Shown: positions 1 through 64,000 of the stretch, in pieces
Position numbering within the stretch: the stretch's first letter is position 1
How the letters are laid out: every line of letters begins with the position of its first letter
Source of the DNA: Cystobasidiopsis lactophilus
Lineage: Eukaryota; Basidiomycota; Agaricostilbomycetes; Agaricostilbales; Chionosphaeraceae
NCBI GenBank assembly: GCA_001599975.1
Contig: BCIO01000004.1
Span: 2,267,328-2,331,327, forward strand
Length of the DNA: 64,000 bases
Reading direction: 5' to 3'
Position numbers and translations under genes: made by a program
The notes under the pieces: generated by a model
Database searches by the model: none
What the model was told of the DNA's origin: nothing
What the model saw: the letters and a program-made list of their open reading frames with translations, nothing else

Positions 1-760
1 TAAGTATAGGCCTCTGAGCCAAGACTTACTGCTTTGCCGTGAAATGCGTTTTGACTTTCATGTACGAAGCCTCGCGCCAGCCCAAGACATGCTCCTCTGG
101 CCCGCAGGACTGGCAATAGTAGGTAGCTAGGCGAGTCCGGTTACCAGCATGAACTGTGTCGCCTGCAGCGACCCTGGTGCTTCTCGTGAGCTAGACTCAC
201 TTTGCGGCAACGTGAACAACAAAACCATTTTGCGAGAATGTCTGGCCTTGGCACGCTTCGATGGTGCAGCCCCAGAGGGACATTCCAGAGCCTGCAATAT
301 AGCCAAGTACGGGGCGCGTGGTGGTAGGTGCTTGGCTGAGCATTCTGAGATGGCAAAGGACAACTATCACTTCCTCAGGCAGTCAAAATCACCGTACAAG
401 TTGGTGACTGGGCAAGAGCAAGAGGAGGGAGGGCACAGAGAGGGCGACAGAACGCTAAACAGCGCCTCGACGCAAACCGAGGACAAAGGGCAACGACAAG
501 GTCAAAGCAACTTCTGGTTAGTGGCAACAGTGCATCTTGTTCAATGAGATAGAAAATCGCAGCACTGGCAGATGCTCTAAACGATGAGACCCAGCAAGAA
601 GCACAAACCGAGTGAAATAGCAAAGGTCTTCTTTGGGGTTAATCTCGCGCAGTTGGTCAATCATCATCTCTGGTCCGAGAGCCTCAAAACCAGGATGTGT
701 GACCGCTACACAACAGCCAAGCAATCCAGACAATTGGCATTGGGCGGGCTTGAGTTTCAT
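1..760 (-). CDS. Unidentified intron-containing gene, cut by the left window edge
   Basis: I do not recognise this protein. On the minus strand an ATG at 760 opens a frame that can be followed through several short exons to the window edge. Its readable pieces look like real protein: one around 600-700 contains HPGFEALGPEMMIDQLRE, the next (about 490-565) contains AAIFYLIEQDALLPL, and the last (about 30-130) contains YYCQSCGPEEHVLGW followed by a basic stretch ending just before a GTAAGT donor near base 28. The CxxC pair hints at a zinc-binding site, but no family can be named. The gene continues beyond base 1. Splice sites in the middle (about 130-490) are uncertain. It is divergent from UTP10, with about 205 bp between start codons, so the two may share a promoter region. 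Confidence 0.45.
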
Positions 761-965
761 GCAATGCGAGAGCGACGAAGGTAGAACGGGCCAGGACAAA
801 GGGAATCGCTGGCAACCAGCCTGGTGCGCATCTACAGAAGTCAATAAGCGATACAGAGCAGCAGCCAGAGGAATGATGGACGCTCCCTAAGAACCGATCA
901 GCTTCCGGGATGAGCGCTCAAATTTTTGTGCAGGGTGGACACAAACAACGGGCAGCTTTGAAGCG

Positions 966-3900
966 ATGAGCTCGTCGCTGGCGCAGCAGCTCAAAGCGAT
1001 CAGCACCAACAATGCGCTCGTGTCGCACAAGCTCCAGCCCTCCTACCTGTACTCGCAGCGGCAGGCGGCGAACTTGTCCAACGAGCAAATCTGGCAGCTC
1101 GCCTCCAACGCCTACTCGGCCTTGGTCCAGATCAACTCGAGGCTGTTCAAGTACCAAGATGGACTGCTAGGCGAACGGGCCAAGAAGCTGGACCGCGGCC
1201 TGCTCACGAAGGAGGAGAACGACAAATTGGACGAGAGCTTGAGGGAGGCCTTGAAGCTGCTGGGCCCCCATGTGCTGCTCAGGACGTGCGGCCACGTCCT
1301 AGAATGGTTCATCAGGAGATTCAGGTGCGTCTTTTGAGGCCAGCCAGCATGTCGATTGGGCCAGCCATTGAAGTTTTCGGGTGTCGCCACAAAACAGAAT
1401 TCACGAGTTCAATGTCACGGAGGTCATGGCCATGATGCTGCCCTACCACGAGACGCCACAGTTTGCGCAGATGCTTCAGGTCGTTCAACTAGAGTGCGTT
1501 CCGTCCCAACATTGGCCCAGATTAACAGGGCATGAACTGACAAATTGTTGGTCTACAGAAAAGCGCCCGCGCTCCATTGCCTGGTTCCCATCAAAGCCGC
1601 TTTGCAGACGCTGCCCAGGCATGTCTTGGTCCAGGCCATGCTCCGCTACCCCGAGTTCGCCAAGCTGGTGATCAACTTGGTGCCCACCAACCTTCGCCGG
1701 TCGACGGTTCACAGGGCCCTGACCGGCTTCTGGACGGCTTCGCTCATGGGCTACCTTGAAGCCAAAGAGGAGCTGTCAAGGGAAGAAGTGCCATTGCTGC
1801 TGAGCGCCACTTTCGAGCCTTTGCGCAATCGAGCGCCGTCCGAAGTTCAGGTGAGTCTTGCGTTTTCGCTATCAGAAAGCCCGGTTCTGACATCGATCAC
1901 CGACATCACAGCTCGCCTGCTATGTGCTATTGACCAAGCTGACGGCCAAGACGGAGATCGATGGCGAGGCTCTGCAAAAGATGATCGCCCTCATTGCCAG
2001 CAAAGGCTCGCTGGTGGACGACGAGGCAGAGAAGGCGGCCAACGACGAAGCGGCTATCACCACGATCGTTTCTATATGTCAGAGGCAGACCGAGCTGCCT
2101 GCCATTGGGGAGAAAGCTTTGACCGCTTTGCTGGCTAAACGGTTGGCTTCCCCTTTTTGGGCCAACTTTTCGTTTCTAATGCGGAAATGCTTTGGACAGA
2201 AACTGCGTCGACACCTTGGTCGCACTGGCGTCTAGGCACAGCATTGATCGCTTCCTCCGGCCTTTCTTCACTTCGCTGTCCAACGTCGAGACGCCACAGC
2301 ACCTCGCCGTCTTGCAAGAGATCATCCGCAAGTCCAAAGCGGTGCCAAAGCTCAACCGGCGCCTGTGCCAGATCGCGGCGCAAAGCTTACTCCGCCACCT
2401 GGTCGGCCCAGAGCCAGAACCAGCCGGCTTTCCGGCCCACTTGGCCTTGCTGGCCGAGATCAAGCAGGCCCGACCGGAAGCGTTCTCAGAAGCCACGACG
2501 GAATGGAGCGCGGACGAACACTTGCCTAAGATCCTCAGGCTGGTCCTCGCAACTGTGAGCCTTCGCTTCTTCTACCTTGGGCGAGAACTGAGAAGCATCA
2601 ACGCCCGCAGGCCGGCGGGGGAGCGCACGCCGAAATCTCTCTCGGCATCCGAGACTCCGATGACGCTGTTCGCTTGGCTCATTACGCCCAATTGCTCGAG
2701 AGGGATGCCTCGACGGTCGCTGCCCAGGACTATCTGCTCTTGCTGCAAGAGACCAACCCCGCCATCACCGCTTTGCTCACCCCGGCCCTTCTCCCCAGAC
2801 TCCAAGAGCAGCTCTCGGCCGACCAAATCGCCAAGGTCTGCTTAAAAGCCATCCTCGATGAGAATGTGCCAAAAGCCAGCCTGGCCCACCACGTCGCTTT
2901 CCTGGCCGAGCTGAAAGAGGCGGCGTCCGAGGTCGTGCAAGGGCTTTGGCCGAGGTTGGCTCTTACCAAGCACGGGCGAAAAGCAGCAGTGGCCATTTGG
3001 CAGGCCTTGGCTGGCACGCCGCTCCTGGCGGAGGGCATCTTGAAAGGGGTCCAGATCCCGACCGAAGATGCCAAAGCCGATTTCAACTGGGACCTTTGCA
3101 AGACCATCGCCGGTGGGTCCTATCTGACGTTACGACAAGGAGAGGCCTGAAGTGACTTTTGCCGACAGCCAACCTTGCGCAAGCACCTGACCTGCAAATC
3201 TGGCTTGACTTTCTCCGGTCTGGCTTGGATTCTGTCCCGCTTTCCGGTCTCACCCTCTGTGCCTATGTCGCCAATCTCAAGCGGACATTCAAGTTCCCGG
3301 GCCAGCTTCTCGTTGACGTCGCCTCTCGGCCACTGAACCTGGACGGCGCCAGCCCCCTTCTAGCAAGCAACGCCCCATCCAGCGATGTGATTGAAGCTAT
3401 GTCCTCCAAACCCAAGTCGCCCAAGACGGTCGACAAGATCCGAGCCTGCTTGGCTCTTGTGGCTGCGGCAACGCTTCATGCACCTAAAGATGCCGGCTGG
3501 GTCTGGCTCCAATCCACCTCGACGCCCGATCTCGACCTGTACAGATTGGCTCTTTACGGCATCTACCGCATTGCGCACACTTCGTCCAGCGATGCCCTCG
3601 CCGGCGGCTTGCTGAGCCAGCTGTTTGGCCGGCTGCTCTCAAATGATGCCTTTTCTTTCCTGGCTTCGATTTGGATTTCGGACGGGCACCTGGCTGGCGT
3701 CGCTTTGGAAGAGGCTGCGACGCTAACGACCGGCCTCAATGCAGCCGATCAAAGCTACGACTTCCAGCTGCTTCTGCCGACTTTGTTCTATGTGTTGCTG
3801 GAGGGTGACCATGCCACCAAGGAGCGATGTCTGCTCCTCTTGGAAGCCCTTTCCAGTTCACCGGATACGAGCAAGAGCCTCTATGGTGCACAGTCGCTGT

Positions 3901-6900
3901 ACGGCAGCGGCACCGCCAACCTCGCGCCCATGTCCGACAAAGAGTTGCGCTCTTATTACAACGAGTTGCTCAAGAGTCGACCTCTTTTAATGCAACCGAG
4001 GGGCCTGGTATCGTTCCACGCTATCGTCTCCGATGCATCGCCGGACAAAAAGAAGGCCCGCCGGTTGGCCAGCTCCATCTTTCACACTCTGGTTTCGCAC
4101 CTTTCAGCCACCAACAATGCGACTCTAGTGAAGAGCGTCATTGAAGCGTTTTCTTCTCTCCAAGCGCCTGCGATGGTGGAGTCGCTCGCCCTGGTCCTGA
4201 AGCCGCCAACGTTGCAGAAGCTGCTAGCTCACCTCCACCCCTCCGACCGCAAGGCTGCTCTCCGCGCTCTTCTACGAACATACCCTCTAGCGACCACCCA
4301 AGAGCTACAAGATCAGCGGTCGCTCGCTTATAGGAATCTAGTGGCGCTTTTGAACTGTAGGCCGCTACTCAGGTGTCATGTTGACGAGAGTCTAAAGCGG
4401 ATTCCAGGTGACGAACGCCTCATCCGGCTTGCTGCGTTGGATGTCTTGATCCCGAGCACGTATGAAAAGCTGTCGCCCAAGCAAAAGCTGGACGTTCTGG
4501 AAAATCTGCAGCAGAGCCTTGCCGATCAAGTGAGTCTCTTTGATGTTCTTGCGATCCAGTTATGCTCACCAAATTCCCAGGATGTGCGAGAGTACCTGAT
4601 CCGGCTGCAACTTGCCTCAGAAACCTTCCTTGCGGTCATATCGTCCTTCAACCTTCAGCTCCAGCGAAGTCATTCGAGCCCAACGAAGAAGGCTAAGACC
4701 GTCCCGTAGGTCGTAACAATACCACAAACGCAGAGGTGGCTAACTTGCACTTCAGGGATGGCGAATCCGACGAAGCCAAGGTCGCACGAATGGCTTTGTT
4801 CCTCGACTTGGTGGACCTGTCTCATTGTGGAGCCTCGCCAGCCTTGGTTACGGCCCTTTTGGATCTGACAGCAGCAGCGGTTGGCCAAACAACAAGCCAA
4901 GCCTCTACCGATTTGAAGCGCGTTCTCATCCAAGCGATGGCCAACTTGCTCGCCCGCACCGTCGCCCACTCTGCTTCGTTCGGCGATGTTCGCATTGCAC
5001 CTGTTCTAGAAGTTGTCAAGAGTAGGTTCCCTTCGTTCAGCGCGAACAATCCTTCCTAACCGTGATGCTTGCAGCTTCGACGAACCCCCAGCTGACCAAC
5101 AACAGCTTGCTCCTCATCTCACAGTTCACTACAATCGCTCCTCAGCAGGTTGTTCTACACGTCATCCCGCTCTTGACAATCATGGGCACTGGCGTCTTGC
5201 TTCGTGACGACGCTGCTGCCCAGAGGACGGTGGAAGCGGTGCGTTGCGCGCACATTCTGCTCTTCAACGGTCCAGCTGATAATGACTTCTTATACACAGC
5301 TTTTGACGAGCGTTTTAACGAGCGTTATCCAAACTCAGCAAACCAGCGGGAAGACTCGATCGGAGTTAATCGAAGCGATGGCTCCGGTCGTGCGCACTTT
5401 CACCGACGCGGTAGCCCACATCCCACCGCACCGACAGCTCAAGTGAGTGTGTTTCTTCAATGGGAAGGCGTCCTCTGATATGCTTCGCAGGCTTTTGTCG
5501 ATTATGGTGAAGGCGCTGGGCCCTCAAGATTTCTTAGCGCCAGTCGTTCTTTTCCTCCTCGACTTTGAGCAGTCCGCCACTGCGACCGTGTCCGACATCA
5601 ATGCCCTCCCGGGCGCATTGCTGGACCAATTTGCTACTCGAGATCACTTGGCGGCGCTCGGACAATTGTCCGAAGAGCTAAAGAAGATCGCGCTCTCCAA
5701 GGTGACGTCGAAGGCGGTCATTCTGTCGCACTTCCTGGAGCACAGGCTCTCGTCGACCGCTTTGCACTCTCAAGTCGATGCCGCGCATGCTCGCAACGAC
5801 TTCATCTTCGATTCGGCGCTGTCGAGCATGATGAAGAGCTTTGTTCTTTCCGATGCCAGCTCGGTCGCCTTCAACGCGAAGGGTCTGAGCGCGTTGGCTG
5901 CCCGGTTGCTTTCTTCTGGTGCATTTACCAACGTCATCACTTGGCTTTTGGATCTTCGACGGCCTGAAGTAAGTTTACCTGTTGCCATTCCCCCCTGCTG
6001 GCTCATGTAGGATCGACAGATCTCTATGAAAGCCTTTGGATTCCTCGAAAAGCGTTTGGGCCGCGCCAAAGCGGAAAGCAAGGCCGCATTGGCATCTGCC
6101 TGCTCCGCCGCGCTGCACAACATTGTCGAGTTTTTGACGTCCTCAGAGGGCGACCACAAGCAAATCGCGAAGCTTGTCGTTCGTATCTGTGGCGCCGATG
6201 ACTTGGCGGACCAGCCTACATTGGCCAAGATCTTTGACCTCTATCTGGACTCCGCTCGCTCGCCGACAGTGACCACACTGGAGACACTTTCAGCAATGTT
6301 GTGAGTATCGCTGCTCTTTATCCAAGATCGACGTATCCTGAAAAGAGCTTTGCAGGCCCGTCCTCGGTCCTCGACTTATTCCCAAGGTCGAGAAGGTATT
6401 GGGCGTCGTGCGTAATTTGCTTGAGGCATCACCAGGTTGGCAACACGTTGGATTCTATAGACCGAAGTGGTTGCTTACAGAATGTTTCCGCAGACATCAA
6501 ATTGCAGGATGCGGCTGTTCGCGTTTTGAACTCCGTGTTGGCCTCGCTACCCTCTTTCGTGGAGCATTTGCTGCCCGACACCATCAAACTGCTGCTATCA
6601 CCAAAATTGCGACAGAGAAAGCTAAAGAGCGTGGGCGCTTTTGGCAAGATCTTGACGTCAAGGCTGCCGCTGCCGACTGTCCACAGGTTGCTGGCAGGTG
6701 TGCTCGCCAGGGTCGATGATACGGGGCGGGCTTCTGCTCTGCACCTTCTCCAACGCAGTGTAGAAGCGGTATCAGCTGCCGATGTTGCGCCCGTCCACAA
6801 AGCTATCTTCGCGACTCTCCTGGAAACGTTCGAGAACGGCAGCAAGGCGGTCGGTGCCTCAAGCCGGGCGGTCTTCTTGGCGCTCTCCTTGAAGCTCGAC

Positions 6901-7661
6901 TCCAACGCCTTCAAGCCTCTCACCCTGCGTTTGGTGGATTGGGCCTTTTTGGACGCCACAAGTAAGTGTCGGCAAACGCGTTGCATGGTTCTTCCCCCTG
7001 ACTTCGCTGCTTGCAGGATCCAACGCTCGCCAGACCGCCTTGTACGATCTGTCGACTTTGCTTTTCAAGGAGCTGGAGGCAGTTTACTTCGACTTTTTTG
7101 GCACGCTCATCGAACCAACAATAACGCTTCTTGACTCTTTTGCCAACGGTTCACAACACGACATTGGGCTCTGGACGTCACTCATGGCAACCTTGGAAGT
7201 CTCGTTGTCTTTCGCCAAGCCCGGTAAGCCGATCATTAGGGTGCATGGAAGCCTTGATCTTATTGGAATAACGCCCAGATTTCTGGACCTTGACTCGGTT
7301 ACACACCTTGCTTGAGCCTATCTTGTCTCAGACCGCAGTAGTCGCCAAAAACCCAGCCACCTCTGACAATTTCGCTCCGGTCCTGCTCGCCTTTGCGACT
7401 GCTGCGTCGGACTTCGAGACCTTGGTCAAGGAGCTCAACAGCAACTTGCTCGCCCAGACCCGACAGCATCCTGTCTTGGCGCTGCGATCGCTGGATGCAG
7501 CGTGGGACAGCATTGGCCACTCGCTTATGCCATTCGTGCCTGAAAGCATTCCCTTCTTTGTGGAATGTCTTGAGGGCGAGCCGGAGGTGGAAGAAGCGGC
7601 CCGAGCGCTCATCAAGACTATCGAGGGCAGCCTGGGCGAGAGTTTGGATGCATACTTGTAG
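966..7661 (+). CDS. UTP10: U3 snoRNP / small-subunit processome protein UTP10 (HEATR1)
   Basis: Large HEAT-repeat protein of the t-UTP subcomplex, which acts in the nucleolus in rDNA transcription and early 18S rRNA processing. The start at 966 gives the family-typical N-terminus (MSSSLAQQLKAIS, then WLIRRF-like EWFIRRFR and IHEFNV, continued across the first intron at 1325-1397). Further exons carry alternating hydrophobic helices throughout. The C-terminal exons (about 7018-7661) match the conserved BP28/HEATR1 C-terminal region, including ALYDLSTLLFKELEAVYFDFF. The stop is at 7661. I see well over ten introns of 45-110 nt, several with GTGCGT, GTGAGT or GTAAGT donors; the longest uninterrupted exon is about 3.17-4.5 kb. 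Spliced length is close to 1,900-2,000 residues, normal for fungal Utp10. Several internal junctions (about 2550-2670, 3140-3175, 5230-5450, 6300-6480) were not resolved base by base. Confidence 0.9.
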
Positions 7662-7899
7662 TGCTACAGAGACTCCGAGGCGTGTTGCACTGGGCAAGCC
7701 ACTCAAAGTCGGAAGGGAAAAGGATCGACGTCCCGTGACTTGCCAGAGAAGTTGAACCGCGCCGCTCAGGCCGCCTTGAGGCTGAGCCTCTTTCTTCCTC
7801 TAACCACCAACGCCCTCTCTGCTGTGCAGACGACCAGAGTGCTCTCCAGCTGATTTTTGAAGACGATTGCCAGCCAATCCGCCCGAGAAATTTTCAGTC

Positions 7900-10521
7900 A
7901 TGCACGCGGCCCTGGAACTGGCGCTCTTGATGAGCGCCGCCTTGCCACACGTTCTCTCTTCTCCTGTCGAAGTCGGACCGCATCCAATGGCTCCTAGATG
8001 GATGCCACCGGCGTCTCCGAAACGACATCACGCTCGCCGGCTCGAGTCTTCAGGCCACACGCACCGCAGGCGGGCAACAAAGAACTCGAAATGCTCCTCC
8101 AACAATTCGCCTGCGCACGAAGCTGTTGCTTCTTCCAAGGCAGCGACCTCTGCCATCGCCACTGCATCCGCTGTGGAGGCAACAGGCAGCTTGACCGCGT
8201 CGTCCGCCGCGGCCAGCGCGTCGGCTGTGAATGCCAAGTCGAAGGTGCCGCTCTACGACTGGACGAGCTCGAACAATACTGCTTGTGAGAGCTCCTCATA
8301 CTACCTCGACAATTTGGCCGAGCTCATCGTACTGGACAGACGGGGTCAATCTCGGAAGCTTTTGTTAGTTTGCCCCTGAGCCTTCGTCAGCGCTTGCTAA
8401 CCAGCCGGAGTCAACAGTGATGCTGGAAAAGTGGATGTCTGGATCGTAAGCGTCGGAAAGGGTGCTCATATTTCTGGTGGCTCAAAGAGGCACGCTCAGA
8501 TTGTTCTCGGCGAATGCGCCCAACGCTGTCGACGACTACACTTTCAGGTTTGCAAGTTGCCGCCACCTACCGTTCAATGCTGATTGTTTTACAGTCAAAC
8601 TCTGGGCTCCAAGGCCGCCTCTGTTCTCAAGCCATACTGGGAAAGCTATGTGACAGAAGCCGACATTGCGGCCATGGCGGATGCGGGCGTCAATGTAAGT
8701 TTTCCTACTCCGCGCCAGCTCTCCGATGCTCATTTGAAACGGTATAGATGCTTCGCGTCCCTGTTGGATATTGGGCATTCATCGACAATGTTGGTGGCGA
8801 CCCCTTCCCAGCGCTCAGCGGGCAGAAAGAGCAGATGTAAGAGACGCCTTCAACGTCGTGTAGAGCAACTCTCACGGAGACTGTGTGCGCAGAACCCGAG
8901 TCCTCAAATATGCGGCCAAACACCACATGTATATTATCATCGACCTGCACAGCGCCCCTGGTCGTCAAAGGTCCGCACCTTTTTTTCGAAATTCGGCTGG
9001 CGTGCTAAAGCTTCCTTCATGCTGCAGCCAAGATCAGTGCAACGGAAGGTTGAACGGACCCGTGGGTGCTTCTTGTGGCGTGCTTTAGCTGTCAACCCTC
9101 ACGCCCAGTTGGCGACCAGGTTCAATTCTACGACTCCGACTACCAGGCTTACAACGACGATGTCGTCAAGGCCGTTTACAAGTACATCGCGACGAGCCCG
9201 TATCGCAGCCATATTGCGTAAGTCTGTCCGCTTCGTCACGTTGTTTGGCTTGTGCTAATTCTCGTCCTCTGCAGCGCGTAAGGCCATCTCTTTGCCCGCT
9301 CTTCGTCAATATTCACTATTAGGCCGTAGCTTTGGTCTGGTTAACGAGTGCGTTCCATGAATCAACTTATTGGGCACCATGCTGACCAGAGGCCTCACAG
9401 GCCTGGTTCGCTCCCTATCCACTGATCCGATAGACTTGGACTGACACCCTCCTAGATGCCTGCCAGTCATCGCATAAGTGAGGAGCAGGCCACTCTGTGC
9501 GTTCCTTTCTAGGTACTGACCGACTGGTGCAGTACGGCCCGCATCTCCGCGCTCGAGAGCTACTACCAGCGCAGCTACGATTTCATGGCGAAGCAGAAAT
9601 ATCGCATCCCCGTTATCATACACGTCAGTCTCCACCTGTGAAGTATTGGACGGCACTGACAAATGCTTTAGCACGGCTATTGCGGCCTGGATCAGTGGTC
9701 GAGCTTCGTGAAGGACAAGGATCCCAAATGTGAGTTTGCTTCGTTTCCATCCACCTGCTACTACCCACTGAGTCCGCCTAGACATGATCATGGAGGATCA
9801 CCCTTGTGAGTTTGATGGCTCAGTGACAAAGCGAGTGGCTGTTCAAAGCCTCTACGATGCAGATTCTGGGACTTTCGTCGGCACTGACAGCGAATCGTCC
9901 GCTTACGGCGACGTCTGCTATCACGCCCAGCTGTACTCAACCTATCCGATTCCTGTGAGCATGTCAGATGCCGCCTGAGACTAGAACTGACCGCGTCGAT
10001 CAAGGTCGCTGTCACCGAATGTGAGCGTTTTACAAAGCGCTGAAGCTGGCGAGTCCTTAACATTTACATAACAGGGACAATGGCGTACAGAGTTTCTGGC
10101 GCTTCTGGTGACTTCAACAGCAAGATGTTCGCGGCGCAGCTCTCAGGATGGGCAGTGAGTCCCGGCTCGTGGAGACGATCTTATCGAAACGCTGATTCTC
10201 CGCCTCGATAGGCTTCCGCTGGTTCTGCGTTCTGGTCCTTCAAAGGCGACAACGGGTGGGTCCAGTGGGGCTCCCGCGCTCGTGCTAGTACTGATCAAAA
10301 ACCTGGGCGAGCAGGAAAGCGGACGGCTGGAACTTTTTGAACCTTGTGAAGACCGGCAGCATCCCCACCAAGCCTTCTAGTGAGAATCTCGTTGGTAGGT
10401 GCCCCATGCTGGTATCATGGAGAGAACACGCTGACCTGCGAACCGGGATCCCCTCACAGACTGGGTGAAGGGCTTTTCCAGCCCCTGCTCGGGGATCTCC
10501 ACGCCCTCCTGGCAAACGTAG
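7900..10521 (+). CDS. Secreted GH5 exo-beta-1,3-glucanase-like glycoside hydrolase
   Basis: Likely glucan 1,3-beta-glucosidase acting on cell-wall beta-glucan outside the cell. The ATG at 7900 starts a hydrophobic signal-like segment (ALELALLMSAALPHVL), followed by a Ser/Ala-rich spacer of about 90 residues. GH5 landmarks follow in short exons: ADIAAMADAGVN, then LRVPVGYWAFIDN, YIIIDLHSAPG, an acid/base motif read as FGLVNE near 9330-9350, YRIPVIIH..HGYCGLDQW, MIMEDH, and the nucleophile motif VTEW, whose Glu/Trp junction is interrupted by an intron at about 10020-10075. The C-terminal part reads GSAFWSFKGDN and then ADGWNFLNLVKTGSIP. The final exon ends with TAG at 10519-10521 after a Ser/Cys-rich tail. 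At least ten introns are present. Fungal EXG-type enzymes are usually 400-500 residues; this one appears similar with an N-terminal extension. Exact splicing around 9250-9500 is uncertain. Confidence 0.82.
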
Positions 10522-11925
10522 ACACTGCCCTCTTGGCGTTGCGAGGTGTGGAGCTCTGCTGCGGGGTGGACCACGAGTACCCCAGCCAAATGAACCATCT
10601 CCGCAGGCTGTGGATCTGTTCAAAGTTCAAACGCGAGCGATATCGCACCTTCAACTTGGCCGGCTCAAGTTTTCTTGGATTTCAACGACATTAGTCCATG
10701 TAAATGGACTTTGGGGCGTCAGCTGACAGCAACGGAGAACACGGCGCTGATTGCGTCCCGAGATCATGGTGATCAAAGGGAAGCGGATCATGGGAACCTT
10801 ATCGATGCAGCAATCCCCGGAGGATTGGCATGGCCTTGCAATAGATCATTGGCAATAATATACAAACAGCACGAGAACGTTACACCACATTGGGAATGGG
10901 GGCCAAAGGTCGAAACGAGCGTTAAGGTCTTAAAAAGCGCGACCTTTGGGTGGCATGCCCTAAAGCAGCGGTCCAAACTGCTGCCTTTTGTTATTGCTTT
11001 GCACCTCCACGTTGCACGCAGACCGCTCAATGAAGCTAAAAAATCCAAGCCGGCGGCATGTGGGGCGAATCCAACTGCACCTTCCTCATGTCAGCCAAGG
11101 ACAGACCGTCCAACAGGCAACGATCGGAACGCGTCGGCCCTGCTTCAACTGTCTTCAACAACGGAGCGGAGCGATAGCAGAGCAGGCCTAACTCGAGGAA
11201 ATGTGGACGCAAAGGTCGGGTGCCGACTGATGCATAAAGAATGGAAGCCGTCTTCTATCGTTTGCAGCCGGGACGCTCGCAGATGACTCGATGAGAGCCC
11301 GCGACGTCAACATAAGCTTCTGACAAGCCAGCCAGAGCCAGCCGTCCGCCTCTGAGACATCGATCTAACGGCTGAAAAACGCGAGAAAACGAAATGAAAA
11401 ATTCAGCCTCTGGACTGCCAAATCCGGGATCTTCACCACCAACCATCCCACAGGCTTCTAGCTGGATTCGGCGACAGCAAGGCGCGCATGGAAGCAAGCT
11501 GCGACAGGCTTTCTTCTAGGCACATCTTGCGAAATTAAAGAAAGGGCCGCCTCACCTCTTGGACCGACCTTTTCTTGTTCCTGTCTCTTCCCCTACCCAG
11601 CTACGCCTCTGCCCTTCACCTGGTTGCCTACCGATTCTCAATCCAACTCTCCTTAATCATATTCGTTATTCTTCGGTTTGCGTGCTGGGCATCGCAGATA
11701 CAGCTGGCCTAACTTCCGCTCTGCGCAACCCGTCTGGACCTGAAATCCCTCTCTGTCGTTTATAGGTGCTTCTTCCTGCTCCCATCCACTTCTCATCTCC
11801 AGACTCAACCTCTGGGCACAGCTGTCAGTCATTGATACTTCGCGAGCGCCGTGCACAACACTCCATACGCCTTCCCGCTCCACCAAAACTTTAATTTATT
11901 GCACGTCGCCTCCAGCCGAATCAAT
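10522..11925. other. Intergenic region upstream of the RAN1-like kinase
   Basis: About 1.4 kb without a gene I can support. The last 350 bases before the kinase ATG are pyrimidine-rich on the plus strand (about 11560-11850), as is common in fungal promoters. An in-frame ATG at 11851 would extend the kinase by 25 residues. No RNA gene or repeat was recognised. Confidence 0.5.
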
Positions 11926-13848
11926 ATGGCCTACCCTGCTTCTGCTGCCAGCCCCGAACACGCCGCCCTCTTGGGCCACACCATTGACAAGCACCGGCTC
12001 CAGTTCGTCTCCGTGCTTGGCCTTGGCGCCTATGGCGTCGTGTACTTGGCCCGCGACGTCTCCGCCGAGATCAACGCCTCCTCCGCCACCGACCCGTCCT
12101 CGCCCTACTCTGGCAAGGGCTACTACGCTGTCAAGTGCCTGAACAAGATTGGCCTCGACGCCCGCCAGCGCTCGTTCCAGCGCCGGGAGATCGCCTTGCA
12201 CACGTTGGCTTCCTCTCACCCCAACATCGTCTCCCTCCACCGGGTCGTCGAGACCAGCAGCGTCATCTACGTCATTCTCTCCTACTGCCCGGATGGCGAC
12301 CTCTTCAGCATGATTACCGAGCAGTCCCGGTATCTCGGCAAGGACGAGCTCATCAAGTCGGTCTTCCTCCAGATCATTGACTCTGTCGACTTCTGCCACA
12401 ACCTCGGCATCTACCACCGTGACCTCAAGCCAGAGAACATTTTGTGCTGTGATGGAGGAAAGAAGGTCATGTTGGCCGACTTTGGGTTGGCAACGGCGGA
12501 AAAGCAATCGTGGGATTTTGGCTGCGGGAGCACCTTTTACATGTCGCCAGGTGAGACTCCTTTCGCTCATTCTTGTTCCCGGTGGCAGAGGTGCTGATTG
12601 GCGGCTTTTCGCGACTATACAGAGTGCCAAGGCGGCATCTTCCAGCGTCTTGGCTCTTACTCGACTCTGCACAATGACATCTGGTCTCTTGGCGTCATCT
12701 TGGTCAACCTCACCTGCGGCCGCAACCCGTGGAAGCAGGCCTGCCCCAACGACGAGACGTTCCGCGCCTACGTGGACAACCCCGACTTCCTGCAGTGCAT
12801 TCTGCCCATCTCGGACGACTGCAACGACCTGCTCAAGCGTATCTTTGCGCTCAACCCGCTGGCCCGCATCTCGCTGCCAGAGCTGCGACAAGCGGTCAAG
12901 GCTATGCCAAGGTGGACTATGACGGAGACGGAGTTGCGCAAGGCGACCAAAGCCACCCGGGAGGCTGCCCGCGCTTTCATTGGCACCGACGCCGTCCACC
13001 CCGCCGAGGTCTCTGCCGATTCGTCTCTGTCATCTTCCGCCTCGGAGCAGCTCTTCGACGCCTACCCAGAATCGCTCTCATCCGCCGATTCGAGCACTGT
13101 CTGCTCCTCCACCGGCTCCACCCAGTTGCCAGATTGGGAGCGCCCCACCGGCGACTTCCCAGTCAAGCCGCTGCCCCCTCTCCCGTCTGCGACTGCCAAC
13201 GCCTCGATGGACGCCCTCTACGCGCAGTCTGACCTCGCCGCGTCGTCAAATATGGACCTCGACATGCTGTCCCGCGACCGGTCTTCTACGCCACCGCTTG
13301 TCGGCCGCTCTCCGCTGACTGAGTTCGCCACACCGAAACCCAATTGCGGCGAGTTTTCTCACCGCCGCGACTCCTCCCTCAGCGACACGCCGTCCTCTGG
13401 CTCTTCCTCCGGCGACAGCTGGTCCGACCAGCCGCCAACGCCGGACACGCCCTCGTTCACCAGCGCGCTCTCGCAGCAGTCGCATGTGCAGGGCTCCATG
13501 CAACTCGATGTCTCATCCGCCATCTCCAAGATGGAGCATCTCGCCAGCATGGCTTCCAGCAAAGCCTCCAACGCCAGCTTCGAGTCGTACTACCACGACT
13601 ACGCTGCGTGGGCCTCGTCGGCGGCAACGGATGGCGCCGACGAGGATAGCGTGCGGTTAGCACCCTCGCCACTGCAAAAGCAAGACTCGCGCGTCTCCAA
13701 CCTCTCTCAGCGGCTGCTCGGCTCACCCGTGAACTCATCACTTTTACGACCCCGGACGGCAGAGTCTCGCCGGCCTCGCACAGCGGAAGCCTTCCGCCCA
13801 CGTACCGGCGACTCATTACGACAACCTCCACGAATCAAGGCGCAATAA
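11926..13848 (+). CDS. Ser/Thr protein kinase of the RAN1/KSP1/VHS1 family
   Basis: Cytoplasmic/nuclear protein kinase related to S. pombe Ran1(Pat1) and budding-yeast Ksp1/Sks1/Vhs1, families tied to nutrient signalling and control of meiotic entry. The chosen start gives MAYPASAAS. Kinase features in order: Gly-rich loop LGLGAYGVVYLA, catalytic lysine in YYAVKCL, HRDLKPENIL (about residue 165), DFGLAT, and after one intron (about 12551-12621) SPECQGG and IWSLGVILVNLTCGRNPW. The catalytic domain occupies roughly residues 20-330. The remainder, about 290 residues, is Ser/Pro-rich and probably disordered, ending with repeated RPRTAE/RPRTG motifs before TAA at 13846-13848. The YMSPE region is read across the intron, so no key residue is missing. 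Neighbours give no functional hint. Confidence 0.9.
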
Positions 13849-14195
13849 ATATCAGTACCCTCACTTTCTCTCTGTCATCGTTCACTACTCGTCTAGACCG
13901 CAAACCTTCAGTGTTAATAGTGTACCATCAACATCACCCTCGCACCAAAAACAGCAAAACAACACTCCCTCGATGGATCTCGTTCACTTGTTACCCAAAA
14001 GTCGTCCAGCTCTCGCAGCCAGGGCTTGCAGTCGTGCATACTATCTTATTCGAACTTGTATACACATATCTTGCAACCACTACAGTCGCCTTTCCAAAGG
14101 CAGACTCTGTACTGATCTCACACTTTGCCACCGCCTTTGCCGTTCTCGTTTTAAGTCGTGTGTGCATTTCACAACCACCCAACAGAGACCCTCCA
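13849..14195. other. Convergent intergenic region
   Basis: The kinase gene and the NEO1-like gene end towards each other here. The 347 bases should hold both 3' UTRs; AT-richer than the flanking exons. Nothing else seen. Confidence 0.5.
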
Positions 14196-17100
14196 TCAAA
14201 ATGCACTGATTTTGGCATACGCCGCAGGGGCAAGCCGACGACGAATGTGCTTGATCAAGACCAGGGGGAAAGCGCTGACGCCTGCACGACGACCGCAAAC
14301 TGAGCAGCGTTCGTCCAGCCAGAGGGGCCTGTCGCTTACAGACAATGATGCTGACTTTCCAGATGAACCGTGTCGACAGGACGAATGACATATCTGTTCG
14401 GAATGCGTGTAAGCTTGGGCAGCAGATCGCTCGGAACAAGCTCGACGAACCAAAGTAGCGCGGCAAGAACGCCATGCTCGCCGCGTAGAGGAGCAGAGTA
14501 GCCACTTCGGCAGTAATCATTAAAGGATGCCAGGTCGTGACTTCGACAGCGACCATGACGAGCTCGTTCAAGATGGTGGCGGTGAAAGCAATTGCCACAA
14601 TGTTCACAAAGTCGTTCTCAAAGAGCAGCATGCTGGCGATCATGATGGCGCCACCTGTGTATGTGTAGCAAGATGTGTGAGCGCGAGACTGACACAAGAT
14701 ATTCTTAACGAACCTTGATAGATGGAGATGGCCACCCAGATGAAGAATGTCTTGTAGGAGAGGGAGCGTCCTTTGGTCAGCTCGGCGTAGAGCTCGGGAT
14801 AGATTAGGGCCAGATCTTCGTTGATGTCGGTGTCAAGCACCAAGCTGAACACAGGCCCCATAGTGTAACTAAGGGCCACGCGCTGAGCCAAGACTTCACG
14901 TCAGGAGAGCAGAGGTTCACTGACATGGTTGCGTAGCCAACACTAAGCCAATCTTGGAAAATGGCGACGGGAGAGAAGTAGACGATGCAGGAAAAGACCG
15001 CTTGTATGACGGCGACCAGCAACCCGCGGTGGACCACGAATTGGGCAAGCTTCGAAGAGCGCTTGTAGGAGTTGCGCCCATGCCAGCATAGAAGCTTGCT
15101 GAGATAAGAGAATTGGAGGATGGAGAAGTCGGCGGCGAGGGATGCCTGCTTGCCCTCCTTGCCGACAATGCCTACGCCGACATCTGCCGCCTGGATCATC
15201 GATACATCGTTACCGCCATCACCGATGCAACACACTCGCTTCTTGGTGTAGGCGCGGATGAGGCGGGCAACGTCGGCCTTCTGAGTTGGGGAGCAGCGGC
15301 AGGCCACAACGGTGGGCAGCACCGTGGCGACCTCGATGAAGTCGTTCGAGAACTGGGACATGTAGAGCTGAAGCGACTCCCCGTCAATCACCAAGCAGCA
15401 GTCCGGTTTAGAACGGAGGAAGTCGAGCTCATCACGCGCTATTGCAGGCGAGCTCACTGTTTAGGTCTCGTCCACTTTAGCATGGACCGCTACCAAATCG
15501 CAGGGCTACTGAGCACAAACTTACGCTTGGAAATCTGGTGGATATATTGGTTGCGTGCGACGAGCTTGCTGGAGATGGCGATACAGGTCGCCGTCTCGAT
15601 CTTGTCGCCGGTAAGCATCCAGATCTTGATGCCCGCGTTCCTCAAGAGCTCCAGCGTCATCTTGACGTTGTTCTGCAGCTTGTCTTCCACACCAGTGACG
15701 CCCAGGAGCTCGAGGTTGTGCTCCAGGTGATGGGCAATGACGGCCGCCATAGCTTCGTTGCGGTTTTGAAGCGCCACCCGAGCCTCCTTGAACGCCACCT
15801 CAAAGGCGTTCCAGCCCTCTTCCGTCAATCTCTTGCGTCCCACCACCAGCGTTCGCAGCCCTTCTCGTGCCATATTCCCACACTCCTCCTCAAGCCAGTC
15901 GTTCGTCTGCACAATCTTGGCCATGACCACATCGGCGCCCTTCTCGAAGAACGAGACCTCTTTGGTCTGCATATCTCGAATGACGATGCCCATTCGCTTG
16001 GTCTCGGAGGTGAAAGGGAAGATTTCGAGCACCTCATAAACGAGGCGGTCCCCACCTGGCGCCCGAAGTTCGATGCGCGTGCGGTCTCGGTGGACCAGGG
16101 TCAAGCCGACTGCTTCAGTCCAGTGCACAATGGCGACCTCGTCAGGCGAAGAAGCTTGATAGGTTGTCGAGCCATCGTCATTAGTGACTGGCGTCACATT
16201 GTGGCAGAGGGCCAGCGCGGTGACGATGTCCTTGACGCGAGAAGACATGTCTCGCCGACCTCGACCAACGAAACTGGTGGGCGGCGGCTGTGTTGCCGAA
16301 TCGGGTTTTTGGTGCCCGAAGGAGGTGGCCAGTTGACTTGAAACCTCGTCCATGGAGTCGAAGCCATACGACATGGTGCCCATGTGCAGCTTTTTCAGCT
16401 CCATCTCTGTAATCGAACCATTTACCATTATATCAGACTCGATGGCACCGCTGTCTCAGCACACTGCCCACGCACCGTTCTGAGTGAGAGTGCCAGTCTT
16501 GTCGCTGAGCAAGTACTCGATCCGACCCAGTTCTTCCGGCAATGTACTGGTTCGTACGATGGTGCCCGGAATCTCGGCGTCGTGCATGATCTGGTGGCCG
16601 TAGACTGTCTTGCCCATGTCCAGATTGACTCGCAGTCTGTTCAAGCGCCCGAAAGGGAGAGCTTCAGTTTGGCATGGGAGCAACGGAGATAGAGGGAGAG
16701 ACGAACGAGATCGGAATGATGGTGGAAAATAGGATGAGGAAGCGAAAGACGTAGATGTACCAGAGCCCGCGAAAGCCGTTCAAAGCGACAAGCAGGACGG
16801 ACAGGGCAAAAGTCACCGCGCACAAAATCTGCGTTAATTCATTCCGTTCAGATTTGCTCAGGATAGCAGAGAAGACATGAAGAGGCTCGCCTTGGCAATC
16901 TTATTGATCTCCAGGTCCAGAAGGCCCACTTTGGTCTCGGGGTGGGAAGTGTTCATGACCGCCCTTGTGTCCCTGCCAGTGTAAACGACGAAACCGACAG
17001 CCGAGCCAGCGGCCAGAACGGTGTTGGACCACAGCAGGTTGTCAGCAGTGATGGCAAGCGTGTGGGTGTCGACGTGTTCGTTGAATGGCGCTCCGGTCGG

Positions 17101-18375
17101 CGTTTCGAGCATGTCGGCCGGTTTGGGCGTTCGGATGGTGAGAGTGCCGAGAAAGGAGTGTATATCCTTCGAAGGCGCATCCGCGTAGATTTCGCCATCC
17201 AGGCGTAAGAGCGCCACGTCCGATTTGAGGGCCTGCGTGGACTCCAACGCCACTCTGAGCTTCCAATCCGTCTCGCCATCCAGCTGGTCCGTTCGAATAA
17301 AACAGGTGGCTGAAGCGTCAGAAGTGCGGAGCAAGACGCAGTCGGCTGGCACTCGCTGGTTCTTCTCGATCAAAACCAAGTCGCCGACTCGGAGGCGAGA
17401 GGAGGGGATCGAACGAAGAGGTGGGATGCCAATCGCCGCCTCTTCTTCGTCAACTAATGTAGGAGTCGCCAGGTGGTGGTGGGAGACGGAAAGCGGCGCA
17501 GGTGAGGCATTGAGGTCGAGGATCTGGTAGCGGGTCGAATTGGCGGCCGTGTCCCGAACGTGCCTTTGCCAATCATCATACGCCTCCTTTCCTATCGTAA
17601 CCAACAGCACAAATGCCAAAGGGACGATATAGGTGGCCAGATAGCCTGCACAAGCCCAACATCAACATCTGAAGGACTGCCCAGCTGTCAGAAACTCACC
17701 TATCCGAAGGGCAGGGATGACTTGGGACAAGGCAACGAGAAGGAAATAAAGGTTGAAGAAGAACTTGAACTGCTCGTAGAGCACCAAAGGCAGAAAGCTG
17801 ACGAGGTTGTACTTTTGATTTTGGACCACGTTGGCGGCAAACTTGCTTCTGAGCGAGTCTGTCCGCACGAGACGAGTACAATCAGCTACTTGGAGTAGAT
17901 TGAACGGTCAAGTAGCGAACCTGGAGCTTGAAAGGGGATGGTGCGCGGCGACCGGGAGGAGGATTCGCGTTGGAAGAAGCGCTTGAAGAAGGGTTGCTTT
18001 GTCTGGGTCTTCGGGAGGGAAGCCCATAAGCGCCTGAAACTTATAAAAGCGACCACAAAGGAAGAGCGGGCTTACAGCGACGGTGGGCATTGAGAGCTCC
18101 TTGTCATCAGCCCCGTCGTCAACAGCGCTTGGCCCTGTTCCCTCGTCATCGTCATCCCCTAGCAGCGTGGGCGTGCTAGATTGCAGAAGAGATTCGCCCT
18201 CGTCGTCGACCGCTGCGGCAGAGGCCAGCGGGCGCCGGCGCCAGCGAGTGTTCGAGTTGCCCCTTAGCGAGGCCGCCGAGCGCAGGGGCCGGAGCTGGTT
18301 CTGGCTGCTGCTAGTGTTGCTGTTCATAGCGCGTTGGTGGCGATCTTGGAGCTCAATGCCGCGGTCGTGGGCCAT
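14196..18375 (-). CDS. NEO1: P4-type ATPase, phospholipid flippase of the NEO1/ATP9 class
   Basis: Lipid flippase of Golgi/endosomal membranes that keeps aminophospholipids in the cytosolic leaflet; Neo1-class enzymes work without a Cdc50 subunit. The ATG at 18375 opens an acidic/Ser-rich N-terminus. After two introns comes the diagnostic Neo1-type segment [18 protein letters not shown] followed by [20 protein letters not shown] (first membrane pair). Then: [10 protein letters not shown], the P-type signature [12 protein letters not shown] (phosphorylated Asp), [43 protein letters not shown] and the C-terminal membrane block with [15 protein letters not shown]. Three small 3' exons join as [19 protein letters not shown] and [20 protein letters not shown], ending at TGA 14196-14198. 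There are about ten introns. Both the phosphorylation and hinge motifs are intact. Confidence 0.93.
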
Positions 18376-18829
18376 CCCATCCTTGCGCTTTGCACGGTCG
18401 TCTCGCCTCGAAACAATTATGCTTCAACCCGCTCCGCCACCGGGCGTCATCTGATCGCCATTCCACTTGCTCCGCTCAGCAGGAAGACAGCAAGGGTCAC
18501 AGGGCGGAGCAGAGCGTGGATTTTGTATTGGATATGAATGCGTTTGGAAATGGAAGGGGTCTTTACAATGTGTTGAAGCAGCAGCCGCAAGCTTGTACGA
18601 AGACATCTCTTGCGCTTGCTCTCCGTCTCTACCAAGGACACACGCTGAAGACGCAAATGCGCAAAGATGAAAAAAGCCTTTAGGTCGGGGGCGAAATCTC
18701 GACTGTGGCAAATCGACTGCGCACTTCAATCGCCGCTCTGTGGATGCCAAAGAGTAGAGTCAGACGTTTGACCGGTGTAGCTTGCTGAAACCAAATGGGT
18801 ACCCACGCCTTGATTGTATCGCGCCACTT
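18376..18829. other. Intergenic region between NEO1 and TIM13
   Basis: 454 bases between two genes on the same strand: promoter of the NEO1-like gene and 3' end of TIM13. I see no further gene. Confidence 0.5.
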
Positions 18830-19667
18830 TTACAGCGTCGACGGAGTGGCGAGCTGGGCTGCTTCCCGCTCTTTGACCTTAGAGCGCAGGCGTCGACAGG
18901 ATCAGCCTTTGTTGTGCGTGGGAAAAAGACGCTAGAGGGCCACTCACCATCCGTGCCGAGTAGGTCCTCGAGACAATGTTGACTGCAGGCCAAAGACGAT
19001 GCAGACTCAATCAGAAATGGGACATGATAAAGTCTGGCGACCAAAGCCTACAAACTTCCAAATAGCGCTGCAAGACATGGCAGAGCCCTTTAGCCAGAGC
19101 GCACAGGACTTTTGGCTGGAGGAGCCAAGGCTTACTTGGACGCATTGGTCGAGACATCTGCAACTCGCAGCACTTCATTGAGACCCCGAAGAATTTGGCC
19201 AAAGACAAACAGGAGGCTCACGTTTCTTCCTTGTGCGACAGGGACTCGGCCGGTTTAGGAACGCACGCCTGTTCACATCGTCTCGGCCACGACACCAATG
19301 AGAAGAAGTGAGGCAACCTCGAACCTTGTAGCACTTTTCGCCGATGTTCTGTATGACATTCAACTTCATCAGCTCCGGGCCGAAAAGGCTGAGAGCAAGG
19401 GGAATCCATACGTTCGTTAATTCTTGGGCGTTCGCTATTCTGCAAGTCGGACAACGGAAAGGTCAGGAAAGGCTCCCTGATTCGAAAGAGTACATCGAGA
19501 CTTGCTGGTACTGCTGAGTTACTTCTGCCTTCCTGTTCAATGGAGCAGCCAGGTCAGAAAACGCAAAATTCATGCGCATGAGCGGAGGCAACCGACATGG
19601 CCTCAACACGCTCTGCGACCGAGGGACCTGCGCCTGCTGAGCCTTTGGAGCTGAAGATGGAAGCCAT
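18830..19667 (-). CDS. TIM13: Mitochondrial intermembrane-space chaperone TIM13 (nine exons)
   Basis: Small Tim protein that with Tim8 escorts hydrophobic precursors across the intermembrane space. No long open frame exists; the gene emerges only by joining exons. Minus-strand exon lengths by my reading are 71, 39, 28, 24, 47, 22, 13, 36 and 41 nt, 321 nt in all, giving 106 residues with all phases consistent. Landmarks: start MASIFSSKG, VTQQYQQV, the family motif ANAQEL, the first CX3C in EKCYKACVPKP, the second CX3C in CLDQCVQRYLE, and NIVSRTYSAR before a short tail. The twin CX3C motif forms the two disulfides of the fold. ANAQEL, the spacing to the first CX3C and NIVSRTY match Tim13 better than Tim8, Tim9 or Tim10. 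The start is the ATG at 19667, the stop TAA at 18830-18832. Divergent from the TRA2-like gene. Confidence 0.9.
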
Positions 19668-19833
19668 TTTTCAAGTTGGTTGGTGCCCTCCAGGAGATCT
19701 GACAGCTTGAAGCGGAGAGCACGGCACCACTTGTTGCAACCAGCTCAAATTTTCGAGCTTGCCCGTTGGGAGCTCTTGGACCTCTCCAGCGACTTTGCCG
19801 CCCTTTTAAAGCCACTTTAAAACCACTGCAAGC
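19668..19833. promoter_or_regulatory. Short shared upstream region of TIM13 and the TRA2-like gene
   Basis: Only 166 bp separate the two start codons, which point away from each other. A TTTAAA-rich stretch (about 19803-19822) lies just before the plus-strand ATG. A bidirectional promoter is inferred from the geometry. Confidence 0.5.
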
Positions 19834-21244
19834 ATGTCAGGAGAAGCCAGTGCGTGCCCGCCGCCCCTCCTCGCCCCTTCAGGCTGTTCACTGACCTGAA
19901 TTCGGGACGACAGGCTGGGGAGAGCCCACTTGTGCGTTTGAGGCCCTAGCAACCGAGGCTGAGCCGCCTGACTGAGCCCAGCCAACATAGACGAGAACGG
20001 AGCTGCTGCCGGTGGCCGCACGCCCTCGCCTTCGCGCAACCGCAACCGATCGAGGAGCCCAGAGAGGCAAGACGATCGCGGCCGGTCTGCCTCCAACACG
20101 GTCAGTATAAAGAACACAAAGCTGAACAATTCGACCCCGTGTCACACAGTGGTCCTGCTCCACAGGCGTCCAACCCGGGCAACAACTTGCATGTGTCCGG
20201 TCTGAGCAACCGAGTCGAGGAGCGAGACCTTGAAGACGCCTTCTCCAAGTACGGCCGAGTGAGCGCCCTTTTCCGTCCCTATCCCATCTCCAGTAGCGCG
20301 GTGGCTCACTATGGGCGGCGTCCACAGGTGCAAAAGGCGCAGGTCATGCGCGACCCGCACACCAAAGACCCCCGCGGCTTTGCCTTCGTTACCATGGAGT
20401 CAGCCGAGGAGGCCGACGCTGCCATCGCCGCACTCAACGCCACCGACATGCAGGGCAAGACCATCACCGTCGAGAGGGTGCGCCGGCGCTTCTCTTGGCC
20501 TTTTTAGGCGTCCAGACTACCACGTGTGCTGACGTTGCATGATTTGGCTCTCCCCAGGCCCGCCGTGGTCGTGCTCGCACTCGTTCGTCTTCTCCTCCTC
20601 CCGCTCTCGTCTCGCTGGGTCTGATGATAACCAACAGCCACCCCTGGTGCTTACCATGGCCCGCCCAAGAGGGACCAGGAGCGTGGTGGACGGTGAGCTG
20701 CTTCCCCTCCGCTCCCGCTTGGCGTTGGAACCTTAAAATTTCCTCCCAGCTACGACGACCGTGATCGCTACTGTCCGTCTATATTAACAATTACAACGAT
20801 GAGCTGAACTTCGGCCTTACAGACGATGACCGCCGCGGCGGAGGCGGCTACGACCGCTACGATGACCGCCGAGGAGGAGACCGCTGTCAGCATCCATTTC
20901 ACTTCTCTCCTCTCTTCCGGCTTCTCGTCCCGCGCTCGACCCGACCCTTGTTCGACGGCGACGAGAAGCAACCGAGGTTTTATCTTGATATGAACGTATA
21001 GCTGACTTCACCCCCCTTTTTGATGGACTTTGCAGACGACGACCGTCGTGGTGGACGCGACGACCGATACGGCGGTGGAGGATACGCCCAACCCATGCGC
21101 GATGACAGGCGCTACGATTCTAGTGCGTCGAGGAACAACAACGACTCGGGCGCCCCATCTGACGCCAGGCCGGCTGCTTCAGGAGGCTACGACGACAGGC
21201 GCTCGCGCGGCTACGACAGCTACGACGACCGCCGTCGCTACTAA
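19834..21244 (+). CDS. Transformer-2-like SR splicing factor (one RRM, RGG/YDD-R tail)
   Basis: Nuclear RNA-binding protein, probably a splicing regulator. The ATG at 19834 begins a 16 nt exon (MSGEA). The second exon encodes an SR-type stretch (PSPSRNRNRSRSPER). The single RRM follows: NNLHVSGLSNRVEERDL with RNP2, KAQVMRDPHTKDPRGFAFV with RNP1, and ITVERARRGRARTPTPG. That last element, with the following GAYHGPPKRD, is the linker typical of Tra2 proteins just after the RRM and is read across two introns. The tail is built of YDDR, RGG and GGGGY repeats over at least four small exons and ends with YDDRRRY at 21244. The acceptor used before ASNPGNN is at about 20165, because only that keeps the frame. 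Several GTCAGT/GTCCGT-type donors are used. Confidence 0.85.
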
Positions 21245-22040
21245 AGTGACTTTAGGTCCCTCCGCGCCCTTTGGCGCTCGCACCCATTTTGGCAAGAACC
21301 ACCTTCGTCTTCAAAAGTCGGCTCAACAGACGCGGCTACGTCGGTTCGGACCTTTTCGGTGCAAGCAGCAAACGGCAGAGGCTCTTTAGTCGATTTCAGT
21401 TTTTTCTTCGGACGCGCGCAAAGCACACAAAAAAAGAGGCACAAAAAGAAGGCCCACTCGCCCCAAAATCATTGTTTCCCCTTCGATAAAACCCCAATCT
21501 TGTTTTCCTTCGATTTCGTCGTCGTCAGTCGTCGTCGTGGGCGTCGTTCGCTTCAGTTCCGGAAAGGACGACCCCTCCAAAAAAGCTTGTTGGATTTGAA
21601 ACCGCTTCCCCGGTCGCATTCGCGCCCAGCAGACACGCTCGCACAAACGCACCTCGCTATACCTCGTCGCGGAAAGGACAACCCCGCCCTTGAGCGCCCC
21701 TTGCCCAGCTCACTCCCAGAGCGCGGCCCATGCCGCCGCCGCTTCAGTCCGGTCTTCGGCCATCGTCATTTGAGCAACTTTCGGCCAACAGAGCCCTGGC
21801 AAGCAACCCAGTCCACACCTAGCGATCTCAGGCCTCGTTTGCAGTCAGCCACACGCCGATGCTTTGGCCTTTGTTGCGCTCAGAGGGGTGAGCGCTTTGC
21901 TGCTCTAAATACTTGACGACAGCCACACACACTTCCATGCGAATCATTGCAATTTGACCCATATTGACAGAGAAGGAGCCCTTGAGACTGCGGCAGCAAA
22001 GTGACGAGCCGACTTGTCCGTCGACGAAAGCTCGGAAAAA
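21245..22040. other. Convergent intergenic region with purine-rich tract
   Basis: About 800 bases between two genes ending towards each other. It includes an A-rich stretch around 21419-21455 and a repeated CGTCGTC tract near 21515-21550. No gene recognised. The minus-strand frame down to 21944 is an alternative 3' end for the HEI10-like gene. Confidence 0.45.
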
Positions 22041-23493
22041 TCAATGCTGCTGACCGCCTGCATTGGCTTCTCGAGCGCGAGAGAAGGCTCTGGCGAAACC
22101 TTGAACTGCAATGCGATCAGTAGCCTTACCTGATGGACCAGCAACAGCGAGAGAAAGTGAGAAAGCGAACGCACCGCCACCAAGACGAACGTCACCAGTA
22201 GCGGCGAGCAAGTCCGGGGTAGACAAGCGAGGCGTACCAGCTCGAGATGAGGGAGGGGGAACGAAGGTGCTGGAGGTGCCTTTGCGAGGCTGGGGGTGCT
22301 GCATGCCGAACATGCCGCCACCCAGCCCATTGCGCGACATGGTGACGGGCGTCTGAGGCGGCATAGGTCTCCAGTTATTGTTGCTTGGGGCTTGGAAGGC
22401 ACGAGGTGAGGGCTGCATGTGGCTCCCACATCAGCCAAGAAAAGGCACAGATGGGGACAAGGATCGTACGCTTGTGAAGTTTCGCGGTTGGTCGTGGTCG
22501 ATTTGTTCGGTAGCAGATGCATCCATATCAGACGGCATCACGAATTGGTTGTTTCGTTGATCCAGTTGCGTCTGCAGGTTGTTCAGCCAGCCGCCTTTGT
22601 CTGGAAAGGAAACCCTCAACCTTCAGCTTGTTCATGTCGCGGGTCGCCAACTTGCGCTCTTCGATCAGGTCTCGCACTTTTGACTTCTCCTAAAACAGAA
22701 CGCCGGGCGTGAGCGCTACACTTTGGTTTAGCGGCCAGAACGGCGCACTTGCTCCAGCTCAATCTCGAGGGCTTTGTTTCGTAGGTTCAGCTGGCTCTCA
22801 GGCATCGAACAAGCGCTGTCGCTTGCCTTGCAGCTTCTCGTTCACCAGCTCGATCTCGGCCGTGGCCTCCCGAACAACACTATCGTATTGCTTTTGGAAG
22901 CTGTGCGCTCTGTCGCTGGCCTTCTTGTAGAGCAATTTCTGATAGGTAGCTTCTTGGCCAATCTGGTAGCTCCAGAAGGAGAGCGCCCTCGAAGCAATGT
23001 CACTGAAGCAAGTTCAGATCGGACGGTAGAAGAGCCCATGAGTGAAGCCTACAGAATTTGGGGAGGGCTCAATCCAGCCAAGACGGTCTACGAGCCACCG
23101 CCGTCGGACACAAATACAGACACAATGAGGAAACGAGCGCACAGTGCGATAGTCATTGGAAGGCGCGAGGGCGGTCATGACCACCTCATCGTCGCCAGCC
23201 AATGGACAATGGCAAGCTGGGCAGACTCGAGAAGCTTGGTTGGGATTGAACAGGGTGTTGGCACAAGTAGTACAGAATATGTGACTGTTGTAGACAAGAG
23301 TCAGATGTTGAATGAAATGACAATCCGCGGGCTTGCCCGCAGGTTGAATGCGCCACGCCCTGTTCAGATCGTGAAACAGTCAACCCTCCTGGACTTACCT
23401 GCAGGTCGTCACCACAGCCTGTCGTTCCTTGCTAGAGCCGAGCACCTTGCGGCATCGAAGCTGATTGCAATGCAGGAGATCGACGTCGGCCAT
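22041..23493 (-). CDS. HEI10/ZIP3-like RING E3 ligase (meiotic crossover factor family)
   Basis: Member of the Zip3/Hei10 (CCNB1IP1) family of SUMO/ubiquitin ligases that mark crossover sites in meiosis. The ATG at 23493 gives MADVDLLHCNQLRC; after one intron follows CSHIFCTTCANTLFNP and CPACHCPL, completing a degenerate RING of the Hei10 type. Next come VVMTALAPSNDYRT and, after a further intron, a long coiled coil (YQKLLYKKASDRAHSFQKQY, EATAEIELVNEKL), then a low-complexity tail rich in Pro, Gly and Ser (SRAGTPRLSTPDLL). This order (RING, tight linker, coiled coil, disordered tail) is that of the family. I place the stop at 22041 by a phase-consistent last intron; the other frame would end at 21944. 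Several exon junctions between 22420 and 22800 are approximate. Confidence 0.8.
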
Positions 23494-23928
23494 TTGGAGC
23501 TGTCAGCGATGGCTGTCTCGCGGCTTTTGACAGGCAAATGAGGTCGTAGACGGCTTCAGATGGTAGAATGCAGCTGTACAGTGATTTATGCTCGATCGCA
23601 AGTGTACACTGCGAGCTCTGTGTGACCGAGAAGCGCGTTGTTGATTCAAGGCAAAGGCGTCGGACAGGAACGAGCGGAGACGAAAGGGGGATATCTGGAC
23701 CGTCTTTTGGGCTAGTCTGATCTGCTAGGAGCTCCAAGAAGCGGGAGGGATGGCCGGCTTTCACCAGCCGAAGGTCGCGGTGAGTGGAAGACTTAATTTC
23801 GGCGGCATCCGTCACGGTGAGCGAGCTGAGCCTCAATCGCCAGCACTGAGTGTTGGTAGAACTATAGTACTCAGCAGCGTTGCATGGCTCACTAGGACAA
23901 AGACGAATCGTATATGCAGGTACAAACA
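23494..23928. other. Intergenic region between the HEI10-like and F-box genes
   Basis: 435 bases between genes on the same strand: promoter of the HEI10-like gene plus 3' end of the F-box gene. Nothing else recognised. Confidence 0.45.
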
Positions 23929-26113
23929 TCAATGGAAATGTGTCGGGCAGCGGGTAAAGATCGAGACCTTGCCCAGCTCCTTCCACCGCAAGCGAATCTC
24001 CCTGACCGTCATCAGAGTGGCGTCATCAGGGTGCTCAGAGGTGACAAAAATGGCTTCGGCGAGCGTTTGGCGAGGTTCGATGAAGCCAGAGAACGCAACT
24101 GTACACAAGCGTTTTTATCAAGCCCAATCGAGCAGGCCGTGCAAGAAAGTACGCACCTTGGCCTCTTGCTTCCACCGTTGTCTCCTTAAACCGAGGTGCC
24201 AAGACGTCTCTGGCGTCAGGCGGGGCATGCCACCAGCGAGAGACCTCCTCAGCTGTACGCCAAATCAGCCATCTGGCTTTGAGAAAGCCAGCGAGGGTGA
24301 GCTTACCTGATACAGTTGGCAGGTACTCAGATGTTCCAGCAACAGAGTCAGCTAAGAAAGCCATCCACGATATCTCGCCCGAGGGAACGTTGACTGCCCA
24401 AATCGAATGAACTTGGTGTTTGCACAAGTTGCCAAACCAAGGCAAGTGCACGCACAATCTCCGGTAATCTTCACCCACTCAACGACACGGCGAGTGTTGG
24501 TGGTAGATCCACGCCGAAGCACCTCTGGCCGTTCACTGCTGGACTCCATCTGCACCTCTTCGAAGCCGACCTCATCCGCATGATATATGCGCGAGGCCAC
24601 GTCTCGCACGTTGATGTATCCAAACTCTTGGCCATGAGCGCCATAATTGCCACACCTGGACCGCGCTGCATGAGCGCTGGACTAAGCGAATCACGCAAAG
24701 AGCCTTCACCATATGCCGGTCAAGAATTCTGGTGCGAAACGTTCGTCTTTGGCTACATATCGAGTCGGAGCAGAAGGTTGCACGGGGAAGTAGGTCTCTG
24801 AGCCCAGCGTGGCCCGATTGCGAATCGCTTGGTTGACAGTCTCTGGCGTCTGCTGGGGGTCCCCGTGAGCGTCTCGGCCGCCCATTTGGAAGTGCAACGG
24901 GATCAAGTTGGGCGCGTGCTCGACTCGAATGGTGGCCTGGTGGAGGGGGCGGCCGGTCGTGCGCGGCTGGGGAGTCTGATAGATGACGCGTGGCCCCGGG
25001 CGTTCGATGGTCTGCACAGGGCCACCAAAGGCTTCGATCTCTTCCTGCGTCGCCGGCGCAACTTCGCCAAACGGCACAGAGTTGGCTGGGCGCATGATGG
25101 GGCACCAGCTGAGGCTTTCGGATTCGAGCAGCACCTGGTCGCCGGCCTTGTTGAGAAGCAGTGGCCCTCGCATCGCGCCAGCGCGGTAGACGGCCATCGA
25201 AGGGAAAGAGTTGTAGTCGCTCCCAAAGATCTCGGTCAGGCGAGCGCCGGAGCGAAAGCGATCGACGGTCAGGCGGGTGGTGGCCTTGGATCGAAAGTTG
25301 ATCTCCATCGAGACCAAAGGCTGCCCACTTGGACCGGAGCCCGTCGCAATAACGTTCACAGGAAGGTAAGGCCCAATGGAGGGCGAGACGGCCAAGATAG
25401 GGCTTGACATTCATGTTAGCACCACGCCCTCGCTCTATAGGATGACCTCACTTGGACTGATATTTGACCTTGACCACATCTACCGACATGCCTCTGTCTG
25501 GGCTTACATGGTTTACGGGTAGTCTGCAGGGGGGCCGCGGTTAGATCAGGGGAGAGGGCAGCGAAGCCAGGCCACTTGCGAAAACGACGTCCCGAATTCG
25601 GAGGCTAGAAAGGCGACTGTTGGCATGACATCGATCACATCTTGTAAAGAGGCAACGTCTGGACTCTCGTTAGGCCTTGCCAATTCCAAGAATTGGCGCT
25701 GGGGACGACGTACTGGTAGCACTAATCTGTTCGGCCAGGATGTGAAAGCCGCAGGCTGGGTCATCGTCTTCCGCTGTCGCGAGGCTGTATGTGAAGCCAC
25801 ATCGAATGAGACGGCCCTGGTACGCAAGCTGGGACGCCCAGAAGCCGAGCAGGTGCTCGTATCTGCCAAAGAAGCCGCTCCAGATACGCCAAGCTGCCCC
25901 TTCGTCGTCCTCGCTGATGGTGTTATCAGGCCAGGGAGAAGCAGTCAGAGCATGCTCGTGCCACAGTCGCTTGCAGCGCTCTGCCCACACCGCATTGGAA
26001 GAAGCTAGAGGGCAGAGCCGCTTGCAAGTTGCCCTCAGGCGGATGACGGAAAGGTGGTCAAGGTGCTCTACTATTTGCAGCTGGAGTTCGCTGGGGATGC
26101 CACAGAGACCCAT
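23929..26113 (-). CDS. F-box protein with an FBXO31-like C-terminal domain
   Basis: Probable substrate receptor of an SCF ubiquitin ligase. The ATG at 26113 gives MGLCGIPSELQLQIVEHLDH, a typical F-box start, followed by LRATCKRL and AVWAERCKRLW; an in-frame ATG at 26185 is an alternative. After the F-box come LLGFWASQLAYQGRLIRCG and, in later exons, LTEIFGSDYNSFPSM, WCPIMRPANSVPFGE, a region read as YGAHGQEFGYINVRDV, KITGD, NVPSGEISWMAF and finally SGFIEPRQTLAEAIFV near the end. The YG-HGxE and TGDxNVPxGxxS motifs are the hallmark of FBXO31-type proteins, where the module binds substrates. The last exon ends with TGA at 23929-23931. At least six introns. The substrate cannot be inferred. Confidence 0.78.
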
Positions 26114-27781
26114 GTTCGAAGTGAAGTGAAGAAGGAGGCCGATTGGGGGTAAGAGGACTACGCGGAACTTGGTGTGGTGTTCCATCGACAAGCCGCCGTG
26201 CCTGCACGGCCCACATGCTTCCGATCGATACAGAATGGCCTCAAGGTGAGCCTCAGATGTAGCGAACATGCACTGCGAACAGCTCTGCAGTGCAAGCAAA
26301 ACCCAATTCACCCTCTGTGGCTTCAATTACACCCTAAAGGGGCTTCGCCATGTCCTCCTCGTTAACCCAGCGCGGGCGCGGCATGCCATCCCGACCCCAT
26401 ATTTGACATCATTGGTAGTCTCAGGCCAGGCTTGCCGTCCAGAAGCCTGCACAAGAACGGCGAAAGAGTGTGACAAACCGATCAGCCCCGTCTCTCGCCC
26501 TTTTGAACGGTATCCGGCACCTTTTTTCAGATGATCGAGGAAGGGCAGCTTTAGAATGACCACGGGTAAGACGTTCGCTTTCCGAGAACGGTGGCGTCGA
26601 GCCTGGTGATGGGTGGCGAAGAATCCGGAGGCGAAGGCGAGAGGCGCCCAAGCGTGACCTCTACCTACTGAGGTTGGAGTACCTCCAGATACATACGCAG
26701 CAGAATGGCGTGCGCAGGATGAAAAACTGAAAGCGAGACTGCAGCTTGATGCGTGTGGCAAAATTGCCATTTCGAGAGAACAAAGCAGTGGGCAACGGCA
26801 GCGGAGCCCGCTGGCCAGTGATACAGCCATTGGGTGCAGAAATAGGGACGCGCTGGAAGCCGTCCAAAGAAGCTTTGGGCGCAGCGAACGCCTCCGCATG
26901 CTGAGCAACGGGAGCAGACCTTTTCAATTATGATTGCGAATTTAGGAGGGGCTGCGTAGCTGCGCCCATTATTTCCAACCGCAATCCAACTGCAGCTTGG
27001 GGTAAGAAAAAGGTTATCGGATGGGCGTAAATTGGCCAATACTGTCTGGGGTGATAGCAAGGCGTGCAGAGAAAGAAACTGTCGGACGGAATGAAGGCCG
27101 TTGAGGCGGTCCTCTCCACGCCCAGCAAACCTGAGCTGGCGCCTATCTTGGGCATCTGGGACTATCTCTCACCACTGACCAAATCTCGCCGAGCCCACCA
27201 ATCGTGAGACGGCGATGCCACGCTGTTCATCAAGATCGAATTTGGTGCTTTTGGCATCTCTCTCGTCCTGACGGCATGCTCCAAGTCGTCCCATCCTCGG
27301 CGCGTCCAGACGAGGTTGGCGCGCCAATAGCGGCAAAGCTGGGGGGCATTCTGCGCGACTTCCTTCGCGCTCTTGGGCTTGAACGCTGGTGGATCTTCTT
27401 CTGTTGCAACGGGGAAAGCTTGTTGCGCCCACCAGTTTGGCAAAGCTGGGCAGCAAAGCTTTCAAGGTACATCCAGTCTCGCGTGGCCGCCGAAGAAAAG
27501 ACTAAAATCCTCAACGGAAATGGTTCATTTGATCGTTTGCTCGTGACCCGCTCTTTTGAGCGCGCGCTGAGCATTCCTTTGGCTTGGTGCCTCTCCTCCA
27601 TCCTGCCCTTCGCCAGTGCTTCTGTGGTCGCCCGCTGGTCGTGTTTCTACTTCTGTACACTGCCTTGCCACGAATAAAATCACAAAATGGTTCGACACGG
27701 CTCCGTCTCTTCTGCAGGTCGGTCTCCCTATTAAAGTCGCGTTCCGCATTGGCGATGCTCATTCAAGATTCCTGTGCATTA
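26114..27781. other. Unresolved stretch, possibly holding a small minus-strand gene
   Basis: About 1.7 kb without a gene I can name. On the minus strand several segments look protein-like: PVATEEDPPAFKPKSAKEVA continuing into CRYWRANLVWTRRGWDDLEH (about 27250-27430), YWPIYAHPITFFLPQAAVG (about 26985-27045) and a Cys-rich segment with CSRCSACGG (about 26890-26935). They are separated by plausible short introns, as in neighbouring genes. I could not connect them into one consistent model, nor match them to a family. A single small intron-rich gene between about 26660 and 27500 is possible. Confidence 0.3.
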
Positions 27782-28971
27782 ATGTCCGCAGGCTCGCTCA
27801 CTTACAGCGATGCTGCTTCCTCTGACGACTCGAGCGTCATCAAGACGCCGCCTTTGACGCCGCTGTCCATTCCCTACGACGCCGACTTCGGCGCCTCGCC
27901 AGCCTCTTCGTGCTCGACGGGAGACTTGCGCTCGCCTTCGACAGGTTCGGAGGAGGATGCGGTGCACGTCAGGGCTATCAACAGCCTCGATCTTTCGTCC
28001 GACCCCTTTGCTGCCGCGCCGCTCGCCAAGGAGTCGCCGCGCTGGGAGTTCGACCTCACCGCCGACCCCTTCTCGTCTCCCACTAAGGCCGTCAAGGCTG
28101 CTTCCATCTCCAAATGGGGTACGTTGATGCTTCCATCCTGGCTAGAAGCCTTCTGGTGTGATGCATTGGGCTCAAACACTCTGCGTCATCAGCTTCCGAG
28201 TTGGCCCAAGAGCCCATCACGCCACTCACCGAGTCTCCACCCGCGAAAGGCGCAGCCAAGAGCAAATCACGACCCAGGCCCGCGCTTAAGATGTGAGCTT
28301 TCGCGTTGTGGCTTTATTGGAAGTCGAGCTGAAAGTTGCCCCACTTGCGCAGGGACCTCTCCAACATTCCCAGCTTTATGACGACCAGCGGCACACCTCA
28401 GCCAAACGCGCCCTTAATAGGCTGCCTCCCCTCTCCTTCACCCACCGTCCTCAACTTTACAAACAGCACGCCTCGACCAGGCCTCAACTCGCGCTTCTCC
28501 GACGAATCCTCCTCCAGCTCGTCTGAATCTGCTGACTCGCCCGCTTCTGCGCTGGGCGTCCCTGCCAAATCCCACTTGCCTCTCTTGTCGCCCAACAGCC
28601 AACAGCCTATGACCCCGCGAACAATGGATGCCTTCTCTTGCGTGAGTCGCAGATTGCCCGCCACCAAGTCTTTACTGACCAATTTCTTTGGTCTACAGTT
28701 TGGCATCACAGGCGCCTCGGCAAGCTCGAGTTTGATGTCGCGCGGGCGGTCGAAGGACAAGCTCGCCGCTTCGCCCACCATCTCCTCCCGGCTAGCCGCT
28801 CTGCCAAGGTCGCCGCTTTCAATGCCACCCTCCACTTACGCCCACATCGATACCTCCCTCGGCTCATGCGGCACCGAAATGGAGAAGACCGACTCCAATG
28901 TAACAATGAAGTCATCCCGGCTCAACACCTCTACGGTCAACCCTTACTTCGACTTTGTGCCGGCACAATAG
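27782..28971 (+). CDS. Ser/Pro-rich protein of unknown function
   Basis: No recognised family. The ATG at 27782 gives MSAGSLTYSDAASSDDSS; an in-frame ATG at 27755 is an alternative. The protein is low in hydrophobics, rich in Ser, Pro, Thr and Ala, and probably disordered. SP/TP sites recur (IKTPPLTPLS, GDLRSPSTGSEED, SLSPSPTVL-like, QQPMTPRTMDAFS, LAALPRSPLSMPPS), so it may be a proline-directed kinase or TOR pathway target; this is inference only. I see three or four introns (about 28119-28190, 28287-28370, 28640-28699). The last exon ends with PYFDFVPAQ and TAG at 28969-28971. No transmembrane segment or signal peptide is visible. The next gene is convergent. Confidence 0.6.
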
Positions 28972-29749
28972 CCCACGCCCCCTTTACGACCAATTCTTCT
29001 TCTCCTTTGTCGATAATCTCGCATCTCTGTGCCACCACTCCAGCAACAGCAAAGCAAGAATCCCCTCAGTTTCCCGCTTCTCCCTTCCAGCGCAATCCTC
29101 GTTTCTCGTCCAAATCGTTCAATCATCGTCGTTCCTTTCAACTGAATCTGTCTCCTCGATATCTCCGAAGCCAATTGTTTCCCCCATGTCGCATAGCTTT
29201 CCCTTGTCAATCTCCCTTTCACTTTTCACCAAGCCTTCAAGGGTTCACTTTTTTGGGCGAAGTCACACTGGTTGTACCACACCCCTCCATTTTAATTCTC
29301 GTTAGAAGCACGGCCACAACTTAGCATATACCTCATGGGGCTCTTTTCTCGTGTTTGCAATTTCTCGTTGGAATCCTCGAAACGGTAACACTTTTGAGAA
29401 TATGAGTGGCTCGATTGAAGGTCTATCAACAGTTGCAAAGGAGGAAACGATGATTGATAAACCCCAAACGAGATGCGGAAAAGACGAGAGTCCACTGCCC
29501 TACTGAAAAGCCCCAAATGTGTTTGATGTTTTTTGTACAAGCCCACACAATGCGTCTTCACGTATCGAGAGAACTCCTTGACCAGAAAGAGCGCCGCCAC
29601 GAAGAGAAGAGACCGAAAGGCGATGTTACACGAGGTGAATTTTGGTGAGGTGGCGGAAGGGTGCGTTGATATTAGTGTGGCGGAGAGTGATGTATGAGAG
29701 TATGATGGGTCGTCAACGAGAATGGCCATTACGATTGCGAAGCTGGTGT
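28972..29749. other. Convergent intergenic region with CT-rich tract
   Basis: About 780 bases. The part at 28975-29240 is strongly pyrimidine-rich on the plus strand, probably the 3' UTR of the Ser/Pro-rich gene. No gene recognised. Confidence 0.45.
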
Positions 29750-31904
29750 TCACCGCTTGTGGGAGGAGAAAGAGTGAGAGGAGGAAGCGGAGAGCGTCGG
29801 GTCCGACAGCTCGGACAGAAGCTGATCCACCTTGTCCTCTGTCGTGTCGTTCGGCTCGTAGCCAGGCGGTAGCGGGGAGGACGACCTGGCGCTGCCGAAC
29901 GACGACTGTCTTGCCAGCTGTTGGCTTGCGCTGACCAAAGTCGGGGTGGCGGATCCCTCTTTTGAGTCGGCGGCCTGGAAAAAGTTCGACGTAGACGAGG
30001 TCGAGGACTCCTCTGACGCGTTGTTTCCTCTCCGGTGCTGCCCGCCCCCACTTGAGGTCGAGCCCGAGCCGAAGATGTTTTGGGTCCAAGTGGACCAGGT
30101 GTTGTTATAAGAAGGCGGCAACCCCACTGGCCGGCTAGCGTTTGGCCTTAGTGGCTTTGGCCGCCGGATCGGGCTGCTGTAGCCAGGGGCAGCAGCCTCG
30201 AGGTCGTCTTCGGAAGACGCATACTCAGTGTTGGGCGCGCTCGGCCGCCCTCCTGCGCCCCTCGACCTCGAGGCAGCGCGAATGGTGTGGAGGGAGTGCA
30301 AGGACCGGTTGTCTGAGTCTAGGGCTGGCGAGTCGGCGCGCGAGTGCGCGGTGGAATAGGGAGCTATCGGCTGGTATTTGTTGCTGGTGTGGTCCCACGC
30401 GAACCAAGGCAGGTAGGACATCCAGCTTGGTGCGCCCCCAGCCGCTGCACTGGTGCCATTAGGAGGAGTGGAAGGGCGGAAAGGTGCGCCGTCGCCGGTG
30501 CTGTAGAACGGAATCCAGTAGAGGCCGCCGCGGTTTGGTGCTGCGCCATTGTGGGATGGCCGCCTGGAACCAAACGGGGAGGGCGAGTTGGGGCGCGAGC
30601 CGATGGGCGTGGAGATGCCAGAGCGAGGATCGAAGGCAGGAAACTCGCTTGAGGGCGGCACGTTGAAAGGCAGCGAGATGGGGCCCGTAACCGACTTGGC
30701 TGGGCTCAAACGGCGAACCCAGACCATGCGCAGGCTGCCGATGACCAACACAATGGCGCCAGCATACATGAGGCCCATGCCAAACTTGCCCAGCTGTTGT
30801 TAAGCAGCAAAGGTCAGGATACTAAATTTAGTTTCATGGGCGGGAGCAAAACGCACGAAGGTGATGAAGCCCGCATCGCCGGCGTGCCAGCTGGAGCCAT
30901 AGTAGTGCAAGAAGAAGGAGTCCTCCGACTCTTCAGGCTTGGCGTTTTTGCCGTAGAGCGCCTTGGGCAGGACGCGGACGCCGCCGTGCTCGCCGTCCGC
31001 CGTCGACGGCCAAAGCCCGTACTGGGCCGACAGGAACATGGGGCCGGTGGAGAACATGACAGTGGGGTAGTGCGTGCCATACTGATGGTTGAAGGTGACC
31101 AGGTTGTGGATGACGAGGTCCATGAACGGGTGCTTGGGGGCCGAAAACATGAGGTCGTTTGAGATGCCCACAGGGATCGTCCGGGGCAGGATGACCTCGA
31201 AGTTGAGCAGCGGCAACAAGGGCCGCTGGCAGCCAATGTCCAAGTCCATGTAGACGCCGCCATAGTGATGCAGGATGAAATACCGCTGGAGGGTCCGGGG
31301 CAAATGAGCCTTCTACTCTTTGTGGACTTTAGTGCCGCGCCACGCGCCCAGCCTTGGTCTTCACGACGGAAGAGGCGAATCAAGGCCGAGGCATGGCATA
31401 CGGAGGCACTCACCATAGCGTCGGCGCGCTGGATGGGATAGGGGTAGTTGTCGTAGATGTCCAAAAACCACGGGTACTCGGCCGCGATAAACGTCCTGGC
31501 ATCCGCGTCGGTCCAGAACCGATACTCGCTGCAATCGCAGGTCAAATCAGCATCCCGCGTCGGCATGCAGAGAGGGCAAGCAGGACGGTGACGAACAACT
31601 CTGGGTTCATGGCGATGCACCTATCGCGGACGGGCACCCACTGCTCGGGCAGCGTGGCATCCTTCCATGTTTGATGGACAATCCTGGGCACCTTCTCGAC
31701 GGCCACTGCCGGGTCGGACAGGTTCAAGGGCGAGCCAAAGGGCAAAGTGGGCGTGTGCACCCAATAGTCGGCTTCGGCCACCGAAATGACATCCTTCTCG
31801 TCGACGCCAAAGTAGACCTGGACGGTGGAGAGGACGATGACGGTGCCGACGAGGAAGAGGCCGAGCAAGGTGAGGAAGATGAACACGAACTTGCGCCCGT
31901 TCAT
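29750..31904 (-). CDS. SUR1: GT32 mannosyltransferase, SUR1/CSH1-like MIPC synthase catalytic subunit
   Basis: Golgi type II membrane enzyme that adds mannose from GDP-mannose to inositol phosphorylceramide in sphingolipid synthesis. The start at 31904 gives MNGRKF followed by a membrane helix (VFIFLTLLGLFLVGTVIVL). The GT32 core then reads IVHQTWKDATLPEQW, EYRFWTDADARTFI, YPYPIQRADAMRY, HHYGGVYMDLDIGC with the catalytic DxD, ISNDLMFSAPKHPF, GPMFLS and SEDSFFLHYYGSSWHAGD. A second hydrophobic helix (MYAGAIVLVIGSLRMVW) follows, as in Sur1/Csh1. Past it lies a Ser/Pro/Gly-rich tail of about 300 residues, much longer than in budding yeast, ending at 29750. Three introns (about 30793-30855, 31290-31410, 31535-31600). 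A generic Och1-like alpha-1,6-mannosyltransferase is less likely because of the second membrane helix. Confidence 0.88.
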
Positions 31905-32440
31905 CGCAAAGGGCGGGATTCTCGCCGCTTCTTTTGAAGCGCCTGTTGCTGCCTACTGCCTGCCTGCCTGCGCTGCTCCCCTGTTGCTGTTGATGCCTGC
32001 GTGGTCGAAATCCCAAAGTCCCAAGAAGGTCGCTCGGGTTCAGGAAAATTGCCCGCGTTTAGAGGCGCTGCCCAGAATGTTTTGATTCTGCCCTTGTGCT
32101 GCCTGTGGTTTTCGCTGATTTCACATGCAACACTTTTCGAGATCAAAGCTGTGCTGCCGTTGGAGCCACAAGACCCCAAGGATTATGTACATCTAATATA
32201 TTCCCACAAAGCAGAGCCCGCGCAGGATTTTCAAGGAGTGACGTCCCTTGGCCTTTTCTTGCCCCTTGCTCGCAAGACTTGCCAAATCGGGACGCCCCAT
32301 GGGCGTCACAAATTTGGGGGTTGCTCGGCGCTTGCTGCAATTGACAAGTCTCACCACACGTGAAATGCGTGCGCCCCAAGCTTAGTCTGGGAAATTCGAG
32401 GGTTGGCTTGGTGGCGGCGTGGTCGACCAGAGTGCCTGCT
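31905..32440. other. Upstream region of the GT32 gene and 3' side of the first MFS gene
   Basis: 536 bases between two minus-strand genes. Includes a short CTGCCTG repeat near 31955-31970. No gene recognised. Confidence 0.45.
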
Positions 32441-34978
32441 TCAAGGGTCGGAGATGGTGTACTTGGATTGCTTTCTGAAACGATGGCCATAGATGAAGAG
32501 CACGATGGGCACGGGGGCTGGATTAATTGTAGTCTTTAGGGACATCAAGGGGAAGCAGAGAGGCAAGCTGCTCACCCAGAGCAGTCATTAAGCAGGCCAC
32601 CAGCAGCGAGGCGAACTGAGGCTTCAACTTGTCGTACATCTGATTCGTGAACATGGGAAAGGCGGCGGCGAAGGCACTGTGGTCCGAAGTCAGATGAGGG
32701 GCGAGCCTGGTGGCAAAAGCGAGCAACTTGCCACCGAGTGAACGTGCTGGCTGCCAAGGAGCTTGCCGCCTATGAGGACCATCATCAGATAAAACCACTA
32801 CTTGAGAGGGTCTCTGGAATACTGACTACCGGCTGTGGGCAGCAACCAAGACGAGTTCAGGTCACGGCCTCTCAAAGCATGGCAAAACAAGGAAACCTAC
32901 TCTAAAGGCGTCTACCAAAAAGGTGAATGTGGCAGAAAATATCCATAGTAAAGCAATGCCGAACTGTTAGTGCGGACAACCGGTGAGCTTCAATCTGGCC
33001 AGTGTTCCAAGACCACTCACGGGAACAGTTGCAATCTGCCCACGAGTCACGTCAGTGCAGATGATACTACATGCCACTGAAACATACGATAGGAGCAATC
33101 CAATGAACGTTCGGGTAAGTGGTGAAGGCGAAAATGAACATTGACAAGGGAGCCAAGATGCTGTGAATCCAGACGAGTCAACGCTGACGATAAATGGAGG
33201 GCTTGCAAGCCTCACCCTCCTACTATTCCTCTTTTAAGATCTATAGTCAAGACGTGAGGATTCAAACTCCAACGAAAGCTCGGCCAGGCACCTACGCTCT
33301 TCCGGTGGCGGCCGCTTCCCCAATGCCGCTGCCTTCCGCAGATACGCTTTCGTCCACCAATCTAGACAGTCCAGTTGAGTCAAGTCTGGAAGGTCGGTTG
33401 ACTCAGCAAAACAACGCACACTGTCCAATTGCTCCCAACGTGTTGCCAATGCCAATGCCCAAAAAGCTCAAACCCAGCAAGCTCTCCTTCCATCCCTTTT
33501 CGCCAATAAAAACAATTGGGAAAGCAGAGAAGAACATGTATCTGTGCCACCCCCTGTCAGCATTGTGGCCACGAAAGGCCGTCACCCTTGTGCGTACAGA
33601 ACTCCCAGCACGACGGAGGTCCACAGACTGCGCCCCGGGCCGTTCTTAGCCGCCTCATACCATTGATTGAAAATAGCACACACCATAAGAATAGGCACAT
33701 CGGTTCTAAAGCCAAAATCTCAAACGGCTGTTGAAGACGGACGTCAGTGTGATCAAAAGGATGATCGGATTTGATAACGACCTGAAAAGAATTGTAAATC
33801 GTGTGCGCAGGGTGATAAAGAGAGAGAAAAGGACCTTATAAAAGCTGAATAGGAGCACTTGAGGGACACTCCGAGTGTCTTGGTCTAGAAGGGACTGATA
33901 GCGGTCATCGCCTGTCTCTTTGCGCAACTTTTTGGCTCTCGCTTGCAGGAGTTTGGGCGCGAATGTCCTGTCAAGCACAATGTCAGGGTCTCTCGAAGGG
34001 AGTTGGCAGGGAGAGCATCATACTCGGGCACAAAGATGGTGACCAGCGCGAGCAAGACGCCAGTCCTGAACAAATCGTTGGACTCCGAGCCCGCACTTCG
34101 AGTCCGGAACTTACCAGATTATCTGAGTCCACCATACCCACCGCCACCCGGCTCCAGCCACAATAAAGCCAGCCAAGATAGGTCCACTGCTTTGCCACTT
34201 AAGCCTTTGCCACCAAGATCTGAGGGAAATGCTGACACTGCTGGGCCACAGGTTGGAGCCCATGTGTTGACATTCATCTGTTACAAAACTCAGCAACAGA
34301 GACAGACGGTGCGTTAATGGTCGCCGTACGGGATTCGACACGTGCGAGGGGTGGAACATGTCTGTCACGGATCCGCCGGAGACGGAAAGAAAGGCGGAGC
34401 CAGCAAGTCCACTAAAGTCGAAACGCATTAGGATTGCGAGAAAGCAGTCGGGCGCTTGTAACCCACCTGAGGAATCGAGCAACGAGCAAGGTCTGGATGT
34501 TCTTTGCCAGAGCGACGGGCAGGTTGAAAAGAAGAAAGATGGCAAACGAAACGATGTACACAGGCCGTCTCCCAAACTGCTTGCTTAATGAGTCGGCGAT
34601 ACTGGGGCCCGGATCGGCGCACTCACCCATTCTGAAAGGGGACCTCTGTTCGTTCGGCTTTAGGAATCCAGTCCGAGAGTGCGTCGAAGGCCAGAGCACT
34701 CACAGCAGCAGAGGAGAGAGACCAATCCCACAGACATAGAGGGCCATGCCCAGGGTGGCAACTTCCAAGCTGACATGAAGATCGCGGACTATGGCCTCTT
34801 CGCATCCTGCAATCATTGACGAGCAGCACTGAGTCGCGAAAGCGCAGGAAGCCAGAATAGTGACGATCATCCATTTGCGCCAGGTCGGTAGGTTGAGAGG
34901 GTTGGCAGGGTCATCATCGTCGAATTTGAGCAGAAGAAACGCCTCAGCCGCCGTCTTTTCGCTGCCTTCATCGCTCAT
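32441..34978 (-). CDS. MFS transporter, DHA1 drug:H+ antiporter type (copy 1)
   Basis: Plasma-membrane facilitator with 12 expected membrane helices, of the polyamine/multidrug DHA1 group. The ATG at 34978 gives MSDEGSEKT; the first conserved element DDPANPLNLPTWRKW is the usual entry to helix 1 in these fungal transporters. Then EEAIVRDLHVSLEVATLGMA (helix 2), motif A in FGRRPVYIVSFAI, GLAGSAFLSVSGGSVTDMF (motif C region), GPILAGFIVAGAGWRW, and the central cytosolic loop APKLLQARAKKLRKETGDDR. The C-terminus reads VLFIYGHRFRKQSKYTISD with TGA at 32441-32443. Ten or so introns interrupt it. It is paralogous to the gene at 36341-38680 (same loop and motifs) but clearly diverged. I cannot tell the substrate. 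Several junctions between 32800 and 34250 are approximate. Confidence 0.8.
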
Positions 34979-35326
34979 CTTCGAGCTCGGTGTTCACTTC
35001 GCGCGTTCAGCACACCATTCTGGCGGTCGAGAATAGAACGTGTAAACGCAGGGAAAAACAGAATGGCCTTCCGACGAGCTGGCTGAACTCGAAGGCGGGG
35101 CGCATATCGAGACACGGCACGCCCAAGATCACATTCGGCATCTCGAACTAGCACCGCTAACACGCCTTTGAAGAACTTTTCGGTGCTCAAGATGGGCCGG
35201 CTGTCGTGGGTCTCAGCAGAGCACTTTCATTTTCAAAGGCCCGCCGCGGCGAAGCGGTGGCAAATTTCACGTGCGAGTCTGCGGGCGACCATCAGCTGGC
35301 AATCAGAGATAAATGTGCTGAACGGG
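34979..35326. other. Upstream region of MFS copy 1
   Basis: 348 bases of unique sequence between the MFS copy 1 start codon and the inverted-repeat arm beginning at 35327. No gene recognised; promoter role inferred from position. Confidence 0.45.
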
Positions 35327-35648
35327 CGAAGAGGCGGGCGACGACGAGGAGATCGACATCGAGGCGACCAAGAGGCGGTACGGGGAAGGCATTGCGCAGG
35401 TGCTGCAGCAACAGGCTCAGCAGTCGGCGGCGGCAGGCAAGACGGCCACCGAACCGACTGGCCATTACAAGGGATGGGGCGGCGCAGACCGCAAGATGGC
35501 CGAGGCGGTGCTGTACGACGGACGGGCTGGCTCAAGAGATCGCGGCGGGCGAGGGCGGAAGCAAGGCTTCGAGCTCTCGCTGGACGGCGCCACCCTGCTC
35601 GGCCGGCGGAAAGTCCACCCTCTGGCCCAGTCCATGTCGCCAGCGTAG
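35327..35648 (+). pseudogene. Copied 3' end of the RCK2-type kinase gene
   Basis: The plus strand encodes the kinase C-terminal tail in frame (for example [43 protein letters not shown] at 35646-35648), identical to the genuine gene at 39285-39606. There is no start codon, no kinase domain and no promoter of the parent gene, so this is a gene fragment produced by duplication, not a working kinase. The near-perfect identity means the copy is very recent or kept alike by gene conversion. Confidence 0.9.
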
Positions 35649-36183
35649 TCTTTGGCACGCCACGCCACACACCACTCGCAATTGAACGGCCCTTTGACGA
35701 CACCCACAGCACACTCACCCTCCACTTCGTTCACCCACTCAATACACCTTTTCTTTTGTCTTCAGCCTTTCTTACGACCTTTCTGGGACGCTCAAAACGG
35801 CGCCACCCAGCTTGCAAGCATGTTGTAACCGCCACCGCCAAAGAATCGTTTCGCCCCGGCCCACACTCAGTTTTCTGTCCGCATCGCCTTTAATCCTTTC
35901 ATCCGCCAGCAATCGCGCCCTCGATCCGCTGGCGTCTGTCCCGTTTATATTTGTCGCCTTTTCCTTGCCTCAAAAGTCGAAGCTTCCTTCGTCCGACCCG
36001 TGTTCGCCGCATCGACAGAAGACCCCCCTGCCCCCGCTCCAAGCCTTGTATCCCTAGAAAAACCTGCACACAGCGCGCGTTCTTGCATTCCAGCATAGAA
36101 TACCTGCGGACTCATGATGCAGCCTTACACTCTCCATCGGCGAAATAAGTCGGCGATCGGCTTGATGACTCTTTCGTCGTCTA
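35327..36183 (+). repeat. Inverted-repeat arm A (857 bp)
   Basis: This segment is the reverse complement of 38750-39606. Positions pair as p and 74933 minus p over the whole length without any net insertion or deletion. The one difference I noticed is T at 36089 against C in the other arm. The plus strand of this arm holds an out-of-place copy of the last 107 codons plus the 3' flank of the RCK2-type kinase gene. The arm ends at 36183, where the two sequences diverge after CGTCGTCTA. Confidence 0.95.
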
Positions 36184-36201
36184 TGTCGCCAGCGTAGTCT
36201 T
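36183..36201 (+). repeat. 19 nt templated insertion at the outer arm A junction
   Basis: The bases directly after the arm repeat, without a mismatch, the 19 nt at 35634-35652 that span the kinase stop codon (ATGTCGCCAGCGTAGTCTT). The native arm B continues instead with GTCGCATGA after the same CTA. The shared GTCGC at this point looks like microhomology. Confidence 0.85.
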
Positions 36202-36340
36202 GAAAGTCGATTAGGGTATGGCTAGAACCACTGACAAGAGAAGCTGTGTAGAAGTCTAAAGCACCGGCTAATCGGGGTTTGCCAAACGCGCGGCGACATG
36301 AGAAAATGCAAGGTGGCAGACAGTTGTTGTTTCAGGCATA

Positions 36341-38680
36341 CTAGCTGACAGAAAACTTGGACGTTTTCCTGTACTTGTGGCCGTTAAGGAAAAGTACGAT
36401 GGGCACAGGAGCTGCGCGGCAGGAGTGAGAAGATGGAACAGCAGTAGATCGATCAAACGCTCACCAAGAGCTGTCATTAGGCAGGCCAAAAGAAGAGTGG
36501 CGTATTGCGGATGCAATGTGTTGTACATTTGAGTGGCGAACAGAGGGAAGCCAGCGGCCAGAAAGCTACAAACTGAAATTAGCGAAGGTGCGAGGGAAAC
36601 TTGGTGTGCGCACTCACCACCGCAGTAAGGTGTTCGAGGACATGGCACTTGCCGCCTGGTGAGATCAAGAGAAGCGGTCAGTGAGTTGCTTAAAAAGTAC
36701 GACTAAAAATTGGCTCTTACGACAGGCTGTAAAGTACACTTCAGTCTGCATCGAGGCTCCCGCATGTATGAGATAGTGCTTACACGCAGTGCATCTACCA
36801 AGAATGTCCAAACGGACGAGAAAATTAAAACAGTCGCAACGCCAAACGGTACAGTGGCGATCTGCAGTATAGCTGTTTAGCTGTCTCGCCCATGGGAATC
36901 AGAGGCGAAGACGCACAATGGGCACAATATAGTGAACGCTCGGGTATGTTGTAAATGCGAACCAAAACAGTGATAGAGGCGCGATGATCCTGGTGGGCCT
37001 AACTGAGCTGAGAGACTCGGGAGGGAACGAAGAACAACGAACCCTCCTGCAATTCCTCTTCGTAGGTCTGAGCAGGTGAAGCGATGTTTAGTGTGCGACT
37101 GCTCTGCGAAAGATGGCACGCACGCTCTTCTGGTGGTGGCCGCTGCCCAAGCTCTTTAAACTTCGCGAGGTAGCGCTTATTCCAGTAAAGAATCTGCCAC
37201 GCGGTGCCTAGGATATTGCCGAGACCGATACCCAAGAAACTTAGGCCGAGTGTAGGGGTACTCCACCCTTTCGCCAGAAAGACGATCGGGAAGGCCTGTT
37301 CGGACGGGTAAGCTCGAGTTTGGCCTTATTAGCTGGGTCAACTTACTGAGAAAAACATGTAACTAGCAGGCACGGTCAGCTTGTTCTTTTATGCGTATAC
37401 GTTTACAGGAAAGTATACATGATGGCGAGAAGAATTCCACTCCAGAGGCTGCAGCCAAGTTGTTAGTCTTTGCCACCGCCGGCGGAGGATTTACGGACTT
37501 CAAAAACAGTGCCATGGGTTCGAGCGCAAGAATCTCCAAGGGCTTGTACAAGCTGTAAAGGATGACTTTTGCCATACTGCGAGTATCTTTGTCCAGTTTA
37601 GACTGGAAGCGGTCGTCGCCGGTCTCTTTTCTCAGTCGCGCAGCTTTCTTCTTCAGCAATATTGGCGCAAAAGTTCTGCTTTGCTGGTTAGAATAGCTGT
37701 AGACGTGCAAGGAGCACGACTAACTCGGGCACAAAGACCACCAGGAGGACCAGATTAACTCCAGCCCTACGCGATTTCTCAGCCATCCATCGAGAACCCA
37801 CGGTAGCTACCTACCAGATAGTGTTAAAATAGAACACCTGAAGGGCCTTGTCAGGACCGACACAAGAAGAAAATCGAGGAGAATGAACGGACCCATCTCC
37901 ATCCCGCCCCCGCGACAATGAACCCAGCCATGAGAGGCCCGCTTGTTGGTCCAGCCAGAGGTGAGGCAGAATAAATTGACATCTGTAGGAAAACATCACG
38001 GTCAGGAATGTCGCGCCTCTTTAAGCAAATAACGACGCGAACAGGTGTCAAGACTTTGGAGGGTGCAAAGACGTCTGCAACGGAGCCGCCTGCCACAGAA
38101 AGGAATGCGGAGCCGGCAAAGCCACTGCCCAGATCAACTCCATATTCAGCTTGTTGCCTGGAAAGCAAAACAAATTTTAGACCCACGTTAAGAATCGGCC
38201 AATCAGTAGAGCAGCGACATTCGGTGCGCATGCGACCAATATGTTGAAGCACATAAAGCAGAAGAAAGAGATGACATAGATGGGTCGACGGCCATAGAAT
38301 TCGCTGAGCGGCCCTCTACGAGAATATCAGTCAAACCAACTCAGCTCTTGCAACGCCAAGCGGAGACAAAATGAGACCGACAATAGCATAGGCGAGATGG
38401 ACAGCCCAATGACGAAGAGCGATAGGCCCAAAATGGCCACTTCGTGCGAGATGGCAAACTCCGTCATTAGGGCCTCTTCGCAGGAGGTGATGAGCGAGGA
38501 ACAAGACGTGACGCAGAACGAGCAGGACGAGACGATGATAATGATCAACCACTTCCTGACGGTCGAAAAGTTCAAAGGAGAAGCAGGATCCTCCGCATCA
38601 AAAGCATCCAGCTGAAATCGCTTCTCGTCCAACTTGTCAGAGCCATCCTGCGGCTCTGCGGGCGCTGATTTCTCTTCCAT
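36341..38680 (-). CDS. MFS transporter, DHA1 drug:H+ antiporter type (copy 2)
   Basis: Paralogue of the preceding transporter, also on the minus strand. The ATG at 38680 gives MEEKSAPAEPQDG, then DPASPLNFSTVRKWLI, CEEALMTEFAISHEVAILGL, motif A in GPLSEFYGRRPIYVI, GFAGSAFLSVAGGSVADVF, MSIYSASPLAGPTSGPLMAG, GAGWRW and the loop LLKKKAARLRKETGDDRFQS. The C-terminus PIVLFLNGHKYRKTSKFSVS ends at TAG 36341-36343. About ten introns. No broken motif is apparent. It lies wholly inside the spacer (36184-38749) of the 857 bp inverted repeat, and its start codon is only 70 bp from arm B, so its promoter overlaps the kinase 3' flank. Substrate unknown; polyamine or drug export is the family's usual role. 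Confidence 0.82.
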
Positions 38681-38749
38681 TGAAAACTTATAACGACTGA
38701 GTCAGGGGCAGCATGCTGGTTGATTGGGATGGAAAAGAATTCATGCGAC

Positions 38750-39606
38750 TAGACGACGAAAGAGTCATCAAGCCGATCGCCGACTTATTTCGCCGATGGA
38801 GAGTGTAAGGCTGCATCATGAGTCCGCAGGTATTCTATGCTGGGATGCAAGAACGCGCGCTGTGTGCAGGTTTTTCTAGGGATACAAGGCTTGGAGCGGG
38901 GGCAGGGGGGTCTTCTGTCGATGCGGCGAACACGGGTCGGACGAAGGAAGCTTCGACTTTTGAGGCAAGGAAAAGGCGACAAATATAAACGGGACAGACG
39001 CCAGCGGATCGAGGGCGCGATTGCTGGCGGATGAAAGGATTAAAGGCGATGCGGACAGAAAACTGAGTGTGGGCCGGGGCGAAACGATTCTTTGGCGGTG
39101 GCGGTTACAACATGCTTGCAAGCTGGGTGGCGCCGTTTTGAGCGTCCCAGAAAGGTCGTAAGAAAGGCTGAAGACAAAAGAAAAGGTGTATTGAGTGGGT
39201 GAACGAAGTGGAGGGTGAGTGTGCTGTGGGTGTCGTCAAAGGGCCGTTCAATTGCGAGTGGTGTGTGGCGTGGCGTGCCAAAGACTACGCTGGCGACATG
39301 GACTGGGCCAGAGGGTGGACTTTCCGCCGGCCGAGCAGGGTGGCGCCGTCCAGCGAGAGCTCGAAGCCTTGCTTCCGCCCTCGCCCGCCGCGATCTCTTG
39401 AGCCAGCCCGTCCGTCGTACAGCACCGCCTCGGCCATCTTGCGGTCTGCGCCGCCCCATCCCTTGTAATGGCCAGTCGGTTCGGTGGCCGTCTTGCCTGC
39501 CGCCGCCGACTGCTGAGCCTGTTGCTGCAGCACCTGCGCAATGCCTTCCCCGTACCGCCTCTTGGTCGCCTCGATGTCGATCTCCTCGTCGTCGCCCGCC
39601 TCTTCG
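38750..39606 (-). repeat. Inverted-repeat arm B (857 bp, native copy)
   Basis: Reverse complement of arm A. This is the original: on its minus strand it continues without a break from the kinase coding region (39285-39606) through the stop into the 3' flank, ending 70 bp before the start codon of MFS copy 2. Confidence 0.95.
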
Positions 39607-42160
39607 TTGAGGTTGGTGAGGAAGCCGCGGGCGCCAGAGCCGCCCGGGCCATTGTAGGCGCGCCGCCGGGCCCCTTCCTCCTCCATCCGGTGCACGGCGT
39701 ACGTGATGTCGAACGCCTCTCGGAGCGAGTTGACGCCCGGGGAGCGCATCGGCTGGCGCCCGCCCAGCCGGTCTTGCAGCAAGGGCGAGTCCAGAGGCAT
39801 GGCGCTGCTCACTTGCGGCACCGCCAGCGTCGACTTGTTGCTGGCGGCGCTCGTCGCGGCTTGCTGGGGTGCTGGTGCCGGCTTCTCGTTGCACCAGGGG
39901 TGTGCGAGGAACTCGTCGATGGTGTACCGCTTCTCCGGGTCGACGCACAGCAGGTGGGTGATCAGGTCCTTGGCTGTAGAGCGTACGTGCCCGTTCAGCC
40001 AAGCTCATCAAAAAAACAGAGAGGCAGAGGTAGTGCCCAGAGCAATCTTACAGGAAGCGCTAATGTCATCCCACCACGGACTTAGGAAGGTGTAGTAACC
40101 CCGGGCGACCTTTTCGGTGAGGACGTTGATGCTTTCCTGCGAGGTCATAGTGATGGAATTTGAGCATGTGTGCGACACGGTCAAGAAGTGGGAGGCAACC
40201 CACATCGTAAAACGGCGGGAAACCACAGAGCAAGGTGTAAAGCACGCATCCGAGCGCCCACATGTCCACGCTCTTGCTGTACCGCTCGTCCTTGACAATC
40301 TCCGGAGCCGTGTAGCCCACGGTGCCGCAGGGCGTCATGGTCTCCTCGTTCCAGACGATCTTGCTCAGCCCAAAGTCGGCGATCTTGACCACGCCGATTC
40401 CACCGCCGCCGACGCCGGGCACGAACTCGCCTTCGTCCTCCTTGTCCTCGTCGTACGGCCGGGCCTTGTTGGTTTTGGAGGGTACGATCGGTATCGGGTC
40501 GAAGAGCAGGTTTTCCGGCTTGATGTCACTGTTCATCCCAGCAGGCCTCAGCACCCCGGACGAGAATGCTGGAGGGAAAGGAGGGATCAAACCGATGGAC
40601 TACGCCGCGCTCCTCGTGAAGGTAGCGGATGGCATGGGCGACCTGGAGGATGACGTGCCTGGACAGCTCCTCGGAGAAGTAGGTGAGCTTGACGATCTGG
40701 TGGAACAATTCGCCTCCATCCCTGTGCACGACAACCGACAAGAGCATCAGCTTAGCCCACGGAGGAGGTGGAGGTGGCAAAAAAGATGACGCACATTAAT
40801 TCGAGCACTAGGAAGTAGTGGTCTTTGGCTTCGGTGAAGGCCAGGAGCTCGACGATGCCCTGGTGTCGGAGGCCGCGCATGATTTGAACTTCCTTGAGGA
40901 TGTTGGCTCTCTGTAATGACACACGACACAAAACGAAAAGCAGCAGAAAAAGCAAGAACAGGCAAACAAAGGTCGGGTACAAGCCAAGGGTCGGGTACAA
41001 GCGCGTTAACGAGTCGGCAATAAGTAGTGTGAATTGGGCGTATACCAGGGCGAGGAGCAAAGGTGAAGGGGGAGAGAAAGCAAGGCAGTCACAGTCAGCA
41101 TGCAGCTCTTCCAACGGGATCAAGAAACGATAGCACTGATCCTTTGGGAGAGCGGAAAACAAGGCCGACCAAGGTCCGCGCGAGCACGAGGCGGTAGGAG
41201 AGGGAAGAGTGGGAGCGGAAGGACCCGTACCTCTGTCGCGCGCGGTTTCTTCTTGGTCATGTCTTTGTTCAAGTGTTTTCCACCGTGCTGGAGACGTGCG
41301 GCAACGACAAGAGGCAGAGGGGAGGAAGGAAAGAGGGCGCAAACGACAAATTTATGTGAGGCACGATTATAAGATGGAGAGGGGGAAAGCAAACAGGTCA
41401 GTCAGCTTTGGTTGTTCTTTCAAAATTGAAAGCGGGAATTGGGCATAATTTGGTGGCGGCGCAGTAGGTGAGGTTGTCGTCGCAAGAGGGGGAGTAACGA
41501 GGCACTATGGGACGGGAGAGAGACCGGAAGGCGCGAACCAAGGAAACGAGGCTAACCTGAGTGTGGCTGAGTTCGTATTTGCGGACGCATTTGATGGCGA
41601 CCTTTCGCTTGGAGATCTTGTCCTGGGCCTTGTAGACGTTTGAAAATGCGCCGCTGGGTCACCGGGTGTCAGTCAACGAGCCGACTTGGAAGGCCGGTGA
41701 CGACAAGGACCACTCACTCGCCCATCTTGTCCATCAGCTCGAGGTTGGACGGCAAGCCTTCGTAGACTGGCATCCTCGACTTGGACCGCTTCTCCTGCTC
41801 GACCACTGCTTTCGACCGTGAGCTTCCGAGGTCCCCTAGTGCAACGAGGGCAAGGGACAACGCACTCCGCTCTGCCCGCTCCCGATTGTCGACCCCGGCG
41901 ACGTTGGTGACGTTGGCCAACCCATAGCCTTGCTGCTGTTGCTGCTGTTGCTGAGCGTGGGCAGGGTTGGGAGCTGCGAACTCGTTGGCCTGGGAGCGAG
42001 TGGCGGGCACGGGCGCGAAGGCGGCGTAGTTGGCGTCCATGGCCGACTGCGGGGCCGCATTGTGCTTCTGTGCGTGCTGCCTGGAGGTCGAGGGGGAGGA
42101 GGACGGGGAGGAGGTGTGCTTCTTGTGGATGACCGACTTGAGCGAGTCCATCAGCGTCAT
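39285..42160 (-). CDS. RCK2: CAMK-group kinase of the RCK2/SRK1 (MAPK-activated) type
   Basis: Stress-pathway kinase normally activated by the Hog1/Sty1 MAP kinase. The start gives [15 protein letters not shown]; the N-terminal region has a Q8 run and ends with [16 protein letters not shown]. The glycine loop (GAFSNVYKA) is split from that by an intron. Then [16 protein letters not shown] (catalytic Lys), [42 protein letters not shown] (HRD split by an intron near 40525-40590), the family-specific insert [76 protein letters not shown] and [12 protein letters not shown]. The C-terminal tail contains [16 protein letters not shown] and ends at TAG 39285-39287. One intron (40911-41556) is 646 nt long. 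The last 322 bp of coding sequence belong to inverted-repeat arm B. Confidence 0.93.
40911..41556 (-). other. Exceptionally long intron of the RCK2-type gene
   Basis: The acceptor (CATTACAG before AGAGCCAAC) and donor (CACTCAG before GTTAGC) are clear and the reading frame is kept. At 646 nt it is about ten times longer than most introns in the window. It includes purine-rich stretches and a near-duplicate GGTCGGGTACAAGC at about 40970-41002. No coding content recognised. Confidence 0.8.
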
Positions 42161-42567
42161 CTTGGCAGCCTCAGTTTATTGTTCCTCTCGCGGCGCAAGG
42201 AGGCTGAATCCAATTGAGCTGGCCCTTTGCTTTGCTGCTTGGGTGGCTGCGCTCGGTCGACAGCGGCTCGCAACTTTGAGCACTAAAGGCGAACGATGAA
42301 CGATGACCGATGCAGGCTAGAGGTACGGAAGAAAGGAGCAAGCAAAAGGCGCCAACGTCATGTCTCACATTTCAACTTCCAGACGTGGTAGGTCCCGTTG
42401 CCCGCGCCCACTGCTCTTCTTCCTACACCTGGTTGTCCATTCAGAGCTCCTGCGTCCGGGCGAGCTCGATCCCTTGGGCCAAATGGAACCTGGCGACCCA
42501 AAAATTCGGTTCATGAGTCGTGGAGCTCGAATGTGTCATCCAAGACCGCAGCCAAAAAGCTTAAAAC
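42161..42567. other. Upstream region of the RCK2-type kinase
   Basis: 407 bases between the kinase start and the Nudix gene stop, both on the minus strand. No gene recognised. Confidence 0.45.
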
Positions 42568-44027
42568 CTACAGTCTCGCGTCTATCGTGTAGCCTATAAG
42601 AAAGAGCACCAGGTTGTCAGCTTGGCCAAAAAGGGCAGACGGGAAGGGAATAGAGGGGCACCTTCTTTCTTCGAGTATTCTGTGCGACCCAACTGTCATA
42701 AGTAATCCACTTTGGATCGAGAAGTAGCAGAGGACGAACCTTGGCAGAATGAGAACAAATCTGTGAGGCACCCAAGCGAAGTAAATGAGCACGAGAGGCA
42801 GATAAAGGTGTACGAAAGAGCGCCACCTTTCACTGCCACCACTTTCTTGACAATGTGCTCCCCTGCGTCCGGCTTGGCTTCTGGCTCGGGCGCGCCTTCT
42901 TCGAGATCGACTTTGATGGTGACCAGCGACATGCTGTGATCACATCTTTGCTCGAGATAGTCCAAGCAGGGCTCAAGGTGAACGAGCTCACTTGGCAGCT
43001 GACATTCCAGGGTCGGCAACGACCTGTAGTCGAACCAGCAGACAACAATCAGAAAAACACTGACTGAGAAAGGGGGCACATACAGCCGAGCTGGCAGAGA
43101 TGATCTTGCCATTTTCGTAGCCCGTTTCTTCCAGGAGCTCGCGTACTGTAAGAATCGGGGAACCAACATCAGCTCAGGCCACTTTTCGAGCTGTGGGATG
43201 GCCTGTGCCTACCTGCAGCCTGCTCGGGAGTCTCGCCAGCGTCGATCAGCCCTCTGTCGTAGAGCGGAAGGTGGTGAGCGCGGACCTCTGGGACAAGAAG
43301 GTGGGAAGCTCACGCTGGGAGTTCCTGCAGTGACCGACACTTGCATTAGAAGGTTCATCAGGGGTGGATGGGAGGGTCTCACCACACAAATTCTGTGCGC
43401 AGGCAAAGGTGGGATCGCGTCAGAGCTGGGACACGCTGAATGTATCGCTCGCGCACCTATCCACGGGCGGGCGGTACTGTAACACCACCACAGTCGAAAC
43501 TGGCTTCTTGGGCGAGGAGATCATGGGGAAGATGGCGACGGCTGTGGAGCTCAGCCTCAACCGCTGCCTCTGCAAGGCGAGGGCAAAGACAGCTCTTCTC
43601 ACCGTCGATACCGCCTTTCGAGCGAGTTTTGCGGTTAGCTGATTCCCATTTGCGCTGTGCAAGAAGATCAAGGGAGCCCAAGTTGAGCTAAAGGGAGGCA
43701 GCCCGTCACACCTTCTTGCCATCCTCATCCGTCCCTGCATCCCTATTCAGCTATCGAGAGGGGGAGAGACGAGGGTCAGTCTCACAGTTGATCATCTCCA
43801 ACCCGATCCATCGCGCGTCAGACGTCTGCAGCGGAGCTCTCTCGTCGATCTGTCAAAGAGGAGGGGCCTTAAGCTTGAGCGCTTGATTTGACGAAACGTG
43901 AAGCCTCGTTAACCTTGGCCGTGCCTAGTTCCCAAGTAGTAGCAGACATGGTGAAAGCTCGAGCTGTAATCGGGCGGATAGTCAACGGCAGCGATTTGCG
44001 GAGGCAGCGGATGATGGTGGAGCGCAT
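42568..44027 (-). CDS. YSA1: Nudix ADP-sugar pyrophosphatase, YSA1/NUDT5-like, two possible starts
   Basis: Hydrolyses ADP-ribose and related ADP-sugars. Exons join as WELGTAK, IDERAPLQTSDARWIGLEMIN, KRKWESANRKTRSKGGID, AVAIFPMISSPKKPVSTVVV, LQYRPPVDRICV, ELPAGLIDAGETPEQAAVRE, LLEETGYENGKIISASSA, VVADPGMSAAN, MSLVTIKVDLEEG and finally GYTIDARL before TAG at 42568-42570. The Nudix box (GETPEQAA-VRELLEETGY) is complete. Two exons are tiny: 43383-43392 (10 nt) and 43314-43324 (11 nt). The ATG at 43949 sits in a good context (CACCATGTC). The upstream in-frame ATG at 44027 adds 26 residues rich in Arg and hydroxylated residues with no acidic residue (starts MRSTIIRCLRKS), which looks like a mitochondrial presequence. 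The exon model between 42600 and 42790 is unresolved. Confidence 0.87.
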
Positions 44028-44254
44028 CCAAGGTGTGCGTTTTGTCGAGGTTGGCGTGCCCTTGCAGATTTGGAGGTCTGTAGATGATGGTATACAGTCA
44101 AGACAGCGGGCAGTGCTAAACCCAAGCAGCGTAGCGTGTCTCCATTTAACGCCATTCAGGCAATTTGCCACCGGCGACCAAGACTCCCACATCAGCAACT
44201 CAGCGATAGTCTCCAAGACTTTTCCAATCCAATAACAATCAGTGATCGTCCATC

Positions 44255-45022
44255 CTACGAAGCCGCTGCCGGTTGCTTCTCCTCCAAGCCCTTCTTGAAC
44301 CCTTCAACAGTCCGGACGACCTCGCTCCCACCTGCCTGCTGCAGCACGCCAACCAAACCCCGCATGGAGCCCTCGACCAGCCCAACGATCTGGGCTTGCA
44401 GAGTCTTCAAAGGCGGCAAGTCCGCCACCCTCTTGATACCCTCCACGCCAAACTCTTTCGCCTCCAACACCCCGCTCAACATTCCCAGCTTGATCTCCGC
44501 CTCTGGCACCTTCTTCGCCGCTGCTGCTCCTTTGGCTGGAGGTGCGGCAGAAACATTGAGGCGCTTGGCGTGAGTGTCGAGCACCTTTAGGAAAGCCTTC
44601 AGAGCGACCGGGTCCAAGGGGGCGGAGGAGGAAGAAGTTATGGCGGCCATTGGTCCACCGGAGTTGGCGTTCAAAAGCTGGGAAGGTAGATGCGGCAAGG
44701 CGCGGAAAACGGGCGGGAGGAGGTTGGACTTGAGCACGGTCAGCTTCAACCCTTGGTCCTCTTCCTGCGCCGGAAGCCGCTTGACGGCCGCTCGAAAAGG
44801 TTCGAAGTCGGCCACGTTGACATTTTGGAAGCGTAGGAAGAGGATGAGCTGGGCCTGGGAGAAGAGCTCGGTGTACTGCTGGACTAGGAGAGACTTCCGG
44901 GCTGGGAAGACCCGCGTCTTTTTGGCGTAAGACAAGGCGCCTCGGAAAGGCTTCTTGGATGATTTGGAGCTCCTCGTCGCTTGCGCGAGCGCTGCCTTGG
45001 AGGTCGATGCTGCCGCCGACAT
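44255..45022 (-). CDS. Mitochondrial large-subunit ribosomal protein uL10m
   Basis: L10-family protein of the mitochondrial ribosome stalk base. Intronless. I chose the ATG at 45022 because it gives a Ser/Ala/Lys-rich presequence without acidic residues (MSAAASTSKAALAQATRSSK); an ATG at 45088 would add 22 less presequence-like residues. The mature part begins KKTRVFPARKSLLVQQYTEL, the usual start of the L10 domain in fungal MRPL11-like proteins, followed by ILFLRFQNVNVADFEPFR, GLKLTVLKSNLLPPVFR and, in the second half, EFGVEGIKRVADLPPLKTLQ and GLVEGSMRGLVGVLQQAGG. It ends with a Lys/Glu/Ala-rich tail at 44255. Divergent from COX6. Confidence 0.82.
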   Translation of the reverse strand: MSAAASTSKAALAQATRSSKSSKKPFRGALSYAKKTRVFPARKSLLVQQYTELFSQAQLILFLRFQNVNVADFEPFRAAVKRLPAQEEDQGLKLTVLKSNLLPPVFRALPHLPSQLLNANSGGPMAAITSSSSAPLDPVALKAFLKVLDTHAKRLNVSAAPPAKGAAAAKKVPEAEIKLGMLSGVLEAKEFGVEGIKRVADLPPLKTLQAQIVGLVEGSMRGLVGVLQQAGGSEVVRTVEGFKKGLEEKQPAAAS

Positions 45023-45245
45023 TTTTTGAGGCGTTCTGTGATGCGCGCCCATATAAGGACACATTTCCGGCTTTGAAGTGCCGGACACTCACCTTAAACT
45101 ACTCTTGTGGGTACTCAAGGTCCAGCAAGCAGGTCGTGGAGCAGGCGCAAGCCTCACAGCGTTCGAGGCAAGCCAAAAAGTCACGTTTTTCTGGGCCTCC
45201 AAACTCAAGCCGGCCAAGGGCTGCCCTGTTCAGCCATCGTCAAAC
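45023..45245. promoter_or_regulatory. Shared upstream region of uL10m and COX6
   Basis: 223 bp between two divergent start codons of nuclear genes for mitochondrial proteins. A bidirectional promoter is inferred from geometry and shared destination. Confidence 0.55.
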
Positions 45246-45778
45246 ATGCTCCGCTTCTCCCGTTTGGGCTCGACCGCGCTCCGCTCTTCGCTCGTCTCGG
45301 CGCCGCGATTGGCACCCGTTACCCTCGGTGCGTTGCTCGCAGAGGCTGCAAACGAGGACTCCCGATTGACGGAGCTCGGAATGCACAGGCTCGCTCAGGT
45401 TCGCCCACGCCGAGGCAGAGTCCTACGAGCACTTTAACGCTCGCTGTACGTTCCCTGTCCGCTTGTTCATTCGCCGGAGCCAGGTCTGATGGGGCCGGAA
45501 TAGACGCCAAGTTTTTCGAATCGGTGGACGACTTGTTCGAGCTCCAGCGCGGCCTGAACAACTGCTTCGCCTACGACCTGGTGCCGTCGTTGGAGGTGGT
45601 TGAGTCTGCGCTCAAGGCCAGCCGACGGGTGAACGACTACTCAACCGCGGTCCGCATCTTCGAGGGCTTGAAGGAAAAGGTGGAAAATAAGGGCCAGTAC
45701 GAAGAGTACCTCACCCACACCGCCGCCCTCAGGAAGGAGCTCGGCGTCAGCACCAAGGAGGAGCTCTACGGCCGCTAA
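45246..45778 (+). CDS. COX6: Cytochrome c oxidase subunit VI (COX6 / COX5A family)
   Basis: Matrix-facing peripheral subunit of respiratory complex IV. The ATG at 45246 gives an Arg/Ser-rich presequence (MLRFSRLGSTALRSSLVSAP). Exon 2 reads FAHAEAESYEHFNAR, and exon 3 continues YAKFFESVDDLFELQRGLNN, then CFAYDLVPSLEVVESALKAS, RRVNDYSTAVRIFEGLKEKV and LRKELGVSTKEELYGR before TAA. RxLNNCFxYDLVP and RRVND are diagnostic of the family. Two introns: about 45330-45410, whose donor appears weak (GTTGCT), and 45445-45509. Predicted length is about 145 residues, normal for fungi. Confidence 0.92.
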
Positions 45779-46150
45779 GCGGGCCTAAGGGGGAATTTGG
45801 GAGGAGGAGGACCGGAAGGAGATCTTCATCTAGAAAGGCCGCCCGCCCATCGATTGCGGGCGCGTTCACACACTACCACCACAAAATTGCTGCGCTTTGT
45901 TTCTGCATCGTGAAGGAGGCACTCTTGTTTTCTATTTACTCTCAAATTGTGCCGCGCTTCAACCTTTGGAGAGTCGCTCATGATCTTATGCGTCTCGGTC
46001 GCCGTCTCTAAGCTTGACACGAGGCTCCTTGAGGTTGCGCAAATGGACTAGAGGTATAGGCCATTGCACGTCTGATCTCTCCCTGACCGCGAAAGCGAAA
46101 ACATGAACTGAGCGGAAAACGAAACACCCCCAAGAAAGCCCCGAAGAGGC
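45779..46150. other. Convergent intergenic region
   Basis: 372 bases holding the 3' ends of COX6 and RPL21. No gene recognised. Confidence 0.5.
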
Positions 46151-47098
46151 TTAGATGGTGGTCTCTGTTAATGACGAAAGCAGTGAGCAACAGGTCAAAG
46201 GCACCAAAAGCGGATGGTATCGAACCGTAAGCGAGCGGCGCAATGGTTTCCGGCTTGTTGATGGTCGAGATGGAGATGGTGTGCGATGTCCTGGGCGCGG
46301 CAGGAAGGCGCTTGAGCTGGACGGTCTCTGTGCATCCATAAAGTGATTGGGTCAGTACTTTGGTAGCAACAAGACAGGGCATGTGAGGGGCAACGCACCT
46401 CCCTTGGCCTTGGCCTCCTTCTTGGCAGCAGCGTTGGTCTTGACTCTTGCCAAGAAATCATCACGGCACTTGGAGTGCTTGACTGTTCACCGAACATAAT
46501 GACGACGTAAGACAGATGCTCGACTGATAGCGAAAGACGCAGAACGAACCATGCTCGACTCGGAGGTTGACCCGCTTCTCGATGTAGCGGTTGCCCACGA
46601 CCTTGAACACAATCACGCCCACAGCCCTTGGCGTCACGTTGTACACAATGCCAGTTCGTCCGTGGTAGTATTTGTGGGGCTGTAGAATCGTCAGTCGCAG
46701 CCAAATTGGACAAAAACGCATAAACGCACCATGCCCTTCTGCTCGGCGGCGTTGGCCTTGATGTCGACAATGTCGCCAACGTGGAAGGCACGGATGTAGG
46801 TGGACAAGCGGATGGGGCCCTACAGCACACCAGCTCAGCGCCTGCCCGGATCAAGTGGGGCGACCTCGAATCCGTCTTGGACGCCTCTGGCCGTCTAATG
46901 GAACCAAACCTACCGTTTCTTTGAATTTACGGCTGAACATGTGCCTGTGAATTGGAAGGAAATGGGGTCAGCTATGGTCCAGGGGGCCAGCAGGGAGTGC
47001 AGCAAACCGGGTGCGAGCCCTGAGACCTGTTCGCGCCCAAATTGAGCTCAACTTCCTCTAGAACTCCACGAATACAACGTACCGAAAGAGTGAGGCAT
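46151..47098 (-). CDS. RPL21: 60S ribosomal protein L21 (eL21)
   Basis: Cytosolic large-subunit ribosomal protein. The ATG at 47098 starts MPHSFG; a 19 nt exon at 47008-47026 supplies the expected LRARTR, and the next gives [11 protein letters not shown]. Then [107 protein letters not shown] and [16 protein letters not shown]. The last four residues come from a small terminal exon ending TAA at 46151-46153. The reading matches eL21 end to end. About seven introns. Confidence 0.95.
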
Positions 47099-48427
47099 CC
47101 TGTAGTTAGCTTCTGGGGGTTAAGGCCGAAACTAGGGCTGGGATGGAGGATCGAGGTCGACGCAGAGGAAGTTTGCCTGCCTCACTTTGAACTCCGAGTG
47201 GCTTGTGGTTTGCTTATTTTAAATTTTCGGGCCTCAAGGAGCTCTCACTGTCGTCTGGCTGTGGCGCATGAGCTTTTGTAAATGGAGAGCTGCAAGAGCT
47301 CTATGTGAGGGATAGCTGAATGGAAGGAAATCCGGGTGGCAAAGGTCAACTTTTCGAGGACGCAGTGTTCTGAGCTATTCCGTTGACTACGTATGGTTAC
47401 AAAGCACAAAGTGGCAGATTACTAGGTCTGACGGCAGTGCAGGCTCCGAGAAAGCTCTCGGGGAGAGAACAAATTTGAACCCGAGTGCGCACTCTCTCTG
47501 TCCCTTCTTACTATCGTGAACGACACTTGTAAGTCGTTGATAGCATACCAAAGACTATGCCAGCCATTTCCTGGGGTGTCCGAGAGAAGGCTGCGACTGC
47601 AAGAGCCCGGAATGAGTCGCCGGTGGCCAAACGCACTTGCGCCCTCTCTTAAGTCTTCCGGTGGACCGAGACTCATCTGAGTCTATCTTGTGGAGTCAAA
47701 GAGCAATAATGAGGAATCTCTGATGCTAAGTTGCCCGAGAGAGCTCAGAACACAATGACCGCGAACTGGCTATGCGCATGACTTCGAACACCGCCAAGCA
47801 AGCAACCTCGTGTGGAGCAATCCATAGATAGTAGAATCACATTGAGATACAGTCATAGGCAGAAGTGAACATTTCGTGTCAGGTCCGAGAGCGCTATAGT
47901 CGAAGGGCCGCACGCAGAGTGGAAGCAGCACGTCCCTTCAACGCAGCATCGAGCTCCCAAACACTCTGAGGAATCAAAGGGCACTTTCAGCGGCTTAGAC
48001 CATCGACGTCGAGGGCCAACCAAGTGCGCGAATCGCTCAGCGCGAGAGGCGCACCATAATTTGCGCAAAAAGCGTGAGACCAAACGCTCGCAACTCCCAA
48101 CTCCGCGAACTCGCTCTGGCTCAGTCGTCCATCTCAAATCCTTTGATTCCCGCATCTGGTTTTGATTCAAGAGTTAGAAGGTCAGACACACTGCGCTACT
48201 CGACAGCCAAGCGACCGGGGGCTGACCAAGGCCGTGAGCCAACAGGCTTCAAACCCTCAACTCTTCAGATCAACTTCAGAGCAAAGGTCCGCTTGCTTTG
48301 CCCCTTTGCACATCGTACTTTGGTCTTACGATTGTCGAACAGGATCGGTGCGCTGCTCCACCACCACAGCAAAAGTTGAAGGAAAGCTCATTGGAGCCCT
48401 GCAGACCAACAACTTTTCTAAGCCAAC
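47099..48427. other. Long divergent intergenic region between RPL21 and RPS9
   Basis: 1.33 kb between the start codons of two ribosomal protein genes. No coding sequence, tRNA or snoRNA recognised. Promoters for both genes are expected here. Confidence 0.5.
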
Positions 48428-49258
48428 ATGGTGTCCGCCCCGAGAGCTTACGTGCGTCGCCGACCTTGCTGCTCAACGTTGCATGTATGCTGACCGTGCA
48501 TGGCCCACAGTCCAAGGTCGCCAAGGTTCCCCGTCGCCCATTCGAGGCTCCTCGTTTGGATGTGCGTTTTGTGCCTCCTCCGTGCTGAGAACACCGTCTC
48601 AATGGATTGCAACGACAACAGGCCGAGTTGAAGCTGGCTGGCGAATATGGCCTCCGCAACAAGCGCGAGATCTGGCGCATTTCCCTCACCCTCTCCAAGA
48701 TCCGTCGTGCCGCCCGAGAGCTGCTCAAGCTCGACGACAAGGACCCCAAGCGCCTCTTTGAGGGCAACGCCTTGATCAGGTGCGTTAATTCCCACCATTC
48801 CGTGGGCGTGCATCGCTCACCGCTGCACTTCTCGAATGCACAGGCGACTAGTGCGCATCGGTGTGCTCGACGAGTCGCGCATGCGCCTCGATTACTGCCT
48901 CGCCCTCAAGCTCGAGGACTTCTTGGAGCGCCGCCTCCAGACCCAGGTCTTCAAGCTCGGCCTCGCCAAGTCCATCCACCACGCCCGCGTCCTCATCCGC
49001 CAGAGGCACATCCGCGTCGGCAACCAGATCGTCAACGTCCCCTCCTTCGTCGTCCGCTTGGACTCACAAAAGGTGAGGACTTTGCTAGAGCTTTCAGCGT
49101 GCCCAAGATGCTGATAGCTCTTCGTCGACTCGCAGCACATCGATTTCGCACCCACTTCGCCCTACGGAGGTGGACGCGCGGGCCGTGTCAAGCGAAAGCG
49201 CGCTGCCAACGCTGCCAAGGCCGGTGCGGAGGATGCAGAGGAGGAGGACGACGAGTAA
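48428..49258 (+). CDS. RPS9: 40S ribosomal protein S9 (uS4)
   Basis: Cytosolic small-subunit ribosomal protein, primary 18S rRNA binder. The ATG at 48428 gives MVSAPRAY, then in further exons [57 protein letters not shown], the S4 RNA-binding domain ([40 protein letters not shown]) and [20 protein letters not shown], followed by an acidic tail (EDAEEEDDE) and TAA at 49256-49258. Four introns; the first three exons are 24, 51 and about 175 nt. Complete match to uS4. Confidence 0.96.
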
Positions 49259-49553
49259 TCGCAACCATCGCCTCTCTGTCTTTCCATCTTTTCTGCACTC
49301 TCATCTCTTCACTCTGGTCTTCCAACTCTTTTTTCGCCCACACGCGCTTTCGCACTGGTTGAATAAAAGGGGGCAATGGGCCAAGCATGGTCGGAAACTT
49401 TGAAAGGGGTTAGAACGCAAGAGGATCACATTTGGAATTTTGTAAACCCCTTCCAGCTCCAATTCTCCCTTCCGATGCGAGTGGTACGTGTGCGAGCGGC
49501 CAACGAAAAGTGCTGCACAATAAGTTACAAAGTGGTCGCCAAGTCTAACAGGT

Positions 49554-50517
49554 CTAGATCTTGAGCTGTGCAGGTGGCAAATGGGTCAGAGACGCAGCAA
49601 GTTTGAAATGCCGGCGAGACAGCTCACATCGGTCAAGCGGCCAGTGCCCACGTCGTACACCCTGATGTCTTCTCGTGAGCTGCATGAAGGCACGGAGCGA
49701 CCGGGAGGGCAGCGCACCATCCGTCAACGGTCAAAGGCTTGCCTCCCTTGACCGCCTTCTGCACGATCGCCGAGCTCTCAATGTTGCCAACCTGGGCGGC
49801 GACATGGCTGCGGACGAGCTTGCGGTGGGTCTCCTCCTCGTCGAGGGTCTCGCCGTCGCCGCGCAGCTGGGCGACAGCCATCGACTTGATGGGCGCCAGC
49901 CACTTGTTGATGATGGTCGGTCCGTCCAGTTCCGAACCGAAGGAAGAGATATAGGAGGAGCCGGATTCGGCGCCGCCATTCGAGAACTTGGTCGAGCTGC
50001 GATCCTTGGCAGCGCCCAGAGCAGCGTTCACACCGCCGCAGCCGCTGGCGGACCCCAAAGTGGTGAGCCCCAGGTTTCGACGGAAGTGGACGAAAGCGCT
50101 TACTAGTGGCCCACGACGATAATGTGCTCAATGCCAAGGTTCTCAACAGCGTAAGCCAGGACGGCAGAGGCGGACGGGTCGCCGGGGTGCTGTCCGTTAG
50201 CGTATCAGTTTCGGGAAAGCCTCCCCCGGGTTTTCGAGGGAACAACGGCTCACGAAGCAGTTGGCGATGTTGCGGTGGACGAAGATCTCACCGGGCACCG
50301 TGCCACAGATGGCAGCTTCGGGCACCCGGCTGTCGGCGCAGCCCAGCCAGAGGATCTTGGGCGATTGGGAAGTCGCCGTCTCCTGGATGACTTTGGCAAT
50401 CTCGGGCGTCTCCGCCCACTTGGCGTTGTAGGCGAGGATGCGGTCCAACAGCGGCATGTTCTCGAGTCCGGGGAAGTCTTTCAGCAAAGGATAGGGCGGG
50501 TAGGGGTGCCGGTGCAT
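49554..50517 (-). CDS. Beta-class carbonic anhydrase
   Basis: Zinc enzyme interconverting CO2 and bicarbonate; in fungi it supplies bicarbonate for carboxylases and CO2 sensing. The ATG at 50517 gives [20 protein letters not shown], then [16 protein letters not shown]. Zinc ligands: Cys and Asp in [11 protein letters not shown], and His and Cys in [14 protein letters not shown], the latter motif split by an intron between the Tyr and Gly codons. [17 protein letters not shown] and [20 protein letters not shown] are also typical. The end reads [14 protein letters not shown] with TAG at 49554-49556, assembled from two small exons. No clear targeting peptide. Five introns. A start further upstream cannot be excluded. 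Confidence 0.92.
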
Positions 50518-50973
50518 GCCTGTTGGGGTCCAACAAATTTCAACAGGAGGTTCGCGGGCGGGTTTGCAAAGCGTCCGCCCTCCTCACCACGGCTGATGAT
50601 CTTGGCTGTTCTGTCCAAGGAGGTGCGTGTCAGAGTGCCACCCACACGCAGCAGTCGAAACGAATTTGTCGCCAAAATCTTGGAGTCTTTCTTGATCCAA
50701 AACGTCGATCGAGTGCAACCCAGCTGAAACCCTCCCGAGGCAATCGCGCTGCCCAAGCTGCAGCCTGCGGGTAGCAAGGTGGTCACTGGTGCACTGCAGC
50801 GTGAAAGAGAGTCCAGTCCGCCCGCCCGACGCCCACCTGTCACTCGCTTCTTGTCTCGACCTGTCAACCAACGAACAACCCATCGCGCTGGCCATTGATC
50901 GCTTTCTGTCGACACCCCAGCCAGGCTGAAGCTCTCCAACATCCCCATCGAATTCGCCTTTTGCCCTTGCGCC
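50518..50973. promoter_or_regulatory. Divergent upstream region of carbonic anhydrase and MYND gene
   Basis: 456 bp between divergent start codons. No coding sequence recognised. Confidence 0.4.
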
Positions 50974-52364
50974 ATGTCCACGAACATCAAAGCCAGGTGG
51001 CTCTCCGAGACCGAGGTCTCTTGCTGGGGAGGCCCGCCTAACGAACCGCGCCATCTTCTGACCTGCGCCTTTCAAGAAAAGTACATCTGCGTGCCCATGG
51101 CATCGGCGTGTGAGTCTGTCTCCCGCCCTCCCGAATCAGGCATTCGTCGTCACCTTTATCACCGTCGTCCCCAGGTCGAATGGATCGCCACTTGAAAGCC
51201 GACGGTTTGGCCTCGGGCTTGGTCAACGGAGCCGGCATCGTCCTGCACTGCAAACCGACGCAGAGGACGGTGGTCATCGTGCTCTCGCCTATCGAAATCG
51301 CCCAATATGCCTTTGGACTCGCCGGTGGTGACCCTTATTGGGAGTTCATTGTGCCGCAGCTTTTCTGGGTGTTGGGAGGCGGCGGCCGCCTGGACGGAAC
51401 TTCGTGGCCGACCTGCTTTCATCCCGACGGTGCCGTCGACATTGTCGTTTTTAACGGCACCAATGGCGAGAGTGTCCATACCGGCGCACTGCAGCACCTC
51501 AAGTGGTCCCAGGGGCTGCGTGAATACCTGGTGTCCTTCATGCAGGAGCACAACGTCTGCCTGGCCTTGTCCTATTTGGAAGACCCATTGCCCTGCGGTG
51601 CGTTCGTGGTCGAGAAAAAGACGGGCATTCTTTTCGTCCTCGAACCCCCTTACAAGTTCAAGCCGGCCTATCTGGACCTCCGCAATCTTCAAGGTGAGGC
51701 GTCGGGCAGAGTATGTCATCCAAGATCAGGCTGAAGTCGGGTCCTGAAAAGCCCACGACTCCGTCGTTCGGTGGACCTACCATGCCGTCGTTTCTGGCTT
51801 GTTTGAACCTCGCATCAAGTTTTGGCTCGCTTACGATGGCAACCGCTTTCTGCCACCCTTTCAATTCGGCGATTCGCTGCGCGAAGTCATCCGTCTCTTC
51901 AGGACGCGCCCCGACAAGCCCACCGAGCAAGAGGTCTTCCAAGAACTGTCCAGGCACTTCGATGTGTCGCCCAGCGCCAACGTCCACTCGATCGTACAGC
52001 CCTTTTTTCAGTACGTCGACCGCAAGTGCGACCTCTGCGACCGCTGCGGCGCGCTGGACGGAAAAGCTTGTGCAGGCTGCTTTGGAGCTTACTATTGCTC
52101 GAGAGCTTGCCAGCTGGCGGGATACCGTGCCCACAAAGTCTTTTGCCGAGCTCACCGACTGAACCCGCAAAGTACGTTGTCCACTTCCGCTAATGCTTGG
52201 GGCGCTTTCAACCCTAATCGAAGCAGAAGACGCTCCTGTTTTGCCACAGAGTGCGTGACCTACTTCTCATTCTTGCGGGCTTTTCATTCCTGACACAGGA
52301 AGAAGACGCTCCCCCTTTGCCGCCTGCCCAACCCTCCAACCCGCCAGCTTTGCCTGCGCCTTGA
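50974..52364 (+). CDS. MYND zinc-finger protein of unknown function
   Basis: The ATG at 50974 gives MSTNIKARWLSETEVSCWGG. After one intron come MDRHLKADGLASGLVNGAG, TVVIVLSPIEIAQYAFGLAG, QHLKWSQGLREYLVSF and VVEKKTGILFVLEPPYKF; a second intron of 58 nt leads to AHDSVVRWTYHAVVSGLFEP and PPFQFGDSLREVIRLF. A MYND finger lies near the C-terminus (about residues 330-370): CDRCGALDGKACAGC, then YYCSRACQ and HKVFC, with all expected Cys/His ligands. MYND fingers bind proline-rich partners. The rest matches no family I know. The 3' end is uncertain: after RLNPQ a stop is reached at about 52250, or a further exon carries it to TGA near 52364. Confidence 0.7.
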
Positions 52365-53064
52365 TTTCACGCACAGGCATTTCTTGCTTGTACCATACCT
52401 TTCATCTGAGATGCCCGCTTGCACCGACACCACTTGTCGATCGGCCACATATGAATCTGCGAAGTTCGCGATCGCGAGATTGCCGCCTCTCTGAGGTCCC
52501 CCGAACTTGAATCTGATCCTGCTCCTTCTTCTCAGCCTGCCTTCTAATAGAAAGACTTAATGGACGTCGCGCCTCGCGCTCTGGGCCAGCAGGAGATTTC
52601 GGTCAACTTGTCCTGCCATTCGGAGTCGTGACTTTGTCAATGTGGTCGTTCGCCAGGTCCTAGACGCACATCTTCATTGCATCGTCTGCAGCTACCATTA
52701 CTGCTTCTACCAGCTTGACCGTGTAGCTGCATTCAACTCGGTGCCGTGTCCGACTGCTCGCCCCTCATCGACCTTCCTTGTTGGCTTTTGGCGACAGGTT
52801 GGCCATTCTTTTTGTTCGACAGCCTGTCGCAAGAAATAAAGCGCTCACCTCGGAGCGAGAGAAGATCTGCCGGGATTTGCCAAATTTTCAGGCGTCAAAA
52901 CAACTTCGAGAGACTTTCATTCGACCAAAGCCGAACTCGGCGTAGACCTGCGTAGACCATAAAATGGTTGGCTGCTGTCCCCCTTTTGCTCTCTGCACCT
53001 CACCAACCACTTCTTCCTCACTACTGCGACAGCTACTACTCTTCACTGGTCCCGGATCCCAACA
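52365..53064. other. Upstream region of the large secreted protein gene
   Basis: 700 bases without a recognised gene. The last 100 bases before the ATG are CT-rich on the plus strand, as in a highly expressed fungal promoter. Confidence 0.45.
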
Positions 53065-55967
53065 ATGATCCGCCACACTCTTTCCCTCCTGATCGCTGCC
53101 TCAGGCCTTCTTACTTCTGTTCACGCTGACAGCGAGCTTTCCTTCAAGCCCGTCGACTTTTCCAGGCCCAACAGCACCCATGGCATGCTCTTGCCGGTCC
53201 ACCACCAACATCCTGGTCGTGTGCAAAACAAGAGAAGCTTCGGCTTGCAGCGTGACCACCAGTTTGTCCTCGCTGAGAGCACCTACGGCGCCGGCTCTCA
53301 CTACAGCTCCGTTCTGGACATCGACTTCCGACACGGCGCCCTCTTGATCGACGATCACAAGGAGGAGATCGCCAGCATCTCCTGCGACCATGACACGACT
53401 CGCCTCACCTTCAAGTCTGCTGCCGCCTTCGCCACCGCCAAGACCTGGGAGCCTCCTTACGTGCTTGTCACTGAAGGCTTCAACGGGTTCTGTGGTCTGG
53501 AAGATCACGCCTACCATCCCATCATGGTCACCAAGGTCGAAAGCGTCAACGACGACGAGCTCCAGCTCGAGCTCGACACCTTCTTCGCCAACTGGCAGAT
53601 CACCGCTCGCTCGTGTGCTCCTTTCTTCTCGTCGTCCGTTCAATTTCGAGCCTCACTGTGCCCATCAGATACTACGTCCACATCATGGAGGTCTCAGAGG
53701 CGGTCACGCACGTCAATGCCACCGACCTGGCTAGGCGCGATCTTCTTGGAACTTTGGCTGGAGCTGTGCGCATCGTTTGCTCTGTGGCGATGTTGATCCT
53801 GCTGAAAGGCTGCTGTGGTTACAGGCCTCTTGGAAGTTGAAGCCGCAGCTTAACTATGCCAACGGCGGCGCCAAGCAGCACAGCCTCCCAATCTTCAGGT
53901 TCGTTAAAGCTTGTGATAGTTGTTTCGGTGCGGCTGAGATCCAAACAGCAAGTCGGTGACCGCCGGCGTGGGACATGTCTCGGGCACCGGGTCGGTCTCG
54001 CTCTCCTGCACTGACTGCTACTTCGCCGGCGTTTTCACCATGAAGTTTGCTGCTGGTTCCGATCTCGCTGATCTTGCCCTGGAGGCGTCGACCGAAATTG
54101 CCAAGAGCGTCCAGCAGCTTGCCAACACGGCCAAAGCTGCTCTGGCTCCGTTCGGAGACGACGTCAAGGGGTAAGATGGTTCCTGCCGCTGCCTAGCACC
54201 CACGGCTTGCTGATTGTGCTTCGATCAGGGAGGTTTTGACTATTGTTAGCAAAGCCGGCAATGCCGTCGCGGGTGCGATGAACTCCTACGCCCGCCGAAC
54301 TGTCGGCCTCACCAACGCTGCCGTTTCAACTCTGGAGCACAAGGCTGACCAGTTGACAGCGGCTGCCACAAGCGACGCTAACAAGGCCACAAAGTATATC
54401 ACGAACACTATGTACGCTTCGCATCATACGCACCCGGTCCTGTCACTGACCCTTGATTGCAGGAACGCCGCTTCCACTGCGATTACCACGACCATCACCC
54501 AATCTACCGATACTACAGTCAAAGTCGCCGATCAGGCCGCTGCCACCGTTTCTACCGCGTAAGTCCAAGGCACACCCATCGCGCTGCGACGGTTTGACTC
54601 TTGTCGGCAGCGTCACTTCCACTGTCAATACGGCCACCAAAGCCGTCAAGAGCGTTGCCAAGAAGGCAAAGAAGTTCTTCCATCTTCGCAAACGATCCGT
54701 CTCGCATGGGCGGTGCGTCTTTATGTTCCTTGCCTTTTGCCACCACTGAGCCTCCTGATGAAACAGATTTGAGCGACGCAACCTTGATCATGACGTTCGC
54801 TCTTGGCTCATGGAGGTGGACAGGCATGTCGAGCACTTGCGGAAGCGCGAGGTCGAACGTCGCAACACCAACGCCGGCTACATTGGACTGGACGGCTCCT
54901 TGACCGGTCAAGTTGGCTTCACTTCTGTGTTTGCTGGAAGTGTCACCCTGACCGAGGACATTGATATCCGTGCGTCTTCTTCACTCGGAGGTCAAAGCCC
55001 GACCATCACTCATGCCTTGGCTACCGAACAGTCACTGTCGGCGCTCCCGAGCTCTCGATTCCTAACATTGTGGTCATTGGACCTTACATCAGATTGACGT
55101 CTCTCAACTCTCTCACCTTCTCTGTATGATTTTCAACGTTTTGGGTTCCAGCACCAGTCACAAGTCTAATGGCATCTCTAATTGTAGGGCTCCGTTACGG
55201 TCAGCACTGGCGCTTCTCTCAGCGTGAGAAATCAATCTTCTCCTTAATGCTAGCATTGTGATCCTGACGAGCGCCTTCTGCAGTGGCCTGGCTTCTCCGC
55301 CCATCTGGCTCTGCACAATGGCACCACGGCTTCCGTCGCGGTGCCGACGTACTCTTTGATGACCCCAACTGTCCAGAACGTCCGCAAGTGTCATTTCCTT
55401 CTGATCCCCCTGTATCCATGCTGAGCTCCCCGCACAGAGGCCGGCGTACAAGCTACAAACCTTTTGCAACCGCAGCTCCTGTTTGGCGTCGACTTGGCCA
55501 TCGCTCACGAAGAGGTCAGTTCTTTGTTTCCTTTGAAGGGAAGTCATCATAGGAGCTCAATGCCGCCGAAGCTGTCCATGGGCGTCGGCTTCCAAAGCGG
55601 TCTCAGTACGCTGCTCCGCCCTTGCTCAGCGTGACATAGAGCCTAACCTTCTCTTACAGTCACCACACTTTCTTACGGCTCTTCTGGCTGCAAGCAAGGC
55701 TTAGACGTGGGTTGCAGACTTCTGTGTGTTTGCCTCCAACTTACGTTGACCTGCTATCTAGCTCGACTTGGACTTTTACACGGAAGCCGATGCGGTCCTT
55801 TATGCAGTATGTTGGCTTTGCTTGCACAGTGTCTCGGAGATGAAGTGCTGAAATCGACGTCTCAGCCGGGCGTCTCTGTCTCGGAGGTCGATGCGGACAC
55901 CCCGGCCAAGTCGTTCAAGCTCTTCAGCAGCAACGTTCCAATCTACAACAAGTGCTTCAACTTCTAA
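53065..55967 (+). CDS. Large secreted protein, possibly of the DUF7029/DUF7223 family
   Basis: The ATG at 53065 gives a clear signal peptide (MIRHTLSLLIAASGLLTSVHA). The first domain includes YSSVLDIDFRHGALLI, EEIASISCDHDTTRLTF, WEPPYVLVTEGFNGFCG and HPIMVTKVESV, the layout I associate with DUF7029; the later VSGTGSVSLSCTDCYFAGVF resembles the start of DUF7223. In between and after are Ala/Thr-rich helical stretches (ASTEIAKSVQQLANTAKAAL, TTTITQSTDTTVKVADQA) and a lysine-rich helix with dibasic sites near 54610-54700. The C-terminus is read as GVSVSEVDADTPAKSFKLFS and ends NKCFNF at 55967. At least ten introns; the exons between 54960 and 55860 are not fully resolved. Extracellular or wall-associated location is likely. 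Family naming is from memory, not a search. Confidence 0.65.
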
Positions 55968-56257
55968 AGTGTGCAAAGCTCCCAAAAGGACCTGCGACAA
56001 GCGCTAATAATTCTTTCGCCTTTCTTTTCCCTAAACAATCCCTCGCTTTCGGGATAGCGCATGTACACAATCGGTTGTACTCTAATTACCACTTTGAAAG
56101 TCAAAGGGGTCTCCGCCACCAACGCGAGTTCAACAAGTTACCCCAATGCACTATTAGTCTAGACACTCTCTATGAACCCGGAATCAACTGACAACGCGCA
56201 CTGCTTTTGTCTCCTTGTGTCCTATGACCCTTGATACCCATCCAGTTCCCAATCATC

Positions 56258-58132
56258 TCATCGCAGCTCCTCGACAATCTCAACCGAGAACGTCTGGCTT
56301 TGACGTGTGGTCTCCCTTGTTTTGGCCGCCGTTTCTGAGGTGTCCGAAAGCCCGAAGTACTGAAGCAAGAGGATGAGCATGGGCCTGAAAGACAACATGC
56401 AAAGATGCCTTACGCTAATTGTGTTCGACAGCGCCGAGTTCGTGGTGAGAGAGAGAACGCGGCCATCCACCACTTGCTGGGTCATTGAGCTTTGGCGCGC
56501 GCACTCATGAGGGACGCTGTGAGAATACTGAGCACTTGAGCTAAAGGGATGAAAGAGAGATCGCATACCCAGCCAGAAAGATGGGCGCCCTGACCCCGAT
56601 CTCCTTGTCGATGATGGCGGCAATGCCGCGATCCCCATTAGGCCCACCGATGGCGTCGATGCCCAATCTCTCCGCCTCCCACTCCAGCGTCGTCAGCTGC
56701 ATGCCCATCTCGCCACTCGTGAACGCCTGCAGCACGCGCTGGGCCGCTTGGTGGTGCTCGGGCTTCAGGTTTGTAAAGGTGTGAGAGTGTGCATCGTGAG
56801 GCTTCTCTCCTCTTGCGTCGGATTCGAAAGGAAAGTCGGTGGCCAAGTACACCGTCTGAAGGCCGGGGTGCTGAGCCTTGAGCGACTTGAGGTGAGCCAG
56901 CAAGGAATCCGCGCAGGGCGGCATGTTGTCTGCCTTAATGGACTCTTGTCTCCAATGGACGGCCACAAAGTTGCCGAGGTGGGAGGTCACGTTGACGGCG
57001 ATGTCGACAACGTCTTGCGAGTAGCGATAATGCCGGAAAGCGGACGAGTTGCCATGGCTCCACAGCGGGTCGCCAAAATTTTGAAGCTGTGCCGTCTCTT
57101 CCGGAGAGGTGTAGTGCTCTCCTGAATCGAAGTACACGACCAAGACATCAGGCGTCTCTGTCGAGCCTGCATGCCTGTTCCGCCGGCTTGCCGAAACGAG
57201 GTCTGCCGACCGAAGAGTGTTCACAACAAAGGTGTCGAAAACGGCTTGATCTGAGTAGCGTCGCATGGCAACAGGATGCTGGCGTGAGAGAGCGCGACTT
57301 AATACCGGTGCTCTCGTTGAATTAGTAAGAGGGCTTACATGCAAAGAGATGGGCGAGAAATGCGAAAACGACAGGTAGGACTGAGGTGCCTGCAAGCAGA
57401 AAGCCTCGTTGCGCGAAGGAACCGTGTGTGGCGGGGCCGTGGCGTGAACGTCTAGGCTGGGGCGGTCGCCTCTTGGCTCCATGGCAATTTGGACGATCTG
57501 AGCTGTCGGCGTCTGCTGCCGGAAGTTGACCCAGTTGAAGAAGTCGGACTGAAGCGCCGTCTCGAACCCTTGACTTTGCAGGGAGTCCTTCTCGTAGTAG
57601 AAAGTCCAAGGCTTGGACTGGCTCTCACAGTCAAAATCGCGGTCGATGAATCAGCAGCAGCGAAGATAGACCCACAAGACAAGCACCTATTCTTGAGTTC
57701 TCGACATTGGGCAGTACGAGGGTCCGATTGAGAGACCGAGCTAGTCGGGCAGCCGCATACTGCATGGCGCTCAGCATATCAACCTCGGTTCAGGTCACCA
57801 AAACTTACGAGGTTGTATTGTGCCTTCGACTCCTGTTCATTGATGGAAGCTGGAAGCAAGAACTTGCAGTTGCCAGAAGGGCAGATTGCTGCGTCAATGT
57901 CGGCGGTGGCGATTCGCGGCCGGAGGCTGTCAAAGTGCCGGATGGGAGCAAAAGACAGAGGCAAGACGCTTCTGAAAGCACCTGAAATGGACTGGAGTCG
58001 GAGACAAGTGAGGAGGACAACGCCCAACCCCAAGAGCAAAGTCGCCACAGCTGGCGGAAGATGAACGGGGCGTCTCCTCGGCCGATTGACGACGAGGTCC
58101 TCTATTGAGCCTTTCTCCAGCAAACTGGACAT
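56258..58132 (-). CDS. Type II membrane protein resembling GDP-fucose O-fucosyltransferases
   Basis: The ATG at 58132 starts MSSLLEKGSIEDLVV, then RRRPVHLPP and a membrane helix (AVATLLLGLGVVLLTCLRL), giving a Golgi/ER type II topology. In the lumenal part: MLSAMQYAAARLARSLNRTL and VLPNVENSRI (the ALxLArxLNRTLVLP element of PF10250-type enzymes), DFDCESQSKPWTFYYEKDS, NFVAVHWRQES (equivalent to the donor-binding HxRR/HWR motif) and VYLATDFPFES, GGPNGDRGIAAIIDKEIGV, APIFLAG near the C-terminus. After two further small exons it ends at TGA 56258. About seven introns. Related sequences are common in basidiomycetes but mostly uncharacterised, so donor and acceptor are unknown. The signal for fucose specificity is weak. 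Confidence 0.68.
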
Positions 58133-58857
58133 GCTGTTTGTGAGCTGCTTGGAGGAGTCGACAAGGGAAGAAAAGAAAGCCTCTCACCGGACATCGGCCT
58201 GCGTTGCTCTGTTTTCTTCTGGCCTGTTGATCGCGCTGGTAACTCATCTCGACCTTCATTATTATGTATGGGAAAAGTTGGGCAATCTTTTCCGAATTCC
58301 CGACCTTTGGAGGGAGCGGAGGTCAGCGGAGCCGTCAGCAGACGATCAAGACGCGGTCTGGAATGAAGAAAATGTTGGCGATGCTCTTCCACGATTGCTC
58401 CCGATTGCCTCCTCTTAGCTCACCAGCAAACGCGCCTTGACGCGGTACAGCGGCTTGGAGCAGCGAGAAGCAAGCTGGAGACCTCTGTTCGCTCTGCCCG
58501 ACTGATTTTGCCACCTTCGAGCTGGCCCGGCTCGGTGCTTTGTTCTCTCGCTGCGCAGGCGATGCTTGCCCGCTTGCCCCCGCTTGCTCCTGCTCTAAAA
58601 ATAATACCCTTTGGCCTCCTCTGGGCGACGCGTCGAGAAGGGATCGGCGCGCCTTTTCCTTTGGAGATGTTTGGCTCCCGGCTCCCCCTCCGACAACAAC
58701 AACATTCTTCTGAAGCCTTATATAAGATTTCTTGGGCCTTGTTGTTCTCCTTCCTTAGCGCCATCAACAGAAATCGAAAGGCGGCGTTGTTGTTTGCCAA
58801 AGCAGCCACCACCTCGTCCACTCATTTTGCATACTCACGGTCCTTACTTCTAGCAAC
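58133..58857. other. Divergent upstream region
   Basis: 725 bases between the fucosyltransferase-like gene and the small secreted protein gene. Contains a TATATAAG element near 58720, about 135 bp before the plus-strand ATG. No gene recognised. Confidence 0.45.
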
Positions 58858-60030
58858 ATGCGTTCCACTGCTGTCTTTGTTGGCTTGATGGCCTTGCTTG
58901 CCTCCCCGGCCATGGCCGCTCAGGTCGACGACATCGAGAAAATCATCAAGCAAGACAAGCTGTGGGCACCTGCTCTCCTATTATGCCTCGAGGGCCGAAC
59001 TAAGTGTGGATGATGCCTGCCCAGCCAAAACTTTTGTTCTCAATACGTCGCCCGCCCGACGATCACTAAAACGTCAACGAAGACTGTTACCAAGACCCAA
59101 ATTTCGACGGCAACGATCACCAAACGTGCCGTCCTGTCTGGCGAGGAGCTGGAGAAGCGGGCAGTGGCAGTCCCATCGGCGCTCAAGAAGTATACCCCCA
59201 AGAGCATTTCTGCGGTGCGTTGCTTTCAGGCCCTCAATGAAGAAGAGCAGGAAGTTGATTTGCGGGATGTGGCAAACAGGCATGCTACGGCGCCGTCAGA
59301 TTGGCCACCGTCACCAAGGCTGCCGTCGTTACCAAGACGCAAACCCTCAACAAGATTGTCACCAAGACGGTCGTGCCCAACGCCGCTCCTACGGGCTCCG
59401 TCGGCGAGAGCCGGACTTTGGTCGCTGTGCGTTCTTTCTCTTTCGCCCCTGTCTTTCCGTCTGATCTTCTCTGGTTCCAGTATGGCCCCGACTACAAGTT
59501 TGCTTACCTAGCCTCGAACGCGACGTCGTTCTACCAGCTGTGGCGCTCCAAGTGCATCTCGTGAGTTGGACCTGTTGCTGGTGCGAAAGGGGGACAAGCT
59601 AACGACGAGCGAAGCACTGTTGGACCCAAGGGCTATCACCACCAGATCCTGGTCAATGACAGTGCGTTTCCCGCTTTACATCGACTTGCATTGATGAGCG
59701 TGGCACTGACCTTTGGTTCTCAGTCGGCAACTACCAAGCCTGGGTCTACTGCTGGGGTGTTCCCGTTGTCCCTGGCGTGAGTCGCTTTCGTTTCTAAATC
59801 CAACAGTGTGCTAACCCACCAATATAGAGCGATACCCCTTACAGCAACTCGCACCCTTACAACTCCACCTGCGCCACCGGCCCCCGCGTAAGCTTCCCGC
59901 CACTTCTAAACCCCAGAGTTCTCGAACCTTACGTTGTTTCCAGACCGATTTCACCGCTGAAGAGATTGGTCACCTCAAAGTCCAAGTGCTGTCGCCTTAC
60001 GGCCAAGTCTCCCAGCTCGCCGGCTGCTAA
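58858..60030 (+). CDS. Small secreted protein with TxTKT repeats
   Basis: Unknown function. The ATG at 58858 gives a textbook signal peptide (MRSTAVFVGLMALLASPAMA) followed by QVDDIEKIIKQDK. Further exons carry Thr/Lys-rich repeats (ITKTSTKTVTKT, TKAAVVTKTQTLNKIVTKT), ELEKRAV with a Lys-Arg site, and a compact Cys-containing C-terminal part: YGPDYKFAYLASNATSFYQL, WRSKCIS, TVGPKGYHHQILVND, GNYQAWVYCWGVPVVPG, SDTPYSNSHPYNSTCATGP and KVQVLSPYGQVSQLAGC before TAA at 60028-60030. Several N-glycosylation sites (NAT, NST). Four or five introns. The pattern of a repeat-rich linker and an even number of Cys suggests a wall or extracellular protein. Confidence 0.7.
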
Positions 60031-60332
60031 ACCAAATGTTTCCCCTTCGCCACCCAGTGGCTACGACCTCTTACGCCCCCCTCTCTTTTTCTTCTGTTCG
60101 CATTTCTGCATCGTGCTCTGGGTCGCTGGTTCGTGGCGACTTTTTGGTGGTGGCGGGCTGGGCAACTCGGGTGCCATGGACACTCCCTTTGCATAGTCTA
60201 CCTCTTGATAATCAATCGTTTATGGCCACTGAACTTCAGTTGAGGAAGACCATTAGCGGTACCTAAAGAGCCGAGGAATTGCCACTCATCGATACAAACA
60301 TCTTCTGCTCACCACCAAACTTGACTGCCAAG
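60031..60332. other. Intergenic region
   Basis: 302 bases between two plus-strand genes. No feature recognised. Confidence 0.4.
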
Positions 60333-61209
60333 ATGCTGAGCGCCCGCCTGATCTCCCGCTCCCGTGCCGCACCTAGAGCTCTGGGTTCCATCTCCCAGAC
60401 CCGCTCCTGGTCTTCCATCGAGCCTCTCTGTGTGTTCAGCTTGCCTTCGTTTGACATCACCCCGGATTTCTGACAGCGGCACCGACAATGACAGACACGG
60501 CCCATGCAACTGCTACTGGCTCTCGCGCTGAAGGCAAAGGTAGTGACAATGCTCTTATATGGGCTGCAGTGTGCTGAAAGGGGTGCTAAGGCTCCGCCGG
60601 ACCTGTCTCGGTCACTTTTGGGTGAGAGCGCTTTTTGGCCTGCCAGCCTTGGGACTTTGCATTGATGTCTCTTGCAGAATGCCAAAGTATGGATCTCCCA
60701 CTAACAGCCCGATTTGGGGATGATTGACACATAAAGTCCACACAGAGAGCTCGGCGGCAAAGGCGACAAGTCGGCCTCCAACCCGGAAGGTATGGCCAGC
60801 TTTCTCTTGCAGATCATTGTTCTTTTTTTTTTACTTGAGGCTGTCATACAGAACTCTTCTCCCTGGGCTACTCGGCTTGCTTCTTATCAGCCGTCAATGG
60901 CAGGTGGGTCCCTCCCCTTGTCAACCGAGCCCACCACCAAACTCACCGAAACCAAAAAGCTACCGCAACCTGTTCCCCAAGGGCAAGCCTCTGCCAGCCA
61001 CGACCAAGCTGGAGGTGGACACGACGATCGGCAAGAACAAGGACTCGGCCTTCCAATTGGCCGTCACGATCAAGCTGCACCACGACTCGTTCAAGAGCGT
61101 GCTGCCCGAGAAGGCCGACGCCGAAAAGCTGCTGAAAGCGGCCCATGAGATGTGCCCGTACTCGAGGGCGACCAAGGGCAACATCGAGCATGACGTCCAG
61201 CTGGTCTGA
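60333..61209 (+). CDS. OsmC/Ohr-family organic hydroperoxide reductase with mitochondrial presequence
   Basis: Thiol peroxidase family that reduces organic and fatty-acid hydroperoxides, best known from bacteria. The ATG at 60333 gives an Arg/Ser-rich N-terminus without acidic residues for 26 positions (MLSARLISRSRAAPRALGSI), a mitochondrial presequence by composition. The Ohr body follows over short exons: TAHATATGSRAEGK, then ELGGKGDKSASNPEELF, SLGYSACFLSAVNG with the peroxidatic Cys, KLEVDTTIGKNKDSAFQLAV, LLKAAHEMCPYSRATKGNIE with the resolving Cys, and a short end at 61209. Both catalytic cysteines and their surroundings are intact. The exon between GSRAEGK and MPK (about 60545-60690) is unresolved. 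Confidence 0.85.
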
Positions 61210-62108
61210 AGAGGGTGGGCCTCGCACGAACCCTCGTCCCTATCATTCTCACAGGCTGATATGGGGATGCTGCGACTCACAGATTCGAATCAGGAAGTTT
61301 CCACTCCATAAAGTGAGCTCGGTGCACGCTTCATCAGCTCTACTTTTGGCTGATTTTTGCCCCGCATCTCTCACAGTCTTCAACTCCTCTTATCAGTAGG
61401 GCTTCCACGATATCTTACACCAGCCATCATTTGGCTTATATCGTTCTTTGCGCTGCCCTACAGAGATGTGCACCCGAAAAGGTAAGCTCGGCTCTCGCCC
61501 TCTCATCTCCATCTGGAGTTGACGTCCTTCTCTTGCTGAGTTTACAGTTCATTTGCGGTAGGAGACGCGACAAGTTACATCAGCCAATTCTCGTGCTGAT
61601 GCGTCGTCCGGTTGGCATCCTGCAGATCCGAAACCAAGAGGTGGCAGCCCTTCCTTCTCTTCAACACCTAAAGTGAGCACGCCGCCTCTCCTGGATCTGC
61701 CTTAGAGCGCTGATGTTCAAGTGTTCGTATTCACAGACCAAAGTCGAGGTCTCAACAGTCGGTGAGCTTCTGCCCCATCCCTCATCTACCTCAACCTGGG
61801 GGCTGACTCCCAAGCACTCTCACAGATCAACTCTCAATCTCATAGTCGGTCTCTCAATGGGCAACTATGGAGGCCTCCATAGCTCCCTTTGAAATGGTCT
61901 CCAATCCTTGCTTCCCTCAAAACTCAAACCGGCCTTTGAGTTGATCCAGCAGCTTGCAACTTGTGTTTTGTGCTATTCCAAATTGTTTCGTTTGTGCGTT
62001 TGTGAGAAGACATTGGTCCATCGTTGTTCAAACTTTTGAGAGCGCTTCCACCCTGATGTCAATTCGCAACCTCCGACAGGCGGAGCTTCCAACACCACGG
62101 AGGGCTTT
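61210..62108. other. Region with a chain of apparent micro-exons, no gene assigned
   Basis: About 900 bases. Between 61285 and 61850 the plus strand shows repeated CAG-exon-GT(A/G)AGC patterns with candidate exons of 10-47 nt. When joined by eye they keep one frame open for about 58 codons (through RCAPEKFICDPKPRGG to a TAG near 61843). I find no start codon and no family resemblance, so this is not called as a gene. Confidence 0.25.
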
Positions 62109-62647
62109 TCACTTCTTCTCGAGCTTCTCGACGTCCGCCTTGGTCTTGTCCAAGTCGGCTTGTTGCTTGGCCAAGGTGGCCTGTGCGTTACGGCTCTTGG
62201 AATCAGCCTCGAGGTCCTCCAAGTTGATTCAAAGTAATGGGGAGGGAACAGCACCTTGAGCTTCTTCAGCACCTCGGCCTCGTGCTCCTTGACGTACATG
62301 TCCTCGGCGGCCTTCTCGCGCTTGGCGAACGAGCCGTGGCCGGACTGGGACGAGGGGGTCTGCTGTCGTCAAGCCTCAAAGACATTAGTTCCCTCATTGG
62401 CATACTGATCCTAGATAGCTGTTGGCCCTTGATTAGAGGGCCTGAAACGTACATCATCAGGGAATCTGTCGGGCCACAAGCAGTCATTAGACGCGGAGGT
62501 CTGAGGGGGGAAGGGCAGCACCAACCTGGCCGAAGCCGACGTCGACATGGAGCGGGCCGCGCTGCGCACACATCAGCTTGGGGCGCGGGCGCGAGGGTGA
62601 TCCGAAGCTCACATGCGCAGGGAGCCTTGGTATGTGCGGGAGAGCAT
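62109..62647 (-). CDS. INH1: Mitochondrial F1-ATPase inhibitor protein (IF1)
   Basis: Small helical protein that blocks ATP hydrolysis by the F1 sector when the matrix is acidified. The ATG at 62647 starts MLSRTYQGSLRIAARSMSTS, an Arg/Ser-rich presequence spread over two exons. The inhibitory segment reads SGHGSFAKREKAAEDMYVKE, with the conserved FxKREKAxE core, followed by EVLKKLKDLEADSKSRN and a coiled-coil tail rich in Lys, Asp and Glu, ending EKLEKK and TGA at 62109-62111. Spliced length is about 96 residues, usual for IF1. Three introns; the donor of the second is taken at GTGCTG because only that keeps the frame. Head to head with ATP14. Confidence 0.92.
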
Positions 62648-62746
62648 GTTTGGACGATTGAAGGCAGAATGACGCTCGCGCACGGCAACAAGTCGGAGGC
62701 CGCTCCAGAACTTGGCTTGCCACTCTTGGTCCCGGTCCAGCACAAG
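62648..62746. promoter_or_regulatory. 99 bp shared upstream region of INH1 and ATP14
   Basis: Only 99 bp separate the two start codons, so both 5' UTRs and any promoter elements must fit here or overlap the coding regions. Both products belong to the mitochondrial ATP synthase. Confidence 0.7.
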
Positions 62747-63460
62747 ATGTCCTTCGTTGCCAGGCAGCTCCTCCGCGCTGTCCGTTCATGTCTCTCCTTG
62801 GCGATCGCAAAGCCCACTGACAGCCAACGCAGCGCCCGGTCCACACCCGAGCCTTTTCGGTCGCCTCTGCCCTCCGAAAAGGTGCGCCTGCCTCCTCCCT
62901 TGCTGCCCGCTTAGTCCTGGGCTGATAGGTTGGGCCATGGTGGCACACAGACTATGTGCAAGAGCTGTACCTGAAAGAGCTGGGCAGCTTCAAGCCCACG
63001 CCTGCCGTTCGTCTCCTCCTTGCCCCTGCCTTCAAATTTCCATTCGGGTCGCTGATGGCTGTGGCGGATGGGCGCGAACAGGCAGCGGATGCGCACAAGG
63101 GCCAAGTCAAGGAGTTCCACTCGCCCACCGCCCCGTCCGCCCCCCAGGCGCTCTCCGCTTCCGATTTGGCGAAGGAGCTCGAGGCGTACGATGCTGCCGT
63201 TCGTCCCCCTTGCCCCTCCTACTTTAGTCGGCGATTGCTGACTGTTACAGTTGGTTGGCGAACAGTCACCGGCTGATGGAGCCGCCCCTGCCGCTGCGAG
63301 CTCCGAGGGAGAGGTTAGCTCGGAGGAGGGTGCCGATGTGCGTTCTCGTCTCCCTTCTAATTGGCCACCATGCCCGGGTGTCTAAACAGGATGACGGTCC
63401 ACACAGGCCTTCTTGGAGAAGCTCGCCTCGTACGACCCGGCCGCCCACGACCACCACTAA
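62747..63460 (+). CDS. ATP14: Mitochondrial F1Fo-ATP synthase subunit h (ATP14)
   Basis: Peripheral-stalk subunit of ATP synthase (fungal counterpart of F6). The ATG at 62747 gives MSFVARQLLRA; the next exon continues PTQRPVHTRAFSVASALRK, completing a presequence. Then DYVQELYLKELGSFKPTPA, the family signature, AADAHKGQVKEFHSPTAPSA, SASDLAKELEAYDAA, an acidic Glu/Ala/Ser-rich stretch (ASSEGEVSSEEGAD) and a last exon AFLEKLASYDPAAHDHH with TAA at 63458-63460. All exon phases agree. Four or five introns. Confidence 0.88.
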
Positions 63461-64000
63461 AAGCCTCTCGCTCTCTTGTGGGCGCGCGATTTTCCAAAAG
63501 TAGAGACCTCGTTGTTTGGAGTTGGCTTGGGATAATCAAAAGGCGCTGGGGGCGGTCCCTCAATTTGTTTGGAAGGGCAGCTAGGGGAGGGACTTGGTCT
63601 AACTGGCGCCCACCTCCAGAATGCGATTTCTTTGAGGGAGGCTACCCACAACCCTTCTGTCTTAAAATTCCTATATGACGCTGTTGCGTTCTCTTTACCT
63701 GTTCTGGTCTTGGTGGATGGTGGCGACAAAACCACACATTTGAGCGTCGACTGCCCGGCCGGCGAAATTGGCAGGGGAGGAGCAAGGGTTGCTCCTCGTC
63801 CGTCGTCGGCCCTTGCGATTCGCCACCCTGAGCACTGTTTGCTGCCTGTTGCTCTTGACTAATAATCAATGTTGCTCTCGTCGCGCCTAGCTACGTATCC
63901 GATCTGGCCAAAGTCTTTGCTTCATGTGCTTTGAAACCTTCCGCTCTGTGCAGCTTGGCCCGCTGTTCGAAAGACCAGAGGCTGGTGGCGCCACACCCTG
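63461..64000. other. Right-edge region without a recognised gene
   Basis: 540 bases past ATP14. No frame or RNA gene could be supported before the window ends. Confidence 0.4.

Follow-up and report, generated by a model that had tools for sequence, protein, structure and literature searches.

A probable recent inverted duplication of a kinase gene end between two tandem transporter genes in a basidiomycete

The kinase and transporter genes and the repeat that joins them

The locus lies within a 64 kb window, the whole stretch of DNA analysed here, and along the minus strand it runs in the order kinase gene, repeat arm B, transporter gene MFS2, repeat arm A and transporter gene MFS1; the GC content is 56%. 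The CaMK-group protein kinase gene (39285..42160, minus strand) was modelled as eight exons encoding 646 aa, with its 3’ end inside arm B. The predicted protein matches Pkinase (E 6e-70), and its best solved structures are chains of CaMK1G and CaMK1 among the best 60 of 2282 matches. The RCK2 type named in the preliminary description is a putative assignment. The third intron of this gene holds the only array reported by Tandem Repeats Finder, two copies of an 18 bp unit with a 94% match (40967-41002).

The spacer between the arms is occupied by MFS2 (36341..38680, minus strand), an open 17-exon model of 483 aa whose exon boundaries were set by eye, guided by the MFS family, so that single boundaries may be off. 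Its 16 introns of 44-72 bp all follow GT-AG, and by eye several donor sites deviate from the usual consensus; sixteen introns in one gene are unlike Candida. Residues 52-431 match MFS_1 (PF07690, E 4.9e-37), and this match, together with a frame that stays open across 17 exons, supports the model and bears out the preliminary description of a complete transporter in the spacer. Among solved structures, Quinidine resistance protein 2 comes closest (E 1.8e-7). The protein also contains GPLSEFYGRRP, an instance of the GPLSE-x-x-GRRP type motif that we take to mark DHA1 transporters, and the combination of motif and MFS match agrees with a DHA1-type drug:H+ antiporter. MFS2 falls below the curated multidrug-transporter cut-off of NCBIfam, whose models were made for prokaryotes (best model TIGR00880, 91.2 bits against 131). 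A search of prokaryote genomes returned ten loci, all bacterial, with best-segment identities of 23-30%, and these were of no use for synteny.

MFS1 (32441..34978, minus strand), its start and stop codons placed by eye, is a tandem paralogue beyond arm A. In a spliced alignment 289 of 481 aligned residues (about 60%) are identical to MFS2 and no stop codon intervenes; over the first residues this alignment was made to run beyond the start codon, and the fit across the short exon 34237-34277 is poor, so that we are unsure of the exact model and integrity of this gene. Its open frame at 34111-34584, the only one scanned alone, matched no Pfam family. On their sequences, the two transporter genes are an older, diverged tandem pair.

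Elsewhere in the window, pieces of a P-type ATPase gene (15490-17661, minus strand) match Cation_ATPase and E1-E2_ATPase above cut-off, and a second protein kinase domain, represented by its C-terminal part (12598-13848, plus strand), scores just under the Pfam cut-off. Housekeeping genes have left traces in a BP28CT domain (6238-7134, plus strand) and a ribosomal protein L10 match (44255-45088, minus strand), both below cut-off, and in a ribosomal protein S4/S9 N-terminal domain above cut-off (48589-49362, plus strand). Rfam at gathering scores recovered no RNA family in the window, and ARAGORN, run with the bacterial code, which may miss intron-containing tRNA genes, recovered no tRNA.

Arm A (35327..36183, plus strand) lies between the two transporter genes and arm B (38750..39606, minus strand) at the boundary of the kinase gene and MFS2. 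A base-for-base comparison found 856 of 857 bp identical in opposite orientation across a spacer of 2,566 bp, and thus near-identical opposite copies on the same chromosome, that is, a long (segmental) inverted repeat. The single difference is a T at 36089 in arm A, opposite a C in the complement of arm B at 38844, which is position -164 relative to the MFS2 start codon. This exact alignment reproduces the coordinates and the near-perfect identity first described for the repeat. Divergence at one of 857 sites is 0.12% (95% limits 0.003-0.65%). When the window was searched with an exact seed of 20 and no gaps, the arms were the sole repeat of at least 60 bp found, direct or inverted, and their length rules out a pairing by chance. 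Repeat-induced point mutation has left no sign, the arms differing at a single site.

The arm that was probably copied and the presumed scar left behind

Arm B combines 322 bp of kinase coding end (39285-39606) with 535 bp of intergenic DNA, which by the model coordinates makes up most of the 604 bp separating the kinase stop codon from the MFS2 ATG; it is therefore plausible, given this position, that arm B contains the MFS2 promoter. The last kinase exon (39973-39285) stays open across the arm boundary. Arm A carries the same kinase fragment without the rest of the gene, its frame being open only over 35322-35648, for 108 codons and a stop. Since arm B continues in frame with exon 8 of the kinase, and arm A holds a fragment only, arm A is the inserted copy. 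The same direction follows from an extra templated patch that lies at the inner edge of arm A and not at that of arm B, where the sequence continues straight towards the MFS2 start. The proposal that arm B is native and arm A its inverted copy therefore stands on two observations.

The patch itself extends the preliminary description, for identity to the kinase end continues beyond 36183. It consists of 18 nt (36184..36201, plus strand) from the kinase stop-codon region, matching 39281-39299 on the minus strand and the arm A copy of that region at 35634-35652 on the plus strand. The exact match covers 19 nt (36183-36201), and from 36179 it extends to 23 nt at 96%. Within the window the patch sequence is otherwise present only at the kinase end and in its arm A copy. 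As a control, 200 18-mers were drawn at random from the window, and 16 that started in 35300-39700 were dropped; for the other 184 no match elsewhere in the window exceeds 13 nt, compared with 18 nt for the patch. GTCTA precedes the patch and GTCCA precedes its source, a near-match at four of five positions. At the outer junction (35326/35327) no clear microhomology was seen by eye, and no patch. Template switching during repair or replication typically leaves a short templated patch of this kind. The inner junction thus bears the secondary patch expected of a templated insertion, and the donor is retained, arm B keeping the donor sequence in the kinase gene. With arm A and the patch removed, MFS2 and MFS1 would be 139 + 348 bp apart.

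Taken together, the sequence very probably records a recent local inverted segmental duplication that arose by template switching. How the repair proceeded, which way the copying ran and that the event is recent are inferences from a single sequence. Between MFS2 and MFS1, a break or stalled fork would have been under repair when the growing strand took up 857 bp, in inverted orientation, from the kinase/MFS2 boundary 2.6 kb away. The strand would then have fallen off and re-primed 549 bp back at the GTCTA/GTCCA near-match, adding 18 nt of kinase end, before its end was joined to the 3’ flank of MFS2, for a total insertion of 875 bp. Break repair in yeast yields templated insertions, some of them inverted or compound, in cells with defects in RPA, Rad27 or Dna2 (PMC11724301, in the part of that study used here). 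The median insertion there measures 88 bp in rad27 mutants and 187 bp in dna2 mutants, and a copy of 857 bp is long by comparison, which counts against a template-switch origin, as does an outer junction without clear microhomology.

The age of the duplication is suggested by the contrast between the two pairs of copies at the locus. MFS1 and MFS2 agree at 289 of 481 residues and the arms at 856 of 857 bases, so that the arms appear far younger than the transporter pair. It could be, alternatively, that the arms are older and that continuing gene conversion between them has kept them nearly identical.

A different concern is that arm A was created in the assembly or in the library, from a chimeric molecule, and is absent from the genome. 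Amplified DNA is known to give rise to inverted chimeras that span a few kilobases and join at short near-matches. However, the sequence rejoins the original locus on both sides of the insertion, which a single chimera would not do; the arms are separated by one mismatch, and the flanking kinase and MFS2 models are open. We regard an artefact as unlikely.

Judged from the gene models, the 875 bp insertion leaves the kinase and MFS2 open; the model of MFS1 is less certain. At present the insertion most likely has little or no effect. The duplication looks like an ordinary recent rearrangement rather than a switch for a gene, and an accident of DNA repair is its most likely cause. Secondarily, homologous recombination between the arms may invert the spacer.

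What inversion of the spacer would change

The preliminary description held that recombination between the arms would invert the spacer and swap the sequence upstream of the transporter, and suggested that the locus might act as a reversible cassette or a copy-number switch. We inverted the spacer in silico with crossovers at seven points of the arms. Four of the seven simulated crossovers kept every base of the 926 bp upstream of the MFS2 ATG, and the other three altered position -164 only; the next upstream difference after inversion lies at -927. The near upstream sequence is constant because both arms hold the same 857 bp. The swap is thus real only beyond 926 bp, save for at most one base (-164), and altered sequence next to the gene, as an inversion switch would have, is lacking within that distance. 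The kinase gene, and MFS1 with 348 bp upstream, were unaltered in all seven simulated inversions. What inversion would change is the orientation of the genes to each other, leaving MFS2 tail-to-tail with the kinase gene and divergent from MFS1. A promoter-swapping switch is ruled out by this geometry: an inverted repeat with the promoter inside its arms cannot act as a simple switch of that kind. As for a reversible cassette or a copy-number switch, the window provides no evidence of either.

A broader reading is that the repeat bounds an invertible or amplifiable cassette that alters transporter expression or dosage by some other route. Precedents exist in the sources consulted in part here: in Candida albicans, long inverted repeats mediate inversions as well as changes in copy number (PMC6591007, PMC7371428), and a repeat of 2,049 bp, identical in its two copies, ends the invertible MAT region of Hansenula polymorpha (PMC4238957). 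In engineered yeast repeats, as cited in PMC6591007, arms measured between 185 bp and about 1.5 kb, spacers were no longer than about 8.5 kb, and recombination was up to 17,000-fold higher with longer arms and shorter spacers. The arms and spacer described here fall inside those ranges, which favours the earlier view that they could be a substrate for recombination, and by this analogy occasional inversion is plausible and a change in copy number possible. Against a cassette with consequences for expression stand the arms themselves, which hold most of the upstream DNA and leave 926 bp constant save for at most one base. The present orientation would moreover be that expected of a tandem pair. 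Rates of inversion can also be very low: a Saccharomyces repeat of 4.2 kb around a 24 kb spacer did not flip in about 53,800 mitoses and 950 meioses, according to the part of PMC9731477 consulted. On balance, a cassette of this sort is quite improbable. The locus may seed inversions or changes of dosage later on, but in that role it is ordinary unless movement is observed.

It is conceivable, with a very slight chance in our judgement, that the cassette is neutral to orientation. Because both arms hold the presumed promoter, the spacer could flip without shutting off MFS2. The flip would place MFS2, until then in tandem with both neighbours, tail-to-tail with the kinase gene and divergent from MFS1, the mirror promoter of arm A would drive antisense transcription into MFS2, and the output of the kinase and the transporter would be coupled.

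Equally slender is the prospect that the repeat acts through RNA. The copy of the presumed promoter in arm A would drive antisense transcription into the 3’ end of MFS2, and a transcript running from the kinase gene through arm A would form an 857 bp hairpin that feeds RNA silencing. The geometry allows this, the presumed promoter being mirrored in arm A, and hairpin RNA transgenes are able to silence fungal genes (PMC3733888, consulted in part). The hairpin, however, would need a long read-through.

The idea of a transposon whose terminal inverted repeats carry the transporter has next to no probability and is ruled out as an origin for the repeat: long inverted arms do flank a cargo gene, but the kinase coding sequence of arm B continues the reading frame of its gene, the 15 bases beyond each arm share no target-site duplication, the spacer is filled by the 17-exon transporter model, and Pfam matches include no transposase in the 20 open frames tested of 103 listed.

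Inverted repeats in other fungi

A literature search on inverted duplications or repeats at basidiomycete MFS transporter genes returned a Penicillium review as its sole match. We compare the locus below with inverted repeats from other fungi, as they are presented in the parts of the sources used here.

In C. albicans the repeats resemble those at this locus in being long, near-identical and inverted, in spanning coding and intergenic DNA, and in having kilobase spacers (PMC6591007). Arms there are, for example, about 1.7 kb, and inversion-breakpoint spacers start from about 3.1 kb; at this locus, arms of 857 bp enclose a spacer of 2,566 bp. The difference is that rearrangement was observed in C. 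albicans, whereas a single arrangement is seen here. Amplification in that species proceeds through dicentric intermediates during azole adaptation (PMC7371428). The fork-based amplification described for S. cerevisiae relies on very short inverted repeats, for example 8 bp repeats 40 bp apart (PMC6591007), unlike the 857 bp arms described here.

The Saccharomyces flip/flop region (PMC9731477) is similar in that a near-identical inverted repeat encloses unique genes. Its 4.2 kb arms are gene pairs, its spacer is 24 kb, the arms have been homogenised for millions of years, and orientation changes over evolutionary time; at the locus described here, by comparison, one arm is a partial gene copy marked by the scar of its insertion. 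The MAT region of Hansenula/Ogataea polymorpha (PMC4238957) has identical inverted arms and, at its second locus, a partial copy of a neighbouring gene (SLA2), in both respects a likeness to this locus. Inversion there exchanges the positions of two loci, only one of these positions being active, and nutrient limitation induces it. MFS2, in contrast, would have the same 926 bp upstream in either orientation, with at most one base differing.

There is also a likeness in form with the templated insertions of yeast break repair (PMC11724301), in which, as here, the donor is copied and kept, the insert is inverted and more than one fragment is joined into a compound whole. Those insertions were made in repair mutants and most are much shorter, whereas the present one comprises 857 + 18 bp in a natural sequence. 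The locus offers a clean natural case in which a templated insertion is both large and inverted and its junction scar can still be read, and one that can be compared with the yeast experiments.
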